Source: Geomonas subterranea (GTDB taxonomy: Bacteria; Desulfobacterota; Desulfuromonadia; Geobacterales; Geobacteraceae). Taken from it: 64,000 nt of DNA. Where the stretch lies: the NCBI RefSeq assembly GCF_019063845.1, contig NZ_CP077683.1, forward strand, positions 1,116,001-1,180,000, read 5' to 3'. Below are positions 1-64,000 of this stretch, in pieces. Position 1 is the stretch's first letter; each line of letters starts with the position of its first letter. A program made the position numbers and the translations under genes. The notes below the pieces were generated by a model, which saw only the letters and a program-made list of their open reading frames with translations, searched no databases and was not told where the DNA came from.

Positions 1-1
1 C

Positions 2-850
2 TCCTACGAGGACCTGCTCAGGATCTCCGCGGAAGCGGTGGCCGCCGGGATAGAGAAGATCCGGGTGACCGGTGGCGAGCCGCTGGTCCGCAAGGGTATT
101 CTCGGTTTCCTGGCCGAACTGGCCGCGCTGCCGGGCCTGAAAGAACTGGTCCTGACCACCAACGGCCTCCTCTTGAAGGAGATGGCCCAGGGGCTGAGAG
201 ATGCCGGGGTGCAGAGGCTCAACGTGAGCCTCGACTCGCTCAAGCCCGAAACCTTCGCCGCCATCACCCGCGGGGGTGAACTGCAGCGGGTTCTGGACGG
301 GCTCGAGGAGGCGGAGCGGGTCGGTTTCCCGCCGCACAAGATCAACGTGGTGGTGATGCGCGGGGTGAACGACGACGAGATCCTCGATTTCGTGGGGCTG
401 ACCCTTAAGCGCCCCTACGCGGTCCGCTTCATCGAGTACATGCCCACCTGCGGCGACGCGGACTGGCGCGACCGCACAGTCCCCGGTGCCGAGATCAGGG
501 AGCGCATCGCCCGGGAGTACGCCATAGAGGAGAGCACCAACAGCGAGCGCTCCGGCCCTTCCAAGAACTTCCGGGTCCAGGGTGCGCCTGGGTCGCTGGG
601 GATCATCACCGCCATGACCGGGCACTTCTGCGACGGCTGCAACCGCCTGCGGGTGACCGCCTCCGGCGTCGCCAAGGGGTGCCTGTTCTCCGGGGCAGGG
701 GTCGACCTGAAGCCGGTGCTGGCGACGGGTGACGACGGGCTGTTGCGCACCGAAATCAGGCGCATCGTCGCGGCCAAACCGGGGCGCCATGAAGTGACCG
801 ATGAAGGAGTCGAAACCAAACCTTTCGCCATGTCCCGCGTGGGTGGCTGA
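2..850 (+). CDS. moaA: GTP 3',8-cyclase MoaA, 5'-truncated by the window edge
   Basis: Radical-SAM enzyme that turns GTP into 3',8-cH2GTP, the first step of molybdenum cofactor synthesis. About 282 codons are visible; the N-terminal CxxxCxxC cluster motif lies outside the window. Visible hallmarks are the SAM-binding TGGEPLVRKG strand near the start, the second 4Fe-4S motif (CDGCNRLRVT followed by a third Cys in AKGC), and the C-terminal Gly-Gly tail (SRVGG). The gene lies upstream of a MOSC gene and a formate dehydrogenase that needs the cofactor. Family assignment is firm; only the start is missing. Confidence 0.95.
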   Translation, partial: SYEDLLRISAEAVAAGIEKIRVTGGEPLVRKGILGFLAELAALPGLKELVLTTNGLLLKEMAQGLRDAGVQRLNVSLDSLKPETFAAITRGGELQRVLDGLEEAERVGFPPHKINVVVMRGVNDDEILDFVGLTLKRPYAVRFIEYMPTCGDADWRDRTVPGAEIRERIAREYAIEESTNSERSGPSKNFRVQGAPGSLGIITAMTGHFCDGCNRLRVTASGVAKGCLFSGAGVDLKPVLATGDDGLLRTEIRRIVAAKPGRHEVTDEGVETKPFAMSRVGG

Positions 851-865
851 AAAAAAGGAGAACGC

Positions 866-1294
866 ATGATCGGGAAGATAATCGCCGTCAATATCAGCAA
901 GAACAAGGGAGAGAGGAAGACCCCGGTACCCGAGGTCACCCTGCGCGAGGAGCACGGGATCGTCGGAGACGGCCATGCCGGCGACTGGCACCGCCAGGTG
1001 AGCCTGTTGGCCCAGGAGAGCATCGCCAAGATGCAGGCGCTCGGGCTGGACGTGAAGGAAGGGGACTTCGCCGAGAACATCACCACCGAAGGGGTCGACC
1101 TGGTGAGCCTCCCCATCGGCGCCAAGATCGAGCTGGGGGAGACCCTCCTCGAGGTGACCCAGATCGGGAAGGAATGCCACACCCGCTGTGCCATCTATTA
1201 CCAGGCCGGCGACTGCGTCATGCCCAAAGAAGGGATCTTCGCCAGGGTGCTGAAGGGAGGGGTAGTAAGGCCGGGGGATAAGGTGGTGGTGTAG
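866..1294 (+). CDS. MOSC domain protein
   Basis: A stand-alone 142-residue MOSC domain, the fold found at the C-terminus of molybdenum cofactor sulfurases. Such proteins are thought to carry or transfer sulfur, or to handle pterin cofactor. Family landmarks are GIVGDGHAGDWHRQVS, GDFAENITTEG, and the conserved Cys104 in GKECH. It begins 15 bases after the moaA stop with AAAAAAGGAG ahead of the ATG, so it is probably co-transcribed with moaA. In relatives the domain is often fused to MoaB/MogA-type proteins; here it is alone. The exact substrate cannot be read from sequence. Confidence 0.88.
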   Translation: MIGKIIAVNISKNKGERKTPVPEVTLREEHGIVGDGHAGDWHRQVSLLAQESIAKMQALGLDVKEGDFAENITTEGVDLVSLPIGAKIELGETLLEVTQIGKECHTRCAIYYQAGDCVMPKEGIFARVLKGGVVRPGDKVVV

Positions 1295-1354
1295 GGCTGG
1301 CGGCTGCGGGGGACGGTGGTGGTGCCGGCTGCTGAGAACTGGCGTGCACGCTTT

Positions 1355-1399
1355 TGGTGGACGACATGGACCCGGTGGACCTGGTGGACGCTGTGGACC
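1355..1399. repeat. Imperfect GGTGGAC tandem repeat
   Basis: Units of GGTGGAC or TGTGGAC recur every 9 to 11 bases (at 1356, 1374, 1383 and 1392, with a degenerate TGGAC at 1367) in the gap between the MOSC gene and the kinase terminator. No credible protein is encoded here. Function is unknown; it may be a simple-sequence expansion. Confidence 0.6.
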
Positions 1400-1420
1400 T
1401 GCAAGAATTTGAAAACTGAA

Positions 1421-1458
1421 CGGCCGCGAGGCGCTTTGCGCTCGCGGCCATTTTTTTC
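1421..1458 (+). terminator. Rho-independent terminator of moaA-MOSC
   Basis: GGCCGCGAG pairs with CTCGCGGCC around a short GC-rich loop, followed by seven T residues. It lies between convergent transcription units and just beyond the end of the opposite-strand kinase gene. The U-tract favours the plus strand. Confidence 0.88.
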
Positions 1459-1461
1459 TGC

Positions 1462-3450
1462 TCAGTGCTCGCAGGGGAGCAGCACAGTGAAGCTGCTCCC
1501 GCGACCGGGCACGCTTTCCACGTCGATGCAGCCGCCGTGCTCCCTTATGATGCCGTAACTCACGGACAACCCGAGCCCGGTGCCGTTGGCCTTGGTGGTG
1601 TAGAAGGGGTTGAATACCTGCCTCAAGTTTTCCAGCTGGATGCCGACCCCGGTGTCGGAAATCTTCACCTCGTAATGGTCGCCGCTTCCCACCGGAGCGC
1701 TCCTGATGCAGAGCGCGCCCCCTTGCGGCATGGCCTGCACCGCGTTCAGGATCAGGTTGGTGAACACCTGCCGCAGCTGGTCCTCGTCACCCTCGATCAC
1801 GGCCGTCTCCTCCGCGTATAACTCCAGCACCTCGATCCCCTCCAGGGAGACCTGGTGTCCCAATTGCCCCACTATCTCGTGTAAAAGCTCGTTCAGCCGC
1901 ACCTCGCCGCGCTCCATCTGCTCGCGCCGGGCGAATTTCAACAGGTTCGAGACGATCCGCTCCACCCGTTTCACCTGCTGAAAAATGGTGTCCACTTCCT
2001 CCCGGTTCGGCGCATCCTCGGGGACCGAGAGCTGTAAAAGCTCGGTGTTGCCCCGGATGATGGCCATGGGGTTGTTGATCTCATGGGCGACCCCGGCTGC
2101 CAGTTCACCGATCGCCGCCAGCTTCTCCACCCGCACCAGTTCCTCGCGCGTCTGCACCAGGAGCCGGTTCTTCTCCTCCAGTTCCGCGGTCCTCAGTTGC
2201 ACCTTCTGCTCCAGGTTCCGGTTCAGCTCGATGATGCTGTCTTCGCGCTCGGCAAGGGACTGGCTCATGTCGTTGAAGCGCTCGGCCAGGTCGCCGATTT
2301 CGTCGCGCGAGTCGATGTTGCTCTTGACGTCCCTCTCGCCCGCCGCCACCCGCCGGGTCAACAGCTCAAGTTCCTTGATCGGTTGCGCAAGCTTCCGCCC
2401 GAGAAAACCCGCCATGGAGACCCCGGTCAGCCCGCTCAGAAGCAGCACGAAGCTTAAAAGGACGGCCATGTCGGTCTTTACCGCAGAGTAGTGACTCTCC
2501 AGCATCCCCACGTAGAGCGCACCGATCGGCACGCCCTGCAGCGACAGGATCGGCTCGTATGCCGTCAGGTGCCAGTCGTTCACCACGAAGGCCCTCCCGA
2601 CCCACTTGGCGCCCTTCAGCAGCACGCGGTCGTAAACCGGCGCAGAGAGCTTGGTCCCGATGGCGCGGCTGCCGTCGGTATTGGGGACGTTGGTGGCGAT
2701 CCTCACGTCCCCCTGGAAGATGGTTGAATTACCCACGTCCCGGCCGTTGGACTTGGCCCCCTCGTAGACCACGTTCTTAATCTTGTCGACGAGCTTCTTG
2801 TTGTTGTTCAGGAGAACTCCGCCGTAGAGGGCACCGACGACGTTGCCCGCGGGGTCGCGCACCGGGGCGGCCACGAAAAGGAACATGGCGCCGTTGAGCG
2901 GGGCAGGGGGGGTGGGGTCGGAGCGGGTTCCGGTCACGGTGACATGCGCCTGCCGCACCAGTTCCTCCCCCTCCAGGGCCAGTTCGCCGGTCGGGATGAT
3001 GGTGGTCCCGCTCACCAGTTCCCCCTTGAGCGCGCGCGCCACGAACTGGTTGCGCAGTTTCTCGTCGCCGAACTGCCGGGGGTTGTTGGCGCGGAAGATG
3101 ACCTTCCCGGAGGCGTCGACCGCCGCCAGGATGTCAAGGTGCTCGCTTTTGCGCACCGGGGCCAGGGTGGCGGCAAGCGCGTGCTGGTCGGCGGCCGCCA
3201 CGGTCTCGGCCGTCCTGCCGAAAGAGGCGGAGAGCTTCACCGCATCGTAGAGCCGGGTCAACTCGTTCAGGTACGCCTCGCGCGCCACGGAGAGGTCGTA
3301 ACGCACCTTCTCCTGTGCCTGCGCTGCTACCTTGGCGCTCAGGATAAAAACGCCGGCCATCCAGCAGATCAGGATGGCGATCCCCAGCGGGATCAGCGTC
3401 GCGACCGTCAGCTTGGTCTTGATGGGGAAACGGAGCCTGGGGATATTCAT
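1462..3450 (-). CDS. Membrane sensor histidine kinase (Cache-HAMP-HisKA-HATPase)
   Basis: A 662-residue sensor kinase. The chosen ATG (protein starts MNIPRLRFPIK) overlaps the regulator stop as ATGA, and the longer frame upstream only re-reads the regulator gene. An N-terminal membrane helix (about 12-37) is followed by a roughly 250-residue periplasmic Cache-like domain with GALYGGVLLNNN, a second membrane segment, HAMP, a coiled coil, the phospho-acceptor box VAHEINNPMAIIRG, and an HATPase domain ending in GTGLGLSVSYGII. It is translationally coupled to an NtrC-type regulator beside formate dehydrogenase, so it probably controls that operon. The ligand is unknown. It is closely similar in layout and sequence to the kinase at 32548-34551. 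Confidence 0.93.
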   Translation of the reverse strand: MNIPRLRFPIKTKLTVATLIPLGIAILICWMAGVFILSAKVAAQAQEKVRYDLSVAREAYLNELTRLYDAVKLSASFGRTAETVAAADQHALAATLAPVRKSEHLDILAAVDASGKVIFRANNPRQFGDEKLRNQFVARALKGELVSGTTIIPTGELALEGEELVRQAHVTVTGTRSDPTPPAPLNGAMFLFVAAPVRDPAGNVVGALYGGVLLNNNKKLVDKIKNVVYEGAKSNGRDVGNSTIFQGDVRIATNVPNTDGSRAIGTKLSAPVYDRVLLKGAKWVGRAFVVNDWHLTAYEPILSLQGVPIGALYVGMLESHYSAVKTDMAVLLSFVLLLSGLTGVSMAGFLGRKLAQPIKELELLTRRVAAGERDVKSNIDSRDEIGDLAERFNDMSQSLAEREDSIIELNRNLEQKVQLRTAELEEKNRLLVQTREELVRVEKLAAIGELAAGVAHEINNPMAIIRGNTELLQLSVPEDAPNREEVDTIFQQVKRVERIVSNLLKFARREQMERGEVRLNELLHEIVGQLGHQVSLEGIEVLELYAEETAVIEGDEDQLRQVFTNLILNAVQAMPQGGALCIRSAPVGSGDHYEVKISDTGVGIQLENLRQVFNPFYTTKANGTGLGLSVSYGIIREHGGCIDVESVPGRGSSFTVLLPCEH

Positions 3451-4811
3451 GAGGGGATGGCGATCCCGTATTCGGCGATCTTGCGGTCCAGCGTCTTGCG
3501 GGATATGCCGAGTATCTCCGCGGAGCGGCTCTTGTGGTAGCCGGTACCGAGCAGGGTCCGCTCGATGTGCACCTTCTCCATGTTTTCCAGCGAGACGAGC
3601 TGCGGCTCGGGGGGGGGCGCGACCTTTTGCTGACGGCGCCAGATGGGGAGCTCCTTGGGGGTCACCAGCGGCGTCCGGGCGAGGATCACGGCGCGCTCCA
3701 TGACGTTTTCCAGCTCGCGGATGTTGCCGGGCCAGTCGTAGCCGCACAGGATCAGCAGCGCCTCCGGCGTCACGCCGGTTACCTCCTTCTTCATCTTGAG
3801 GCTGTATTTTTTCAGGAAATGCTGGGCCAGCGGCTCGATGTCGTCCTTTCTCTCGCGCAGGGGGGGGAAGGGGATGTTGATCACGTTCAGGCGATAGTAG
3901 AGGTCCTCGCGGAACCTCCCGGCGCGCACCTCCTCCTCGAGGTCCTTGTTGGTGGCGGCGACGAAGCGGATGTCGGCGCTCTTGCTGCGGGTGGCGCCGA
4001 CCGGGATGAAGTCGCGCTCCTGGATCACGCGCAAAAGCTTCGCCTGGATGGGGAGGCTCATGTCGCCGATCTCGTCCATGAACAGGGTGCCGCCGTCGGC
4101 CTCCTCCAGGAGCCCCTTCTGGTGCGTTATGGCGCCGGTGAAAGCGCCGCGCACGTGCCCGAAGAGCTGGCTCTCCAAAAGGGTCTCGGTGAGGGCGGCG
4201 CAGTTTATGGAGAGGAAGCGGCGCTCGCGCCGGGGGCTGTTGTAGTGGATGGCACCCGCGATGAGTTCCTTGCCGGTGCCGGATTCGCCGAGCACCAGTA
4301 TGTTCGCCTCGCTGGCGGCGACCTGGAGGGTGAGGTCGTAGGTCTCCTGGAACACGGCGCTTCTGAAGATGATGGCGTCCTGCAGGATGGGTTTGCCGAT
4401 CTCCGATTTGAGCGCCCGGTTTTCCTGCAGGAGCTGCTCCTTCTCCAGGGCGTTTTTCAGGACGCTCAGGATCTTCTCCTTCGGGAACGGTTTGGTGACG
4501 TAATCGTAGGCCCCGAGCTTGATGGCCTCCACCGCGGCGTCGATGGTGCCGAACGCGGTCATGATGATGATCGGGAGCGAGGGACGGAGCTGCTTCACCT
4601 CCTGCAGTACGCTGATGCCGTCGAGATCCGGCATCCTGACGTCCTGAAGGATCAAATCCGCGTCCCCGGGGTCCCCCTCGCGCAGGCGGCGCAAAAGCAG
4701 CGAGCCGGCGTTGAAGGTCTCCACCAGGTACCCCTGGGTCTGCAACAGCTTCTTCAGGTAGATGAGGATCCCTTCCTCGTCGTCGCAGATGAGAATTCTT
4801 TCTTGTGTCAT
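3447..4811 (-). CDS. NtrC-family sigma-54 response regulator
   Basis: A 454-residue activator: receiver domain (acidic pocket DDEE, phospho-acceptor Asp57 in LQDVRMPD, TKPFPKEK), AAA+ domain with Walker A GESGTGKEL and the sigma-54 contact loop GAFTGA, and a Fis-type helix-turn-helix (SAEILGISRKTLDRKI). The ATG giving MTQERILI was preferred over an in-frame codon 29 triplets upstream because the receiver fold begins here. It is divergent from the formate dehydrogenase operon, whose upstream region has a -24/-12 promoter and a dyad suited to such an activator. Regulation of formate dehydrogenase is inferred from position. Confidence 0.95.
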   Translation of the reverse strand: MTQERILICDDEEGILIYLKKLLQTQGYLVETFNAGSLLLRRLREGDPGDADLILQDVRMPDLDGISVLQEVKQLRPSLPIIIMTAFGTIDAAVEAIKLGAYDYVTKPFPKEKILSVLKNALEKEQLLQENRALKSEIGKPILQDAIIFRSAVFQETYDLTLQVAASEANILVLGESGTGKELIAGAIHYNSPRRERRFLSINCAALTETLLESQLFGHVRGAFTGAITHQKGLLEEADGGTLFMDEIGDMSLPIQAKLLRVIQERDFIPVGATRSKSADIRFVAATNKDLEEEVRAGRFREDLYYRLNVINIPFPPLRERKDDIEPLAQHFLKKYSLKMKKEVTGVTPEALLILCGYDWPGNIRELENVMERAVILARTPLVTPKELPIWRRQQKVAPPPEPQLVSLENMEKVHIERTLLGTGYHKSRSAEILGISRKTLDRKIAEYGIAIPS

Positions 4812-4863
4812 TTTGGGGCGTTCCTCGCTTCTTTCCCGCGCCGTTGCTGGGGGGCGCGTCTTG

Positions 4864-4887
4864 GACAAAATGTCACACATTTTGACA
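4864..4887. promoter_or_regulatory. Candidate enhancer-type dyad for the NtrC-like regulator
   Basis: GACAAAATGT-CAC-ACATTTTGAC is a 10-base inverted repeat with one mismatch, and it contains TGTCA-N7-TGACA (4871-4887). It lies between the divergent regulator and formate dehydrogenase genes, about 120 bases upstream of the -24/-12 element, a usual distance for a bacterial enhancer-binding protein. Assignment to the adjacent regulator is inference. Confidence 0.6.
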
Positions 4888-4911
4888 AAAAGACGCAATT
4901 GTTAATTAAAG

Positions 4912-5000
4912 TTAACGTTAATGAAAATCCCGGTTGGCGCAGACAACATTATCATTTCGGATGTTTACGGTACACAACTATTTTTATAGTAAACGTTTAC
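4912..5000. promoter_or_regulatory. Two AACGTT-centred palindromes
   Basis: Perfect palindromes TTAACGTTAA (4912-4921) and GTAAACGTTTAC (4989-5000) share the AACGTT core. Their centres are 78 bases apart, and the second ends four bases before the -24/-12 promoter. They could be a pair of operators for a second regulator, possibly a repressor. No binding protein can be named. Confidence 0.4.
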
Positions 5001-5004
5001 GCGC

Positions 5005-5020
5005 TGGCATGGCAATTGCC
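5005..5020 (+). promoter_or_regulatory. Sigma-54 (-24/-12) promoter of the formate dehydrogenase operon
   Basis: TGGCAT-GGCAA-TTGCC matches the consensus TGGCAC-N5-TTGCW, with GG and GC separated by exactly ten bases. It lies 60 bases upstream of the catalytic-subunit ATG and faces it. Together with the adjacent NtrC-type regulator this is a well-supported call. Confidence 0.82.
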
Positions 5021-5080
5021 GTATACGCGGTGCTTATCCGGCGTCGACGACGTTTATCATGGAAAAAGGAGAGATTCAAC

Positions 5081-8000
5081 ATGGCAGTTTCACGACGTGA
5101 GTTTCTGCAGGGGGGGGCGGCGGCAGCGGCGCTGATCCTCTCCGGCAAAAAAGCGGAAGCGGGCGGCGCAGACGCCCCGCAGATGCGGACCAAGGGGCTG
5201 AAAAGCTCGACCACCATCTGTCCTTTCTGCGCGGTAGGTTGCGGGCTTGTGGTGCATACCAAGAACGGCAAGATCGTGAACATCGAGGGGGACACCCAGC
5301 ACCCGATTAACCAGGGTGCGCTCTGCTCGAAGGGTAGCGCGCTGTTCCAGGTGGCCAACAACGAGCGCCGCCTGCAGAAGGTGATGTACCGCGCCCCCGG
5401 CAGCGACAAGTTCGAAGAGAAGTCGTGGGACTGGGCCCTGGAGCGCATCGCGCAGAAGATGAAGGAGACGCGCGACAAGTCCTTCAAGGCGAAAGAGATC
5501 AACAAGAAGGACAACAAGGAGTACGTGGTCAACCGCACCGAAGGGATGGCATTCCTCGGCGGCGCCGGTCTCGACAACGAGGAGTGCTACCTCTGGAGCA
5601 AGTTCGCCCGCTCCATGGGGGTCGCGAACCTCGAACACCAAGCCCGAATATGACACTCCGCTACAGTCGCCGGTCTGGCGGCTTCGTTTGGACGTGGGGC
5701 AATGACCAACCACTGGATCGACCTGAGAAACGCTGACGCGATCCTCGCCATCGGCTGCAACCCGGCCGAGAATCACCCGATTTCCATGAAATGGATCGAG
5801 GCGGCCATGGATCAGGGCGGCAAGCTGATCGCCGTCGATCCCCGCTTCACCAGGACCGCCTCCAAGGCGGACCACTACGCGCAGATCCGTCCGGGCACCG
5901 ACATCGCCTTCCTGGGCGGCATGATCAACTACGCCCTCCAGAACAACATGATTCACGAGGAGTACGTGCGCGAGTACACCAACGCGGCCTTCATCGTGAA
6001 CGAGAAGTACGACTTCAACGAAGGGATCTTCTGCTCCTTCGACGACCAGGAGAAGACCTACGACCCGAAGGCCTGGGCCTACGCGGTCGACGGTTCCGGC
6101 AACCCCAAGCGCGACCACAGCCTCAAGGACCCGCGCTGCGTGTTCCAGCTCCTGAAAAAGCACTACTCCCGCTACACCGTGGAGATGGTCTGCTCCATCA
6201 CCGGCACCAAGAAGGAAGACTACATCGCCGTCGCCAAGGCCTTCTGCTCCACCGGCCGCGCCGACAAGGCGGGTACCATCCTTTACGCGATGGGTATCAC
6301 CCAGTCCACCCACGGCACCCAGAACGTCCGCGCTACCGCCATGCTGCAGATGCTTCTGGGTAACATCGGCATCGCCGGTGGCGGCGTCAACGCGCTCCGC
6401 GGCGAGTCCAACGTCCAGGGTTCCTCAGATTACGGTCTGCTTTTCCACCTGCTACCGGGTTACCTGAAGTCGCCCGAGTTCGACAACGTCGACCTCAAGT
6501 CCTACCTCGAGAAATGGACTCCTAAGACCAAGGATCCGAAGAGCGCCAACTGGTGGGGCAACACCCCGAAGTACACCGTGAGCCTCCTGAAAGCCTGGTA
6601 CGGCGACAACGCCACCAAGGAAAATGGTTTCTGCTACGACTACCTCCCCAAGAGAAGCGGCAACTACTCGTTCATGAAGCTGATGGAGAAGATGGGTAAG
6701 GGCGAGCTGCAGGGCCTGGTCTGCATGGGCCAGAATCCGGCCGTGGGCGGCCCGGATTCGTTGAAGACCCGCGAGGCGCTCGGCAAGCTGGACTGGCTCG
6801 TCACCGTCGACCTCTGGGAGACCGAGACCTCGATCTTCTGGAAGCGCCCCGGCGTCAACCCGAAGGACATCAAGACTGAGGTTTTCATGCTGCCGGCAGC
6901 CTCTTCCGTCGAGAAGGAAGGCTCCATCTCCAACTCCGGCCGCTGGGCCCAGTGGCGCTACAAGGCCGCCGAGCCGGTCGGTGACGCGAAGAGCGACCTC
7001 TGGATCATCAACCAGTTTGCCACCCGCGTGAAGAAGGCTTACGAAAAAGGCGGCGCCTTCCCCGAGCCGATCACCAAGCTCTCCTGGAACTACGGCAAGG
7101 GCGAGGAGCCGGAAGTGCATATGGTGGCCAAGGAGATCAACGGCTACTTCACCAAGGACATGACCATCGTCGACAAGGACAAGACCCTGGAGTTCAAGGC
7201 AGGTGACCAGGTCCCGATGTTCAAGTACCTCCAGGACGACGGCTCCACCGTCTCCGGCTGCTGGATCTACTGCGGCTCCTACACCAAGGAAGGGAACCAG
7301 ATGGCGCGCCGCGACCTGGCCGACCCGACTGGTCTGGGCATGTACCCCAAGTGGTCCTGGTGCTGGCCGGTCAACCGTCGCATCATCTACAACCGCGGTT
7401 CGGTCAACCCGGACGGCGTACCGTTCAACCCCAAGCGCGTGGTCATCACCTGGGATGCCCTGGAGAAGAAATGGAAGGGCGACGTGCCCGACGGTCCCTG
7501 GCCACCGATGAACGACGCCAAGGAAGGGAAATATCCCTTCATCATGCTGCCTGAAGGTCACGGTCGCCTCTACGCCCTGGACATGAAGGACGGTCCGTTC
7601 CCCGAGCATTACGAGCCGGTGGAGAGCCCGGCCAAGAACCTCATGTCCAAGACCCAGACCAACCCGGCCGTGAAGATCCCGGCCAACATGTCGAGCGACA
7701 CGGCCAAGTTCCCGTTCGTCGGCACCACCTACAGGATGACCGAGCACTGGCAGGCAGGCGCCATGACCCGTTCACTCCCCTGGCTGGTGGAACTGGTCCC
7801 GACCATGTTCGTGGAGATCTCCCAGACGCTGGCACGTGCCAAAGGCATCAGCAACGGCGACATGGTCAAGGTAACCACCGAGCGCGGTTCCATTGAGGCG
7901 AAGGCCCTGGTCACTTCCAGGCTGAAGCCGTTCAACGTGCAGGGGAAAGAGGTTGAGCAGGTCGGTCTCCCCTGGCACTTCGGTTATGCAGGTCTTGCTA

Positions 8001-8110
8001 CCGGCGACTCCGGCAACGTCCTTACGCCGTCGGTCGGTTGCGCGAACACAAGCATCCCCGAGTTCAAGGCATTCCTCTGCAACATCGAGAAAGGGGGTAA
8101 ACGCGCATGA
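5081..8110 (+). CDS. fdnG: Selenocysteine formate dehydrogenase, catalytic subunit (FdnG type)
   Basis: Oxidises formate to CO2 at a Mo/W-bis-MGD site in the periplasm and passes electrons to the Fe-S subunit. The 1009-residue product starts with a Tat signal (SRREFL, then an Ala-rich stretch), followed by the 4Fe-4S motif CPFCAVGCG with a fourth Cys in ALCSKG. The frame is interrupted by TGA at 5651-5653 (codon 191), in NLEHQARI-TGA-HSATVAG. That is the selenocysteine site of formate dehydrogenase N, and the frame continues unchanged after it into GRGAMTNHWIDL. The ATG at 5081 has GGAGA upstream and gives the Tat signal. A SECIS hairpin follows the TGA. The gene overlaps the next by ATGA. 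Confidence 0.96.
5651..5682 (+). promoter_or_regulatory. UGA selenocysteine codon with bacterial SECIS hairpin
   Basis: TGA (5651-5653) is followed after 12 bases by a six-pair stem, GTCGCC (5666-5671) with GGCGGC (5677-5682), including one U-G wobble, closing on a GGTCT loop (5672-5676). The loop matches the GGUCU apical loop recognised by SelB in Escherichia coli fdhF and fdnG, at a comparable distance from the UGA. The selA, selB and selC genes are not in the window. Confidence 0.88.
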
Positions 8111-8946
8111 GCAGCGAGAACCAAGACTTCAACAAAAGCAAAGCATTTTTGATCGACATGACCAAGTGCACCGGCTGCCGCGGCTGCCAGGTCGCCTGCA
8201 AGCAGTGGAACCAGCTGGGCGCCGAGAAGACCGAGTTCTTCACCGGCGAAGGCTACCAGAACCCGCCGCTCATGTCGGAATACACCTTTACCCGCATCAA
8301 GTTCCGGGACTACGAGAAGAACGGGCAGAACGAGTTCGCCTTCTACAAAGAGATGTGCATGCACTGCAACGAGCCTGCCTGCGCATCCGTCTGCCCGGTA
8401 GGCGCCTTCAAGAAGACCAAGGAAGGCCCGGTCACCTATGACGCGGAACGCTGCATCGGCTGCCGCTTCTGCATGGTAGCCTGCCCGTTCGGGGTGCCCA
8501 AGTACGAGTGGAGCAAGGCCCTGCCGCTGGTGAGAAAGTGCACCGGCTGCTACTCCAGGGTGAAGGAAGGGCTGAAGCCTGCCTGCGCTACCACCTGCGT
8601 CTCCGCCATCACCTACGGCAACCGCGAGGAGATGATCAAGGAAGCCAACAAGAGGATCGCGGCTCGTCCCGAGAAGTACCTGAAGAAGCTCTACGGCTCG
8701 GAAGAGGCGGGCGGCACCTCGGTCATCTACCTGACCGCGCTCCCCTTCGACGAGCTCGGCTTCAAGCCGGTCACCAAGCGTCCGCTCCCGTCCTACACCT
8801 GGCAGGCGCTGCGCCTGGTCCCGGGCATCTTCCTCACCGTCGGCAGCTCGCTGTCGCTGCTTTCCTGGTTCAACCACAGGAAGGAGAGGATCGCCAAGGA
8901 AGAGGAGCAGAGAAAATCCGGCGCTACGCCGAAGGAGGAGAGCTAG
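8107..8946 (+). CDS. fdnH: Formate dehydrogenase iron-sulfur subunit (FdnH type)
   Basis: A 279-residue electron-transfer subunit with four ferredoxin-like clusters. Cys motifs include CTGCRGCQVACKQW, CMHCNEPACASVCPVGA, CIGCRFCMVACPFG and CTGCYSRVKEGLKPAC with CATTC. A single membrane helix near residues 235-255 (LRLVPGIFLTVGSSLSLLSW) followed by a charged cytoplasmic-type tail is the usual arrangement for anchoring to the membrane subunit. It has no signal peptide, so it is probably co-exported with the Tat-bearing catalytic subunit. Its ATG overlaps the catalytic-subunit stop, and the next gene begins directly after its stop. Confidence 0.95.
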   Translation: MSSENQDFNKSKAFLIDMTKCTGCRGCQVACKQWNQLGAEKTEFFTGEGYQNPPLMSEYTFTRIKFRDYEKNGQNEFAFYKEMCMHCNEPACASVCPVGAFKKTKEGPVTYDAERCIGCRFCMVACPFGVPKYEWSKALPLVRKCTGCYSRVKEGLKPACATTCVSAITYGNREEMIKEANKRIAARPEKYLKKLYGSEEAGGTSVIYLTALPFDELGFKPVTKRPLPSYTWQALRLVPGIFLTVGSSLSLLSWFNHRKERIAKEEEQRKSGATPKEES

Positions 8947-10149
8947 ATGACCGCTGCAAAGATAATCGTTAACGAGATCAAGGGCTACCACCGCTTCGTT
9001 AAGTTCCTGATCGTCCTGGTGGCTCTGGGCGCACTCGCCTCCCTGGCCCGTTTCGTGTTCGGTCTGGGCGTCACCACAAACCTGAACGACACCTTCCCTT
9101 GGGGGCTCTGGATCTCCTTCGACGTCGTCACCGCCGTACCTCTGGCGGCTGGTGCCTTCACCCTCGGGGCCATCGTGCACTGCTTCCACATCAAGAAGCT
9201 CGAGCCGCTGGTGCGCCCGGCCATCGTGACCGGCTTCCTCGGCTACTCCCTGGTCTGCGTCGGCCTCCTGCTCGACCTCGGCCAGCCGCAGCGCTGCTGG
9301 CACACCATGGTGTACTGGAACCCGCACTCCCCGATGTTCGAGGTTTCCATGTGCATCGCCGCCTACACCACGGTGCTCTTCCTCGAGTTCCTGTCGCCGG
9401 TGTGCGAGAAGTTCGGTTACCACGTGCCGCTGCGCCTTCTGCGCACCATCGAGATGCCGCTGGTGGTCGCGGCGGCCTCCATCTCGACCCTGCACCAGTC
9501 GTCGCTCGGCACCTTCTTCCTGATCGCGGTCGACAAGCTGCACAGCCTCTGGTACAACCCGCTGCTGCCGCTTCTGTTCTGGCTCTCCGCTATGTGCGCC
9601 GGCATCTCCATCATCATCGTGGAGGCCACCATGAGCCACAAGTACATGGGGCAGCCGGACGAGAGCGAACTGCTCGAGACCCTGGCCAAGATCCTTCCCT
9701 GGGTCATCACGGTGTACCTGACCGTGAAGGTGTTCTCCCTGGTGGCACTCACCCAGGGGCCGCTCTTCAACCGTCCCGGCCTGCTGGTGCTCTTCGTCGT
9801 CGAAGTCGCGGTAGGTGTCCTGCTGCCGCTGGTCATGCTCATGAACGGCAACGTGCGTGAGAACAACCGTCTGCGCGCCACCGCCGCCTGGCTGGTGATC
9901 GCAGGCGTCATCCTGAACCGCTTCAACGTCTCCATGTTCGGCATGGAGGCTCCGGGAACCTTCTACTACCCCTCCTTCCTGGAGTCCGTGGTAACCATCG
10001 GCATCATCGCGGCGCACATCCTGTTCTTCGTGCTGATCGCGAAGTACTTCCCGATCTTCGAGCACCATCCCGAGACCGTCGACTACTCGATCCCGGACCA
10101 CTTCCGCAAAACCGAGAAAGGCCATGCTCACGGTGCGGCCAAGGCGTAG
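8947..10149 (+). CDS. NrfD/HybB-type quinone-reactive membrane subunit of formate dehydrogenase
   Basis: A 400-residue polytopic membrane protein with about nine or ten hydrophobic helices. It belongs to the NrfD/PsrC/HybB family, which exchanges electrons with the quinone pool without haem. Recognisable segments are NDTFPWGLWISFDVVTAV and a helix-rich C-terminus ending in a His-rich tail. It fills the place normally held by the di-haem cytochrome b subunit FdnI. The ATG follows the previous stop after one base, with GGAGGAGAG ahead of it. The role as third subunit is inferred from operon position and is strong. Confidence 0.9.
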   Translation: MTAAKIIVNEIKGYHRFVKFLIVLVALGALASLARFVFGLGVTTNLNDTFPWGLWISFDVVTAVPLAAGAFTLGAIVHCFHIKKLEPLVRPAIVTGFLGYSLVCVGLLLDLGQPQRCWHTMVYWNPHSPMFEVSMCIAAYTTVLFLEFLSPVCEKFGYHVPLRLLRTIEMPLVVAAASISTLHQSSLGTFFLIAVDKLHSLWYNPLLPLLFWLSAMCAGISIIIVEATMSHKYMGQPDESELLETLAKILPWVITVYLTVKVFSLVALTQGPLFNRPGLLVLFVVEVAVGVLLPLVMLMNGNVRENNRLRATAAWLVIAGVILNRFNVSMFGMEAPGTFYYPSFLESVVTIGIIAAHILFFVLIAKYFPIFEHHPETVDYSIPDHFRKTEKGHAHGAAKA

Positions 10150-10219
10150 TGGAAGTTGCAGCAACCGTTTGAATCTTACGCAGTAACAGCTTAGAAGTAC
10201 GAGGAAACCCTCCCGTAGT

Positions 10220-10248
10220 CCCCTCTCCCGCACACGGCGGGGGAGGGG
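10220..10248. repeat. Intergenic CCCTCTCCC-type palindrome, copy 1
   Basis: CCCCTCTCCCGC pairs imperfectly with GCGGGGGAGGGG around a five-base loop. It lies between the NrfD-type gene and fdhD-mobA and resembles elements at 12692, 42007, 42119 and 54654. It might also act as an attenuating hairpin inside the operon. Confidence 0.6.
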
Positions 10249-10302
10249 CAGGGCGGGGGACGGCAACAGCTTTGAGCCAGATCAGATTCAAGGAGTCCGC
10301 AG

Positions 10303-11703
10303 GTGGCAACTATTTACAGTTTCAAGAAGGGCGTCATGGAGCAGGTGGAAGGCGGGGTGGTGAACGAGTATCCCCTGCAGCTGGTGGTGAACGGGCGCGA
10401 GATGGCGACCCTGATCGCTTCCCCCCACGACCTCCGTTTCCTGGTTGCCGGTTTCCTGCGCCTGCAGGGCTTCGTCACCAAAGTCGAAGACTTCCTTGCG
10501 CTGGCCATCTGCCAGGACTTCGGCGCCGCGAGCGTCACCATCCGCGGCGAACTCCCCGAGCGCCTGAAGCCGGTGCTCACCTCCGGCTGCGGCACCGGGA
10601 TCAGCTTCAATATGCCGGAACCGGTCCAGAAGTGCGGTCCCTCCCGGGTGCACGCGCCCGAGACCATCTTCGCCCTGATGAACCAGCTGGCGCAGAAGTG
10701 CGAAGGGTACCAAAACCACGGCGGGATGCACTCCGCGGGGGTCGGGAGCGACACGCTGCTCCTGCATGCCGAGGACATCGGCCGCCACAATACCATTGAC
10801 AGAATCGCCGGCGAGGCGCTCCTGAAGGGGATCTCGCTGGCTGGAACCATACTGGTCACCTCGGGGCGCGTCTCCACCGAACTGGTCGCCAAGGCGTCGC
10901 TTCTGGGGATCGACCTGATCGCCTCGCGTACCTCGCCCACCGACATGGCGGTGAAGATGGCCGAGGAGGCCGGCATCACCCTGGTGGGGTACGTGCGGGC
11001 CGACAGCTTCAAGGTCTACACCCATCCCGAGGCCATCATCACCTCCGGTCCGGAGAAGATCGCCGGCGTCACCGGCGTGATCCTGGCCGGCGGCGCATCC
11101 AGCCGCATGGGGAGCAACAAGGCGCTCCTGCCGCACAAGGGGGGGCGCTTCATCGAGAGCATCTACCGGGAACTCTCGGAGATCTTCCCGGAAGTGATCC
11201 TGGTGACCAACGCCCCGGAACAGTACCAGTTCCTGCCCTGCCGCAAGGTGGCCGACCTCTACCCGGGCATGGGCGCGCTGGCAGGAATCCACGCCGGGCT
11301 CGCCCAGGCCAGCACCCCGAGCGTCTTCACCGTCGCCTGCGACATGCCGCATCTCGATCCGGCCCTGATCAGGCACATCGCCGGGCGCCGCGGCGGCTGC
11401 GACCTGGTGCTCCCCAGGAGCGAACACGGCTACGAGCCACTGCACGCCGTGTACAACAAGAGTGCCCTGGCCGCCATGGAACAGTGCCTGGAGCAGGGGA
11501 AGCGGCGCATCGTCTCCATCCTGCCCAGCCTGAAGGTGAACGAGATACCCGCCGGCGAGGTGGCGGGCTTCGATCCCGACTTCGACTCCTTCAGTAACAT
11601 CAACACCCCGCAGGAATACTACGAATTGAGAAACGGCGACAAGGCGAGGCCGGGCATCGAGAACCTCCCTGCCGCAGAGGAAGCACACCAAGCGCAGGCC
11701 TAG
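10303..11703 (+). CDS. fdhD-mobA: FdhD-MobA fusion: formate dehydrogenase sulfur carrier plus molybdenum cofactor guanylyltransferase
   Basis: A 466-residue two-domain protein starting at GTG with AAGGAG seven bases upstream. Residues 1-250 are FdhD, which transfers sulfur from a desulfurase to the Mo-bisMGD cofactor so that formate dehydrogenase is active. The family's cysteine loop is TSGCGTG, with a single Cys96 where Escherichia coli has CxxC. Residues about 257-450 are MobA, which attaches GMP to molybdopterin: LAGGASSRMGSNKALL (nucleotide loop), PGMGALAGIHAGL and CDMPHLDP. The fusion joins two consecutive cofactor-maturation steps. It follows the formate dehydrogenase genes on the same strand and precedes tatA. 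Confidence 0.95.
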   Translation: MATIYSFKKGVMEQVEGGVVNEYPLQLVVNGREMATLIASPHDLRFLVAGFLRLQGFVTKVEDFLALAICQDFGAASVTIRGELPERLKPVLTSGCGTGISFNMPEPVQKCGPSRVHAPETIFALMNQLAQKCEGYQNHGGMHSAGVGSDTLLLHAEDIGRHNTIDRIAGEALLKGISLAGTILVTSGRVSTELVAKASLLGIDLIASRTSPTDMAVKMAEEAGITLVGYVRADSFKVYTHPEAIITSGPEKIAGVTGVILAGGASSRMGSNKALLPHKGGRFIESIYRELSEIFPEVILVTNAPEQYQFLPCRKVADLYPGMGALAGIHAGLAQASTPSVFTVACDMPHLDPALIRHIAGRRGGCDLVLPRSEHGYEPLHAVYNKSALAAMEQCLEQGKRRIVSILPSLKVNEIPAGEVAGFDPDFDSFSNINTPQEYYELRNGDKARPGIENLPAAEEAHQAQA

Positions 11704-11741
11704 CCCAGGGGGCGGCCTGAACCAAGAGGCGTCAACGCAAC

Positions 11742-11761
11742 AACTCCCCGGCGCGGGAGTT
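11742..11761 (+). promoter_or_regulatory. Hairpin just upstream of the tatA ribosome-binding site
   Basis: AACTCCC-N6-GGGAGTT forms a seven-pair stem ending two bases before AAAGGAG of tatA. It could modulate processing or translation of the downstream gene; a T-run is absent, so it is not a classical terminator. Confidence 0.4.
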
Positions 11762-11776
11762 CAAAGGAGAAGGTAA

Positions 11777-11950
11777 ATGTTTGGATTCGGTATGCCGGAA
11801 ATGATCATCGTGCTCGTGATAGCCCTCGTGGTTGTCGGCCCGGCCAAGTTGCCCCAGCTCGGGCAGGCATTGGGGAGCAGCATCAAGAACTTCAAGAAGG
11901 CTTCCGCCGGCGAGGACGTGGTCCAGCTGAACGAGGAGAAAAAGGCCTAG
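11777..11950 (+). CDS. tatA: Sec-independent protein translocase TatA/TatE
   Basis: A 57-residue TatA-type pore component of the twin-arginine pathway. The protein opens MFGFGMPEMIIVLVIALVVV (one membrane helix), followed by the family hinge GPAKLPQLGQALG, an amphipathic helix (SIKNFKKAS) and an acidic/basic tail. AAAGGAGAAGGTAA precedes the ATG. It closes the formate dehydrogenase cluster, whose catalytic subunit carries a Tat signal, so it probably serves export of that enzyme. No tatB or tatC is nearby. Confidence 0.93.
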   Translation: MFGFGMPEMIIVLVIALVVVGPAKLPQLGQALGSSIKNFKKASAGEDVVQLNEEKKA

Positions 11951-11977
11951 CTTCGGCAGGGCCCGTCAATACTTTCA

Positions 11978-12009
11978 AAGCCCTGGGCGATCCCGGGGCT
12001 TTTTTTTTA
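11978..12009 (+). terminator. Terminator of the formate dehydrogenase-tatA cluster
   Basis: AGCCC-T-GGG pairs with CCC-G-GGGCT around a CGAT loop, followed by nine T residues. Confidence 0.9.
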
Positions 12010-12126
12010 ACGAAAGTTCTCAAGGAAGTGGGACTTGCTGCCGATGTAAGCGACAGCCGGTTGAAAAAACCGGTTCTGCGGTTTCGGCGGCACTTGCAGC
12101 TGCCGTGGGGTACAAGGAGACGGGAA

Positions 12127-12588
12127 ATGTTGACGCAGTGGCACGAGGACATGGCGACGGGGAGCGAGGCGGTGGACAAGCAGCACAGGGAGCTGCTGCG
12201 CCGCGTCGACGACCTGCTCAAGGGGGCCAAGAGCAGGAAGGGCGCCGAAGAGATCGGCAGGTTGATGTGGTTTCTCAAGAAGTACGTGCGGTGGCACTTT
12301 CGTGACGAGGAGAAGCTGATGCTGGAGGCTGGGTACCCCGGCTACCAGTCCCACAAGGTGCAGCACGAGATCTTTTTCAGGGAGGTGCTCCGCCTGGAGT
12401 CGCTGCACGCCGAGCAGGGGGACAACACCCTGATGATCGTGGCGGTCATCACCGCCATGTGCGAGTGGCTCCGCTCCCACTTCAACAAGCTGGACAAGGA
12501 GTTCATCGACTTCTTGAAGGACACCGGCCAGAACGGCAACGGAAATGGCGGTAATGGCGAGAGTCCCGGGGAGAACGGGGAGCAGTAG
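12127..12588 (+). CDS. Bacteriohemerythrin
   Basis: A 153-residue single-domain hemerythrin that binds O2 (or NO) at a non-haem di-iron site. Ligand motifs are visible in order: W-H-E-D then DKQHREL, HFRDEEKLM, HKVQHEIFF and HFNKLDKEF. The ATG at 12127 follows AAGGAGACGGGAA; an in-frame upstream extension lacks family similarity. The last 20 residues are a Gly/Asn-rich tail outside the domain. It sits between two terminators and appears monocistronic. A role in oxygen handling or sensing is the usual proposal for such genes in anaerobes. Confidence 0.93.
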   Translation: MLTQWHEDMATGSEAVDKQHRELLRRVDDLLKGAKSRKGAEEIGRLMWFLKKYVRWHFRDEEKLMLEAGYPGYQSHKVQHEIFFREVLRLESLHAEQGDNTLMIVAVITAMCEWLRSHFNKLDKEFIDFLKDTGQNGNGNGGNGESPGENGEQ

Positions 12589-12623
12589 CCGTCGGTTGGC
12601 GGCGTGAGAGGCTCGTAGCAAGA

Positions 12624-12657
12624 AAGGGGGGCGCCGGTCTATGGCGCTCCCCTTTTT
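12624..12657 (+). terminator. Terminator of the bacteriohemerythrin gene
   Basis: AGGGGGGCGCC pairs with GGCGCTCCCCT around a seven-base loop, followed by TTTTT. Confidence 0.85.
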
Positions 12658-12691
12658 CGTGTCCAGGACGGGAATTCCATGAGGGGCCTGG

Positions 12692-12720
12692 TTCCCCTCC
12701 CGTCAAGGGAGGGGGAGGGG
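12692..12720. repeat. Intergenic CCCTCCC-type palindrome, copy 2
   Basis: TTCCCCTCCC, a GTCAA loop and GGGAGGGGGAGGGG form an imperfect inverted repeat between convergent genes, similar to the elements at 10220, 42007, 42119 and 54654. Confidence 0.5.
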
Positions 12721-12761
12721 ACCCCGAATGCCTGCAGCCTTTGATGTCAGGGGGCGCGTCG

Positions 12762-13517
12762 TCACGAGCGATGCACCGCCAGGGGTCCCCAGGCCTGGTG
12801 CACCGACATCACCTCGACGCTATTTATATTCACTCGCGCCGGAACCGAAGCGACCCATAGCACGATGTCGGCGATGTCCTCCGGCCGCAGCGGCTCGCTA
12901 CCGGTGTACACCCGCTGAGCCTTGTCGTCGTCCCCCTTGAAGCGGACCTGGGAGAATTCGGTTTCCGCCATGCCCGGCTCGATGTTGGTGACCCGGACGG
13001 CGGTCCCCAACAGGTCGGCGCGCAGGTTCCTGGAAAACTGCTGCACGAAGGCCTTGGTGGCGCCGTAGACGTTGCCGCCGGGGTAGGGCCAGCTTCCGGC
13101 CACGGAGCCGATATTCACGATGTGGCCGCGGTTGCGGGCCACCATGCCGGGAAGGATGGCACGGGTGCAGTACATCACCCCTTTGACGTTGGTATCCACC
13201 ATGGTTTCCCAATCCTGAAGCACCGCCTGGTGCGCGGGCTCCAGCCCCAGGGCGAGTCCCGCGTTGTTGACCAGCAGGTCCACTTCAGCGTACTCCTGCG
13301 GCAGGCCGGCGCAGGCGGCGGCCACGGCGTCTCCGTCGCGCACGTCCAGCGCCAGCGTGTGAACCCTGGTCTTCCCGGCCAGTTCCCGCCCCAGTGCCTG
13401 CAGCTTCTCTTCGCGCCGGGCGGTGAGTACCAGCTTCCAGCCATGTTCTGCCAGCGCCCGCGCGCAAGCGGCGCCAAATCCCGACGATGCTCCAGTTATC
13501 AGGGCACACTTTCCCAT
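12762..13517 (-). CDS. Short-chain dehydrogenase/reductase (YdfG-like)
   Basis: A 251-residue classical SDR with NAD(P)-binding GASSGFGAACA, NNAG, active-site Ser in NIGSVAGS and YGATK (Tyr-x-x-x-Lys). The overall sequence, including LRPEDIADIVLWVAS and the C-terminal NINSVEVM, resembles YdfG-type NADP-dependent 3-hydroxy acid/serine dehydrogenases. The Arg in TARREEK suggests NADP preference. The ATG at 13517 is placed eight bases after AGGAGG; a TTG two codons earlier is too close to it. The substrate is unproven. Confidence 0.9.
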   Translation of the reverse strand: MGKCALITGASSGFGAACARALAEHGWKLVLTARREEKLQALGRELAGKTRVHTLALDVRDGDAVAAACAGLPQEYAEVDLLVNNAGLALGLEPAHQAVLQDWETMVDTNVKGVMYCTRAILPGMVARNRGHIVNIGSVAGSWPYPGGNVYGATKAFVQQFSRNLRADLLGTAVRVTNIEPGMAETEFSQVRFKGDDDKAQRVYTGSEPLRPEDIADIVLWVASVPARVNINSVEVMSVHQAWGPLAVHRS

Positions 13518-13558
13518 CCTCAAATCCTCCTGGCGTCTATTGGGCTTTTCCCGGCGCT

Positions 13559-13587
13559 ATCTTAGATGAGATCGGCGCGCAAGACAA
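13559..13587 (-). promoter_or_regulatory. Sigma-70 type promoter of the SDR gene
   Basis: On the minus strand TTGTCT-N17-TAAGAT lies about 40 bases upstream of the dehydrogenase ATG. The spacing is ideal and each hexamer has one or two mismatches. Confidence 0.5.
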
Positions 13588-13795
13588 GCCACGGCTTGCC
13601 CACCTCGTGCGGCGGCGCCTTTCCCTCCGCCGCAAGCACCGTGGCGGGTACTGACCGTCGATAGATTCCCATGAAAAAACCGCAGCTTTTCGTTGCTGCC
13701 CCTGAACAATCGGGTAAAGTATTCAAGTTGTTTCGCAGGAGGGATACAATATCTAATGAACCCTTCGGGGACAGAGCGAGCGGGAGGTGCACGCC

Positions 13796-14653
13796 ATGCG
13801 CAAAATCTCTCATAGCTGCGAAGTACATGCCGCACTCGACACCGTATGGAATCTTCTCATTGAAAAGATGGAACAGCCGCATTCGTACCTGCCCGGGGTG
13901 ACGCAGTCGCGTACCCTGCAGCACTACGGCAACGGTCTGCTGCGAGAAATAAGGGGGGAGGGGCTCCTGATCACGGAGAAGGTGGTGCTCGACAAGGTGC
14001 ACGGGGAGGTGCGCTACTTCCTCATGGAACATCCGCTGTTCACCGGCCGCGTCGTGAACAGGGTGGTGCCGTCCTCCGTGCAAAACCCGGTGGCCCCGCA
14101 AGTGTTGACCATAGAGGTCGAGTGGGTACCCAAGGATGATCAGGCCGAGCGCATGATTCGCAGCGATCTCCCTGAACAGATTCAAAGAGAGGTGATGAGC
14201 TTGAAAGAAAAAGCAGAAGCCCTTGAAGCGCAGGAGGCGAAGCCCCTGACCACTCCCTATGCCTTTGGTATAACCATGGCGCTCCCCTTTGCCGACGCCC
14301 TCCCCAGGGTGCACCAGGAACTGCAGAAGGAGGGGTTTGGTGTCCTGTTCGAGATCGACGTGAAGCACAAGTTCAAGGAAAAGCTCGATAAAGAGTTCCG
14401 CAACTACCACATCCTCGGGGCCTGCAACCCCGGGTTGGCCTACCAGGCCTTCGGTGTCGAGATAAACATAGGGACGCTGCTCCCCTGCAACGTCGCGGTC
14501 TACTCCGCGAGCGAGTCCCGCACCGTGGTGATGGTGATGGATCCGGTTGCCGGGCTGTCACTGGTAGGAAACAGCCAGCTGAACGAGCTTTCCATCACGG
14601 TGAAGCAGAGCCTGCAGCGGGTCATGGCGGGACTGCACCCGTTCACGGCCTGA
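13796..14653 (+). CDS. SRPBCC (AtaL/DUF1857-like) plus DUF302 fusion protein
   Basis: A 285-residue protein of unknown function. Residues 1-145 look like an SRPBCC/START-type helix-grip domain (KISHSCEVHAALDTVWNLL, then alternating strands such as GEVRYFLMEHPLFTGRVVN). After a Glu/Lys/Ala-rich linker, residues about 158-285 match DUF302 (TMALPFADALPRVHQELQKE, FGVLFEIDVKHKFKEKL, NYHILGACNPGLAYQAF, TLLPCNVAVY). The ATG at 13796 has GGGAGG eight bases upstream. The next gene starts five bases after its stop. The domain pairing suggests binding of a small hydrophobic ligand, but this is inference. Confidence 0.82.
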   Translation: MRKISHSCEVHAALDTVWNLLIEKMEQPHSYLPGVTQSRTLQHYGNGLLREIRGEGLLITEKVVLDKVHGEVRYFLMEHPLFTGRVVNRVVPSSVQNPVAPQVLTIEVEWVPKDDQAERMIRSDLPEQIQREVMSLKEKAEALEAQEAKPLTTPYAFGITMALPFADALPRVHQELQKEGFGVLFEIDVKHKFKEKLDKEFRNYHILGACNPGLAYQAFGVEINIGTLLPCNVAVYSASESRTVVMVMDPVAGLSLVGNSQLNELSITVKQSLQRVMAGLHPFTA

Positions 14654-14657
14654 AGCC

Positions 14658-15011
14658 ATGATCCGCCTGAAGAGGATATACGAGGATCCGGCAGCGCAGG
14701 ACGGGGTGCGCGTGCTGGTGGACCGGCTCTGGCCCCGGGGGATTTCCAAGGACAAGGCGCAGCTGGACCGCTGGGAGAAGGAACTTGCCCCCTCCGATGA
14801 ACTGCGGCGTTGGTTTGGGCACGATCCGGAAAAATGGATCGGGTTCCGGGAGCGCTATCGCAAGGAACTGGAGGGACAGGGGGCGCTCCTAGCAGAGCTT
14901 GCGGAGCTTTCAGCACGCGGCACGCTGACCCTTCTTTATGCGGCAAAGGACGAAGAACATAACAACGCGGTCGTACTGAAGGAACTGATGGAGGACTCCA
15001 GCATCGGCTGA
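14658..15011 (+). CDS. DUF488 family protein
   Basis: A 117-residue protein of the DUF488/YeaO-like family, recognised by RVLVDRLWPRGISKDKAQ, the WxKELAPSDELRRWFGHDP segment and LLYAAKDEEHNNAVVL. Biochemical function is not established. It starts five bases after the SRPBCC-DUF302 gene, so the two are probably co-transcribed. Confidence 0.88.
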   Translation: MIRLKRIYEDPAAQDGVRVLVDRLWPRGISKDKAQLDRWEKELAPSDELRRWFGHDPEKWIGFRERYRKELEGQGALLAELAELSARGTLTLLYAAKDEEHNNAVVLKELMEDSSIG

Positions 15012-15078
15012 TCAGGGGGGCAGGCACCTGCGGAGCCAGTCCCCTGCCGCGGCAAGCCCGCGGTTTTAGGAGGCTAGG

Positions 15079-17016
15079 ATGGGAGACAATCTGGCTAGAA
15101 AGATATTGAAGGAGCACCTGGTGGAAGGGGAATTGGTGCCGGGGAGCGAGATAGCGATCCGGATCGACCAGACCCTCTTGCAGGACGCGACCGGCACCAT
15201 GGCCATGCTCGAGTTCATGGCGACCGGTCTCCCCCGGGTCAAGGTCGGGCTGGCGGCGCAGTACGTCGACCACAACCTTTTGCAGACCGACAACAAGAAC
15301 GCCGACGACCACGCATTCCTCGCCAGCGCTGCGCAGAAGTTCGGGGTAAATCTCTCAAAGCCGGGTAACGGCGTCTCGCACCAGGTGCACCTGGAGCGTT
15401 TCGGCGTCCCCGGCACCACGCTCCTTGGCGCCGACTCGCACACTCCGACGGCGGCGGGGATGGGGCAGCTCGCTATCGGGGCCGGCGGGCTGGACGTCGC
15501 GCTCGCCATGGCGGGGTATCCCTTTCACCTCACCTGCCCGAAGATCTGGGGTGTGAAGCTCACCGGGCGGCTGCAGCCCTGGGTCTCGGGGAAGGACGTG
15601 ATCCTGGAGATGCTCAGGCGCCACACGGTGAAGGGTGGGGTGGGAAAGATAATTGAATATTACGGGCCGGGTGTCGCCACCCTTTCGGCAACCGACCGCG
15701 CCACCATCGGCAACATGGGTGCGGAGCTTGGGGCGACCAGCACGGTCTTTCCCAGTGACGAGAACACCCGCGCCTTCCTGGAAGCGCAGGGGCGCGGCGG
15801 GGTCTGGCGCGAACTGTCGGCCGACCCGGACGCCGGCTATGACGAGTACGACGAGATCGACCTGTCCCAGGTGGTGCCGCTGATCGCCTGCCCCTCCTCG
15901 CCGGACAACGTGGTGCCGGTCTCCGAGATCGAGGGGCTCAAGGTGGACCAGGTCATCGTCGGGAGCTCGGTGAACTCCTCGTTCCGCGACCTGATGACCG
16001 TATGCCGCATCCTCGAGGGGCGCCGCATCGCCCCGGGGCTCGCCTTCCACATCAACCCCGGCAGTCGCCAGGTGCTCGAAAACGTGGTGGCACGCGGCGG
16101 ATTCATGATGCTGCTCCTGGCCGGCGGGCAGGTGCACCAGCCCGGGTGCCTCGGCTGCATCGGCATGGGGCAGGCCCCCGGCACCAACCAGGTCTCCCTG
16201 CGCACCTTCCCGCGCAACTTCCCGGGACGAAGCGGCACCAAGGAGGACCGGGTCTACCTCTGCTCGCCGGAGACCGCTGCAGCGGCCGGCGTGTTCGGCG
16301 TGGTGACCGATCCGCGCAAACTCTCGGAGCTGCTCCCGTGGCCCGACGTGAAGAACCCGGACCGCTATCTGGTGGACGACTCCGGCATCCAGGCGGCGCC
16401 TGACGACGGCGCTTCGGTCGAGATCGTGACCGGCCCGAACATCGTCCCTTTCCCGGAGTTCCCGGCGCTTCCGGACCGGCTCGACGTGGAGGTCATCATC
16501 AAGGTGGGAGACAACATCTCCACCGACACCATCATGCCGGCGGGGAACAAGGTGCTCCCGTTCCGCAGCAACATCCCGGCGATCAGCAAGTTCGTTTTCG
16601 AGCAGGCGGATCCGGAGTTCGCGGCGCGGGCGGCGGAAAAGGGGGACGGCGCCGTGGTGGGGGGCGAAAACTACGGCCAGGGCTCATCGCGTGAGCACGC
16701 CGCCCTCGCGCCACGCTTCCTGGGCATCAGGGTGAAGATCGCCAAGAGCTTCGCCAGGATCCACCGCTCAAACCTCATCAACTTCGGTATCGTGCCGTTG
16801 GTGTTCAAGGACCCGGCCGACTACGACCGCATCAAGCAGGGGGATCGCATCAGCATCCCGCGGTTGCGCGAACTTGTCAGCAGCGGCGCCACCGAGATCC
16901 CTATTGATGTTGGCGGCACCGGGATGACGACTCTCTTGCACGCCTCTGAACGCGAGCGCCGTGAGCTCGTTGCCGGCGGGCTGCTCAATTCTGTGAAGGA
17001 GGAGAATCATGGCTGA
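15079..17016 (+). CDS. Aconitate hydratase, short single-chain (Aquifex) type
   Basis: A 645-residue aconitase-superfamily enzyme, shorter than AcnA (about 890) or AcnB (about 860), arranged like a LeuC-LeuD fusion. Cluster and substrate motifs are GADSHTPTAAGMGQLAIGAG, VGSSVNSSFRDL, and HQPGCLGCIGMGQAPG with two Cys ligands. The C-terminal swivel domain has NISTDTIMPAG, GGENYGQGSSREHAAL and FARIHRSNLINFGI. It is expected to isomerise citrate and isocitrate in the TCA cycle, but activity on related hydroxy-acids cannot be excluded. Its end overlaps the pdhA start by eight bases. Confidence 0.9.
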   Translation: MGDNLARKILKEHLVEGELVPGSEIAIRIDQTLLQDATGTMAMLEFMATGLPRVKVGLAAQYVDHNLLQTDNKNADDHAFLASAAQKFGVNLSKPGNGVSHQVHLERFGVPGTTLLGADSHTPTAAGMGQLAIGAGGLDVALAMAGYPFHLTCPKIWGVKLTGRLQPWVSGKDVILEMLRRHTVKGGVGKIIEYYGPGVATLSATDRATIGNMGAELGATSTVFPSDENTRAFLEAQGRGGVWRELSADPDAGYDEYDEIDLSQVVPLIACPSSPDNVVPVSEIEGLKVDQVIVGSSVNSSFRDLMTVCRILEGRRIAPGLAFHINPGSRQVLENVVARGGFMMLLLAGGQVHQPGCLGCIGMGQAPGTNQVSLRTFPRNFPGRSGTKEDRVYLCSPETAAAAGVFGVVTDPRKLSELLPWPDVKNPDRYLVDDSGIQAAPDDGASVEIVTGPNIVPFPEFPALPDRLDVEVIIKVGDNISTDTIMPAGNKVLPFRSNIPAISKFVFEQADPEFAARAAEKGDGAVVGGENYGQGSSREHAALAPRFLGIRVKIAKSFARIHRSNLINFGIVPLVFKDPADYDRIKQGDRISIPRLRELVSSGATEIPIDVGGTGMTTLLHASERERRELVAGGLLNSVKEENHG

Positions 17017-17986
17017 AACCCTGAGGGAGCTGCTTTCCGAGGAGGAACTGCTCGGCTTCTATGAGCAGATGGTGCTCTGCCGTGAGTTCGAGGAGAGCTG
17101 CGCCGAGCAGTACTCGAAGGGGCATATCACCGGGTTCCTGCACCTGTACTCTGGGCAGGAGGCGGTCGCCGTCGGCGCCACGGCGGGGCTGCAGCAAAAG
17201 GACTACATCCTTTCCGCCTACCGTGACCATGCCCAGGCCATCGTCCGCGGCGCCGAGCCCAAAAAGGTGATGGCGGAGCTCTTCGGCAAGGCAACCGGGC
17301 TTTGCAAGGGAAAGGGGGGCTCCATGCATCTCTTCTCACCGGAGCTCAACTTCATGGGGGGATATGCCATCGTCGGCGGCCAGTTCCCCATCGCCACGGG
17401 GCTTGCCTGGGCGAGCCAGCTCCTCGAAGAGGACCGGGTCACCGCCTGCTTCTTTGGCGACGGCTCCATGAACCAGGGAACCTTCCACGAGTCGCTCAAC
17501 TGGTCGCGTCTTTGGGACCTTCCGGTGCTTTTCATCTGCGAGAACAACTTCTACGGTATCGGCACCGAGGTGCATCGCGCCTCCGCCCAGGCGGCGCTGC
17601 ACCGGCGCACCTGCGGCTACGACATCCCCAGCGAAAAGGTGGACGGCATGGATGCGATCGCCATGTACCAGGCCACCAAGCGGGCCGCCGAGTGGGTGCG
17701 GGAGCGGCAGCGCCCCTACTTCATCGAGGCGGTCACCTACCGCTTCCGCGGGCACTCCATGTCCGACCCCGCCAAGTACCGGAGCTCCGCGGAAACGGAC
17801 GTCTGGAAAAGCCGGGACCCGATCATAAATCTTTCGCGCCGGCTCATGGAGGAGGGTATAGCGACCCAGGAGCAGTTCGATGAGGTCACCAAACGCTGCC
17901 TGGCCCAGGTAGAGGAAAGCGTCCGGTTCGCCGAGGAGTCTCCCTGGCCCGAGGACGCCGAGGTATGGGAGGATATCTACGTTTGA
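17009..17986 (+). CDS. pdhA: Pyruvate dehydrogenase E1 component, alpha subunit
   Basis: A 325-residue E1-alpha of a 2-oxo acid dehydrogenase. The thiamine diphosphate motif starts with GDGSMNQGTFHESLN (about residue 150) and ends at ENNFYGIG. GKGGSMHLF, GGYAIVGGQFPIATGLAWA and the phosphorylation-loop-like RFRGHSMSDPAKYR are typical of PdhA. Acetoin dehydrogenase alpha is close in sequence and is the main alternative. It overlaps the aconitase gene by eight bases. Its partner pdhB lies 3.6 kb downstream, beyond opposite-strand genes. Confidence 0.9.
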   Translation: MAETLRELLSEEELLGFYEQMVLCREFEESCAEQYSKGHITGFLHLYSGQEAVAVGATAGLQQKDYILSAYRDHAQAIVRGAEPKKVMAELFGKATGLCKGKGGSMHLFSPELNFMGGYAIVGGQFPIATGLAWASQLLEEDRVTACFFGDGSMNQGTFHESLNWSRLWDLPVLFICENNFYGIGTEVHRASAQAALHRRTCGYDIPSEKVDGMDAIAMYQATKRAAEWVRERQRPYFIEAVTYRFRGHSMSDPAKYRSSAETDVWKSRDPIINLSRRLMEEGIATQEQFDEVTKRCLAQVEESVRFAEESPWPEDAEVWEDIYV

Positions 17987-17995
17987 TGTCGATCC

Positions 17996-18020
17996 GATGG
18001 CGCCCCAACGGGGCGCCATC
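17996..18020. terminator. Hairpin between convergent pdhA and the antiporter gene
   Basis: GATGGCGCCCC-AAC-GGGGCGCCATC is a perfect 11-pair stem. There is no long T-run on either strand, so terminator strength is uncertain. Confidence 0.55.
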
Positions 18021-18104
18021 TCATCCTTGCCAATCACGCAACTCTGCCATCTCCTTGGCAGCTTTTCCCCGTCCCTCAGCGACCAGCACAGGCGCATCCC
18101 CGGC

Positions 18105-19838
18105 TTACTGACCGATCGTTGCCAACTCCGCCCTGACCCGGTCACGCTGCCGGTCGATCTGCTCATCGGTCGCCCCCAGTCCGCGCAGCATATGCTCGGT
18201 CATGTTGAGGGCGATCTCTCCTTCCCCAGAAAACACGGCGTTGGCTCCGGCACGGTACAGTGTCGGCATGTCCCTGAGGTAGCTGGTCCGGGCCAGAATG
18301 CGTAACTGCGGGTTCAGCTGCCGTGCCAGCCGGATAACCTCTTCCTCGCCCTGCATCCCCGCCGAGGTCAGCACCAGCGCCACGGCCTGTTCCAGCCCGG
18401 CTGCCTCGAGGGTTTCCCTGAGGTTGGCATCGCCGTAAAGCGCGCCTATCCCTTCCTGTTGCAGTTGCCGCACCGTGTGCAGGTTCATCTCCACGACGAA
18501 CGGTTCGATGCCGTTTTCAGTGAGCAGACGCGCCAGGGTTTTTCCGGTGGGGCCGTAACCAACGACGATGGCGCGATCGCTGCTGGAGGAGGTGGTGCCG
18601 TCCGCGTGGGCCCCCGTGTAATCCGGGCGGGAGCGCGCCTCCAGCCACTGCCACAACCGTGTCCCTTTCGCTTGCCGCTCGAAAAACGGGATGCAGCGGT
18701 ACAGAAGGGGGTTCAGGCTGATGGAGATGATGGCCGCGGCGACGAGGGTGTTGGCACCACTTTTCTCCAACACCCCCAGGTCCCTGCCGACCGACGCCAG
18801 TATGAAGGAAAACTCCCCGATCTGTGCCAGGGCTAAGGCCACAGAGAGGGCGACCCGTGGTGCGTAGCCAAGGCCAAGCATGATGGCCACGGCGGCCAGA
18901 GGCTTACCGATGACGATGATGGCGAGGACGATGAGCACGAGGCCAGGTTGCTGCATTAGGTGGGCAGGGTCGAACAGCATTCCGACAGAGACGAAGAAGA
19001 GTACGGCAAAGGCATCCCGCATCGGCAGCGCCTCGGTTGCCGCTCGGAAGCTGAAGTCGGATTGTTTCACCACCATTCCTGCCAGGAAAGCGCCCAGCGC
19101 CATGGAGACGCCGAAGAACTTGGCCGACGCCACGGCGATGCCTAGGGCGAGCACCAGCACGGTCAGGGTGAAGAGTTCGCGGGAGTGCGTTTCCGCCACG
19201 TGTTCCAGAATGCGCGGGATCACCTTGCCCCCCCCCCAGAAGGTGACGACGATCAGCAGGCCGATCTTCAACAATGCCAGACCGATTGCGGCAGGGAGGT
19301 TGCCGCCACTTGTCGCCTGCGGTCCGAAGAGTACCGGCAGGATTACCAGCAAAAAGACGGTCAGCAGATCCTCGACTACGAGCCAGCCGACAGCGATGTG
19401 CCCGGCGGGGGTGTGCAGTTCATTGTTGTCGACCAGCACCCGTAACAGCACCACGGTGCTCGCCACCGACACGGCCAGACCGAAGATGATGCCCGCGGGC
19501 CAACTCCAGCCCATTCCGACCGCCACCACTGCGCTCAACAGGGTCGCCACCGCGCTCTGGCCCAGTGCCCCGGGAACCGCGGCGCGCTTTACCTGCAGCA
19601 GTTCCTTGAAGTGGAACTGGAGGCCTACGCCGAACATCAGCAGAATCACGCCGATTTCCGCGAACTGCTCGGCCATGTGCCGGTCCGCCACGAACCCCGG
19701 CGTGTAGGGCCCCACGGCGATTCCGGCCAGCAGGAAGCCCACAATGGAAGACAGACCGATCCGGTGCGCCAGGTATCCAAAGCACAGGGCGGCGACGAAG
19801 CCGCCGGTCACGGTCATGATAAGGCTGAGATCGTGCAT
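18105..19838 (-). CDS. CPA2 cation/proton antiporter with TrkA-N domain (YbaL-like)
   Basis: A 577-residue monovalent cation:proton antiporter-2. About twelve membrane helices (residues 1-390) begin MHDLSLIMTVTGG. The ion-site motif is WLVVEDLLTV, with the ED pair seen in YbaL rather than the QD of KefB/C. The cytoplasmic TrkA-N nucleotide-binding domain follows (AIVVGYGPTGKTLARLL, ALYGDANLRETLEAAG). Its ATG overlaps the secF stop (ATGA), so it is translationally coupled to secF. Regulation by a nucleotide is expected from the family. The transported ion cannot be read from sequence. Confidence 0.9.
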   Translation of the reverse strand: MHDLSLIMTVTGGFVAALCFGYLAHRIGLSSIVGFLLAGIAVGPYTPGFVADRHMAEQFAEIGVILLMFGVGLQFHFKELLQVKRAAVPGALGQSAVATLLSAVVAVGMGWSWPAGIIFGLAVSVASTVVLLRVLVDNNELHTPAGHIAVGWLVVEDLLTVFLLVILPVLFGPQATSGGNLPAAIGLALLKIGLLIVVTFWGGGKVIPRILEHVAETHSRELFTLTVLVLALGIAVASAKFFGVSMALGAFLAGMVVKQSDFSFRAATEALPMRDAFAVLFFVSVGMLFDPAHLMQQPGLVLIVLAIIVIGKPLAAVAIMLGLGYAPRVALSVALALAQIGEFSFILASVGRDLGVLEKSGANTLVAAAIISISLNPLLYRCIPFFERQAKGTRLWQWLEARSRPDYTGAHADGTTSSSSDRAIVVGYGPTGKTLARLLTENGIEPFVVEMNLHTVRQLQQEGIGALYGDANLRETLEAAGLEQAVALVLTSAGMQGEEEVIRLARQLNPQLRILARTSYLRDMPTLYRAGANAVFSGEGEIALNMTEHMLRGLGATDEQIDRQRDRVRAELATIGQ

Positions 19839-20800
19839 CAGGTTCTCCTTTGATCCCCATCGCTCTCCGGCGCCCCGGCTGTTTCGGCGCGGGCCTGCCT
19901 CTTGGCCTCGTCCCTTCGCTCCAGTTGCAAAACGATTGGGCTCGCGATGAAGATTGATGAATAGGTCGCAATCACGATGCCGGCAACGAGGGCCAGTGCG
20001 AAATCGCCTATGGCTTCGCCCCCGAAAAGATACAAGGATATGGCGGCCAGAAAGGTGGTGAGCGAGGTAATGATAGTTCTCGGCAGTACTTCGTTGATGC
20101 TCCGGTTGAAGAGTTCCCCTTTTGCTTCCAGGACCGACTTGTTCAGATTCTCTCTGATACGGTCGAAGATCACTACTGTGTCAGTCAAAGAATACCCGGC
20201 GATGGTCAGGATGGCAGTTATGAAAAGAAGGTTGACCTCCTTGTCGAGGAGATAGAACAGGGCGATCATGGCCAGAACGTCGTGCAACGTGGCCGCTACG
20301 GCTCCTATTCCGAAGTTGAAGTCGAAGCGCCATGCGATGTAGAAAACGATGCCGACCATGGAAAGTGCTACTGCCTGTAGCGTATCTTTCTTGAGCTTGT
20401 CGCCGATGGAAGGGCCTACTTCGTTTGAGCTCTCCACCACGAACGCGTTGTCTGGGAATTCCGCCCTCAGCCTGCCGGTTATGCTGTCCGCCACGTTGAG
20501 TGAATCAGTACCTGATTTTCCGACCTTGATCAGTAACCGGTTGCCGCCGCTGATCTCCTGGAGATTGACCTCCTTGTGCAGTTCTGCCGACAAAGCCTTG
20601 TGCACCTTATCCTGCTGGACGGGACGGGTGAAGGCCACCTGGACGGAGGTGCCGCCGGAGAAGTCGATCCCCATGTTGGCCCTGTTGGTTGCGATCTGGA
20701 GCGCTCCGAAGAGGCCGATGATAGTGATAAGCGCGGAGACGGCAAAACTCAACGTGCGCTTTCCGATGAAATCTATTTGGGTGTTGCTGATAATTTGCAT
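19838..20800 (-). CDS. secF: SecF protein-export membrane protein, without adjacent secD
   Basis: A 320-residue SecF: first helix, GIDFSGGTSVQVAF (family motif), a periplasmic P4 domain, then five helices with SSNEVGPSIGDKLKKDTL, ALFYLLDKEVNLLFI, GYSLTDTVVIFDRIREN and RSINEVLPRTIITSLTTF. It acts with SecD and YajC to drive late steps of Sec export. The ATG at 20800 (MQIISNTQI) is eight bases after AGGGAG; another ATG two codons upstream is too close. No secD is nearby, which is unusual, and the following gene is an antiporter with which it overlaps. Confidence 0.92.
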   Translation of the reverse strand: MQIISNTQIDFIGKRTLSFAVSALITIIGLFGALQIATNRANMGIDFSGGTSVQVAFTRPVQQDKVHKALSAELHKEVNLQEISGGNRLLIKVGKSGTDSLNVADSITGRLRAEFPDNAFVVESSNEVGPSIGDKLKKDTLQAVALSMVGIVFYIAWRFDFNFGIGAVAATLHDVLAMIALFYLLDKEVNLLFITAILTIAGYSLTDTVVIFDRIRENLNKSVLEAKGELFNRSINEVLPRTIITSLTTFLAAISLYLFGGEAIGDFALALVAGIVIATYSSIFIASPIVLQLERRDEAKRQARAETAGAPESDGDQRRT

Positions 20801-21059
20801 GGTCATAGCTCCCTGATGCCGGGTTATCCCCGGCTCTGTCTTTGGGGGGACGGCTGTCGTTCGCCGAAGCTGTCGGTCCGGCGACGGGCATGGTGCGCTC
20901 AGGTGGGAAGAAGGCGCACGACGGCGCTGGAGTGTGCACGGGAGTGCAGCTCCGCCTGAGCGGACCTGTGACAGGCTGGCGAACCCTCGTCGCTAGTTGG
21001 CGCGCCGGGTGACGGGCCTGTCGTCTAACGGGCCGGATGAATGACGATAGAGTGGGACG

Positions 21060-21407
21060 CTAAGCGGGAGGAGCCCGGGCAGGGGAGGTGCTGCGATCAG
21101 CGGAGGTGAAGGCGAGGGTGGCAAGAGATGATACGGTGTGACTGCCGAGGATGACCGGCACCTTGGGCGGGGCTTCCGCCAAGACGGCCAGGGGAAAAGC
21201 GTGCGCAGTTTTGGTCGACTGGCTCCCCTTGGCGGAGTGCAGCAGGCAGGCGTCGTGTGAGCTCTGAGTCAGGTGTTTGGCGGACAGCAGGGGGGTGTCG
21301 CACGGGTTGGGTACGATGATCCCTTGCGAGACAAAGAAGACCGCGACGGCCAGAACCAACGCCAGCAGGTTTATTTTGGATGTCGAGCGTTCCATGGCCG
21401 ATTTCAT
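21060..21407 (-). CDS. Small putative membrane-anchored protein, unknown
   Basis: An open frame of up to 132 codons; the start at 21407 gives 115 residues. A basic N-terminus is followed by one hydrophobic helix (INLLALVLAVAVFFVSQGII) and a Ser/Ala/Pro-rich outer part with two Cys residues (PNPCDTP and DACLLHS). No family is recognised, and ribosome-binding sites are weak for all candidate starts (21458 GTG, 21407 and 21395 ATG). It precedes secF by 260 bases on the same strand. The credible membrane helix supports it; it could still be spurious. Confidence 0.45.
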   Translation of the reverse strand: MKSAMERSTSKINLLALVLAVAVFFVSQGIIVPNPCDTPLLSAKHLTQSSHDACLLHSAKGSQSTKTAHAFPLAVLAEAPPKVPVILGSHTVSSLATLAFTSADRSTSPARAPPA

Positions 21408-21513
21408 ACCCGCGACCCTACCGTACTTGCATTGCTGTTGCAAGAATTTTACGCTCACCGTTGTGTAGACATGATCCCTGGACTGGAACTGTCTGAATTT
21501 GATCTCACCCTCG

Positions 21514-21541
21514 TTGTTTTCATTTAATGCTTTGCTAGTAT
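21514..21541 (+). promoter_or_regulatory. Possible sigma-70 promoter of pdhB-pdhC
   Basis: TTGTTT-N16-TAGTAT lies in a locally AT-rich stretch about 55 bases before the pdhB ATG. A local promoter is expected because opposite-strand genes separate pdhB from pdhA. The match is moderate. Confidence 0.4.
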
Positions 21542-21594
21542 TGGTACCTTGTACTGCGGAAAGTAACGATCACCTGCGCTAACGGAGACGACGT

Positions 21595-22581
21595 ATGGCT
21601 GAAATGACCTATCGTGACGCCATCAACCTGGCGCTCAAGGAAGAGATGCGGCGCGACAAGACCGTCGTGACCTACGGCGAGGATGTGGCTCTCTACGAGG
21701 GGGCCTTCAAGGTGACCCGGGGACTTCTGTCGGAGTTCGGGGAACTGCGGGTTCGCGACTGCCCCATTTCCGAGAACACCATCGTGGGCGTCGCGGTCGG
21801 CGCCGCCATGGGTGGAGTGCGGCCGGTGGCGGAGCTGATGACGGTGAATTTCGCTCTGCTCGCCATGGACCAGATCGTGAACCACATGGCCAAGGTGCGC
21901 TACATGTTCGGCGGGCAGACCAAGGTTCCCATGGTGATCCGGATGCCGGGAGGCGGGGGGAGCCAACTCGGCGCCCAGCACTCGCAGAGCCTGGAAAGCT
22001 ACTTCATGCACTGTCCGGGAATGCTGGTTGCCTATCCTGCGACCCCTGCCGACGCCAAGGGGCTTTTGAAGAGTTCCATCCGCGACGACAACCCGGTCAT
22101 CTACCTGGAGCACGAACTACTCTACAACAGCAAGGGGGAGGTCCCGGAAGACCCGGAGTTCCTGGTCCCCTTCGGCAAGGCTGCCGTGACGAGGGAGGGG
22201 GACCAGGTGACCCTGGTGGGTTATGGACGGATGGCCATCCTGGCGCTGCAGGCCGCCCAGCAGCTGGAAAAGGACGGGATCTCCTGCGAGGTGATCGACC
22301 TGCGCACGCTGGTGCCGCTTGACATGGAGACGGTGCTCGCCTCGGTACGCAAGACCGGCCGCGCCCTCGTGATCGAGGAGTGCTGGAAAAGCGCCGGCCT
22401 TGGCGGCGACATCGCCTCCCGCATCTACGAGGGATGCTTCGACACCCTGCTCGCGCCGGTCCGCCGCATCTCCGGGCTCGACGTGCCAATGCCCTATTCC
22501 CGGAAGATCGAAAAACTCTGCATCCCGCAGGCCGAAGGGATCGTGCAGGGGGTACGCGACCTTCTTAACGAATCGTACTGA
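21595..22581 (+). CDS. pdhB: Pyruvate dehydrogenase E1 component, beta subunit
   Basis: A 328-residue transketolase-like E1-beta. It opens MTYRDAINLALKEEMRRDK, with the motifs GEDVALYEGAFKVT, CPISENTIVGVAVGAA, QIVNHMAKVRYMFGGQ and PMVIRMPGGGG. The C-terminal domain has DLRTLVPLDMETV and EECWKSAGLGG. It pairs with PdhA to decarboxylate pyruvate and reductively acetylate the E2 lipoyl group. pdhC begins nine bases after its stop. Acetoin dehydrogenase beta is the alternative, as for PdhA. Confidence 0.92.
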   Translation: MAEMTYRDAINLALKEEMRRDKTVVTYGEDVALYEGAFKVTRGLLSEFGELRVRDCPISENTIVGVAVGAAMGGVRPVAELMTVNFALLAMDQIVNHMAKVRYMFGGQTKVPMVIRMPGGGGSQLGAQHSQSLESYFMHCPGMLVAYPATPADAKGLLKSSIRDDNPVIYLEHELLYNSKGEVPEDPEFLVPFGKAAVTREGDQVTLVGYGRMAILALQAAQQLEKDGISCEVIDLRTLVPLDMETVLASVRKTGRALVIEECWKSAGLGGDIASRIYEGCFDTLLAPVRRISGLDVPMPYSRKIEKLCIPQAEGIVQGVRDLLNESY

Positions 22582-22590
22582 GGAGCCGCC

Positions 22591-24138
22591 ATGAACGAGA
22601 TCGTCATGCCTAAGCTGTCCGACACCATGACCGAGGGGAGACTGGTCTCTTGGAAAAAGCGGGTCGGGGACGAGGTGCGCCGCGGTGAGGTGATCGCCGA
22701 GGTGGAGACGGACAAGGCCAACATGGAGCTTGAGGCCTACGCACCGGGGGTGCTGCTGGAGATCAGGGTGCAGTCAGGCGAAATGGTGCCAGTGGGGACG
22801 GTGATCGCCGTGGTTGGCAAGGCGGGGGAAAAGGCTGGGGGTGCAGATGGCGCTTCCGCCGGAGCAGAGCCCCCACCGGCGGAAGCGGTGCAGCCGGAAA
22901 GAGGCGGCGAGGAGCCGGCGGGCGAACCCCAGGCGCAGGCGGAACAGGGAGCGGCGGAAACCGTTTCGGCTCAGGGGGGTGAGGCGCCGCGCGTGGCGTC
23001 GACAGGCGGAGAGGAGGGGGGCGCCCCTAGAGCTGAACCGGCCCAGGCTGCGGATCTGGCCCTCGGAGAAGGCGAAAAACAGGCTCCGGCTGCACCACCG
23101 CGTCCGGGAGATGAAAAGACCCAGCCGGTAAGCGAATCTACCGGCGCACCCCGGCAGTACATCCAGACCAGGGCTCCCTATTCCGGCGGGCCGGCTCAGG
23201 AAACGGCGCCCGCCGGGAGGGAGCGGGCCGCACCGGTCGTCCGCCGCCGTGCCCGCGAACTTGGGATCGACTTGGGCCAGGTCCGCGGCACCGGTCCCGA
23301 TGGGCGCATCCTGCTTCAGGACCTGGAGGGGGAAGGGGGCAAGCCGTTGGAAGCCGCCGAGGCGGCGCGTCCGGCCCAGCCCCTGGCGCAACCCCAGGCG
23401 CAGGCGGCTCAACCCCAGGTTGAGGCGGTGCCGGCTGAGGACAAGGCCAAGGGGCCGAGGCTGGTGCAGGAGGTGAAGGCGATGTCCAGGCTCAGGGCGG
23501 CGGTGGCCAAGACCGTCGCGGATTCCTGGGCGCACATCCCGCACTTCACCGTGACCATGGACATAGCCATGGACGAGGCGGAATCGGTCCGGCGCCAGTT
23601 GAAACAGGGGGGGATGCGGATCACGGTCAACGACCTCATCGTCAAGGCGGTTGCGCTCGCGCTGGTGAAGTTCCCCCAGCTGAACGCGAGCTTCGCCCAG
23701 GAGGGGCTGCAGTTCCACGGTGAAGTGAACGTCAGCCTGGCGGTAGGGGTGCCGGAGGGGGTGCTCATGCCGGTGATCCATGGGTGTCAGGATCTTTCGC
23801 TACCTGCGATCGCGCAGGAGGCCGACCGGCTGGTGCAGCTGGCGAGATCGGGCGCCCTGACCGAGCAGGAGATGAATGGTGGGACCTTCTCCGTCTCCAA
23901 CCTCGGTATGTTTCAGGTCAGCAGCTTCAGCGCGGTCATTCCCCCTTCCCAGGGGGGCGTGCTTGCGGTCGGGGCGGTGGTGGACGTCCCGGTGCTGCGC
24001 TCAGGCGTGCTGGCGAACTCCAAAATGATGAAGGTCACCCTCTCCGCGGACCACCGCGTGGTCGATGGCGCCTACGCTGCGCAGTTCCTCGTTGAGTTGA
24101 GGGGGGTGCTGGAGAATCCGGTACGCCTGCTCATGTGA
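22591..24138 (+). CDS. pdhC: Dihydrolipoamide acetyltransferase (PDH E2)
   Basis: A 515-residue E2 with one N-terminal lipoyl domain (MPKLSDTMTEG, lipoyl-lysine 42 in VETDKANME), a long Ala/Pro/Glu/Gly-rich linker (about 85-210), a peripheral subunit-binding domain (VVRRRARELGIDLGQVRGTG, then DGRILLQDLEG), a second Ala/Gln/Pro linker, and the catalytic domain ending in the active-site DHRVVDGAYAAQF. The linker is longer than usual for a single-lipoyl E2. No E3 gene is adjacent, so lipoamide dehydrogenase must come from elsewhere. Confidence 0.93.
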   Translation: MNEIVMPKLSDTMTEGRLVSWKKRVGDEVRRGEVIAEVETDKANMELEAYAPGVLLEIRVQSGEMVPVGTVIAVVGKAGEKAGGADGASAGAEPPPAEAVQPERGGEEPAGEPQAQAEQGAAETVSAQGGEAPRVASTGGEEGGAPRAEPAQAADLALGEGEKQAPAAPPRPGDEKTQPVSESTGAPRQYIQTRAPYSGGPAQETAPAGRERAAPVVRRRARELGIDLGQVRGTGPDGRILLQDLEGEGGKPLEAAEAARPAQPLAQPQAQAAQPQVEAVPAEDKAKGPRLVQEVKAMSRLRAAVAKTVADSWAHIPHFTVTMDIAMDEAESVRRQLKQGGMRITVNDLIVKAVALALVKFPQLNASFAQEGLQFHGEVNVSLAVGVPEGVLMPVIHGCQDLSLPAIAQEADRLVQLARSGALTEQEMNGGTFSVSNLGMFQVSSFSAVIPPSQGGVLAVGAVVDVPVLRSGVLANSKMMKVTLSADHRVVDGAYAAQFLVELRGVLENPVRLLM

Positions 24139-24147
24139 CAGAAAAGG

Positions 24148-24169
24148 GGGGCAGGCTCTTGCCTGCCCC
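24148..24169 (+). terminator. Hairpin after pdhC
   Basis: GGGGCAGGC-TCTT-GCCTGCCCC is a perfect nine-pair stem ten bases after the pdhC stop. It lacks a T-run, so it may stabilise the 3' end as well as terminate. Confidence 0.6.
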
Positions 24170-24391
24170 GCATTCCCTCCACCCCTTCGTTTTTCCCTCC
24201 GCACTACCTCCCGGTCCGCCTCTTCCCGCACTCCGCCGGGCGCGTGCCACAAACCTCCCCCCCCAATATTTTCATTATCGCGCTAAAGAATGGTTTCCAT
24301 GAGCCGATAGGAAAAAGTGCCACAGGACTGGACGCTCCCGAAGGGAAGTGCCTGACGGCATGAACACCACACCAAAAACTGGGGGAGAGCT

Positions 24392-24787
24392 ATGAAGTGC
24401 TTGATAGTAGATGACGAGGCTTTTTGCCGTGACTTTGTCGCCACTTTGCTGAGCGCGACCGCGGACTGTCACCAGGCCAGTAGCGGCATGGAGGCTCTCG
24501 AAAAATATAACGCGGCGCTGGCAACCGACGAGCCCTTCGACCTGGTGATCATGGACATCATGATGCCGGGAATGAGCGGTCACGATGCGGCCAAGGCGAT
24601 CAGGCACATCGAGAAGGAGCAGAAGCCTGCCAAGCGCGTGAATATCGTCATGTTGACCGCGCTGAACTCGTCCAACGACGCCATGGAGTCCTTCTGCAAC
24701 GCGCAGTCGGCGGCCTACCTGGTGAAGCCGGTTTCCAAGGAAGGGCTCTTTAACGTGCTGTCGAAGCTCGGGCTGATGAAGCGGTAA
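24392..24787 (+). CDS. Single-domain (CheY-like) response regulator
   Basis: A 131-residue receiver without an output domain. The acidic pocket is VDDEAF, the phospho-acceptor Asp lies in VIMDIMMPGMSG, the switch Thr in MLTA and the Lys in VKPVSKEG. GGGGGAGAG precedes the ATG. It is convergent with a chemoreceptor gene. No kinase is adjacent on this strand, so it is an orphan regulator whose partner is unknown. Confidence 0.92.
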   Translation: MKCLIVDDEAFCRDFVATLLSATADCHQASSGMEALEKYNAALATDEPFDLVIMDIMMPGMSGHDAAKAIRHIEKEQKPAKRVNIVMLTALNSSNDAMESFCNAQSAAYLVKPVSKEGLFNVLSKLGLMKR

Positions 24788-24851
24788 CTGCACGTAAAAT
24801 AGTCGGGACTGCGGTTGCCCACGGGGGGCGGCCGCAGCCTCCTGTTTCCAC

Positions 24852-26471
24852 CTATGCCACCTTGAACTGGGTCACCAGCGTGCCCAGATCGTCCGACAGG
24901 CTGGCCAGTTCCGCCGCTGCCATGGACGAATCATGGGACCCCTGGACGGTGAGCTGCACGACCTCGGAGATCCTGGTGATGTTGCCGGTGATCTCGCTGA
25001 TGGTGGCGGTCTGCTCCTCCGCCGCCGTCGCGATCTGGTTCACCTGCATGCTGACCGCGTTGATCTGATCCAGTATCTCCTGCAGCGCGGCGCCCGACTT
25101 GGCTGCTTCCTGAGTCCCCTGCTGCACCTCGCGCACCCCTTCCTCCATCGCCAGTACCGCCCCCTTCGTTTCCCCTTGAATCGCCTTGATCATCTCGCCG
25201 ATTTCCCGCGTCGCCTTCGTCGTGCGCTCAGCCAGTGCGCGGACCTCGTCGGCAACCACCGCGAAGCCGCGCCCCTGCTCCCCGGCCCGGGCCGCCTCAA
25301 TGGCCGCGTTGAGCGCCAGGAGGTTGGTCTGGTCCGCGATGTCCTCGATGGTGCCCACGATGGCGCCGATCTGGTCCGAACGCTCACCGAGGCTTTCCAC
25401 GGTGCGGGAGGTCGCGTTGACCCGGTCGGCGATCCGGTTCATTACCTCGACCGTCTGTGCCACCACCTGAGCCCCTGTTTCCGCGGCGCTGCTGGCCTGC
25501 TTGGAGTTTCTCGCCGCTTCGTGACAGTTGAGGGCGATCTCGTTGGAGGTCGCGGACATCTGCTCGCTTGCTGTGGCTACCGTCTGGGCCTGGCATGCGA
25601 CCTGCTCAGCGCCGCTGGCCATCTGCTCTGAACTGCGCTGCAGCAGGCTCGAGGAGGCGGCGATGCCGCTGGCGATGTCACTGGTTCGCGTCACTACATC
25701 CCGCAGATGCTGCAGCATGCTGCCGATCGCGGTCATGAGCCGCCCGGTTTCCGCTGAGTCCTCACCCGTGACCTTGGCGGTCAGGTCCCGCTGCGCGATC
25801 CGCCCGGCGGTGGCTACGGCCAGTTGCATGGGGCGGGTGACGCAGCCGTCTAGCCAGAACGCTGCGGCGAACGCGCTCCCCAGCGAGGCGAGCAGCAGGA
25901 CAATGATGGCCATTTTTGCACTACGCGCGGTCCCTGGAGCCTGCGCGCCCGCTGATGCCTGCCCCGCGAACGCGGCGGATAGCTGTGTGAGCGCCTCCTG
26001 GATCTCCCCGCGTCTCGCCTGCACCTCCCGAAGCGCCTGGAGGGCCTGTTCCTTGTCCCCCTGGCTCGCAAGCCGCAAGGCCCTGCCGCGTGCGGACTGG
26101 CCGGCGGCAAGCTTCGCGGTAAGGGCCTGGTACAGGGCCTTTTCCTTGTCGGTCGCCAGCGTCGCTGTCAGCTTTCCAATCTGGTCCGTCACGGCTTTTT
26201 CAGAGGCCGCTCCGGCGTTCAGTTCCACACGGGCTGCCGCGAGACCTCCGGTGGCCATAGCCTCGGCAAGGCGCTGGCGGGCGCCCGCGTTCGCGGAACT
26301 GATCTCGGCGATGGTCCTCATCTGCCCGATCTGCCTGTCAGCTAGGCTTCGTGCGCTCCTGTCCACAGTGGACATGCCATAAAAAGCGGTCATTGCAAGA
26401 ATTAGCGACACCGCGCTAGTGATGCCAAAGCCGACGAGGAGCTTCACCCTGAGGTTCCAGTTCGTGCGCAT
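24852..26471 (-). CDS. Methyl-accepting chemotaxis protein
   Basis: A 539-residue chemoreceptor: membrane helix near residues 10-30, a periplasmic four-helix-bundle type domain of about 160 residues rich in Ala and Gln, a second membrane helix ([19 protein letters not shown]), HAMP, and a cytoplasmic signalling domain. The conserved hairpin tip is [20 protein letters not shown], continuing [20 protein letters not shown]. The ATG at 26471 has GGGAGG six bases upstream; a longer in-frame extension reads through the promoter and is rejected. The ligand is unknown. Confidence 0.94.
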
Positions 26472-26524
26472 TGGTTGCCTCCCTTGAACTGCCAGCTTGT
26501 CGCTTAAAATTAAAACAAATTCAC

Positions 26525-26552
26525 AGTATAAGGTGGTATGCGGGCGTGTCAA
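26525..26552 (-). promoter_or_regulatory. Sigma-70 promoter of the chemoreceptor gene
   Basis: On the minus strand TTGACA-N16-TATACT lies 54 bases upstream of the chemoreceptor ATG. The -35 is perfect and the -10 has one mismatch. The element overlaps no credible gene. Confidence 0.72.
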
Positions 26553-26697
26553 GGCGGCCGGGGAGGAGCTTCGGACGTGCTGCCGAAAGGTGAGCCTGTT
26601 CCAGCAAGAGGTGTCATTTGTCTTTGCAGCCGACTCCCCGTGTGTTAGGTTGCGCCAACAGGTCCGGCCTGAAACGAAGGTAGGGGAGGTGTCCATC

Positions 26698-27120
26698 GTG
26701 GACGAGAAACTGAAAGAGGCGATCTTCCGGCAGGTTGAGCAGGAACCCTTCGCGAAGGCGTTGAAGATGGAGCTGGTGCAGCTCGATGATGGTTTTTCCG
26801 CCGTCGAAATGGCTTACGAGGCAGGGGTGATGAACAACATGTTCGGGCGCGCCCACGGCGGCGCGATCTTCTCCCTCATCGACGAGGCCTTTGAAACCGT
26901 CTGCCAGACCGTCGGCAGCGTCACCGTTGCCCTCAACGTGGCGGTGAATTTCGTGGCGAGTCCTGAGGCCGGAGCGGTGCTCAGGGCGGAGGCGCGGGAG
27001 GTGAACAGCACCAAAAAAACGGCCACCTATGACATAAAGGTGCATGACCAGAACGGAGTGCTGATCGCGGTCTGTCATGCTCTGGCATATCGCACCGGGA
27101 AGCCGCTTCCTTTTCTCTGA
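26698..27120 (+). CDS. PaaI-type hotdog thioesterase
   Basis: A 140-residue hotdog-fold acyl-CoA thioesterase of the PaaI/YdiI group. The catalytic region is [20 protein letters not shown], followed by [12 protein letters not shown] and the beta-strands that close the fold. The GTG at 26698 is eight bases after GGGGAGG; the open frame extends further upstream but has no similarity and crosses the divergent promoter. It probably hydrolyses an aromatic or short acyl-CoA; the substrate is not deducible. Confidence 0.88.
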
Positions 27121-27245
27121 GTGAATCCTCGGCAGCGAGTGAGACTGACAGGGCGGCGTCAACCGGCAGCGACAGCAAACCCCGCTCCCGATGTACGAAC
27201 AATCCGCCCCTGTTCACGTGCCATGGGCGTGACCCCGACGGGTAC

Positions 27246-28283
27246 TCAGCCTGACTGGGCGATAGCGAGCCACCAGGCGTAAACGACCACAGAGGCGCTG
27301 GCCAGCGCGAGCAGGGCGTTGGCAAGACGTCCCGGCCTGCCCACATACCCCACCAGCAGTTCAGCGACGAATCCGAACAGGCAACCGAACAAGAAGCCGA
27401 AGAGGTGCGCACCCAGGTCGGTCCTTTCCCCTTCGGTGCCCAAAAGCACCAGCAGCGACAACGCCGCCGCGATGGGAAGCGGCCAGCGCCTGCGCAGGTG
27501 GTGCCGGTAGCGCGTCATGGTGACCGCCCCCAGGATCCCCACCGCGCCGAACACCGCCGTCGAGGCCCCGACCGAAGTGTGACTGGGGAGCTGGATGTAG
27601 GCGTTGGCCAGATTGCCGCAGACGCCGGAGGCGAGGAGCAGGGTCCAGGCGAGCCCGGAGCCCAGGTCGCGGCAGAGGTAGACGATGAAGACCCCGCCGA
27701 TGGCGAGGTTGCTGACCAGGTGCAGTGCGTCGGCGTGCAGGGTAAGGGCCGTCACCAGGCGCCACCATTCCCCCTTGAGGATGAGGCCGGCATGGGCGTT
27801 GCCGATGTCGATCCAGTCGACAGGGTAGTGCCCCAGGACCTTCAGGTCCAGGCTGGTCAGGTTGTGAAAGGTGGCCAGCAGGATCAGGATGGAAAGGGTA
27901 GGGAGGGTGTTCTCCTTCATCGGGTGCACCGTCGGCAGGAACGGTGGCCAGTTGCGGTTCTCCTCCACGTAGAGGTTCAGCTCCCGGCAGGCTGCCTCGT
28001 AGTTCTCCGGGGCGACCCAGATCTGCCATCCGCGCGGTCCCGGCTCCAGGCGGGACTCGATGTAGCGTGACTCCAGCACCAGCGCCCACAGGCGTGCCTG
28101 GCGCAGGGAAAGCTTGCGTCCCCGCTCCTCGACCCGCCAGACCGGAACGATGCGCCAATCGTCCCGCGGCTCTACGCTGTGGTCCTCATCCCCGGTCATG
28201 CCGGGCAGTATGTCAGATCCTTCACGCTCAGTCACCAACAAAGGAGAGCCGCAGCTGCAGGTTCTTTCGTCTTGTCGCTCCAT
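27246..28283 (-). CDS. Rhomboid family intramembrane serine protease
   Basis: A 345-residue protein with an about 120-residue cytoplasmic N-terminal domain followed by a rhomboid core of six or seven membrane helices. The catalytic serine is in GASTAVFGA, the histidine in GAHLFGFLFG, and the family HxxxN-type helix is HADALHLVSNLA. Cleavage of transmembrane substrates within the inner membrane is expected. The start at 28283 has AGGTGA upstream; an internal ATG at 28199 is the alternative. It is divergent from the PPOX gene. Confidence 0.92.
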   Translation of the reverse strand: MERQDERTCSCGSPLLVTEREGSDILPGMTGDEDHSVEPRDDWRIVPVWRVEERGRKLSLRQARLWALVLESRYIESRLEPGPRGWQIWVAPENYEAACRELNLYVEENRNWPPFLPTVHPMKENTLPTLSILILLATFHNLTSLDLKVLGHYPVDWIDIGNAHAGLILKGEWWRLVTALTLHADALHLVSNLAIGGVFIVYLCRDLGSGLAWTLLLASGVCGNLANAYIQLPSHTSVGASTAVFGAVGILGAVTMTRYRHHLRRRWPLPIAAALSLLVLLGTEGERTDLGAHLFGFLFGCLFGFVAELLVGYVGRPGRLANALLALASASVVVYAWWLAIAQSG

Positions 28284-28591
28284 CCAAACTTCACCTGCAG
28301 CCGGGCCGCACAGCGGCCAGACCCCTTCCTTGACTATTTATCACCCGGTGCTACAAGAACGTAGTGCTGACGGACGGTTAAATCAAGGGGGGCTGGCAGA
28401 AAGATTCATCCCAAGGAGAAACGAGGATGAGATCCAGGGTCAGGCTGACTAAAGCGGCGGTCCCACAAGCGCCTCTTGCTGCAGGCTGCGGCGCATCCGC
28501 CTGCAGGAACCGGCATCCTTCACGCAGGTGGCCGATCAGGATGCGCTGGCATCGTCGGCTTATCCGCATCGGCAAGAGGAGGTATGTCAAC
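28284..28591. other. Divergent intergenic region, rhomboid/PPOX
   Basis: No gene is supported. AAGGAG followed by an in-frame ATG at 28427 could extend the PPOX protein by 55 residues, but that extension is Arg/Ala/Pro-rich and lacks family similarity. No strong promoter or hairpin was recognised. Confidence 0.5.
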
Positions 28592-28984
28592 ATGATCAGT
28601 GAAAAGATAAGGGATTTGGCAGAGCGGGCGGGGCATGCCTTCGTTGCCACCTGTGATACCGGTGGTCACCCGCACCTCGCGGCGGGGAGGGGCGTCGCGC
28701 TGTTCGAGCCGAACCGGCTGGTGTTCGAGTCCTGGTTCTGCCCCACCACCATGAAGAACCTGCAGGACAACCCCCACGTCTCGGTCGTGATCGCCGATGA
28801 AGCGGGAAACGGCTATCAGTTCGTGGGGAAGGTGGAGAAGTCGACGGACACGGCCTTGCTGAACGGATATATCCCTGAGCTCGAGCCTGCCGGATTACCG
28901 CAGGTGCAATGGAGGCTCGAGATCAGGGTGGAAGGCGTGATGGCGTTTACAGCTGATGCTCATTCGGACCGTCCGCTGGGGTAG
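28592..28984 (+). CDS. Pyridoxamine 5'-phosphate oxidase-fold protein
   Basis: A 130-residue split-barrel flavin-binding protein of the PPOX family (HAFVATCDTGGHPHLAAG, then FESWFCPTTMKNLQDNPHVS, VVIADEAGNGYQFVGKV). Members bind FMN, F420 or haem; which one is not evident. The ATG at 28592 follows AGGAGG. The length is typical of stand-alone members that reduce or sense small molecules rather than of true PdxH. Confidence 0.85.
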   Translation: MISEKIRDLAERAGHAFVATCDTGGHPHLAAGRGVALFEPNRLVFESWFCPTTMKNLQDNPHVSVVIADEAGNGYQFVGKVEKSTDTALLNGYIPELEPAGLPQVQWRLEIRVEGVMAFTADAHSDRPLG

Positions 28985-29004
28985 GGTGCGGACGCATTGG
29001 ATCG

Positions 29005-29184
29005 TCACTTCGTTTTGAGGAGCAGTTCCTCTGCCCTTGGCAGATCTTCCTCCGCCACCTCGATTTCTCCGGTTACATCATCCCGCGTGAGACCGGTCAC
29101 GAAATACTCGATCCCGCCCTGCTTAAGCACAGCCTCGACGCGGGCCAGTTCGGCCTCGCTCTTGGCATCGTAGAATTTCACCAT
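29005..29184 (-). CDS. DUF2007-like small protein
   Basis: A 59-residue protein similar to the DUF2007 putative signal-transducing family (VKFYDAKSEAELARVEAVLK, GGIEYFV, EIEVAEEDLPRAEELL). The second of two nearby ATG codons (29184) is eight bases after AGGAGG and is preferred over 29190. The downstream neighbour on the same strand is a DoxX gene 30 bases upstream of its start. Function is unknown. Confidence 0.78.
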   Translation of the reverse strand: MVKFYDAKSEAELARVEAVLKQGGIEYFVTGLTRDDVTGEIEVAEEDLPRAEELLLKTK

Positions 29185-29213
29185 GGTCATATCCTCCTTG
29201 TCTCAGGTGCGCC

Positions 29214-29723
29214 TCACAGGTTGGAGGGGGGCTGTACGGTCAGTTCCGCCTCTCTTGCCGCGCGTTCGCGGCTGATCCTGCTGCGCGGGCTTTCCAGGGC
29301 GCGGTCGATGGACCAGCGGCCTGCGCCCCAGATGATGAGGTTTATCGCCACCGTAATCGCCAGAAGCTGAAACTCCACACCCGGCGAGAGTTGCTTGCCG
29401 CTCCAGGTGGTCAAAAAGCCGTTGCCGTAGTCCAGGACACCCAAGGACGCCAGCATGACGACTATGACGGCAGAAGCTGCGATTCTTACATACGCTCCGA
29501 TCAACAATGCGATCCCTCCGAAAAACTGGGTCATGATGATCAGGACGGCGAACATCTTAGGCACCATAAGCTGCGTCGTCATCACAGACATCGCGTGCTC
29601 AAATCCCAGCCCTCCAAACCATCCTAGCAGATTTTGGGCGCCGTGAAGAAACATCACGAGGCCCAGCCCCACTCTCAGTACGGTCCCTTTCCAGCTGTCG
29701 TTGGTGAGCAATATCCTTTCCAT
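29214..29723 (-). CDS. DoxX family membrane protein
   Basis: A 169-residue protein with four hydrophobic helices. DoxX landmarks are RVGLGLVMFLHGAQNLLGWF near the N-terminus and the central QFFGGIALLIGAYVRIAASA. DoxX proteins are linked to thiosulfate:quinone oxidoreductase in archaea and to redox stress in bacteria, but most members are uncharacterised. AGGAGGACGG precedes the ATG. The last 30 residues are a charged cytoplasmic tail. Confidence 0.88.
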   Translation of the reverse strand: MERILLTNDSWKGTVLRVGLGLVMFLHGAQNLLGWFGGLGFEHAMSVMTTQLMVPKMFAVLIIMTQFFGGIALLIGAYVRIAASAVIVVMLASLGVLDYGNGFLTTWSGKQLSPGVEFQLLAITVAINLIIWGAGRWSIDRALESPRSRISRERAAREAELTVQPPSNL

Positions 29724-30198
29724 GATCCGTCCTCCTTTGAGTTGTCCCGTTGTTTGCCAGGTTGGTTCAACACCGTGCGTCGGCAGGTAGTGCCTCTGAA
29801 ATTTGGCTTAGCAAATTCTAATCACATCGTCCGCAAAAGCAAGAGTCGCGTGGTGCGCTGCCGCTTGGGGGATTTCACCCGATGTCCTACGCCATTTCGC
29901 GCGGCATTGCGCTGGATTCGGCGTAAAGGCCGGGCCAGTAGCAGCGCAGGCTCCGTCATTACGCAGGCGCGCCCGTTTCCGCTTCCCGGCCCAGGATTAA
30001 AATTTGGGAAAAGGCGCACGGAAATGGGCAAAGATTTCCCGAAGTTGGCGGGGGGAGTGCGTTTCGTGGTTTCTAATAAATGAGGTTCTGCCCCCGAGAT
30101 GTGCGAAGTTTGCACAATGTGGGCACGTTTTCGGCAGATAAATCGTCAAATGCCGGCGGGACAGAGGCACCACTGGATTCATTGTATTGGGGTGTGAA
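29724..30198. other. Intergenic region between DoxX and a response regulator gene
   Basis: No credible gene: the open frames here have no recognisable protein character. A weak -24/-12-like element (GGGCAC-GTTTT-CGGCA, 30121-30136, GG and GC ten bases apart) lies 63 bases before the regulator ATG. Nothing else was recognised. Confidence 0.4.
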
Positions 30199-30555
30199 AT
30201 GAAGAGAAGGGTCCTCATAGTTGATGATGTTGAAGACATCAGGCAGATGCTCCGTTTCATGGTGGAGAGGGAAGGACACACCATCGTCGCCGAGGCCACC
30301 AACGGCATCGAGGCGGTGGAAAAGTACCGCGAGCATCGCCCCGATGTCACCATTATGGACATCGACATGCCGCTGATGACCGGCGTGGAGGCGGCACGCG
30401 AGATCCGCGACATGGGGGGGAGCGCGCGGATCGTCTTTTGCAGCGGGGGGCTCTCCAAATTCGAGACTCCTCCCCAGGAGCTGCGCAGTGAAGGAAGCAC
30501 CTTCTTGCGGAAACCGTTTTTGCCCGCACAGCTGTACCAGGCACTGGCGGCCTGA
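30199..30555 (+). CDS. Single-domain response regulator
   Basis: A 118-residue CheY-type receiver: VDDVED pocket, phospho-acceptor Asp in TIMDIDMPLMTG, and LRKPFLP with the conserved Lys. The switch position is Ser (FCSGG) instead of the more common Thr. The ATG at 30199 has a weak upstream purine stretch (GGGGTG). It has no adjacent kinase. Confidence 0.9.
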   Translation: MKRRVLIVDDVEDIRQMLRFMVEREGHTIVAEATNGIEAVEKYREHRPDVTIMDIDMPLMTGVEAAREIRDMGGSARIVFCSGGLSKFETPPQELRSEGSTFLRKPFLPAQLYQALAA

Positions 30556-30811
30556 CACCCGGGTTTTAAGTGATGTACCCATGGTTTGTGATGCAATGCT
30601 CTGTATCCGTTTGAATGCCTGCTATGCGATGTAGTGTGATGCTTTGATGTGATGTGGTGAATGCAATGTTCCTTTAAATGTTACCTGTTGTTTTTGCTTG
30701 ATGGAGACCGGGAAGTTTTTGATGTTATGGCCGTTACGGCCCCGAATGTGATCTGATAATTCAATTACTGTACTTGTTGTGATGGGAGCCTGCCTTGGCT
30801 CCCATTTTTTT
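30556..30811 (+). ncRNA. Candidate untranslated RNA or long 3' leader ending in a strong terminator
   Basis: After the regulator stop there are about 225 bases with no open frame. The stretch 30570-30690 repeats TGATG/AATG-like words, is poorer in GC than the flanking genes, and runs into a strong intrinsic terminator (30783-30811). It is either a long 3' untranslated region of the regulator mRNA or an independent small RNA. This is inference from composition and the terminator only. Confidence 0.35.
30783..30811 (+). terminator. Intrinsic terminator
   Basis: TGGGAGCC-TGCCTT-GGCTCCCA is a perfect eight-pair stem followed by seven T residues. Confidence 0.92.
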
Positions 30812-31014
30812 GGCCACGACGGCTGCGTCGCGGGCGTTGCCGGCCCGCATCCTTTAGCTGGCGGAAGGGGCGCACCCGGCCGCCGTCACCCCCTTCGTGC
30901 CAATTTGATGTATGCGATTTGCCCCTGCTTGTGCTAGGGTAGTCAATTGCCAAGCGGCGGCCGCAACCTCTGAGTATGGCCACGTGAAATACAACTAACG
31001 GTAGGTGCCATTTT

Positions 31015-31881
31015 ATGACCTCTGAACATCTTCAAAAGATTTCCGACCGGCTTGCCAGGCTCCACGGTCACGCCTATTTCAGGGTGGAAGAGGGCGCTCT
31101 CAAGGAGTGCCTGACCGGTATCATACTCGACGCCGTCGAAGGTGATCTCGCCGAGCAACTCGCCAGCGGTGCCTTCGACCTCGAAGTGAGCGTCGGCATC
31201 CAGGAAGGGGATAGCGAGGCGACCGTGGACTTCCGCGTCGACCGTCCCGGCGTCGTCTACCGTGCCGACGCTCTCGTTTCGCGCCTGAGCGTCCCCGGCC
31301 TGGAGGACCTGGCCCGGTACCTCGAGCATCTGGCCAATCAGGCCGAGGTTGCCCCGGTGGTCGAGGAAAAGGGAGGCGCAGGCAACATAGTGCGCAAAAG
31401 CCAGGATCACGATCACCACGAGAAGGAGGCGGCCGCGGCGCGGCTCAAGGTCACTCCGCAGTGGCTGAAGAGCGTGGTTCCCTGCACCGACTACAGTTAC
31501 GACGAGATTGACGGCAAGAAATACATCCGGGAGTACTACTGGTCCCGCGAACTGATCGAGCGGCTGTTCAAGATCAAGACGAGCAAGACCACGCCAGAGG
31601 ACCTGCAGTACGTGGCGAAGGAATGCTGTGACGGCGATGCCGAGTGGGCGCGCGAACTGATCGCCCGGCTCAAGTCGCCCAACCGTCCCGAGCCGCAGCA
31701 AAAGGAGCAGCAAAAGAACCAGCCGCAGAGGGAAAAGGAGAAGGGTGCGGCCCAGCAGCAGGCGAAGCCCGCGGCAGGGGATCGTCCCCGCGGCCGATCC
31801 CGGCACAGGAAGTCCTTCAGGCAGGGAAAGGATGGCGCCCGCAAGGGCGAAGGCGCAGCCGACGCGAAGAAACCGTCTTAA
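31015..31881 (+). CDS. Unknown protein with charged, Gln/Lys/Arg-rich tail
   Basis: A 288-residue soluble protein I cannot assign to a family. Residues 1-120 look globular (VEEGALKECLTGIILDAVEG, ARYLEHLANQAEV). Residues 140-215 are helical with aromatic residues (WLKSVVPCTDYSYDEIDG, KYIREYYWSRELIERLF). The last 70 residues are low-complexity and very basic (repeated Gln, Lys, Arg, Ala), typical of a flexible or nucleic-acid-binding tail. No signal or membrane helix is seen. Monocistronic, ending at a bidirectional terminator. Confidence 0.75.
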   Translation: MTSEHLQKISDRLARLHGHAYFRVEEGALKECLTGIILDAVEGDLAEQLASGAFDLEVSVGIQEGDSEATVDFRVDRPGVVYRADALVSRLSVPGLEDLARYLEHLANQAEVAPVVEEKGGAGNIVRKSQDHDHHEKEAAAARLKVTPQWLKSVVPCTDYSYDEIDGKKYIREYYWSRELIERLFKIKTSKTTPEDLQYVAKECCDGDAEWARELIARLKSPNRPEPQQKEQQKNQPQREKEKGAAQQQAKPAAGDRPRGRSRHRKSFRQGKDGARKGEGAADAKKPS

Positions 31882-31980
31882 CCCTACCTCTGCGTGTCTC
31901 GTTCCTGGTTCCCTTCCCCTCGTGAGGTTGAGGGAATGCGGACGCCAGGGCGATAAGTTCAACCCAGGAGAGCAAAATGA

Positions 31981-32015
31981 AAAAGGTCCTCCTCGCCGCG
32001 CGAGGGGGACCTTTT
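31981..32015. terminator. Bidirectional terminator
   Basis: AAAAGGTCC-T-CCTCG pairs with CGAGG-G-GGACCTTTT. It lies between the convergent unknown gene and the second bacteriohemerythrin and has T-runs on both strands. Confidence 0.85.
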
Positions 32016-32080
32016 CGTTAATGCCGGTGGAGTGCGGGGATGACCCCTTCGCAGCATCCTTTCTTGAGGTGAAAAATGCC

Positions 32081-32482
32081 TTACTGCTCGCGCAGGTAGC
32101 GGGCGAAGGCGGTATCCACCCTCTTGATGTGCTGGATGAGCCAGTCGGCGAGGGTCCTGTTGGTCTGGATCACCAGGGGGAGGGTCGCCCCTTCGTCGCG
32201 AAAGGAACGGGTCAGCTTGTCCACGTTGGCCATGAAGCTGACGTGCTGTGACTTGTGCGCGGGGTAGTCGGGATAGTTGCTGCGCTTTTGCAACTCCTCC
32301 TCTGCGGCGAAGTGCTCCTTCACGTACTCCTCGAGAAAGAGCAGCAGCTTCAGGACTTCCTCGTTCCCTTTCCCCTCGTTGCAGGCACTCAGCAGGCGAT
32401 CGAACCTCCTGAAGATTTCCTTGTGCTGGTCGTCGATCTCGTTGACGCCGATGGCCAGATCGCTGGTCCACTCGATGTTCAT
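32081..32482 (-). CDS. Bacteriohemerythrin, linked to a two-component system
   Basis: A 133-residue hemerythrin with the di-iron ligand motifs W-TSDLAIGVNEIDDQHKEIF, EHFAAEEELQ, HKSQHVSFM and WLIQHIKRVDTAF. The ATG at 32482 follows AAAGGAG. It is the last gene of a run regulator-kinase-hemerythrin, 65 bases after the kinase stop and on the same strand, so it is probably co-expressed. Oxygen or NO binding is the family property; a sensory partnership with the kinase is inferred from position only. Confidence 0.93.
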   Translation of the reverse strand: MNIEWTSDLAIGVNEIDDQHKEIFRRFDRLLSACNEGKGNEEVLKLLLFLEEYVKEHFAAEEELQKRSNYPDYPAHKSQHVSFMANVDKLTRSFRDEGATLPLVIQTNRTLADWLIQHIKRVDTAFARYLREQ

Positions 32483-32547
32483 TGTCGTGCTCCTTTTTTT
32501 TATTGTGTGGTCGTGAGGCGGACCTACGTCGTAGCTTGTGTGCTCCG

Positions 32548-34551
32548 TCAATCAGTCACCGCGGGGGCGAGAAGGTCCACCCCCGGCAGTTCTATCTCGA
32601 AGCAGGTTCCCGTCCCCGGGGTGCTCGACACCCTGATGTCCCCGCCGTGGTCCTTCACGATGCCGTAGGAAACCGAGAGGCCAAGGCCGGTGCCGGTGTC
32701 CTTGGTGGTGAAAAAGGGGGTGAAGATCTTCTCGAGGTGCTCGGGAGATATACCCTTGCCGGTGTCGCGGATCTCCACGATGCAGCCGTTGCCCGGGCCG
32801 TGCCGGCGGGTGGTGAGCCGCAGGGTGCCCCCGTCCGGGAGCATGGCCTGCACCGCGTTCAAAATGATGTTGCTGAACACCTGTCGCAACTGGTCGGTGT
32901 CGCCGGTGACCGGCCCCAGGTTCAGGTCGTACTCCCATTTCACCGACACCGCGTCCATGGGGACCTGGTGCCTGATCTGCGCAACGATGTCGTCCAGCAC
33001 CTCGTGCACCATGAACTGCCGGTGGTTCAAGGATTTCTGGCGCGCGAAGGTCAGGAGGTTGCCCACGATCTTCGCCATGCGCTCGGTCTGCTGGCTGATG
33101 ATATCGACCTCTTCGCGGTTTGGGTGTTCGTTGGGGAGGCACATCTCCAGAACCTCGGTGTTGCCGCGGATGATGGCCAGCGGCGTGTTGATCTCGTGCG
33201 CCACGCCTGCCGCGACGATGCCGAGGTCTGCCAGTTTCTCGGCGCGGGCCAAGTCCGCCTGGGTCTGGGCGAGGAGCTTGGTCTTGTCGGAGAGCTGCGC
33301 GGTGCGCTCCTCGATCTTCAGCTCCAGGGCGCGGTGCAAAAGACCTATCTCCGCCTCCTGGCGCCCGAGCGCCCGGGTCATCAGGTTGAACGCCTCGGCG
33401 AGGTCTCCGACCTCGTCGGTCGACTCCACCTCGATCTGCAGATCGCGCTCGCCGCGCGCAACCCGGTGCGCCAGTTTCTCCAGCTCCTTGATCGGGCGCG
33501 CCAGCAGGGTGCCGATGAAGCCGGATACGGCGATACCGATCAGCGAGGTGACGAAGAGCACCAGGTACAGGATGGAGTTGACGCTTTTTTGCATGTGGGT
33601 GTACGGCTTTTCCAGCATCCCCACGTAGAGCGAGCCGATCGCCTTCCCCTGCAGGTCGATGATCGGTTCGTAGGCGGTGAAGTACCAGTCGTTGACCACG
33701 AAGGCGCGGCCGATCCACTTCTTCTTGTCCTGGATCACCTGCTTGTAGACCTGCTCCGAGACCCTGGTCCCGATCGCCCTGGCGCCGTCGGTGGTGCGCA
33801 CGTTGGTCGCTATGCGGGTGTCGCCGAGGAAGATGGTGGCACTCCCCACGTCGGTTCCCTTGAACTGGACCCCCTCGTAGACGATCTCCTTGATCTTGTC
33901 CACCAGGGCGTTGTTGTTGTTGAGGAGAATCCCCCCGTAGAGCGCGCCGATCACGGTGCCGGAGTTGTTCTTGAGCGGGAAGGCCGAAACCATGATCATC
34001 CCGGAGCGCTCGGTCTTGTCGGCGCGCGGGCGTGCGTGCGGGGTGGACACGAGCGGGATGGTGGCGCGGTTGGTGAGGGAGATCCCTTCCTTGCCGAGCT
34101 CTTCCGGGGTGAGTACCGTGGTCCCGGCGACGGCGATTCCTTTGAGCGCCTGTTGCACGAAGTAGGAGGACTGGCGGTCCCCCTTGAGCTGCGGACTGTG
34201 GGCGCGGTAGAGCACCTTGCCGGAAGCGTCGACGGCGGTGAGTATGTCGAGATGCTTGTTCTCCATCCGGCTGCGCAAGAGCAACTGGATGTTCTTCTCG
34301 CCGGCCACGATGGAGTTGGAGTTGTAGGGATTGGTCGCCGTCAGGTCCATCAGCTCGCGGATCCGCTCCAACTCGTTTCGGTACACCTCGCGTGCGGAGT
34401 TGAGGTCGGTGCGGACCTTCTCCTGGGCCTGGCTTGCGATCTTGTCGTTGATGATGTAGAGGCCGGCCAGGGAGCAGATGAAGAAGGCGACGAAGAGGGG
34501 GGCGACGGAGCCGACGGTGAGCTTGGCCCGGATCGGGAAACGCCTTAACAT
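32548..34551 (-). CDS. Membrane sensor histidine kinase (Cache-HAMP-HisKA-HATPase), paralogue
   Basis: A 667-residue kinase with the same domain order as the one at 1462-3450 and long identical stretches (QAQEKVR, ALYGGILLNNN, VVNDWYFTAYEPI, GTGLGLSVSYGI). An N-terminal helix, a periplasmic Cache-like domain, a second helix near residue 330, HAMP, the box VAHEINTPLAIIRGNTEV and an HATPase domain are visible. Its ATG overlaps the regulator stop. Differences in the periplasmic part suggest a different ligand. The bacteriohemerythrin gene follows. Confidence 0.94.
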   Translation of the reverse strand: MLRRFPIRAKLTVGSVAPLFVAFFICSLAGLYIINDKIASQAQEKVRTDLNSAREVYRNELERIRELMDLTATNPYNSNSIVAGEKNIQLLLRSRMENKHLDILTAVDASGKVLYRAHSPQLKGDRQSSYFVQQALKGIAVAGTTVLTPEELGKEGISLTNRATIPLVSTPHARPRADKTERSGMIMVSAFPLKNNSGTVIGALYGGILLNNNNALVDKIKEIVYEGVQFKGTDVGSATIFLGDTRIATNVRTTDGARAIGTRVSEQVYKQVIQDKKKWIGRAFVVNDWYFTAYEPIIDLQGKAIGSLYVGMLEKPYTHMQKSVNSILYLVLFVTSLIGIAVSGFIGTLLARPIKELEKLAHRVARGERDLQIEVESTDEVGDLAEAFNLMTRALGRQEAEIGLLHRALELKIEERTAQLSDKTKLLAQTQADLARAEKLADLGIVAAGVAHEINTPLAIIRGNTEVLEMCLPNEHPNREEVDIISQQTERMAKIVGNLLTFARQKSLNHRQFMVHEVLDDIVAQIRHQVPMDAVSVKWEYDLNLGPVTGDTDQLRQVFSNIILNAVQAMLPDGGTLRLTTRRHGPGNGCIVEIRDTGKGISPEHLEKIFTPFFTTKDTGTGLGLSVSYGIVKDHGGDIRVSSTPGTGTCFEIELPGVDLLAPAVTD

Positions 34552-35930
34552 CAGCGCGCTCCCTCGTCTTCCAGCCCGTACTCCTCGATCTTGCGGTCCA
34601 GGGTGCGCCTGGCGATCTCGAGGATCTTCGCGGCGCGGCTCTTGTTGTTGCCGGAGGCCTTCAGCACGTGCAGGATATGCTCCCGCTCCACGGTCTCCAG
34701 CGAGACCAGGCGCTTGCCGCCGTCCTGTTTCGCTTCCGGGAGCTGGGGGGGGGTGCGCCAGACCGGCAGGGTCTCGGCGGTGATGGTGCTGCCGCGGGTG
34801 AGGATGGCCGCGCGTTCGATGGCGTTCTCAAGCTCGCGGATGTTGCCGGGCCAGTTGTAGGACTTCAGAAGCTGCATGGCCTCGCGGGTGAAGTCGCTGA
34901 TGTCCCGCTTCATGCGGGAGGCGTACTTGGCCAGGAAGTGCCGTGCCAAAAGCTCGATGTCATCGCCGCGGTCCCGCAGGGGGGGAAGGTGCAGCGAGAT
35001 CACGTTCAGCCGGAAGAAGAGGTCCTCGCGGAAGCGCTTTTGGCGCACCTCCTCCTCGAGATCCTTGTTGGTCGCCGCCAGGAAGCGGATGTCCACGCTC
35101 TTCGCCTTGGTGTCGCCAACGGGGATGAAGTCCCCCTCCTGCAGCACGCGCAGAAGTTTCGCCTGGATGGCGGGGCTCATGTCGCCCACCTCGTCCAGAA
35201 ACAGCGTGCCGTGGTTGGCGGCCTCCAGGAGCCCCTTCTGCGCGGTGATGGCCCCGGTGAAGGCGCCCTTGACGTGCCCGAAGAGCTGGCTTTCCAAAAG
35301 GGTGTCGGAAAGGGCGGCGCAGTTGATGGTGAGGAAGCGCTCCTTGGCCCTCGGGCTGTTGTTGTGGATCAGGCTCGCGACCAGCTCCTTCCCGGTGCCC
35401 GATTCCCCGAGGATCACCACGTTGGACTCGCTCTGGGCCACCAGCATGGCCATGTCGTGAACGCGCCTGAAGGTTTCGGAGGAGAAGATGAGCGGGGTCG
35501 TTGCGGACGGGATCCCCAACTCGTCCTTGAGCGCGATGTTCTCCTTGAGAAGTTCCTTGCGCTCCAGGACCTTTTCCAGGATGCCGAAGATCTTTTCCTT
35601 GGGGAAGGGCTTGGTGACGTAATCGTAGGCGCCCAGTTTCATCGCCTCGATGGCGGAGTTTATGGAGGCGTAGGCGGTCATCATGACCACCGGAACGTCC
35701 AGCTTCATCCTCTTCACGCGCTGCAGTATTTCCAGACCGTCCAGGTCGGGCATCTTCACGTCGAGGAGCATCAGGTCGCCGTCGTCAAGTCCCCGGTTCT
35801 CCAGGCAGTTCATCAGGGAGGTGCCGGAGCTGAATACCTCGAGCTCCAGCCCCTTGGCCGATAGAATCTTGCTCAGGTACCTGAGGATCTCGACCTCGTC
35901 GTCGCAAATGATCACCTTGCCGTTATACAT
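34551..35930 (-). CDS. NtrC-family sigma-54 response regulator, paralogue
   Basis: A 459-residue activator with receiver (Asp57 in LLDVKMPDLDG, TKPFPKEK), AAA+ domain (GESGTGKEL, GAFTGA, GNIRELEN) and a Fis-type helix-turn-helix (KSRAAKILEIARRTLDRKI). It closely resembles the regulator at 3447-4811, so the two kinase/regulator pairs probably arose by duplication. Coupled by ATGA to its kinase. Target promoters are unknown. Confidence 0.95.
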   Translation of the reverse strand: MYNGKVIICDDEVEILRYLSKILSAKGLELEVFSSGTSLMNCLENRGLDDGDLMLLDVKMPDLDGLEILQRVKRMKLDVPVVMMTAYASINSAIEAMKLGAYDYVTKPFPKEKIFGILEKVLERKELLKENIALKDELGIPSATTPLIFSSETFRRVHDMAMLVAQSESNVVILGESGTGKELVASLIHNNSPRAKERFLTINCAALSDTLLESQLFGHVKGAFTGAITAQKGLLEAANHGTLFLDEVGDMSPAIQAKLLRVLQEGDFIPVGDTKAKSVDIRFLAATNKDLEEEVRQKRFREDLFFRLNVISLHLPPLRDRGDDIELLARHFLAKYASRMKRDISDFTREAMQLLKSYNWPGNIRELENAIERAAILTRGSTITAETLPVWRTPPQLPEAKQDGGKRLVSLETVEREHILHVLKASGNNKSRAAKILEIARRTLDRKIEEYGLEDEGAR

Positions 35931-36344
35931 AATTCTCTGTCACCTGTCGTCTTGGGGAGGCTGCGCCTGACCGCGCGCAGCGGCGCGCACGTGGGCCGCC
36001 CCGGATTCTGTAAACACCGGATCACTATCTTTCGCCGGAGGCTTGGTTGTCAAGGGAAAACCTGTTCAGGCGCGGATCTTGCGCCAGTCCCCGCACTGCG
36101 CTACACTTCCCCGTCTCTTGACGGGAGGAGGCGGTGGGGAGGAGCGCCGCGGTAAACTCTGGATCAGCAACTGTGGTTGCTGTTCGATGCTACTGTGGCA
36201 CTGTCTCAGTATCCCGTTCGGCCGCAAAGGTCTAGATAATACCATTTTATCCTCTCGATAACCATATCCAGAATGAATTATGTTATTGTCATCCGGACCG
36301 CGAAGAAGTCATTGCTACAAAAATAACAACAGCCGGGAGCTTTC
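35931..36344. other. Divergent intergenic region upstream of the second NtrC regulator
   Basis: Some 414 bases without a credible gene. The left two-thirds is GC-rich; the right end (36230-36340) becomes AT-rich ahead of the small membrane protein, where a promoter is expected. No consensus -24/-12 or -35/-10 pair could be called with confidence. Confidence 0.45.
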
Positions 36345-36689
36345 ATGATTTTTTTTGCTATTCTCTGTAAGGCGGTCGTGTGGATCGTGGTTTTCCGTTC
36401 CGCACTCAAGGCGGACGGGCGCGGAATGCTGCTATGGGCATCTGCCAGTGCCGTCATCCTGACATTGGTGGACAGCTTCAGTGTCGCGGCGAACCTGCGC
36501 CTTTCCGCGCACCTGCTCACCCTGTTCCTTTATCTGCTTATGGCATTCATCCTCATCCCCGTTGCCTGGAAGATGCGTAACGGTCTCGTCTCTGCTGCGT
36601 GCGGGGTGGCCGGGGCGCTGGGCGCCTTGGCCGGGGTGAACTTCGTCATGGATCTGTTGCGCGGCCTGGTGCCGTTTCTGAACCGCTAG
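36345..36689 (+). CDS. Small integral membrane protein, unknown
   Basis: A 114-residue protein with three or four hydrophobic helices (FFAILCKAVVWIVVF, LLWASASAVILTLVDSF, LLTLFLYLLMAFILIPVAW, and a C-terminal Gly/Ala-rich helix). CGGGAG is ten bases before the ATG. No family is recognised. The next gene, also extracytoplasmic, follows after 63 bases. Confidence 0.68.
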   Translation: MIFFAILCKAVVWIVVFRSALKADGRGMLLWASASAVILTLVDSFSVAANLRLSAHLLTLFLYLLMAFILIPVAWKMRNGLVSAACGVAGALGALAGVNFVMDLLRGLVPFLNR

Positions 36690-36752
36690 CCGTCACCCAC
36701 GCCTGAATACCGCTCCGGTCGCCCGTGCCGGGTGAGAGAGATGGAGGATCCC

Positions 36753-37229
36753 ATGCGCCTTACCGTGTCATTGTTGCTGCTTTTCCTGGTCGCCGTGCCC
36801 GCTTCCGGCTGGTCGGCCTCCGATCAGATCCACCTTTCCAAGGGACAGACGGTGTACGTCCCCGTCTACTCGAATGTTTTCAGCGGGCCGCGCAGTCTGC
36901 CGTATCAACTGGCCGCGACTCTCAGCATTAGGAACACCGACATGGACTCCTGGCTGCGCATCACCTCCATCGACTACTACGACACAAGCGGGAAGCTCCT
37001 GCGCCGCTACCAGGACAAGCCGCTCTCCATCGCGCCGATGGCCAGTACCTACGTCCACATCGAGGAGAAGGACGTGGCTGGCGGTTTCGGCGCCAATTTC
37101 ATCGTGAAGTGGCAGTCCGACCGCACCATCAACGCACCCATCATCGAATCGGTCATGATAGGCGCCACTTCCGGACAGGGGATTTCCTTCGTCAGCCCCG
37201 GACAGGTGATCCGTCCGGGCATCAGGTAG
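36753..37229 (+). CDS. Exported DUF3124 protein
   Basis: A 158-residue protein with a Sec-type signal peptide (MRLTVSLLLLFLVAVPASG) and a DUF3124 domain (KGQTVYVPVYSNVF, ATLSIRNTD, DYYDTSGKLLRRY, VHIEEKDVAGGFGANFIVKW, PIIESVMIG). The ATG at 36753 lies five bases after GGAGG. The function of the family is unknown. It is followed after 33 bases by a P-type ATPase, so the two are probably co-transcribed. Confidence 0.85.
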   Translation: MRLTVSLLLLFLVAVPASGWSASDQIHLSKGQTVYVPVYSNVFSGPRSLPYQLAATLSIRNTDMDSWLRITSIDYYDTSGKLLRRYQDKPLSIAPMASTYVHIEEKDVAGGFGANFIVKWQSDRTINAPIIESVMIGATSGQGISFVSPGQVIRPGIR

Positions 37230-37262
37230 TCCGCCGCCGCAGGCCTTTTCGGGAGGAGAGCC

Positions 37263-39983
37263 GTGATCGCATCGGGGAACGGCCAGCGCACCCCCCCTGA
37301 CCATCCAGCGCAGCTTCAGGTCCCCTGGCACAGCCTCGAGCCGGGAGAGGTCTGCGACCGCTTGGAAACCGGCGCGGGGGGGCTCGACCATGCCGAGGCG
37401 GCGCGGCGGCTCGCCCGCTTCGGCCCCAACGAACTGACTGCCGCAAAGCCGCTCTCGCCCTGGCCCGTCTTTTTCCGGCAGTTCAAAAACGTCCTCATCG
37501 TCATCCTGTTCATCGCGTCACTCCTCTCGGCATTCCTGGGGCACGCCGTCGAGGCGCTCACCATCGCCGTCATCGTCATTTTCGCGGCGCTGCTCGGGTT
37601 CGTTCAGGAGTACCGGGCGGAACGCGCCCTGGAGGCGCTGCGCCGCATGGCGGCGCCGGATGCCGCCGTACTGCGGGGGGGGGACGAGGCGACGGTGCCG
37701 GCCCGGGACCTCGTGCCCGGCGACCTGCTCCTTTTGCGCCCCGGCGACCGGGTCGCCGCCGACGTCAGGCTCACCGAGGCGTTCAACCTGCAGCTCGACG
37801 AGGCGGCGCTGACCGGCGAGTCGCTTCCCGTCGACAAGGGGGGAGGAGCCGTGTTCTCCCCGGAAACCCCGCTCGCCGAGCGCAGCAACATGGCCTACGC
37901 CGGCACGGTGGTGAGCTACGGCCGCGGTGCGGGGGTCGTGGTCGCCACCGCCATGCAGACCGAGTTTGGCAGCATCGCCCGGATGATCTCCGGCATCGAG
38001 ACCGGGAGGACGCCGCTGCAGGAAAATCTGGACCGGGTGGGAAATCTCCTGGCCCGCGCCGCCCTCATCGCGGTCGCCGTCATCGTCGCCGGCGGGCTGC
38101 TGCGCGGCGAACCGTTCGTCGGCATGCTCCTCTTCGGCATCGCGCTGGGGGTTGCCGCGGTACCCGAGGCGCTCCCCGCCGTGGTCACCATCTCCCTCGC
38201 CCTGGGGGTGCAGCGCATGGTCAAGCGCCACGCCCTGATGCGGCGCCTGGCCGCCGTGGAAACCCTGGGGAGCACCACCGTGATCTGCTCGGACAAGACC
38301 GGGACGCTCACCCGGGACGAGATGACCGTGCGCAGCCTCTACTGCGCCGGCGCATGGTACGACGTATCCGGCGCAGGCTACGCCCCTGAAGGCGAATTTT
38401 ATTTACAGGGGAACGTGGTCCCCCCCTCCGCCGCACTCGCCGAACTGCTACGCGTGGGAGTCCTGGCCTGCGACGCCAGGGTGGTGTGGGATGAGCCCTC
38501 CGGGCGCTGGTCGGCGCAGGGGGACCCCACCGAGGCGGCCCTCGTGGTTGCCGCAGCCAAGGCCGGTCTGTCCCAGGCTGAGCTCGCCGCCCGCTGTCCG
38601 CGTCGGGACGAGATCCCCTTCAGCTCGGAGCGCAAGCGCATGACGACGCTGCACGGCGAAGGCCCGGTCCTGGTCGCCTGCGCCAAGGGGGCGCCCGAGG
38701 TGATCCTCTCCGCGTGTGCCGCAGAACTGACCGGGGAGGGGGAGCGCCCGCTCGACGAGGCCTCTAAAGCGCGCATCTCGGAGGTCGCGCGCGAGATGGC
38801 AGCCGGGGCCCTGCGCGTGCTTGCCGTCGCGCGCAAGCGGGGAACCGACCGCGCCGGGGCCGAGACCGGGATGACCCTGCTCGGCCTGGTGGGGATGATC
38901 GATCCGCCCCGTCCCGAGGCCCGCGCCGCCATCGGCATCTGCCGGGAGGCGGGGATCCGGCCGGTCATGATCACCGGGGACCATCCGGTCACCGCCGCCG
39001 CGGTGGCGCGCGAACTCGGACTTCTGGGAGAGGGGCGTGTCGTCACCGGCGCCGAACTGGAGGCGATGGATGATCCCGCCCTGGAGCGTGAGGTCGCCGA
39101 TATCCGGGTCTACGCGCGGGTTTCCCCGGCACACAAGCTCCGGGTCGTCGCCGCCCTGCAAAAGAACGGGGAGGTGGTCGCCATGACCGGCGACGGGGTC
39201 AACGATGCCCCTGCGCTCAAGAAAGCGGACATCGGCATCGCCATGGGCATCACCGGCACCGCGGTCAGCAAGGAGGCCGCCGCCATGATCCTGACCGACG
39301 ACAACTTCGCCTCCATCGTGGCCGCGGTGGAGGAGGGGCGCGCGATCTTCGACAACATCAAGAAGTTCCTGATGTACCTCCTGTCTTCGAACATCGGCGA
39401 GATCGGCCTCATGATGGGTGCCATGCTGGCCGGTCTGCCGCTCCCCCTGGGTGCGGTGCAGATCCTGTACGTGAACCTGGCCACCGACGGTCTCCCCGCC
39501 CTGGCGCTCGCGGTCGATCCGGCTGACCCCGGCCTCATGCGCCGTCCCCCCAGGGACCCCTCGCGCGGCATCTTCGATCGCTTCGTCGTGACGCTGATCC
39601 TGGTGGGCGGGGGCTGGTCCGCGCTGGTGAACCTTGCGCTTTTCGCATGGGCCCGCGCGTCCGGGCGTTCCGATGCGGAGGCCATGACGGTGACCTTCGT
39701 GTCGCTGGTGCTGATCCAGTTTTTCAACGCGTACAATTTCCGCTCGGACCGCGATTCCGCCTTCAGGCGCCCCTTCGCCAACCGGTGGCTGAACCGCGCC
39801 ATCCTCTGGGAGATCTGCCTGCTGCTGGTGGTGGTCTACCTGCCGGTACTGCACCGCCCCTTCGGGACCTTTTCCTTGACACCCCTCGATTGGGGCTTCA
39901 TCATCCTGGCTTCGGGATCGATCGTCCCGGTCCTTGAGCTGACCAAGTGGCAAGCGCGGCGCCGTGGCGCCGCGTGCATATAA
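37263..39983 (+). CDS. P-type Ca2+-like cation-transporting ATPase (P2A type)
   Basis: A 906-residue P-type ATPase starting at GTG after GGAGG. Phosphorylation motif CSDKTGTLT (Asp344), TGES in the actuator domain, and MTGDGVNDAPALKKADIG. The ion-site residues match SERCA-type pumps: PEALP in TM4 (Glu kept, Gly changed to Ala relative to PEGLP), NIGEI in TM5 and NLATDGLPA in TM6 (Asn, Thr and Asp kept). This supports Ca2+ export, though Mn2+ or Na+/K+ pumps share part of the pattern. It stands between DUF3124 and a CPA2 antiporter gene that starts 13 bases downstream. Confidence 0.92.
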   Translation: MIASGNGQRTPPDHPAQLQVPWHSLEPGEVCDRLETGAGGLDHAEAARRLARFGPNELTAAKPLSPWPVFFRQFKNVLIVILFIASLLSAFLGHAVEALTIAVIVIFAALLGFVQEYRAERALEALRRMAAPDAAVLRGGDEATVPARDLVPGDLLLLRPGDRVAADVRLTEAFNLQLDEAALTGESLPVDKGGGAVFSPETPLAERSNMAYAGTVVSYGRGAGVVVATAMQTEFGSIARMISGIETGRTPLQENLDRVGNLLARAALIAVAVIVAGGLLRGEPFVGMLLFGIALGVAAVPEALPAVVTISLALGVQRMVKRHALMRRLAAVETLGSTTVICSDKTGTLTRDEMTVRSLYCAGAWYDVSGAGYAPEGEFYLQGNVVPPSAALAELLRVGVLACDARVVWDEPSGRWSAQGDPTEAALVVAAAKAGLSQAELAARCPRRDEIPFSSERKRMTTLHGEGPVLVACAKGAPEVILSACAAELTGEGERPLDEASKARISEVAREMAAGALRVLAVARKRGTDRAGAETGMTLLGLVGMIDPPRPEARAAIGICREAGIRPVMITGDHPVTAAAVARELGLLGEGRVVTGAELEAMDDPALEREVADIRVYARVSPAHKLRVVAALQKNGEVVAMTGDGVNDAPALKKADIGIAMGITGTAVSKEAAAMILTDDNFASIVAAVEEGRAIFDNIKKFLMYLLSSNIGEIGLMMGAMLAGLPLPLGAVQILYVNLATDGLPALALAVDPADPGLMRRPPRDPSRGIFDRFVVTLILVGGGWSALVNLALFAWARASGRSDAEAMTVTFVSLVLIQFFNAYNFRSDRDSAFRRPFANRWLNRAILWEICLLLVVVYLPVLHRPFGTFSLTPLDWGFIILASGSIVPVLELTKWQARRRGAACI

Positions 39984-39995
39984 AAGCGAGGTTTC

Positions 39996-41975
39996 ATGGA
40001 TTTTCACGCTCTGCGCGACATCGTCGTTCTCTTCGGCCTAGCCCTTTTTACCGTGGTAGTGCTGCGCAGGTTCAAGCTTCCCTCCATCATCGGCTTCCTC
40101 ATCACCGGATTTCTGGCCGGCCCCTATGCCCTGGGCTTCATCAGGAACACCCACCAGGTCGAGCAGATGGCCGAGTACGGCGTGGTGCTCCTTTTGTTCA
40201 CCATCGGCATCGAGTTGTCCTTGAAGGAGCTGATGCGCATCCGCCACATGGTCCTCCTGGGGGGCGGGTTGCAGCTAGTCCTCACCATCGCCGTGGTTGC
40301 CGTTTTGGGCTCCATGGGAGGGTTCCCGTTCCCCCAGGCCGTCTTCTTCGGCTTCCTGGTGGCGCTCTCGTCCACCGCCATCCTGATGAAGCTGATGATG
40401 GACGCGGGCGAAATGGACACCCCCCAGGGGAAAGCCGCACTCGGCATACTGATCTTCCAGGATCTCTGCATCGTCCCCCTGATGCTCTTCACCCCCTTCC
40501 TCGCCGGCGGCGGCAAGGGACTCGCCGACATCGCCGTGGTCTCGGCCAAGGCGGTGGCCGTCATCGTCGGTGCCCACTACGGCGCCCGTTTCGCGGTCCC
40601 CTGGCTCTTCGAGCAGGTGGTGAAGACCAGGAGCCGCGAGCTCTTCGTCCTCTCCATCATCTTCGTCGGCATGGGAACCGCGTGGGTCACGGCGCAGGTG
40701 GGGCTCTCGCTCGCGCTGGGGGCCTTCATCGCCGGGCTCGCCATCTCGGAGTCGGAGTACAGCCACCAGGCGCTCAGCGACATCATGCCCTTCCGCGAGG
40801 CCTTCATGAGCCTCTTTTTCATCTCGGTCGGGATGCTGCTGAAGCCTGCCATCCTCTTCAAGTTCCCGCTCCTTTTGCTCGGCCTGGTGCTTTCCATCAT
40901 CGTGGGGAAGGCGCTGCTCACCTCCGCGGTAGGGATCGCCCTCGGGCTCCCCATGCGCATCGCCCTCATAGCCGGACTTTCCCTGGCCCAGATCGGTGAA
41001 TTCTCCTTCGTTTTGTCCAGCAGCGGCCTGAAGTACGGCCTGCTCACCCCGGAAACCTACCAGCTTTTCCTGGGTGCCTCCATCGCCACCATGGCGCTCA
41101 CCCCGCTGTGCATGAAGCTGGCGGGGCCGGTATCCGACTTCATGACCGCCACCCTGCCGCACTCATGGACCCGCGGCCGGAGCAGCCTGGCGCAAAACGG
41201 CGGGAAGGTCGGCTACCGGGACCACGTCATCATCGTCGGCTACGGCGTCAACGGCAAAAACCTGGCGCGCACCCTGAAGAACCTGGAGATCCCGCGCGTC
41301 ATCGTCGAGACCAACCCCTTCACCGTGCGCAGCCTGAGAAGGGAAGGGGAGGAGATCATCTTCGGCGACGCCTCCAAGCCGGAGATCCTGGAGCACGCCG
41401 GAATCCTCGACGCCCGCATCGTGGTGGTCGCCATCTCCGACGCCGCGGCCAGCCGCCGCATCGCCGCGCAGGCCAGGTCCATGAACCCTTCCATTCACGT
41501 CATCGTGCGCACCCGCTACCTGCTGGAGATGGAGCCCCTGTTCCGGCTCGGCGTGAACGAGGTGATCCCGGAGGAATTCGAGACCTCGGTGGAGATCCTG
41601 TTCCGCGTGCTGAAGCGGTTCCTGATCCCGCAAGACGTGATAGAAGATTGCATCGCCGAGGTCAGGCGCGACGGTTACGACATGCTGCGCAGCGTGAGCA
41701 AACGCCACAGCCATGCCGTCGGCATCGCCGGGTTCCTCTCCGGCGCCGAGATCGGGAGCTTCAGGGTGCGCAGGAACGCGCCCATGGAGGGCGAGAGACT
41801 CAGCGGGGGGATGCTTCGTTCCCAATCCGGAGCCACCGTCGTGGCCATCAAGAGGGGAGACGACATCGCCGCCAACCCCGATCCGGTATGGGAGTTCCAG
41901 GAAGGGGACATCGTGCTCCTCCTGGGGACCCCCGAGCAGATGCGCGCCGCCGCCAAGCTGTTCGAGCCGGCCTGA
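39996..41975 (+). CDS. KefB/C-like CPA2 cation/proton antiporter with TrkA-N and TrkA-C domains
   Basis: A 659-residue antiporter: twelve or so helices (1-385), ion-site motif ILIFQDLCIVPLML with the FQD typical of KefB/KefC, then a TrkA-N domain (VIIVGYGVNGKNLARTL, FGDASKPEILEHAG) and a C-terminal TrkA-C domain (about 575-659, GSFRVRRNAPMEGERLSGG). The second domain is absent from the YbaL-like paralogue at 18105-19838. K+ efflux gated by nucleotide or thiol adducts is the family theme. Its ATG is 13 bases after the ATPase stop. Confidence 0.92.
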   Translation: MDFHALRDIVVLFGLALFTVVVLRRFKLPSIIGFLITGFLAGPYALGFIRNTHQVEQMAEYGVVLLLFTIGIELSLKELMRIRHMVLLGGGLQLVLTIAVVAVLGSMGGFPFPQAVFFGFLVALSSTAILMKLMMDAGEMDTPQGKAALGILIFQDLCIVPLMLFTPFLAGGGKGLADIAVVSAKAVAVIVGAHYGARFAVPWLFEQVVKTRSRELFVLSIIFVGMGTAWVTAQVGLSLALGAFIAGLAISESEYSHQALSDIMPFREAFMSLFFISVGMLLKPAILFKFPLLLLGLVLSIIVGKALLTSAVGIALGLPMRIALIAGLSLAQIGEFSFVLSSSGLKYGLLTPETYQLFLGASIATMALTPLCMKLAGPVSDFMTATLPHSWTRGRSSLAQNGGKVGYRDHVIIVGYGVNGKNLARTLKNLEIPRVIVETNPFTVRSLRREGEEIIFGDASKPEILEHAGILDARIVVVAISDAAASRRIAAQARSMNPSIHVIVRTRYLLEMEPLFRLGVNEVIPEEFETSVEILFRVLKRFLIPQDVIEDCIAEVRRDGYDMLRSVSKRHSHAVGIAGFLSGAEIGSFRVRRNAPMEGERLSGGMLRSQSGATVVAIKRGDDIAANPDPVWEFQEGDIVLLLGTPEQMRAAAKLFEPA

Positions 41976-42006
41976 GGCTGCGCCTTCCCTCACCCGGCCT
42001 GCGGCC

Positions 42007-42029
42007 ACCCTCTCCCAGGGGGAGAGGGT
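42007..42029. repeat. Intergenic CCCTCTCCC palindrome, copy 3
   Basis: ACCCTCTCCC-AGG-GGGAGAGGGT is a perfect ten-pair inverted repeat downstream of the antiporter gene. It is preceded by CCCTCACCCGGCCT, a flank also present at copy 5 (54642 onward). Confidence 0.75.
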
Positions 42030-42118
42030 ACATCATCCGGCCAAGCCCCTCTGCCGCAGAGGTTCCTGGCAGATTCACGTCCGCGCCCCTCTGTTGCAGA
42101 GTGGTTATCGTCAACGCC

Positions 42119-42175
42119 CCCTCTCCCTCAGGGAGAGGGCTGGGGTGAGGGCTGGGGTGAGGGCTGGGGTGAGGG
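42119..42175. repeat. CCCTCTCCCT palindrome, copy 4, with a triplicated 12-base unit
   Basis: CCCTCTCCCT-C-AGGGAGAGGG (42119-42139) is followed by three exact head-to-tail copies of CTGGGGTGAGGG (42140-42175). The unit is the usual flank of the palindrome, so the array looks like local expansion of the flank by slippage. It lies about 90 bases before the glycogen phosphorylase ATG. Confidence 0.85.
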
Positions 42176-42261
42176 AACTGCTTCAGCTAAACGTTTATGC
42201 TGCCGAAAGAGGTACAATGTATCGCCGTCAACCTAACCCCCCGCGAAAGGAGTTCTCGCTT

Positions 42262-44766
42262 ATGCACGACAACGAAAAGAATATCCTTTGCCCTCAGAAC
42301 GTCAGCGAGCTGGAGGCGCTCCCCATGGACGCCGAAGGCCTGGTCAAGGATTTCGTACATCATTACTTTCACCACCTGGGGCGCGACAAGTACTGCCGCA
42401 ACATCCGCTACCACTACCAGGCCGTCGCCTATACCATCCGCGAGCGCCTGATCGAACGCTGGAACAACACCCGCTACGCCTACATCAACGCCAATACCAA
42501 GACCGGCTACTACCTTTCCCTGGAGTTCCTGATGGGGCGGGCCCTGGGCAACGCCGTGCTCAACCTCGGGCTCGACGAGCCGGCCGCGGAGGCGATGCAG
42601 CAGCTCGGGCTGCACCTGGAGGAACTGGCCGACCAGGAGATCGACGCGGGCCTGGGCAACGGCGGCCTTGGGCGTCTCGCCGCCTGCTTCCTGGACAGCT
42701 GCGCGACGCTGCAGCTCCCGGTGATGGGGTACGGCATCCGCTACGAGTACGGCATGTTCCGCCAGCGCATCGAGGACGGACGGCAGGTCGAGGAGCCGGA
42801 CCACTGGCTGCGCGACGGCAACCCGTGGGAGATGGAGCGCCCCGAGTACACCCAGCGGGTCCGCTTCGGCGGGCGCTGCGAGACCAGGCGCAACGACGAC
42901 GGCACCGTGAGCTACTGCTGGCTCGACACCCACGACGTGCTCGCCGTTCCCTACGATCTCCCCATTCCGGGCTACCGCAACGGGACCGTCAACACGCTGA
43001 GGCTCTGGAAGGCCGCCGCCACCGACGTCTTCGACCTCGAGGAGTTCAACGCCGGGAGCTACACCGAGTCCGTCGCCATGAAGAACGAGGCGGAAAACAT
43101 CACCATGGTGCTCTACCCCAACGACGCCAGCGAAAACGGCAAGGCCCTCCGGCTCAGGCAGCAGTACTTCCTGGCCTCGGCGAGCCTGCAAGACGTCCTG
43201 CAGCGCTGGATCTCGCGCCAGGGCAAGACCTTCGAACTCTTCGCCGAGCGCAACTGCTTCCAGTTGAACGACACCCATCCGAGCTGCGCCGTCCCGGAAC
43301 TGATGCGCCTGCTCATGGACGAACAGGGGCTCTGCTGGGACGAGGCGTGGCAGATCACCACCCACACCATGGCCTACACCAACCACACCCTCCTCCCCGA
43401 AGCGCTGGAGAAGTGGTCCGTGCCGCTGTTCAGGCAGCTTTTGCCGCGCCTTTTGGAGATCATCCTGGAGATCAACGCCCGCTTCCTGGGCGAGGTCGCC
43501 AGCCGCTGGCCCGGTGACAGCGACCGTCTGCGTAACATGTCCATCATCGAGGAAGGGGAGGTGCAGCAGGTACGGATGGCCTACCTCGCCATCGTCGGAA
43601 GCTTCTCGGTGAACGGCGTGGCCGCCCTGCACTCGGAACTCCTGGTGCAGGGGCTGTTCCGCGATTTCTACGAACTGTGGCCGGAGAAGTTCAACAACAA
43701 GACCAACGGCGTCACGCCGCGCCGGTGGCTGGCCCGCTGCAACCCCGGTCTCACCAGTCTGCTCGCCTCCAGGATTGGCGACGGCTTCGTGGCCGACCTC
43801 TCGAGGATCTCCGAGGCGGTACGCTACGCCGACGACCCCGGTTTCCGCAAGGATTGGCACGCCGTGAAAAGGGGCAACAAGGAGCGGCTGGCGGCCCTGG
43901 TGCAGGAGCAGTGCGGCGTCACCTTCAACCCCGACAGCCTCTTCGACGTCCAGGTGAAAAGGATCCACGAATACAAGCGCCAGCTCTTGAACGTCCTGCA
44001 CGTGATCCACCTCTACGACCGGATCAAACGCGGCGACACCGAGCCCTGGACCGACCGCTGCGTGCTGATCGGGGGCAAGGCGGCGCCCGGCTACTACATG
44101 GCCAAGCTGATCATCAAGCTGATCAACAACGTGGCCCGCGTGGTGAACGACGACCCGGTGGTGGGGGGGCGGCTCAAGGTCGCCTTCCTCCCCAACTACC
44201 GCGTTACCGCGATGGAGGTGATCTGCCCCGGCACCGACCTCTCCGAACAGATCTCCACCGCGGGCAAGGAAGCCTCAGGCACCGGCAACATGAAATTCAT
44301 GATGAACGGCGCCATCACCATAGGCACCCTGGACGGCGCCAACATCGAGATCCGCGAAGAGGTGGGGGACGAGAACTTCTTCGTCTTCGGCCTCACTGCC
44401 GAGGAGGTGGAGCGGGAGCGCCGCAACTACAACCCCGCCGGCATCGTGGCCGCCGACCCCGACCTGGAGCGGGTCATGCAGCTTCTGGCCAGCGGGCATT
44501 TCAACATGTTCGAGAAGGGGATCTTCGACCCCATCGTGAAGGCGATCCTGAGCCCGCACGATCCCTGGATGGTCGCCGCCGACTTCCGCAGCTTCGTGAG
44601 GGCGCAGAGGAAGGCGGCCGAGACCTACCAGGACCGCGAGGCGTGGACCCGGATGAGCATCGTCAACAGCGCCAGGAGCGGCAAGTTCTCCACGGACCGG
44701 ACCATCTCCGAATACAACGAGGGGATATGGCACCTCCGCGCAGTGGATCCGGGCGCCGGGAGCTAG
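42262..44766 (+). CDS. glgP: Glycogen phosphorylase
   Basis: An 834-residue GT35 alpha-glucan phosphorylase, normal length for the family. It releases glucose 1-phosphate from glycogen or maltodextrin using pyridoxal phosphate; the cofactor lysine is Lys678 in EASGTGNMKFMMNG. Other family blocks are EFLMGRALGNAVLNL, GLGNGGLGRLAACFLDS, PDHWLRDGNPWE, FNNKTNGVTPRRWL and VKRIHEYKRQLLN. The ATG at 42262 is nine bases after AAAGGAG; the longer open frame upstream only re-reads the antiporter gene and the repeats. No other glycogen gene is adjacent. Confidence 0.97.
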   Translation: MHDNEKNILCPQNVSELEALPMDAEGLVKDFVHHYFHHLGRDKYCRNIRYHYQAVAYTIRERLIERWNNTRYAYINANTKTGYYLSLEFLMGRALGNAVLNLGLDEPAAEAMQQLGLHLEELADQEIDAGLGNGGLGRLAACFLDSCATLQLPVMGYGIRYEYGMFRQRIEDGRQVEEPDHWLRDGNPWEMERPEYTQRVRFGGRCETRRNDDGTVSYCWLDTHDVLAVPYDLPIPGYRNGTVNTLRLWKAAATDVFDLEEFNAGSYTESVAMKNEAENITMVLYPNDASENGKALRLRQQYFLASASLQDVLQRWISRQGKTFELFAERNCFQLNDTHPSCAVPELMRLLMDEQGLCWDEAWQITTHTMAYTNHTLLPEALEKWSVPLFRQLLPRLLEIILEINARFLGEVASRWPGDSDRLRNMSIIEEGEVQQVRMAYLAIVGSFSVNGVAALHSELLVQGLFRDFYELWPEKFNNKTNGVTPRRWLARCNPGLTSLLASRIGDGFVADLSRISEAVRYADDPGFRKDWHAVKRGNKERLAALVQEQCGVTFNPDSLFDVQVKRIHEYKRQLLNVLHVIHLYDRIKRGDTEPWTDRCVLIGGKAAPGYYMAKLIIKLINNVARVVNDDPVVGGRLKVAFLPNYRVTAMEVICPGTDLSEQISTAGKEASGTGNMKFMMNGAITIGTLDGANIEIREEVGDENFFVFGLTAEEVERERRNYNPAGIVAADPDLERVMQLLASGHFNMFEKGIFDPIVKAILSPHDPWMVAADFRSFVRAQRKAAETYQDREAWTRMSIVNSARSGKFSTDRTISEYNEGIWHLRAVDPGAGS

Positions 44767-44919
44767 CCCCGGGTGTCAACTTCTCCTCAAGATTCTTTCG
44801 TGGCTGCCGATACGTCCCACAAAGTATCGCGAGATACACCATGTGACAGCGGCAACCTTGTGCAGACCGCACGTCAGGAAGCTAGTTGAGAGATAGATCC
44901 AGAAAACCCGGAGGAATAA

Positions 44920-45417
44920 ATGTCTACCGCGAATTTGCCGATTAAAAAGGGTGAGTCGAGCAGCGAACTGATCCAGCTGGTGAGCTTCAACCTGGGCGCC
45001 GAAGAGTATGCCGTCGAGGTGCTCAAGGTGCGCGAGATCATCAGGATGACCCCGATCACCCATATCCCGAACACCCCTCCAAGCGTGGAGGGGATCATAA
45101 ACCTGCGCGGCAAGGTCATACCCATCATCTCGCTCAGGAACAGGTTCGGCATGTGCAGCACCGATGATGACCAGCACACCCGGATCATGGTCATGGACAT
45201 CGACGGAAAGCTCATGGGGTTCATCGTCGACGGTGTATCCGAGGTCATCAGGATTGCCAGCGGCGAGATCCAGCCCCCGCCCAGCATCGCCGCCGGCGGC
45301 GTGGACCAGGACTTCATCTGCGGCGTCATCAAACACGGCGAGCAGTTGCTGCTCATGCTGCAGCTCGACCGGATGTTCACCAGCGCCGAGCAGGATGCCT
45401 TCTCAAGCTTCGGTTAG
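44920..45417 (+). CDS. cheW: CheW chemotaxis adaptor
   Basis: A 165-residue CheW-domain protein that couples chemoreceptors to the CheA kinase. Family blocks are QLVSFNLGAEEYAVEVLKV, EIIRMTPITHIPNTPPSVEG, INLRGKVIPIISLRNRFG and MGFIVDGVSEVIRI. GGAGGAATAA precedes the ATG. It is isolated from other che genes in the window. Confidence 0.95.
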   Translation: MSTANLPIKKGESSSELIQLVSFNLGAEEYAVEVLKVREIIRMTPITHIPNTPPSVEGIINLRGKVIPIISLRNRFGMCSTDDDQHTRIMVMDIDGKLMGFIVDGVSEVIRIASGEIQPPPSIAAGGVDQDFICGVIKHGEQLLLMLQLDRMFTSAEQDAFSSFG

Positions 45418-45445
45418 CCGTCCCGCCGTATCTCACCTGAACCAT

Positions 45446-45479
45446 AAGAGGGGAGGAAGCTTAGTCTTCCTTCCCTCTT
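45446..45479 (+). terminator. Long hairpin after cheW
   Basis: AAGAGGGGAGGAAG pairs with CTTCCTTCCCTCTT (14 pairs, one G-T) around a six-base loop, 28 bases after the cheW stop. There is no T-run, so it is a probable but not classical terminator. Confidence 0.65.
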
Positions 45480-45606
45480 GGCATCCAGTCCCCTTTCCCC
45501 CGTTTTGAAATCCGTCCTGCGTCATGACACCGAAGCCTCTGCCGCGGCGCCATCGTCACACACCCCCCTTTGGGTGTTTAAAAAAATTAGATTATTTAAA
45601 TTGAAG

Positions 45607-45636
45607 TTGACAGATTAGCTAGTTTTAAAATATAGT
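45607..45636 (+). promoter_or_regulatory. Sigma-70 promoter of the PKD-like secreted protein gene
   Basis: TTGACA-N18-TATAGT in an AT-rich island (45575-45636) gives a leader of roughly 115 bases before the ATG at 45757. The leader is GC-rich and could fold; no known riboswitch pattern was recognised in it. Confidence 0.72.
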
Positions 45637-45756
45637 CGCCGTCATCTTGACGCCGACGGGTGGTGCGAATCGTCGCTGCCGATCTTTCTCGCAGCTTGCA
45701 GCACAGGCTTGTGCCATCTCGAAGGTCATCAGAAACCACTTCAAGGAGGGTTCAAG

Positions 45757-47898
45757 ATGTCCCGAAAAGGATCGACCGCTTTTCCAGCAGTATCGCTTCT
45801 TCTGTCAATCTCCTGCGTGTCTCCTGTCACAGCTGCCGATTTGGTGGTCAATGGCGGGGTGCAGACACTGTCAGGTGAGCAGAGCTTCGACAACGTGAGC
45901 GTTGTCAACGGCGGCAAGTTGTATGTAGAGCCGTACAACGGCGCGACCGGCGGCTACCTGAAGCTCAAGGCGAGCAAGGTCGTCGTTGACGCCACCTCGG
46001 CGATCATAGCCGACGCGCGGGGCTACCGGGGGGCGTTCAACAGCAACGGTGAAGGCCCGGGAGCCGGCCGCATCGGGAGCACCGATGGCGGCGGTGGCGG
46101 AGCCTACGGCGGCAAAGGCGGCAACGGCGTCAGCGACGGGGGGTGGAGGGTCGACGGTCTCGGCGGCACCCCGTACGGGAGCGTGGATACGCTCAGCATC
46201 GAAATGGGATCCGCCGCCGGGGCAGCGGGCTACGTGGACTACGCGTACAACAACGGCGGTTACGGCGGCAATGGTGGCGGCGCGCTCTGGATCGAGGCTG
46301 AAACCATAAATAACGCAGGTACCATCAGCGCAAACGGCGAAGACGGCAAGATTTACTACAACGATTCCACCGGCGGTGGCGCGGGGGGCGGCATTCTCCT
46401 CTACGGCGGCACCATCGTCAACACCGGCAGCCTCAAGGCCAACGGCGGTGGAGGCGGTACCATCGGGTGCGGCACGCCGGGCATGTGCGGGCAGGACGAC
46501 GGCGGCGGCGGTGGTGGCGGTGGCAGAATCAAAATCTTCTACGGCTCCCTGCAGAACACGGGAACGGTTTCAGTCGCCGGTGGCAGAGGCGGGGTCTACG
46601 CGGCAGCTGGGGGCAACGGTACTTTCTTCAGCATCGCCAAGGGAGCTCCCCCCATTGCCAACGCCGGCGCGGACAACTCCCTCAACGAAGGGTCGATCGT
46701 TGTTCTTGATGGATCGGCCAGCAGCTCCGTGAGCGGTGATCCGTTGTCCTACTCCTGGACCCAGATCGCCGGTACTCCGGTGGCTTTGAACATGGCTGAC
46801 CCGGTTCATCCCACCTTTGTCGCCCCCCTGGTCTCCGCCGGAGGCAGCACCCTTTCCTTCCAGCTGATCGTCAACGATACCCACTTCCCGAGCGCGCCGG
46901 ACACGGTGAATATCACGGTCAAAAACGTGAATCATCCGCCGGAGGCAGACGCAGGCGATGACCAGACCGTTGCCGAAAAGTCCGCGGTGCGGCTGGACGC
47001 TTCGCGTAGCTGGGATCTCGACGGTGAAACGCTTGCCTACACCTGGCAGCAGGTCGCCGGACCCGTGGTTCCGCTGCCGGAGGAGAATGCAGTGGCTCCG
47101 ACCTTCATCGCCCCCTCGGTGGGTGTTGAAGGCGCCCGGCTGACCTTCATGGTCACCGCGTTCGACGGGATCGATACCGATACCGACACCGTCGACGTTG
47201 TGGTGGAAAACGTGAATCACGCGCCGGTGGCGAACGCCGGCGCGGACCTGACCCGGAACGAGGGGAGCATCGTCACCCTCGACGGGACTGCGAGCAGCGA
47301 CCCGGACCTCGACCCCCTGAGCTACAGCTGGACCCAGGTGAGCGGCCCCGTGGTGACCCTTTCGGATGCCAGCAGCCCCAATCCGACCTTTACCGCGCCC
47401 CTGGTGGGATTGGGCGGCGAGACCATCACCTTCAAACTCGTCGTCAACGACGGCCTCGCGGTCAGCGAACCTGCGGATGAGGTGGCGGTACAGGTCCTCA
47501 ACGTGAACGATCCTCCCTCCTGCGAACATGCCCAGGCGGCCCCCGGCGCGCTCTGGCCGCCCAACCACAAGCTGGTTCCCGTTACCGTCACCGGCGTCAG
47601 TGACCCCGACAACGACAAGGTCATCCTCACCATCACCGGCGTAACCCAGGATGAAACCATCGACGGCCTTGGTGACGGCGATACCAGCCCGGATGCGGTG
47701 ATCCAGGGCGATAAAGCCCTGCTGCGTGCCGAGCGCTCCGGGACCGGCAATGGCCGCGTCTACCGGATCGGCTTCAGCGCCAACGACGGGCAGGGGGGGG
47801 TCTGCAGCGGTTCCGTCTCTGTCGGTGTCCCCCACAGCAGGAGTGCCGGCGATGCCATCGTGGACGACGGGCAGAACTACAACTCTGTCCAGCCGTAA
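45757..47898 (+). CDS. Secreted glycine-rich protein with tandem PKD-like domains
   Basis: A 713-residue exported protein with no known function. A signal peptide (AFPAVSLLLSISCVSPVTAA) is followed by a Gly/Asn-rich region to about residue 300, with GGGGGAYGGKGGNG-type runs and repeated strands (VVNGGKLYV, GTISANGED), suggesting a beta-solenoid. Three PKD/Ig-like repeats of about 95 residues follow, each starting PxANAGAD or PEADAGDD and containing YSWTQ or YTWQQ. A final domain begins CEHAQAAPGALWPPNHKLV. No membrane anchor, sortase site or autotransporter barrel is seen. The ATG follows AAGGAGG. Confidence 0.85.
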   Translation: MSRKGSTAFPAVSLLLSISCVSPVTAADLVVNGGVQTLSGEQSFDNVSVVNGGKLYVEPYNGATGGYLKLKASKVVVDATSAIIADARGYRGAFNSNGEGPGAGRIGSTDGGGGGAYGGKGGNGVSDGGWRVDGLGGTPYGSVDTLSIEMGSAAGAAGYVDYAYNNGGYGGNGGGALWIEAETINNAGTISANGEDGKIYYNDSTGGGAGGGILLYGGTIVNTGSLKANGGGGGTIGCGTPGMCGQDDGGGGGGGGRIKIFYGSLQNTGTVSVAGGRGGVYAAAGGNGTFFSIAKGAPPIANAGADNSLNEGSIVVLDGSASSSVSGDPLSYSWTQIAGTPVALNMADPVHPTFVAPLVSAGGSTLSFQLIVNDTHFPSAPDTVNITVKNVNHPPEADAGDDQTVAEKSAVRLDASRSWDLDGETLAYTWQQVAGPVVPLPEENAVAPTFIAPSVGVEGARLTFMVTAFDGIDTDTDTVDVVVENVNHAPVANAGADLTRNEGSIVTLDGTASSDPDLDPLSYSWTQVSGPVVTLSDASSPNPTFTAPLVGLGGETITFKLVVNDGLAVSEPADEVAVQVLNVNDPPSCEHAQAAPGALWPPNHKLVPVTVTGVSDPDNDKVILTITGVTQDETIDGLGDGDTSPDAVIQGDKALLRAERSGTGNGRVYRIGFSANDGQGGVCSGSVSVGVPHSRSAGDAIVDDGQNYNSVQP

Positions 47899-47932
47899 CT
47901 GTTTGATGCAATGACAGGCTGCAGCTGCGATT

Positions 47933-47970
47933 GCGGCGGCGGGGCTCCCTCCCGCCGCCGCCTTTTTTTC
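47933..47970 (+). terminator. Terminator of the PKD-like protein gene
   Basis: GCGGCGGCGGGG pairs with CCCGCCGCCGC and is followed by seven T residues. Confidence 0.9.
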
Positions 47971-48065
47971 TGTTTCTTCCTGTGTAAACCCGGTGCCGGA
48001 CTGTTACAGTCCCCTTCGCCGCGACTGGAGCGTACATTTCGTGATTTTCAAGGTGGGAGGACCAG

Positions 48066-48269
48066 ATGCCATTCGTCAACGTCAAGATCACCAGGGACGG
48101 AGCGACGGCGGAGCAAAAGGCCGCGCTTATCAAGGGAGTCACCCAACTGCTGGCGGACACGCCCGGGAAGCACCCCGCGACCACCGTGGTAGTGATCGAG
48201 GAGGTCGACACCGACAACTGGGGCATTGGCGGTGAGTCTGTCACCGCGCGCAGGAAAGCGGGGAAGTAG
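48066..48269 (+). CDS. 4-oxalocrotonate tautomerase family protein
   Basis: A 67-residue tautomerase with the catalytic amino-terminal proline exposed after Met removal (MPFVNVKITRDG) and the family pattern AEQKAALIKGVTQLL and VVVIEEVDTDNWGIGGESV. A GGGAGG stretch precedes the ATG. The physiological substrate is unknown; no catechol meta-cleavage genes are nearby. Confidence 0.9.
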   Translation: MPFVNVKITRDGATAEQKAALIKGVTQLLADTPGKHPATTVVVIEEVDTDNWGIGGESVTARRKAGK

Positions 48270-48283
48270 GCTCTGACGTGTAA

Positions 48284-48340
48284 AGCTGTCAAAGGAATCG
48301 ACACAAGTTTGTGTAAAAAGTGTCGATAAGCTTAACAGCT
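48284..48340. promoter_or_regulatory. Nested inverted repeat upstream of a -24/-12 element
   Basis: AGCTGT (48284-48289) and ACAGCT (48335-48340) enclose ATCGACAC (48297-48304) and GTGTCGAT (48320-48327). The arrangement includes TGTCAAAGGAATCGACA, close to the TGTCA-N7-TGACA dyad before the formate dehydrogenase operon. It may bind an enhancer-binding protein or act as a hairpin after the tautomerase gene. Confidence 0.5.
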
Positions 48341-48448
48341 CGCGGCGCCTGCGCCGTCAGAAACGGGCGCTTCCCTTGATCGGCTGGATCGCCCCTTTGT
48401 TTCCGGTCTGTTCCGGTGCCTGCAGGCGCTCTCTGTCAAAGATATTCA

Positions 48449-48464
48449 TGGCACTGTCTATGCT
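48449..48464 (+). promoter_or_regulatory. Sigma-54 (-24/-12) promoter upstream of a small membrane protein
   Basis: TGGCAC-TGTCT-ATGCT matches the consensus TGGCAC-N5-TTGCW with one mismatch and the correct ten bases between GG and GC. It lies 83 bases before the ATG at 48547. Confidence 0.65.
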
Positions 48465-48546
48465 AAAGTCTGTGTAAGTCGGCGGTGGTTCCAATGTTGA
48501 TGTGCTTGACAGCGCAGGATGTACGCCGATGGAGGAGGTGGCCAGT

Positions 48547-48729
48547 ATGGAATACTTAAGCTACGGCCACGAATGCGTCATCTACATCGTGCTGCTTTTA
48601 GTCATCTGCCATCTGATTCTGGATGTGCTGCCGGTCTGGTTCAAGCGTGCGCGCCTCCTCCTGGCTTCAGTGCCGGTCAGGATAACCGGCGGGCTCTTCA
48701 TAATCATCATCTCCTTTTTCCTCCTGTAG
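48547..48729 (+). CDS. Small membrane protein, unknown
   Basis: A 60-residue protein with two hydrophobic helices (ECVIYIVLLLVICHLILDVL and a C-terminal GGLFIIIISFFLL) separated by a basic loop. GGAGGAGG ends eight bases before the ATG and a -24/-12 promoter lies upstream, both supporting expression. Its last 63 bases overlap, tail to tail, the end of the opposite-strand ppx gene. No family is recognised. Confidence 0.6.
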   Translation: MEYLSYGHECVIYIVLLLVICHLILDVLPVWFKRARLLLASVPVRITGGLFIIIISFFLL

Positions 48730-50265
48730 ATCGCTATCCACCCGGACTTCCAGTACGAGCTTCAGGCGGCACGCCTCCTGGAGCAGGTCGCTCTTCGCTT
48801 TGGCGCCGTAGACTTCGACCGACATGTCCTCGTCTCCGCTCAGGGTGAGCCGCAGGAGGTCCTTGTCGATGGCGCAGTCGAGCTGCCGCACCACGGCGTT
48901 GCGGCGCCGGTCCAGGCCGTCACACAGCCTCAGAATCCCTCCCAGTCGGGAAACAAGGAGCTGGTCCGCCGCCGTGAGGCGGGTGAACTCGTCGTGCTTT
49001 TTCTTGGGCAGGGACTTCCGGTGGTAGCGGGCGATGTTGGCCATCAGCTCGCGCTCCCGGGGGGTGAACCCGAACAGGTCGGCGTGGCGGATCAGGTGGT
49101 AGGAATGCTTGTGGTGACTGGAATAACTGATGAAGTAGCCGACGTCGTGCATGACGGCGGCGGCGTCCAGAAGTCTCAGCTCCTTGTCCCCCCAGCCGTA
49201 ACGCTTTGCCAGCGCATGGAAAATCTGCCGGGAGAGCTTGGCGACCTGCCGGGCGTGCCCCTCGTCGCAATGACAGGAACGGGCGAACTCGAGTGCGCTT
49301 TCGCGCCAGGAGCGCCTCTTTTTCTCCGGCAGCAGGTTGCGGCGGCGCAGGGCGCGCAGTATGAGCCCCTCGCGGATCCCGCGCTCGTTCACCTTCAGAT
49401 GGTTCACCTGGAAGAAATCCATCAGCTCGTCGACCGCAGTGACCCCGGCCACGATGATGTCTGAGCGGTCCGGGTTGAGCCCCGGCAGGGCGCGACGCTC
49501 CTTGTCCCCCTTTCTCGCCAGCATGGCCAGAAGGTGCACCAGCTCGGAGCGGAGCAGTTCGTATCCGTGCAGGGAGTCGAACTTCTCCCCCCGGGACGCC
49601 GCCACCATCGCGGCGATGGAGGTGACGGTGCCTCCCGAGCCGACCAGGCACTGCATCCCGGTACGCTCCCCGGTGTAGGCGGTCTTCAGCGTCTTGCGGA
49701 TGTACTTGCGCAGTTTCTGGTGTTCGCTTGGCGAGACCGGGTCGCTCTTTATGAAGCTCTCCGTCAGGAATACGGCGCCCAGTTCCAGCGACAGCATCTC
49801 CTCGGTGTGCCCACCAAGCGCCGAGATCAGTTCGAGGCTGCCGCCGCCGATGTCGAAGATGAGGTGCCGCACCCCTTCGAGTTCGAAGTTGTGCTGGGCG
49901 GAGAGGGCGGCCAGTTCGGCCTCCTCCTCGCCGCTGATCACCTCTATCTCCAGGCCGGTATGTTCCCTGATGGCCGCCACGAGTTCGCGCCCGTTGACCG
50001 CCTTGCGCATCGCGCTGGTCGCCACGGCCTCGATGGAGGCGACCCGGTAGCCGTCGATGATCTTTTTCTGGCGGGACAGCGCCTCGATGGCCCGCTCCCA
50101 CGCGGCGGGGGAGATGGCGCCGGTCTGGTGCAGTCCCTCGCCCAGGCGCACCAGAACCTTTTCGTCGTCAAGGATCCTGTACTTGCCGTTCCCCGCGGTT
50201 TCCACGATGATGCTGCGGATCGAGTTGGTGCCGATGTCGATGGCCGCCAGCCGGTTCTGTCTCAA
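48667..50265 (-). CDS. Ppx/GppA exopolyphosphatase-type phosphatase with HD domain
   Basis: A 532-residue enzyme expected to hydrolyse polyphosphate or convert pppGpp to ppGpp. The two ASKHA ATPase-like domains show AAIDIGTNSIR, SGEEEAELAAL, FDIGGGSLELI and VGSGGTVTSIAA. The C-terminal HD-type domain has AAVMHDVGYFISYSSHHKHS. The start is TTG, with GGAG six bases upstream and the catalytic strand following directly. Downstream in the same direction nothing follows; upstream are HhH and SixA genes. The acidic C-terminal tail is coded in the overlap with the small membrane protein gene. Confidence 0.93.
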   Translation of the reverse strand: MRQNRLAAIDIGTNSIRSIIVETAGNGKYRILDDEKVLVRLGEGLHQTGAISPAAWERAIEALSRQKKIIDGYRVASIEAVATSAMRKAVNGRELVAAIREHTGLEIEVISGEEEAELAALSAQHNFELEGVRHLIFDIGGGSLELISALGGHTEEMLSLELGAVFLTESFIKSDPVSPSEHQKLRKYIRKTLKTAYTGERTGMQCLVGSGGTVTSIAAMVAASRGEKFDSLHGYELLRSELVHLLAMLARKGDKERRALPGLNPDRSDIIVAGVTAVDELMDFFQVNHLKVNERGIREGLILRALRRRNLLPEKKRRSWRESALEFARSCHCDEGHARQVAKLSRQIFHALAKRYGWGDKELRLLDAAAVMHDVGYFISYSSHHKHSYHLIRHADLFGFTPRERELMANIARYHRKSLPKKKHDEFTRLTAADQLLVSRLGGILRLCDGLDRRRNAVVRQLDCAIDKDLLRLTLSGDEDMSVEVYGAKAKSDLLQEACRLKLVLEVRVDSDLQEEKGDDDYEEPAGYPDRH

Positions 50266-50351
50266 CGGCTTCTCCTTGAGTGTGATGGAATGGCAAGATT
50301 GTATCAGGACGGGGCGGGTAGTGACAACCCGGGAAGTCGGAAGTGGCGACG

Positions 50352-50876
50352 CTACATCAGAGCCTTCAACACTGCCTTTCTCGCTTTCTTGAACCCCTTG
50401 CGAACCTTCTTGAGGCTTGCCTCTTCCAGTCCGGTTACCTTCTTTTCCGCCTTGGTGAGTATCTTGGCGATGCGCCGGGACCGCTTGTTGCCGAAATCAT
50501 GCATCTGTGACAGGGCGTTTTCGATTCGCTCCAGGTCGGCGCCAAGCTTCCTGCCGCACTTTTCCGAGATCTCACCCTCGAACCTGTCGCGGGTCGCCTG
50601 CGCGAGGTTCTCCACCATTTCCCTCATTTCAAGCACACGCTCCTGCATCCGTTGCGCCGGTTCCTGCCGCTCGTCCTGTTCCAGCCCGGCAAGCTCCCTG
50701 GCCTGCTGCAGTATCGACCCCACGTGGCGCCGGCTCACACCGCGCACCTTGCTCAAACCTTCCTCGCCCGCCTGGGCGATCTTGGCGAAGCTGTCGAACC
50801 CGGCATCATACAGGCGCTTGCCTAGGATCGCGCCGACGCCTTTGAGACGCCTGAAATCCGCTGCCGATTGGACCAT
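50352..50876 (-). CDS. Helix-hairpin-helix/helical protein next to ppx
   Basis: A 174-residue basic, all-helical protein. Residues 1-60 hold helix-hairpin-helix-like motifs (RLKGVGAILGKRLYDAG and GLSKVRGVSRRHVGSIL), followed by a long helical region and a Lys/Arg-rich C-terminus (SLKKVRKGFKKARKAVLKAL). This suggests nucleic-acid or polyanion binding, perhaps polyphosphate given its position between ppx and sixA. The ATG at 50876 is eight bases after AAGGAG. Family assignment is uncertain. Confidence 0.7.
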   Translation of the reverse strand: MVQSAADFRRLKGVGAILGKRLYDAGFDSFAKIAQAGEEGLSKVRGVSRRHVGSILQQARELAGLEQDERQEPAQRMQERVLEMREMVENLAQATRDRFEGEISEKCGRKLGADLERIENALSQMHDFGNKRSRRIAKILTKAEKKVTGLEEASLKKVRKGFKKARKAVLKALM

Positions 50877-50920
50877 CTTTGACACTCCTTGTGCGTTGTT
50901 TGTTGAGACCTGGTTCCGGG

Positions 50921-51439
50921 TCAGCTCCCCTGCCGCAGGCGGTCGATCGCCTTGCCGCGGGCGGTTACGATCCTGCCCGTTCCGGTTACCAGTTGCTGGA
51001 ACTGCGGTTCTCCTCCGCCTGCGCTTCTCTTGAAGGAAACGGTCCCCCCTTTGGGAAGGGTGAGGGATAGTTCCTCCCCGAGCAGCGCCTGCGTCACCAG
51101 ACCCAAGTCCGGCTCGTGTCCGACCAGCGCGACCTCGCTCACCTGCGGGTATAGCTTGAGCAGCTCGTCGTGCTTCTCCGGGCGGAAACCGGGAGAAAGC
51201 TGCGTTGTCACGATCAACTCCCGTTTGTAACGCAACCTCTCAGCGAGGATATCGGCGGTCTGCACGGCGCGCACCAGCGGGCTGGTCAGGATCAGGTCCG
51301 GCTCGATGCCGAGGGTGGCAAGGCTCTTGGCGGCTTTGCGGAAGCGTCTTCTGCCGCGGCGCGTGAGGTACCGATGCTCTTCGGGCACCTCGGGTGTTCT
51401 CTCTATGGCTTCCGCGTGACGGACTATGTGAATGATCAT
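50921..51439 (-). CDS. sixA: SixA-type phosphohistidine phosphatase
   Basis: A 172-residue histidine phosphatase with the RHAEA motif (phospho-acceptor His8), SPLVRAVQTADILAE, and the second catalytic His in VGHEPDLG. SixA removes phosphate from phosphohistidine, for example on HPt domains or PtsP. The ATG at 51439 is preferred over 51451 because GGAG lies six to seven bases upstream. It leads a run sixA-HhH-ppx on the same strand. Confidence 0.92.
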   Translation of the reverse strand: MIIHIVRHAEAIERTPEVPEEHRYLTRRGRRRFRKAAKSLATLGIEPDLILTSPLVRAVQTADILAERLRYKRELIVTTQLSPGFRPEKHDELLKLYPQVSEVALVGHEPDLGLVTQALLGEELSLTLPKGGTVSFKRSAGGGEPQFQQLVTGTGRIVTARGKAIDRLRQGS

Positions 51440-51694
51440 GGGTGACTCCATGGATTAGGCGACGTTAAAGACTTTAGCGGATCTATTTCGATTTGCAACC
51501 GGCTGTCTCTAACCGCCGCCGACAGGGTCAGGTGAACGGTACACATCGTGCCGATTGTGCAATGGTGAACCGTGTGAGTGAGAGGGGCTGCACGGAAGAG
51601 AACTGCTGACGAGGTCGAGGGGAAGGAGCCCTCCCTGTGAGGGGAGGGCGTATCTGTGTGGCCGGTGATCAACGCAGGCGTTGACACTGCGGAG

Positions 51695-52294
51695 TCAGCG
51701 CGCCAGGAGCTGCTCCAGGTTTTTTTTCATGGCGTCGGAGATCGCCACCGAAGGTACCGAGCCCCCAAGGCCCCTGAGCCAGAAGCGGTCGACAGCTGTG
51801 GCACCCTGGGTGTCGATGGTCATCTTCACGGGAAACAGGCAGCGCATGCTGAAGTAGTCCAGCAGGTCTCCGAGAAAGCCCAGCCGGTCCATCCCCTTGA
51901 TCTCGACGAAGAGGCTCCCGTTGTGGTACGCCGTCGGCTCCATGGTGAAGGAGAGGAGTTCGATCCGGGCCGCCTTGTGGTTGGATTCGGCAGTGGCGAG
52001 CCGCAGGAAGTCGATCCCCTCGGGGTTCCCGGCGAAAGGGGCGCTTTTCAGTTCGAAACCGGAGCGCCAGCTGCTGGCGTTGATCTTCTCCGCGCTCCCC
52101 CGCACGATGCCGACGCGGTGGTCGGAGAGGCCGGCGGCAAGCCTGCCGCTCCACCCAGGCGCAAGAAAACCGGACATTTCCAGGCGGTATGCGCCGGGAT
52201 GCCCGGGGATGGGCTCTATGGCGAAGCCGGGTTCCTGGAAGCCGGCGTGGAGCGTGTCTGTCGTTGACCTTCTCATGGTGGCTAAGCTGTTCAT
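51695..52294 (-). CDS. ACT-domain-like protein, unknown
   Basis: A 199-residue cytoplasmic protein. The C-terminal half (GSLFVEIKGMDRLGFLGDLL, then MTIDTQGATAVDRFWLRGLG) resembles the ACT domain of GlnD and its relatives; the N-terminal half (WSGRLAAGLSDHRVGIVRGS, INASSWRSGFEL) may be a second, degenerate copy. ACT domains bind amino acids or other small effectors. GGAGAG precedes the ATG by five bases. It is the last of three same-strand genes (52925 to 51695). Confidence 0.65.
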   Translation of the reverse strand: MNSLATMRRSTTDTLHAGFQEPGFAIEPIPGHPGAYRLEMSGFLAPGWSGRLAAGLSDHRVGIVRGSAEKINASSWRSGFELKSAPFAGNPEGIDFLRLATAESNHKAARIELLSFTMEPTAYHNGSLFVEIKGMDRLGFLGDLLDYFSMRCLFPVKMTIDTQGATAVDRFWLRGLGGSVPSVAISDAMKKNLEQLLAR

Positions 52295-52378
52295 TGCCGC
52301 TCTCCTTTATGTGGCTGACGCTGCAGCGCGTCAGGGAATTCAGGCTGCTGTGCCCGGGGTGGTGCCGGCGTGATGCCG

Positions 52379-52675
52379 CTATCGATAGGAGAGCATCTCC
52401 CTGCCGCAGCCGGTGAGAAAGTCGAAAACCTCGCCGCGGCTGACCAGGAAGCGGGGCATGTCCTGGTTCATCAGGTCCTCGAGGAAATGCAGGGTGATGG
52501 CGTCCTCCCGCTTAAGTTCGTTCATGACCGCCGCGAGCAGCGGCAGGATGTCATAGAGGTCGTCCCGGTTGAAGGGGGCGGTGTCGCCCGGGCCCGAAAA
52601 CTTGGCATCGAACCTGGTCCCGGTAACCTTCGGGTACTTGTATTTCAGATCGGAGGCGAGGATGGTAAGTTCCAT
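52379..52675 (-). CDS. Small conserved-looking protein, unknown
   Basis: A 98-residue soluble protein, MELTILASDLKYKYPKVTG at the start, then an Asp/Asn-rich turn (FSGPGDTAPFNRDDLYD), a helical region (ILPLLAAVMNELKREDA) and HFLEDLMNQDMPRFL. No family is recognised. The ATG at 52675 follows AGGAG and lies just after the stop of the HTH-like gene, so the two are an operon. Confidence 0.65.
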   Translation of the reverse strand: MELTILASDLKYKYPKVTGTRFDAKFSGPGDTAPFNRDDLYDILPLLAAVMNELKREDAITLHFLEDLMNQDMPRFLVSRGEVFDFLTGCGREMLSYR

Positions 52676-52679
52676 GGTG

Positions 52680-52925
52680 TCACTCCTGGTGGCAACCGCA
52701 CCTGGAAGCGGTGCAGGCGCTGAGGCAGGCTGGCGGTCGGGCCGTCTCGCTGTGGCGGTCGAACCGGTCCAGGGAGGCCCTGGTGATGAACCATCCCTGG
52801 TCGGAGAGGGTTCCCTGCAGCACATTCTGCTTGAGCAGCATGAGGACCCGCGTTTCCGTGGTGGATAGTTCCGCTGCGGCCTCGGCCGCAGTGAGGTGCG
52901 CGATACCGTCGATGATCTCTGTCAT
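52680..52925 (-). CDS. Small helix-turn-helix protein with cysteine-rich tail
   Basis: An 81-residue protein. Residues 10-55 fit an excisionase/MerR-like helix-turn-helix (LTAAEAAAELSTTETRVLML, then GTLSDQGWFITRASLDRF). The last 20 residues carry four cysteines (PACLSACTASRCGCHQE), which may bind metal. The ATG at 52925 follows AAGGAGGATCTGCC. It is the first of three co-directional genes; a regulatory role is inferred from the fold only. Confidence 0.65.
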   Translation of the reverse strand: MTEIIDGIAHLTAAEAAAELSTTETRVLMLLKQNVLQGTLSDQGWFITRASLDRFDRHSETARPPACLSACTASRCGCHQE

Positions 52926-53221
52926 GGCAGATCCTCCTTGAGACCCGAACTTTACACGGAGCGTGCCATCGGGGGGGGCGGGGTGGGTTTGCCTAATTTT
53001 CGGATAGTTACCGCGCCGGCGCTCCCTGGGCGGTCCCCGCATGTTGCTCATTAAATAGCCAGTGTGCCTGTCCGGGTGCACGCTGACAGCCTCATGGTCC
53101 GGCACCCGCACGACGAGAGTGTGATCCGCGGGCTCCGATGACAGGTCATATCGGGAGTTGATAACAAAGGCGAGACATAGTACCCTGCAGCGGTAATTCA
53201 TCTTCGTCCGTGAGAGATTTT

Positions 53222-54513
53222 ATGCCGACACAATTGCAACTCGAATCACTGAGCGGGCTCCTCGAAGCTGAACTTCCGTCTTTGGTTGAGATCTATGAGC
53301 ATCTGCACGCGCATCCCGAACTGTCCGGGCAGGAGCGGGAGACTGCCTCGTTGCTGGCGGGCGAGCTGAAAGCGCTGGGGTTCACGGTCACCGAGGAGCT
53401 CGGCAGGTACAGCAGGTTCGACTGGCCCGGTTTCGGCGTGCTGGCGGTACTGGAGAATGGGCCGGGACCGGCGCTGCTGGTGCGGGCGGACATGGACGCG
53501 CTGCCGGTGGAGGAGAAGACGGGGCTGCCGTACGCCAGCGCGGCGAGGGCGGTCTACCGCGACGGCGCCGAGGTGCCGGTGATGCACGCCTGCGGGCACG
53601 ACGTTCACGTCGCCTGCCTGCTCGGGGCGGCGCGGGTGCTGGCCCGGGCGAGGGATTGCTGGTCCGGGACGCTGGTGCTGGTGGGGCAGCCCGGGGAAGA
53701 GGGGGCGGACGGCGCCCAGGCGATGATCGACGACGGCGCTTACACGCTCTGCCCCAGGCCGGATTACGCCCTCGCGCTGCACAGCACCCTTTTCCTGAAG
53801 GCCGGGACTGCCGGGTACGCTCCCGGCAACTTCCTCGCCAGCTTTACCGAGGTGGAGATCGTGTTGCGCGGGGTGGGGGCGCACGGTTCGGCGCCCGAGT
53901 GCGGCAAGGACCCCGTGGTGATGGCGGCGCAACTCGTGCTCGCCCTGCAGACCATCGTGAGCCGCGAGATCCCCCCCCACGAGCCCGCCGTGGTCACCGT
54001 CGGTTCGATCCACGGCGGCGCCGCTTGCAACGTCATTCCCGAAGAAGTGGTGCTGCAACTGAGCATAAGGAGCTTCAGCGACCGGGTGCGTGACCGGATC
54101 CTCGACTCGGTGCGGCGCATCTGCGCCGGCGTGGCGCTCGCCGCAGGGGTGCCCGAGGAGCGCTCTCCCGTTGTTTCGGTCCTCGCCTGCCACCCCGCGA
54201 CCTACAACGATCCCGGCCTGGCCGAACGCGTGGGGGAGGCGCTGCGGGGGCACTCGGGGCGGACAACGTGGTCCGCTCGGAGGCGAAGATGGTGAGTGAG
54301 GATTTCGGCTCCTGGGGACTTTCCGGGGAGATCCCGGTCTGCATGTTCTGGCTGGGAGCGGCCGATCCGGAGCGCTTCGAGGAGGCGCACCGCCAGGGGA
54401 AGACGCTCCCCTCGCAGCATTCGCCATTGTACGCGCCACTGCCTGAGCCGACGTTGCGGGCGGGGGTGAAGGCCTTTGTCGCAGCCGCGTGTGATCTGCT
54501 TCCGGCGGGATGA
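53222..54513 (+). pseudogene. M20 amidohydrolase, interrupted by a one-base frameshift
   Basis: A metallo-amidohydrolase of the M20D group (hippurate hydrolase/N-acyl amino acid deacylase). Metal-site motifs are DMDALPVEEKTG, HACGHDVHVACLL, QPGEEGADGA and ALHSTLF. The first frame (53222-54295) ends in an unrelated GRTTWSARRRRW tail. The correct C-terminus (DNVVRSEAKMVSEDFGSWG to the stop at 54513) continues in another frame. Adding one G to the GGGGG run at 54246-54250 restores a continuous protein of about 430 residues (LRGALGADNVV). This is either a real inactivating mutation, phase variation at the G run, or a sequencing error. Confidence 0.88.
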
Positions 54514-54575
54514 AAAGCGGCAACAGGTCCGTGCCCGGGACGGGTCCGGGGCGGCGGCATCAACGTGAAAAAGGG

Positions 54576-54610
54576 AAGGGGCGCATCGTGAGATGCGCCC
54601 TTTCTGTTTT
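54576..54610 (+). terminator. Terminator after the M20 gene
   Basis: GGGCGCATC-GTGA-GATGCGCCC followed by TTTCTGTTTT. Confidence 0.88.
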
Positions 54611-54641
54611 ACCCCCTCTCTGTGGCCAGAGGCTGCCGACG

Positions 54642-54675
54642 CCCTCACCCCGGCCTCTCCCACGGGAGAGGGGGG
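54642..54675. repeat. Intergenic CCTCTCCC palindrome, copy 5
   Basis: CCTCTCCC-ACG-GGAGAGG preceded by CCCTCACCCCGG, between convergent genes. It shares the CCCTCACCC flank and palindrome core with copies 3 and 4. Confidence 0.65.
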
Positions 54676-54693
54676 GCAGAAGGGGAGGCTGGA

Positions 54694-56373
54694 TCAGCGA
54701 TCCTGGCCCCTCTGGATGGCGCGACCTCCGGTGGATTCGCCGCGTCCGCGTCCCTGCCCTGGCTCGAAGTCACGCACCGGTCGTGCCGGTTCTGCGGGGT
54801 CCGCGTTGGGCGCCGGGGGGGTGGCCGGAGCCGGTGCCGGCGCAACCCTCGGATGCTCCACCCGGGGAGTGACCGGCCTCGCCGGTGCCGCGGGTGCGGC
54901 AGGAGTTGCGCGGACTGCCGGAGCTGCAGCTGGCGCCTTCACCGCCGGTTCCGCTGCCGGAGCGTGAGGCACGGCACCGCGCGCAGCAGGGGCGCTTGGC
55001 GCCGGCGCCGGCGCTTTTGCGCCTTCGGGAGGCTGCACGCCGGGGCGATTCACCGGGCGCGGCTCCCTGCGCCGCCCCTCTCCCTTGCCCGGACGTCCGG
55101 CAGGGGGCTCGCCGGTGACGGCAGGAGTCTGCTCCGTACCGGTCTGCACCTGCGGCTGCTGCTTGGGCGGCGCCGGTGTACGCTGCCTCCCCGGCTGGGG
55201 TTGCGGCTTCACCGGCGCGCCCGGAGGCTGCACGGTTTCGCCCCTGGGGGGCGCGGGCGCCGGCTGCTGCCGGGTTGCCGGCGGGGGAGTGCCCGGTTTG
55301 GCCGGTGCGGCCGCTGGTGCCGGCACACCAGGCGCGGGTGCGGTCTCACGTCTGTTCCACGGTTCCCTGCGCCGCTCGTTCGCGGGGCGCTGTTGTTCCA
55401 CCTTGCCGGGGCGCGGCTGCTCAACCCTGCCGCGCTGCTGCTGTGGGATCCCCGGGCGCACAGGTTCTACCTTGCCGGGGCGGCGCGGTTCCAGACGGAC
55501 CGGCGGCATCTTCCCTTCCTCCCGGTGCCTCCTGGTCTCGACGCGCAACTGCGCGCGGTAGTTGCGCGTGTCGCGCTGCACCACCCGCTCGTTTATGGTG
55601 ATGGTGGAAGCGCGCCTGTTGATGTAGATGCCGCGACGGTCACGCGCGTAGGGGCGCGAGCGGGTGATCCACCCGTCTCCCCGCCAGCCGTGGTAGTAGA
55701 CCCTGTGCTCGCGCCAGTTGAAGTCGCGGTTCAGCCACGGACCGATGGCGAAGCCGACGCTGAAGGTGATGAAGGGTGAACTGGGGTAGTAACGCTCCAC
55801 GTACACCACGGTCGGGTCGTACACCGGCACGTAGACGAACTCCGGGCGCCCCGGGACGATGCGGATGACGTCCCCTTCGAAGTAGACCTGCTGCTCCCGC
55901 GTGGTGAAGAGATTTCCCTGTTCGTAGGCGAAGCGGCGCAGCCTCTGGATCGCATCCATCACGTCCTGGGGTTGTTCGATGTAGGCCTGCCCCAAAGACG
56001 CCGTCCACTGGTATTCGCGGTCCATCATGTAGAGCACCTGCGGGTAGTGGGCGACCGCGCGGACGCTGATGTCCCAGGGTTGATAATCGATGCGCGGCGT
56101 GTTGCCGTAGAGCCTGACGAAATTGGCCGCGTCGTGAATCTGGTCCACGTAGGTGGCCGCAGGCAGAATCTGGGCTATCAGCGGGTCGGGGTAGAGTGCG
56201 ATCCTGCCAAGCAGGTCGTCCAGTTCCTCCGGGTACAGAAGGTCGTCGTCCGCGTAGCCGTCCTGATCCGATATCTGGTAGTAACCGGGCTCCGACTGTG
56301 CAAGAACCGGTATGGCAGTGACCGTGAGCGGAACCAGTACTGCCAGTATCAGGATGATCAATACTCTTTTCAT
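54694..56373 (-). CDS. Exported DUF3300 protein with Pro/Ala-rich tail
   Basis: A 559-residue protein. A signal peptide (VLIILILAVLVPLTVTAIPV) leads into a DUF3300 domain (about 45-250: LLGRIALYPDPLIAQILPAA, DQIHDAANFVRLYG, AVAHYPQVLYMM, QYVPVYDPTVVYVE-type strands), followed by an about 280-residue low-complexity tail of Pro, Ala, Arg and Gln. The tail is probably disordered and may span the periplasm or bind the cell wall. Function of the domain is unknown. Convergent with the M20 gene. Confidence 0.85.
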   Translation of the reverse strand: MKRVLIILILAVLVPLTVTAIPVLAQSEPGYYQISDQDGYADDDLLYPEELDDLLGRIALYPDPLIAQILPAATYVDQIHDAANFVRLYGNTPRIDYQPWDISVRAVAHYPQVLYMMDREYQWTASLGQAYIEQPQDVMDAIQRLRRFAYEQGNLFTTREQQVYFEGDVIRIVPGRPEFVYVPVYDPTVVYVERYYPSSPFITFSVGFAIGPWLNRDFNWREHRVYYHGWRGDGWITRSRPYARDRRGIYINRRASTITINERVVQRDTRNYRAQLRVETRRHREEGKMPPVRLEPRRPGKVEPVRPGIPQQQRGRVEQPRPGKVEQQRPANERRREPWNRRETAPAPGVPAPAAAPAKPGTPPPATRQQPAPAPPRGETVQPPGAPVKPQPQPGRQRTPAPPKQQPQVQTGTEQTPAVTGEPPAGRPGKGEGRRREPRPVNRPGVQPPEGAKAPAPAPSAPAARGAVPHAPAAEPAVKAPAAAPAVRATPAAPAAPARPVTPRVEHPRVAPAPAPATPPAPNADPAEPARPVRDFEPGQGRGRGESTGGRAIQRGQDR

Positions 56374-56475
56374 AACTGTCTCCTAAAAGCTGCCTTGCCT
56401 TCGGCGCTACCGGTTCAGTCTAGCAGAAGCGAGCAGGCAAGGCAAAAATGGCCGTAGGGTACGGCCCGGTAAGTT

Positions 56476-58872
56476 TCAACAGGCGGAACGCATCTCGATG
56501 ATCTTCGCGTGCAGCCCTTCCATGTCGAAAGGTTTCTGAATGTAGTGCATCGCCAGGTCCGCGCTCATGCCGCACTTGGCGATGATGTCGGAGGAATAGC
56601 CGGTCATGAACAGCACCTTGGTCTCCGGGCGCAGCCCCGCTATGCCGCGGGCCATCTCCAGTCCGTTCATCTCGGGCATGATCACGTCCGAGAGCACGAG
56701 GTCGATGTCGTGGGCCGGTTCCCCGCAGATGGAGAGGGCCGCGTGCGGGGTCGCCGCCTCGATCACCCGGTACCCAATCTTCTCGAGCATCTGGGTCGCC
56801 ATGGCGCGCAGCATGTCGTCGTCCTCGACCACGAGGACGGTACCCGAACCGCGCAGGGGGGCGATCGCGCTGTGCGCCGACGGCACCGCCTCTCCGGTGA
56901 GTTTGGGGAGATAGATCCGGAAGGTCGTGCCGTGGCCGGGCTCGCTTTCCACGTCGACGAATCCGCCGTTTTGGGTCACGATGCCGTAGACGGTGGCGAG
57001 ACCCAGGCCGGTCCCCCTCCCCACCTCCTTGGTGGTGAAAAACGGCTCGAAGATCCGCTTCACCAGCTCACGGTCCATGCCGGTCCCGGTGTCGACGACG
57101 CTCAGGCAGGCGTACGAGCCGGGCTTCGCGTCGAGGCGGTAGTCGCAGAAGGCTTCGTCCGCGACGACGTTGCCGGTCTTTATGGTGAGCAGTCCCCCCT
57201 CGGGCATGGCGTCCCTCGCGTTCACCGCCAGGTTCATCAGGATCTGGTCCACCTGCGAAGGGTCGATCTTTACGGCCCAGAGATCCGGGTCGGGGATGAA
57301 ACTGAAGCGTATCTCCTCGCCGATCAGCCTGCTTAGCGTCTTCTCGGTTTCCAGGCAGTGGTCGTTCAGGTTCACCGCCCTCGGGGAGATGATCTCCTTG
57401 CGCGAGAAGGCGAGCAGTTTGCGCACCATGTCCCGGGAGCGTTCGCCCGCCTTGATGATCTCCTGCAGGTAGGTCCACATCGGAGAGTCCTGCACGGCTT
57501 CGAGCTGACCCAGTTGGGCATAGCCGAGCATCACGCTCAGCATGTTGTTGAAATCGTGGGCCACGCCCCCCGCCAGCTGCCCGACCGACTCCATCTTCTG
57601 CGAATGCCTGAGCTGCGCCTCGATCTTTCTGTGCTCGGTTATGTCGATGCCGAAACAGAGGGTGCCGATCCTGACTCCCTTCTCGACGATGGCGCTGTTG
57701 CGCCAGGAGATGGTGCGCATGGCTCCGGCCTTGGTCACGATCTGCCCTTCGAAGGCGCCCAGCCCCTGGCCGTCGGTCCCGGGATGCGGCGCCCCGCACA
57801 TCTTGAAGAAGGCTTCCGCGCCCATCACCGTCTCGAACCAGTTCTTGCCGGTGAGTTCCTCCTGGCTGTACCCGGTTATCTCCTCGCCGGTCCGGTTGAA
57901 CAGGGTGACCTTCCCCTTGAGGTCGAGTCCGAGGATCATGACGCAGGCGGCACGGATCAGGTTCTCCGTGTATTCCTTGGCGGATTTGAGCGCCTCCACC
58001 GCCAGCCTGCGCTCGGTGATGTTTTCCACGGAAAGGACCGTGCCGGCGATGCGCCCTTCCTGGTAGACCGGGGTGGCACCGCAGGCGATGGTCACCCTGC
58101 TGCCGTCCTTGCGCAGCATGTCCGCCTCGAACTTCACGATATCGGCGGCTCCGGTGGCGACCAGGTGCAGTTGCCCGATCACCATGTCGCTCGACTCCGG
58201 GCAGACCATCTCGGGAATCCCCCTTCCGATAAGCTCCTCCGGCGTGTAGCCGCTGGTTTCGGTGCAGCGCCCGTTGACCATGCCGATGGTGCCGTCGAGG
58301 TTGAGGACGATGAGGGCGTTGGCGCTGCTCTCCATGACCTTCCTCAGGAAATTGTAGGAATCCTGTAGCTGGCGGTTGGCGCGGTTTATGGCCCGGAAGG
58401 GGAGCAGGATGAAGACGATGAGGGCGACGCCGAGCCCAAGGACCGTGACCAGGAGGGACCTCTTGAGGATGGGGCGCAGGGAGCGGCTGATCTCGACGCT
58501 GCCGATCACCTTGTCGCCGTAGCGGACGGGGTGCGTGCGCCGGATCACCGGTACGTCGGGATCGTTACCGCTGGCGGCCAATTCGTTGCCGACCGAGTCG
58601 AGGATCCGATGCTTCTCCTTGTGCGCGGGGGCGCTGTGGTGGGAGAGCAGGGCGTCCAGGCGGTGCGCCTCGCTGTGCCAGGCACCGGGGGCCAAATCTC
58701 CCAGGCCGGAGATGATCCTCGCGTTAATTTCCGCCTCGGTTTCGAGGCTGCCGACGGCGTATTGGTAGCTGATGGCGAAGTAGCCGATGGGGAAGAAGAG
58801 GGCGACGAAGAAGGCGAGCAGTACTGTGCAGTTGGCGGTGAAATGGACGGTTTGCTTTTCAGAACCAGTCAT
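56476..58872 (-). CDS. Hybrid PAS sensor histidine kinase
   Basis: A 798-residue kinase. Two membrane helices flank a periplasmic domain of about 110 residues ([19 protein letters not shown] and [20 protein letters not shown]), followed by two PAS domains ([19 protein letters not shown] and [20 protein letters not shown]), the HisKA box [20 protein letters not shown], an HATPase domain ([23 protein letters not shown]) and a C-terminal receiver ([31 protein letters not shown]). The ATG at 58872 is eight bases after AAGGAG. The N-terminal 45 in-frame residues upstream are rejected. No DNA-binding partner is adjacent. Confidence 0.93.
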
Positions 58873-59171
58873 GGCAAGCGCTCCTTGCGCAGCAACCAAA
58901 TCAGTACCTCGTGCCCCGGCGATTAGACCTGGTCCCATGGCACAACCACCAGGAGCGGAGATTAGCATCATTTTAGGTAAAAGAGAAGTTATATTGTACG
59001 TTTTCACCTGTAAACATTAATCCTGTGGCTGATGCTGCCATGCATGTGATTGGTTCATTGCATGACGTGCAGGATCAGTCGGGACGCGGTATGGAAATAG
59101 AAGAGCGGAGGAGCGCCAAAGTCCCTATATTCCAGTCAGGGATGATGAAGTGGAGGGGGGAGATTGTGTAT

Positions 59172-59194
59172 ACGTGTGGGCCGTGGTGACACGT
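59172..59194. promoter_or_regulatory. Dyad upstream of the cobalt/nickel transporter promoter
   Basis: ACGTGT-N11-ACACGT, ten bases upstream of the -35 hexamer, is a plausible regulator site, for example for a metal-responsive repressor or activator. It does not match a NikR or cobalamin-riboswitch consensus that I know. No riboswitch fold was recognised in the 70-base leader. Confidence 0.4.
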
Positions 59195-59204
59195 GCCATA
59201 TGCG

Positions 59205-59233
59205 TTGACAGCGTCCGGGCCATCTTGTATAAG
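59205..59233 (+). promoter_or_regulatory. Sigma-70 promoter of the cbiMN-cbiQ-cbiO operon
   Basis: TTGACA-N17-TATAAG: perfect -35, ideal spacing and a one-mismatch -10, 70 bases upstream of the cbiMN ATG. Confidence 0.82.
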
Positions 59234-59302
59234 TTGCCGTGTTACTGAATTGAAAATCGTGCTACGGCTGCCGGGTTTTTTCCGGCACGGGGAGGAAGAA
59301 TC

Positions 59303-60352
59303 ATGCACATGGCGGACGCTCTGCTCTCGCCCGCCGTCGGTACGGCCATGTGGGCCGTGTCCGCCGGGAGCGTCGCCCTGGCCTCGCGGCGTTTGTGCCG
59401 GAAGCGGGACGACCGGCTGGCGCCGCTCATGGGCGTGCTGGGGGGCTTTCTCTTCGCCGCCCAGATGATCAACTTCTCCATTCCGGGCACCGGGTCGAGC
59501 GGCCATCTGACCGGAGGCCTGCTCCTTGCCATTCTGCTAGGGCCGAGCGCCGCCTTTCTCACGGTGGCCTCCGTCCTGGTCATCCAGGCGTTTCTCTTCG
59601 CCGATGGCGGCCTGCTCGCACTGGGGTGCAACATCTTCAACCTCGGCATCATCCCCGCGCTGTTGGTCTATCCCCTTTGCTACCAGAGGCTGATCGGGCA
59701 GTCGCCGGGGCGCCGGCGCGAGTCCGTCGTGACCATGGTGTCTGCCGTCATCGCCATGCAGCTGGGTGCGCTGTGCGTGGTCCTTGAGACTGCGGCCTCC
59801 GGGATCTCCGTGCTCCCCCTGGATAAATTCCTGTTCCTGATGCAACCCATTCACTTCGCCATCGGTCTGGTCGAGGGGGCGGTGACGCTGGCCGTGGTCT
59901 CGTTCCTGCGCAAGGCCCGCCCCGAGCTGCTGGCGAGGAGCACCCCCGGCGTCGCTTCCGGCCGCATCGCGTTCGCCGCCCTTCTGGTCGTTTCCCTCCT
60001 TGTCGCCGGCGCCCTGTCCCGCTTCGCCTCGGAAAAGCCGGACGGGCTCGAGTGGTCGGTGGAGCAGGTTACCGGCGACGGCTCCCTTCCCGGGCACCGC
60101 TCCGGGCTTTCTGCGCTGCTGGGAGCACTGCAGAAGAGGACGGCGTGGCTTGCGGAGTACCGGATCGCTCCCGCCGCCATCCACGCAGAGGCTCCCGCTC
60201 CGGCACCGGCCGCCTCGCAGAGCGCCGCCGCTACCGGCAAGGGAAGCGGCCTCCCCGGTGTCATCGGCACCCTGCTCACCGTCCTCCTGGTCGCGGGCGC
60301 CACGCTCCTGCTGCGCAGGGGCAACCGGGGAAGCGATACCCCCGGGGCGTAG
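59303..60352 (+). CDS. cbiMN: CbiM-CbiN fusion: substrate-binding subunit of a cobalt/nickel ECF transporter
   Basis: A 349-residue protein. Residues 1-210 are CbiM (MHMADALLSP at the N-terminus, with the metal-binding His2; FLFAAQMINFSIPGTGSSGH; LALGCNIFNLGIIPALL). After a linker helix comes the CbiN-like PDGLE segment (SEKPDGLEWSVEQV) and a last membrane helix. This module selects Co2+ or Ni2+ and works with the T and A subunits encoded next. Which metal cannot be told from sequence; both uses are relevant (cobalamin, hydrogenase). AGGAAGAATC precedes the ATG. Confidence 0.93.
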   Translation: MHMADALLSPAVGTAMWAVSAGSVALASRRLCRKRDDRLAPLMGVLGGFLFAAQMINFSIPGTGSSGHLTGGLLLAILLGPSAAFLTVASVLVIQAFLFADGGLLALGCNIFNLGIIPALLVYPLCYQRLIGQSPGRRRESVVTMVSAVIAMQLGALCVVLETAASGISVLPLDKFLFLMQPIHFAIGLVEGAVTLAVVSFLRKARPELLARSTPGVASGRIAFAALLVVSLLVAGALSRFASEKPDGLEWSVEQVTGDGSLPGHRSGLSALLGALQKRTAWLAEYRIAPAAIHAEAPAPAPAASQSAAATGKGSGLPGVIGTLLTVLLVAGATLLLRRGNRGSDTPGA

Positions 60353-60391
60353 CGGGGTGCGGCCGCGGCCGCCTGCGAGGATGGGATTACG

Positions 60392-61204
60392 ATGGCATCG
60401 GTACAAGGGGCATTGCTGGATTTGAAGCGGCTTGACCAGCTCGCGGCGGGGGAGACCCCTCTGCACCGGCTGGATCCCCGTGCCAAGGTGCTCGCCACCC
60501 TCGTTTTCATCGTCTGCGTGATCTCCTTCGGCCGTTACGAACTTTCCGCGCTGATCCCCTTCTTCATTTTCCCCGCCACCCTGATCGCGTCGGGGCGTCT
60601 TCCCGCCGGTTACCTGGCGGCAAAGGTGGCGCTGGTCGCGCCGTTCGCCATCGCCGTCGGCATCTGCAACCCCTTTTTCGACCGCGCCGTGCTCTTGCAC
60701 CTGGGGCCGGTGGACATCACCGGCGGCTGGCTTTCCTTCGCCTCCATCGTGCTGCGCAGCGCGCTCACCGTCGCGGCCGCGCTCACCTTGACCGCGCTCA
60801 CCGGATTCGCCTCCATCTGCCGCGCCCTGGTGCGGCTTGGCATGCCCAGGCCCTTCGCCATGCAGCTCCTTTTCCTCTATCGCTACCTGTTCGTGCTGGC
60901 CGAGGAGGGGGGGCGGGCCGCGCGGGCGCGTGAACTGCGCACCTTCGGCCGCAAGGGAAGCGGTCTCGCCAGCTACGCCTCGCTTCTGGGGCACCTGCTG
61001 CTGCGAACCTGGCAGCGGGCCGAGCGGATGCACATGGCGATGCTGGCGCGCGGCTACACCGGGTCCTTTCCCGCCGCCCGGGAAGGGCGGTTCGGCGCGC
61101 GCGAGTTCTGCTTCGTGCTCTTCTGGAGCGCGCTCTTCATCGTCCTGAGGCTTTACAACGGCGCGGGGTTGCTCGGCGCGCTGGTTACGGGGAATCTGCC
61201 ATGA
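60392..61204 (+). CDS. cbiQ: CbiQ: transmembrane (T) subunit of the cobalt/nickel ECF transporter
   Basis: A 270-residue membrane protein with about six helices. It has the T-component coupling motif ARELRTFGRKGSG and a second Ala-Arg-Gly box, MLARGYTG, which contact the ATPase. The N-terminal LDLKRLDQLAAGETPLHRLD is the family's start. Its stop overlaps the cbiO ATG, giving tight coupling. Confidence 0.95.
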   Translation: MASVQGALLDLKRLDQLAAGETPLHRLDPRAKVLATLVFIVCVISFGRYELSALIPFFIFPATLIASGRLPAGYLAAKVALVAPFAIAVGICNPFFDRAVLLHLGPVDITGGWLSFASIVLRSALTVAAALTLTALTGFASICRALVRLGMPRPFAMQLLFLYRYLFVLAEEGGRAARARELRTFGRKGSGLASYASLLGHLLLRTWQRAERMHMAMLARGYTGSFPAAREGRFGAREFCFVLFWSALFIVLRLYNGAGLLGALVTGNLP

Positions 61205-61959
61205 GCCACCACATATTGGAAATCGAACACCTGCGCCACGTCTATCCCGACGGCACCGAGGCGCTGCGCGATGTAAGTTTCAGCGTGCGCCACGGCGAGT
61301 CCGTTGCCGTCATCGGCGCCAACGGTGCTGGAAAGTCGACGCTGCTCGCGCACCTGAACGGCCACCTGCTCCCCCATTCGGGCGAGGTGCGCATCGGGCA
61401 TGTCCCCGTGGACCGCTCGACCCTTCAGGAGGCGCGGCGCACGGTCGGGATGGTCTTTCACGACCCGGACGACCAGCTCTTCATGCCGACCGTCTACGAG
61501 GATGTCGCCTTCGGCCCGATGAACCTGGGCTTGACCGGCGACGAATTGAAGCGCTGTGTGGCTCAGGCGCTGCGCCGGGTCGACGCGGAGCACCTGGCGG
61601 GAAAGGCACCCTATCATCTTTCCGCCGGGGAGAAGAGGAGGGTGGCCATCGCCACCGTCCTTTCCATGTCGCCGGACATCCTGGTCATGGACGAGCCGAC
61701 CAACGGCCTGGACCCCTACGCACGCCGGCAACTGATCGGGCTTCTGAAGGATTTCCGCCACAGCAAGATCGTCACCAGCCATGACCTGGACATGGTGCTG
61801 GAGGTGTGCGAGCGGACCGTGGTGCTTTCGCAAGGGGTGGTGCGGGCCGACGGGCCGACGCTGGAGATCTTCCGGGACGAGGCGCTGCTCAGGGAATGCC
61901 GGCTGGAAATGCCGCTTTCGATGCAGGGATGCCCGGTGTGCGGTACAGGGGGGCGCTGA
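61201..61959 (+). CDS. cbiO: CbiO: ATP-binding subunit of the cobalt/nickel ECF transporter
   Basis: A 252-residue ABC ATPase with Walker A GANGAGKST, Q-loop VFHDPDDQLFMPTVYEDVAFG, signature LSAGEKRRV and Walker B ILVMDEPTNGLD. Only one ATPase gene is present, so it probably works as a homodimer. It overlaps cbiQ by four bases and is followed by a terminator. Confidence 0.96.
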   Translation: MSHHILEIEHLRHVYPDGTEALRDVSFSVRHGESVAVIGANGAGKSTLLAHLNGHLLPHSGEVRIGHVPVDRSTLQEARRTVGMVFHDPDDQLFMPTVYEDVAFGPMNLGLTGDELKRCVAQALRRVDAEHLAGKAPYHLSAGEKRRVAIATVLSMSPDILVMDEPTNGLDPYARRQLIGLLKDFRHSKIVTSHDLDMVLEVCERTVVLSQGVVRADGPTLEIFRDEALLRECRLEMPLSMQGCPVCGTGGR

Positions 61960-61976
61960 GAGGGAAGACAAAAAAA

Positions 61977-62004
61977 GAAAGCCCCGGATTCCTCCGGGGC
62001 TTTC
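61977..62004. terminator. Bidirectional terminator between cbiO and cspA
   Basis: GAAAGCCCCGGA and TCCGGGGCTTTC form a twelve-pair stem. The minus strand has a long T-run, so it mainly ends cspA; the plus strand has a weaker one. Confidence 0.87.
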
Positions 62005-62031
62005 GTAAAGTTCTACGCTATGTGATTGGGA

Positions 62032-62232
62032 TTAAACCCTGCTGACGTTCGCTGCCTGGAGACCTTTCGGGCCCTTGACGATTTCGAAGGTCACGCTGTC
62101 ACCCTCGGTGAGGGATTTGAAGCCGTCGCTGTTGATGGCGGAGAAGTGAACGAAGACATCCTCGCCGTTCTCCTGCTCAAGAAAGCCAAACCCCTTGCTG
62201 TCGTTAAACCACTTTACAGTACCGTTTACCAT
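62032..62232 (-). CDS. Cold-shock-domain protein (CspA family)
   Basis: A 66-residue single-stranded nucleic-acid chaperone with the RNP1 motif KGFGFLEQ and RNP2 motif VFVHFSAI, plus VKWFNDSKG at the start. GGGAGAAGTAAGTAA precedes the ATG. The promoter is at 62295-62323, giving a leader of about 55 bases. Whether it is cold-induced is not visible. Confidence 0.96.
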
Positions 62233-62294
62233 TTACTTACTTCTCCCATATTACTTCTTTTTGGTTTTAATCCACGGGTATTCGCGGACGAGAG

Positions 62295-62323
62295 ACAATA
62301 CCACCTCGTCCATACCGTGTCAA
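62295..62323 (-). promoter_or_regulatory. Sigma-70 promoter of cspA
   Basis: On the minus strand TTGACA-N17-TATTGT: perfect -35, ideal spacing, and a -10 with one or two mismatches, 63 bases upstream of the cspA ATG. It is followed by an AU-rich leader. Confidence 0.8.
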
Positions 62324-62473
62324 CCTATTTTAAATTAGATTTAAAGTTTTTTGCTTTGTATACAAATAGACCTGGTTGACAACGCGAAAGCCCTGTGACA
62401 CTGTGCCTACCGTTTGGACCGCACCATGACTGTGCAGCAGGCCGCTATGCCAGCAGCCGCTTCGGAGTAACCC

Positions 62474-62935
62474 ATGAAGATCTGGATAGATGCTGACGCC
62501 TGCCCGAGGGTGATCAAGGAGATAGTGTTCCGCGCTTCCCAGCGCCTGAAGGTCCCGGTCTGCCTGGTCGCCAACACCGACCTTTCCCGGGCCCATACCC
62601 CCCTGATCACCTCGGTGCGCGTGGCCGCCGGCTTCGACGTCGCCGACGACTACATCGCTGAGCACGCCGGGGATGCCGACCTTGTGATCACCGCCGACAT
62701 CCCGTTGGCCGCCCGCGTTGTCGAAAAGGGAGGGGTGGCTCTCGACCCGCGCGGCGAACTCTACACCGAGGAGAACGTGGGGGAGCGGCTCACCATGCGC
62801 AACCTGATGCAGGACCTGCGCAACGACGGACTGCTGCTGGGCGGCCCCGCGCAGTTCGGACCGTCAGACCGGCAGCGTTTCGCCTCGGCGCTGGACCGGC
62901 TGCTGACCCGCATGGTGCGCGGTGATCGTCCCTGA
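62474..62935 (+). CDS. UPF0178 (YaiI/YqxD, DUF188) family protein
   Basis: A 153-residue member of a widely conserved family of unknown function with a PIN-like fold. It opens [20 protein letters not shown] and shows [44 protein letters not shown] and RNLMQDLR. The DADACP and DIPLA blocks supply acidic residues like those of nucleases, but no activity is established. Divergent from cspA; TTGACA at 62375 may contribute to its promoter. Confidence 0.93.
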
Positions 62936-63179
62936 AAAAAGCTTCGTACGCTCTCATAGCCGGGTCGCTGCCGAGCTTTCGCCCTTTGCACGATCCCTTC
63001 CCGCTTTCTCAGATCCCGCCTGACTCCCGTTTCTGCCGGTGCCTCATGTCACTGTCTTCTTACCGCCTGAACCAGAATTCCTTTCAGTGTGATAAAATCT
63101 TTTGTATCTATGTCTCAGGTCGTGTTAATGTCCGCCAAAATGACAGTTCGTCGATAATTATTGAGACAGTGCGACGCCT

Positions 63180-64000
63180 ATGACTGCCCACTATCAACAC
63201 AGCTCCACCGAGGAACTAGAGCTCGAGCAAAGACGTGCCGAGCTGGCGTCGCTGCGCGCCCGTCACGCCGAGGCTGCCGCCGTTTTGCACCAGTTGCGCG
63301 AGGAGATCGCCGGCTTCGAGAGGAGCTACCAGCAGACGCTGGGGCGGCGCATGGCCGAACTCGAGAGGCTGGAGAACGAGATCGCCCGCTTTGCCGGGGG
63401 GGGTGTCCAGCAGGACGAAGGTTTCGGCGATGAGGAGTCGCGGCATCGCGATGAGGATGAGTACAGCGACGGCCAGACCTACAATAGCGGCGCCTCCTTC
63501 CGTGGGGAGGGACAGGCGCGTGGGCGGGTCTGGACATCTGATCCACGGGACATAAAGGCGCTCTACCGGGAGGTGGCCAAGGCCATCCACCCCGACCTGG
63601 CCGGGGAGGGGGCGGGCTCCTTGCGGCACGAGCTGATGCTGAAGGCGAACAAGGCCTACGCCGAGGAGGACCACCGCACCCTGCGTGAGATCCTGAGGAG
63701 CTGGCGCAGGCATTTCCCGGAGCAGGCCGAGCAGAGCGATCTGAGGGCCGAACTGGCGCGGCTGAAAAGGCAGGTGGCGGTCGAGGTCGAGGCCATACGG
63801 GAGATCAACGAGCAGATAGAGCAGTTGCGCGGGAGCTACGTGCACCGCTTCAAGCTGCGCGTCGATGAAAGCACCGCCGCCGGCAGCGATCTCTTTGCGG
63901 ATCTCGTGGCCGCGGCCGATATAAACATCGCGCGCGCCCAGCGGCGCCTGGCCGCCCTGCAGGGGGAAAAGGCCCGGGAACGCACGCAGGGCACGGGGAG
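63180..64000 (+). CDS. J-domain protein with flanking coiled coils, 3'-truncated
   Basis: At least 273 codons, running off the window. Residues 10-70 form a coiled coil (ELEQRRAELASLRARHAEA), a short acidic spacer follows, then a J domain at about 120-180 with the HPD signature (KALYREVAKAIHPDLAGEGA, LMLKANKAYAEEDHRTLREI). A second coiled coil starts at about 185 (LRAELARLKRQVAVEVEAI). J domains stimulate the ATPase of DnaK/Hsp70. Placement of a J domain between coiled coils, rather than at the N-terminus, is less common. ATG at 63180; no strong ribosome-binding site is seen. Confidence 0.85.
   Translation, partial: MTAHYQHSSTEELELEQRRAELASLRARHAEAAAVLHQLREEIAGFERSYQQTLGRRMAELERLENEIARFAGGGVQQDEGFGDEESRHRDEDEYSDGQTYNSGASFRGEGQARGRVWTSDPRDIKALYREVAKAIHPDLAGEGAGSLRHELMLKANKAYAEEDHRTLREILRSWRRHFPEQAEQSDLRAELARLKRQVAVEVEAIREINEQIEQLRGSYVHRFKLRVDESTAAGSDLFADLVAAADINIARAQRRLAALQGEKARERTQGTG

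Follow-up and report, generated by a model that had tools for sequence, protein, structure and literature searches.

A selenoprotein formate dehydrogenase gene, fdnG, with an in-frame TGA in Geomonas subterranea

Introduction

According to passages of a 2006 survey, the formate dehydrogenase FdhA is the commonest bacterial selenoprotein, being present in 67 of 75 organisms that use selenocysteine (Sec), and both FdhA and SelD are listed for three Geobacter species; the Sec-containing FdhA and SelD of Geobacter were thus published by 2006 at the latest (PMC1794560). Other selenoproteins of Geobacter sulfurreducens are listed in passages of a further report that do not touch on the FdnG of this genus (PMC1242214). 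In excerpts of two papers, the G. sulfurreducens genes GSU0777-0781 are described as fdnG and the genes for an Fe-S subunit, a membrane subunit, FdhD and TatA/E, and the FdnG as selenocysteine-containing (PMC2725144, PMC7894505). The excerpt of the second paper names the FdhD FdhD/mobA-2 and reports FdnG as detected in the proteome (PMC7894505). That of the first records an RpoN promoter of GSU0777 demonstrated by primer extension and places fdnG among the genes down-regulated in an RpoN+ strain, suggesting that control there is not simple activation (PMC2725144). A literature search combining Geomonas with formate dehydrogenase returned, in the excerpts retrieved, only work on methane release from permafrost.

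Here we describe an fdnG locus in a window of 64,000 nucleotides from Geomonas subterranea (NZ_CP077683.1, positions 1,116,001 to 1,180,000). Its fdnG is an ordinary selenoprotein formate dehydrogenase of this well-known system and is in that sense already known. The main value of the locus lies in annotation, as a gene caller that takes each TGA for a stop would break this key respiratory enzyme into pieces.

Results and Discussion

The gene, its internal TGA and the element behind it are as follows.

5081-8110, + strand: fdnG, formate dehydrogenase catalytic (alpha) subunit, 1009 residues with Sec191 (translation with TGA as Sec, TIGR01553, 1h0h alignment)
5651-5653, + strand: in-frame TGA as selenocysteine, codon 191 (frame reading, 1h0h alignment, codon in relatives)
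5654-5696, + strand: bacterial SECIS stem-loop (SECIS_3 match, paired changes, synonymous-codon agreement)
5665-5671/5677-5683, + strand: SECIS apical helix with loop GGTCT at 5672-5676 (base pairing over relatives)

The frame contains a single internal TGA, exactly at the coordinates of the original prediction; apart from it, the sole in-frame TGA is the stop codon at 8108-8110, which shares bases with the ATG of the Fe-S subunit gene that follows. A ribosome-binding sequence, AAGGAGAG, precedes the fdnG ATG. The read-through protein matches TIGR01553 at 1355.8 bits (cut-off 814.2) over residues 3-1004, and its Fe4S4 (PF04879, residues 41-94), molybdopterin (PF00384) and dinucleotide-binding (PF01568) domains all score above their cut-offs. 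By whole-protein score and by the three domains, it belongs to the formate dehydrogenase-N alpha subunits. The family match spans the full length only if the TGA is read through: the part before the TGA scores 176.8 bits and the part from 5702 scores 1122 bits, on successive stretches of the model (positions 2-194 and 212-1009), which argues that the arrangement around the TGA is more than chance. The N-terminus carries SRREFLQGG, which by eye we take to be a twin-arginine-like signal. Of the named relatives, Geomonas azotofigens, G. edaphica and G. propionica have the most similar FdnG (98%), followed by other Geomonas species.

Among solved structures, 1h0h is the best relative (1152 bits) and 6sdr is among the best (1109.3 bits); both are presumably Desulfovibrio formate dehydrogenases. 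The E. coli FdnG (1kqf, 978.4 bits) is of the same family and likewise has Sec encoded by UGA, with a SECIS_3 element behind it. Codon 191 lies opposite the X residue of 1h0h, and the flanking residues are identical (HQARI-X-HSATV). The context HQARI-U-HSATV had been taken for that of FdnG; it is exact for this protein and is that of 1h0h, but the E. coli FdnG reads NQARV-U-HGPTV.

The FdnG query was aligned to 127 loci and the window, of which 104 loci and the window cover codon 191. As one genome could enter by two routes, some of the resulting 105 rows are duplicates; together the rows hold 85 distinct stretches around the codon. Codon 191 is TGA in 100 rows (80 of the 85 distinct stretches), TGT in three and TGC in two; one of the five Cys rows (L052) is a more distant oxidoreductase with 30% identity. 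Of the 39 genomes searched, 25 contribute, among the matches listed, a row that is at least 80% identical (25 rows, the window's own included), and every such row has a single TGA. The UGA is thus in frame where homologues have Sec or Cys, as in bacterial selenoproteins. Additional stops in relatives were rejected as internal codons: the second TGA of L048 and the TAG of L050 are each the terminal codon, and those of L096 and L111 are TAA at the protein end. In one of the rows with at least 80% identity (genome G019, locus L047), fdnG is divided between two matches in different frames (residues 1-98 and 82-1008), a frameshift or sequencing error.

The GGTCT loop was found as predicted, at 5672-5676 and separated from the TGA by 18 bases. 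A covariance-model scan of this region had been proposed; in a focused search, Rfam SECIS_3 (RF01989) matches 5648-5706 at 43.4 bits (E 3.5e-9), but this is under the gathering score of 63, whereas the control, E. coli fdnG, reaches 84.3 bits. A search of the whole window with Rfam at gathering thresholds gave no match. The element is SECIS-like, with the same position and shape, and because of its sub-threshold score we do not file it as a member of SECIS_3.

Base pairing was compared over the 60 distinct sequences of 53 bases that the 100 TGA rows provide, with helices slid by one to three columns and 500 shuffles as controls. In the apical helix, 372 of 420 cells are paired and 43 cells, in four of the seven pairs, are changed on both sides; the slid helices give at most 257 paired cells, 11 double changes and three such pairs, although the structure was derived from the window itself and is favoured over slid versions. 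The shuffles reach at most 339 paired cells, a comparison that keeps out neither relatedness nor coding constraint. The lower helix has 305 of 420 cells paired (slid, at most 231; shuffle mean 306, maximum 317) and 13 cells changed on both sides versus up to 12 in slid columns; it is backed against slid columns but not against shuffles. Taken together, the focused search and the paired changes of the apical helix place a SECIS element behind the UGA. The loop of the 60 distinct sequences is GGTCT in 40, GCTCT in 11, AGTTT in five, AGTCT in three and GGACT in one. The folding energy of the stem-loop region is unexceptional (z -0.94), with 38 of 200 shuffles folding equally well. In distant Nitrospirae, Desulfobacterales and Chloroflexi relatives (e.g. 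L094, L103, L112 and L114), an alternative apex, GCTCTGGCAGAGTC, is identical, and possibly reflects lateral transfer.

Synonymous codons were compared over 49 distinct genes, drawn from the 66 TGA rows that exceed 60% identity and 880 aligned columns. Agreement with the window is 0.92 (12 scored codons) for the 15 codons starting at 188, the top of 895 such stretches, versus 0.68 overall (698 scored codons). This lead is narrow, as stretches near codons 131-132 and 683-691 reach 0.89-0.91. Codons 192-206, behind the TGA alone, agree at 0.82.

Absence of selA, selB or selC from the genome had been named as grounds against the selenoprotein reading. All three are present, together with selD, at four separate places on the one contig searched (4,991,523 bases): tRNA-Sec at 563471-563564 (73 bits, cut-off 47; ARAGORN also calls it and gives the anticodon as tca), SelB at 3792714-3794603 (395.7 bits, cut-off 242.25), SelA at 4128521-4129879 (600.3 bits, cut-off 267.9) and SelD at 4507374-4508291 (360 bits, cut-off 125). 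Each family except SelA, which has a single match, also has weaker matches below the cut-off. The SelD gene (L018, 1486-2418) contains an in-frame TGA of its own at codon 16. An Rfam search behind this TGA gave no SECIS, only one chance-level microRNA match; the case for SelD as a second selenoprotein therefore depends on its in-frame TGA together with the family match.

These results support the reading of 5081-8110 as a selenoprotein formate dehydrogenase, and two other readings of the TGA have to be weighed against it. If 5651-5653 were a true stop, fdnG would be a pseudogene or encode two proteins, and a standard ORF scan does return two pieces, the 3' one with an ATG at 5702. The ORF list contains the second of the predicted fragments, 5702-8110 (802 aa), but the first runs from a TTG start at 4934 to 5653 (239 aa) instead of beginning with fdnG. 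The piece from 5702 would be without the Fe4S4 domain and the signal, the TGA occupies the same codon in nearly all aligned rows, the protein is retained at 80% identity or more in 25 of the 39 genomes (among the matches listed), and the genome has complete Sec machinery. A true stop is in our view extremely improbable. The expected mis-annotation is a genuine risk with plain ORF callers but no certainty, as the one RefSeq record of E. coli fdnG compared is a single CDS (1789-4836 of L128) with the TGA, at codon 196, inside.

Just as improbable is insertion of another amino acid at codon 191, either Trp or Gly through a change of code or Cys through misreading. The five homologous rows with Cys at this codon fit such a reading; however, fdnG itself ends at a TGA, so TGA is not reassigned throughout, and the genome encodes SelA, SelB, SelD and a tRNA-Sec with anticodon tca, with a SECIS behind the TGA. 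We are almost certain of the selenoprotein explanation as a whole, namely that UGA191 of fdnG is decoded as Sec and that the product is an exported quinone-linked formate dehydrogenase.

For decoding in vivo, export, the metal and the electron route, the following picture draws on relatives and general knowledge. UGA191 would be read by tRNA-Sec, which SelA and SelD would help to make and SelB would bring to the ribosome, SelB binding the stem-loop directly behind the UGA. FdnG and its Fe-S partner would be exported by the twin-arginine route, placing FdnG on the outer face of the inner membrane. Formate would be oxidised at a bis-pterin site that holds molybdenum or tungsten and has Sec as a ligand, and the electrons would presumably pass through Fe-S clusters and the NrfD-type membrane subunit to the quinone pool.

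The genes downstream of fdnG are as follows.

8107-8946, + strand: Fe-S (beta) subunit, closest to the HmcB/HybA models though below cut-off, with its ATG overlapping the fdnG stop
8947-10149, + strand: NrfD-family membrane (gamma) subunit (PF03916, 73.4 bits, cut-off 25.8)
10303-11703, + strand: FdhD-MobA fusion, sulfurtransferase and molybdenum cofactor guanylyltransferase, for maturation (family models)
11777-11950, + strand: TatA/E-like small ORF, 57 aa, named by its place (cf. GSU0781) and look

The Fe-S subunit scores 246.6 bits with HmcB (cut-off 420), 207.5 with HybA (cut-off 263) and 160.4 with the FDH-beta model TIGR01582 (FdnH; cut-off 334.7), all below the cut-offs, and the membrane subunit scores best with the HmcC/HybB models, also under cut-off. 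In contrast to E. coli, where the partners are FdnH and FdnI, the window partners thus fit HmcB/HybA and HmcC/HybB best, though at sub-threshold scores. The operon also differs in its membrane subunit from the enzymes of 1h0h and 6sdr, which we take to be two-subunit and soluble. The FdhD-MobA fusion joins two steps of molybdenum-cofactor maturation in a single protein. Compared by description, as given in the excerpts of the G. sulfurreducens reports, the gene order parallels that of GSU0777-0781 and an RpoN promoter is reported there and predicted in the window, whereas the third subunit is a b-type cytochrome in those excerpts and of the NrfD family by Pfam in the window. Neighbourhoods were compared in those 27 of 75 loci whose alignment covers codon 191, whose identity exceeds 75% and whose flanks extend 5 kb either way. 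All 27 have the Fe-S and NrfD genes downstream of fdnG in the same orientation, 26 have FdhD-MobA there and 16 the TatA-like gene, which in one further locus is on the other strand.

Upstream of fdnG, a candidate promoter and two divergent genes were found.

5005-5019, + strand: sigma-54 (RpoN) -24/-12 type promoter TGGCATGGCAATTGC, 61 bases upstream of the fdnG ATG (pattern match)
3447-4898, - strand: sigma-54-activating response regulator, divergent, with the true start probably inside the listed ORF (domain search)
1462-3747, - strand: Cache-domain sensor histidine kinase, divergent (domain search)

TGGCAYRNNNNTTGC at 5005-5019 is the sole match to the sigma-54 consensus in the window (0.17 expected; at least one match in 14 of 100 shuffles). 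Within 300 bases upstream, 46 of 61 rows with at least 75% identity, duplicates included, have such a match, at differing distances; the 15 rows that lack it include the genes of Geomonas limicola and G. silvestris (L059, L080). Taking the promoter site and the G. sulfurreducens operon together, we infer that the fdnG operon may be under sigma-54 control.

In the same 27 loci, the regulator and the kinase lie upstream in divergent orientation in 23 and 22, respectively; no regulator was found in L068, L071, L076 and L087, and one further locus has a kinase match downstream. The response regulator possibly regulates the fdnG operon, and the Cache-domain kinase is its likely partner. More tentatively, and with rather more doubt than confidence, we suggest that FdnG here works with HmcB/HybA-like and HmcC/HybB-like (NrfD) partners, not FdnH/FdnI, under a Cache-domain kinase and a sigma-54 activator, both divergent, that sense formate or a related donor. 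If true, this would be a Geobacteraceae form of the quinone-linked formate dehydrogenase, equipped with a sensor of its own. Short palindromes lie upstream of the sigma-54 site, around 4989-5000 and 4902-4925, and could be activator sites.
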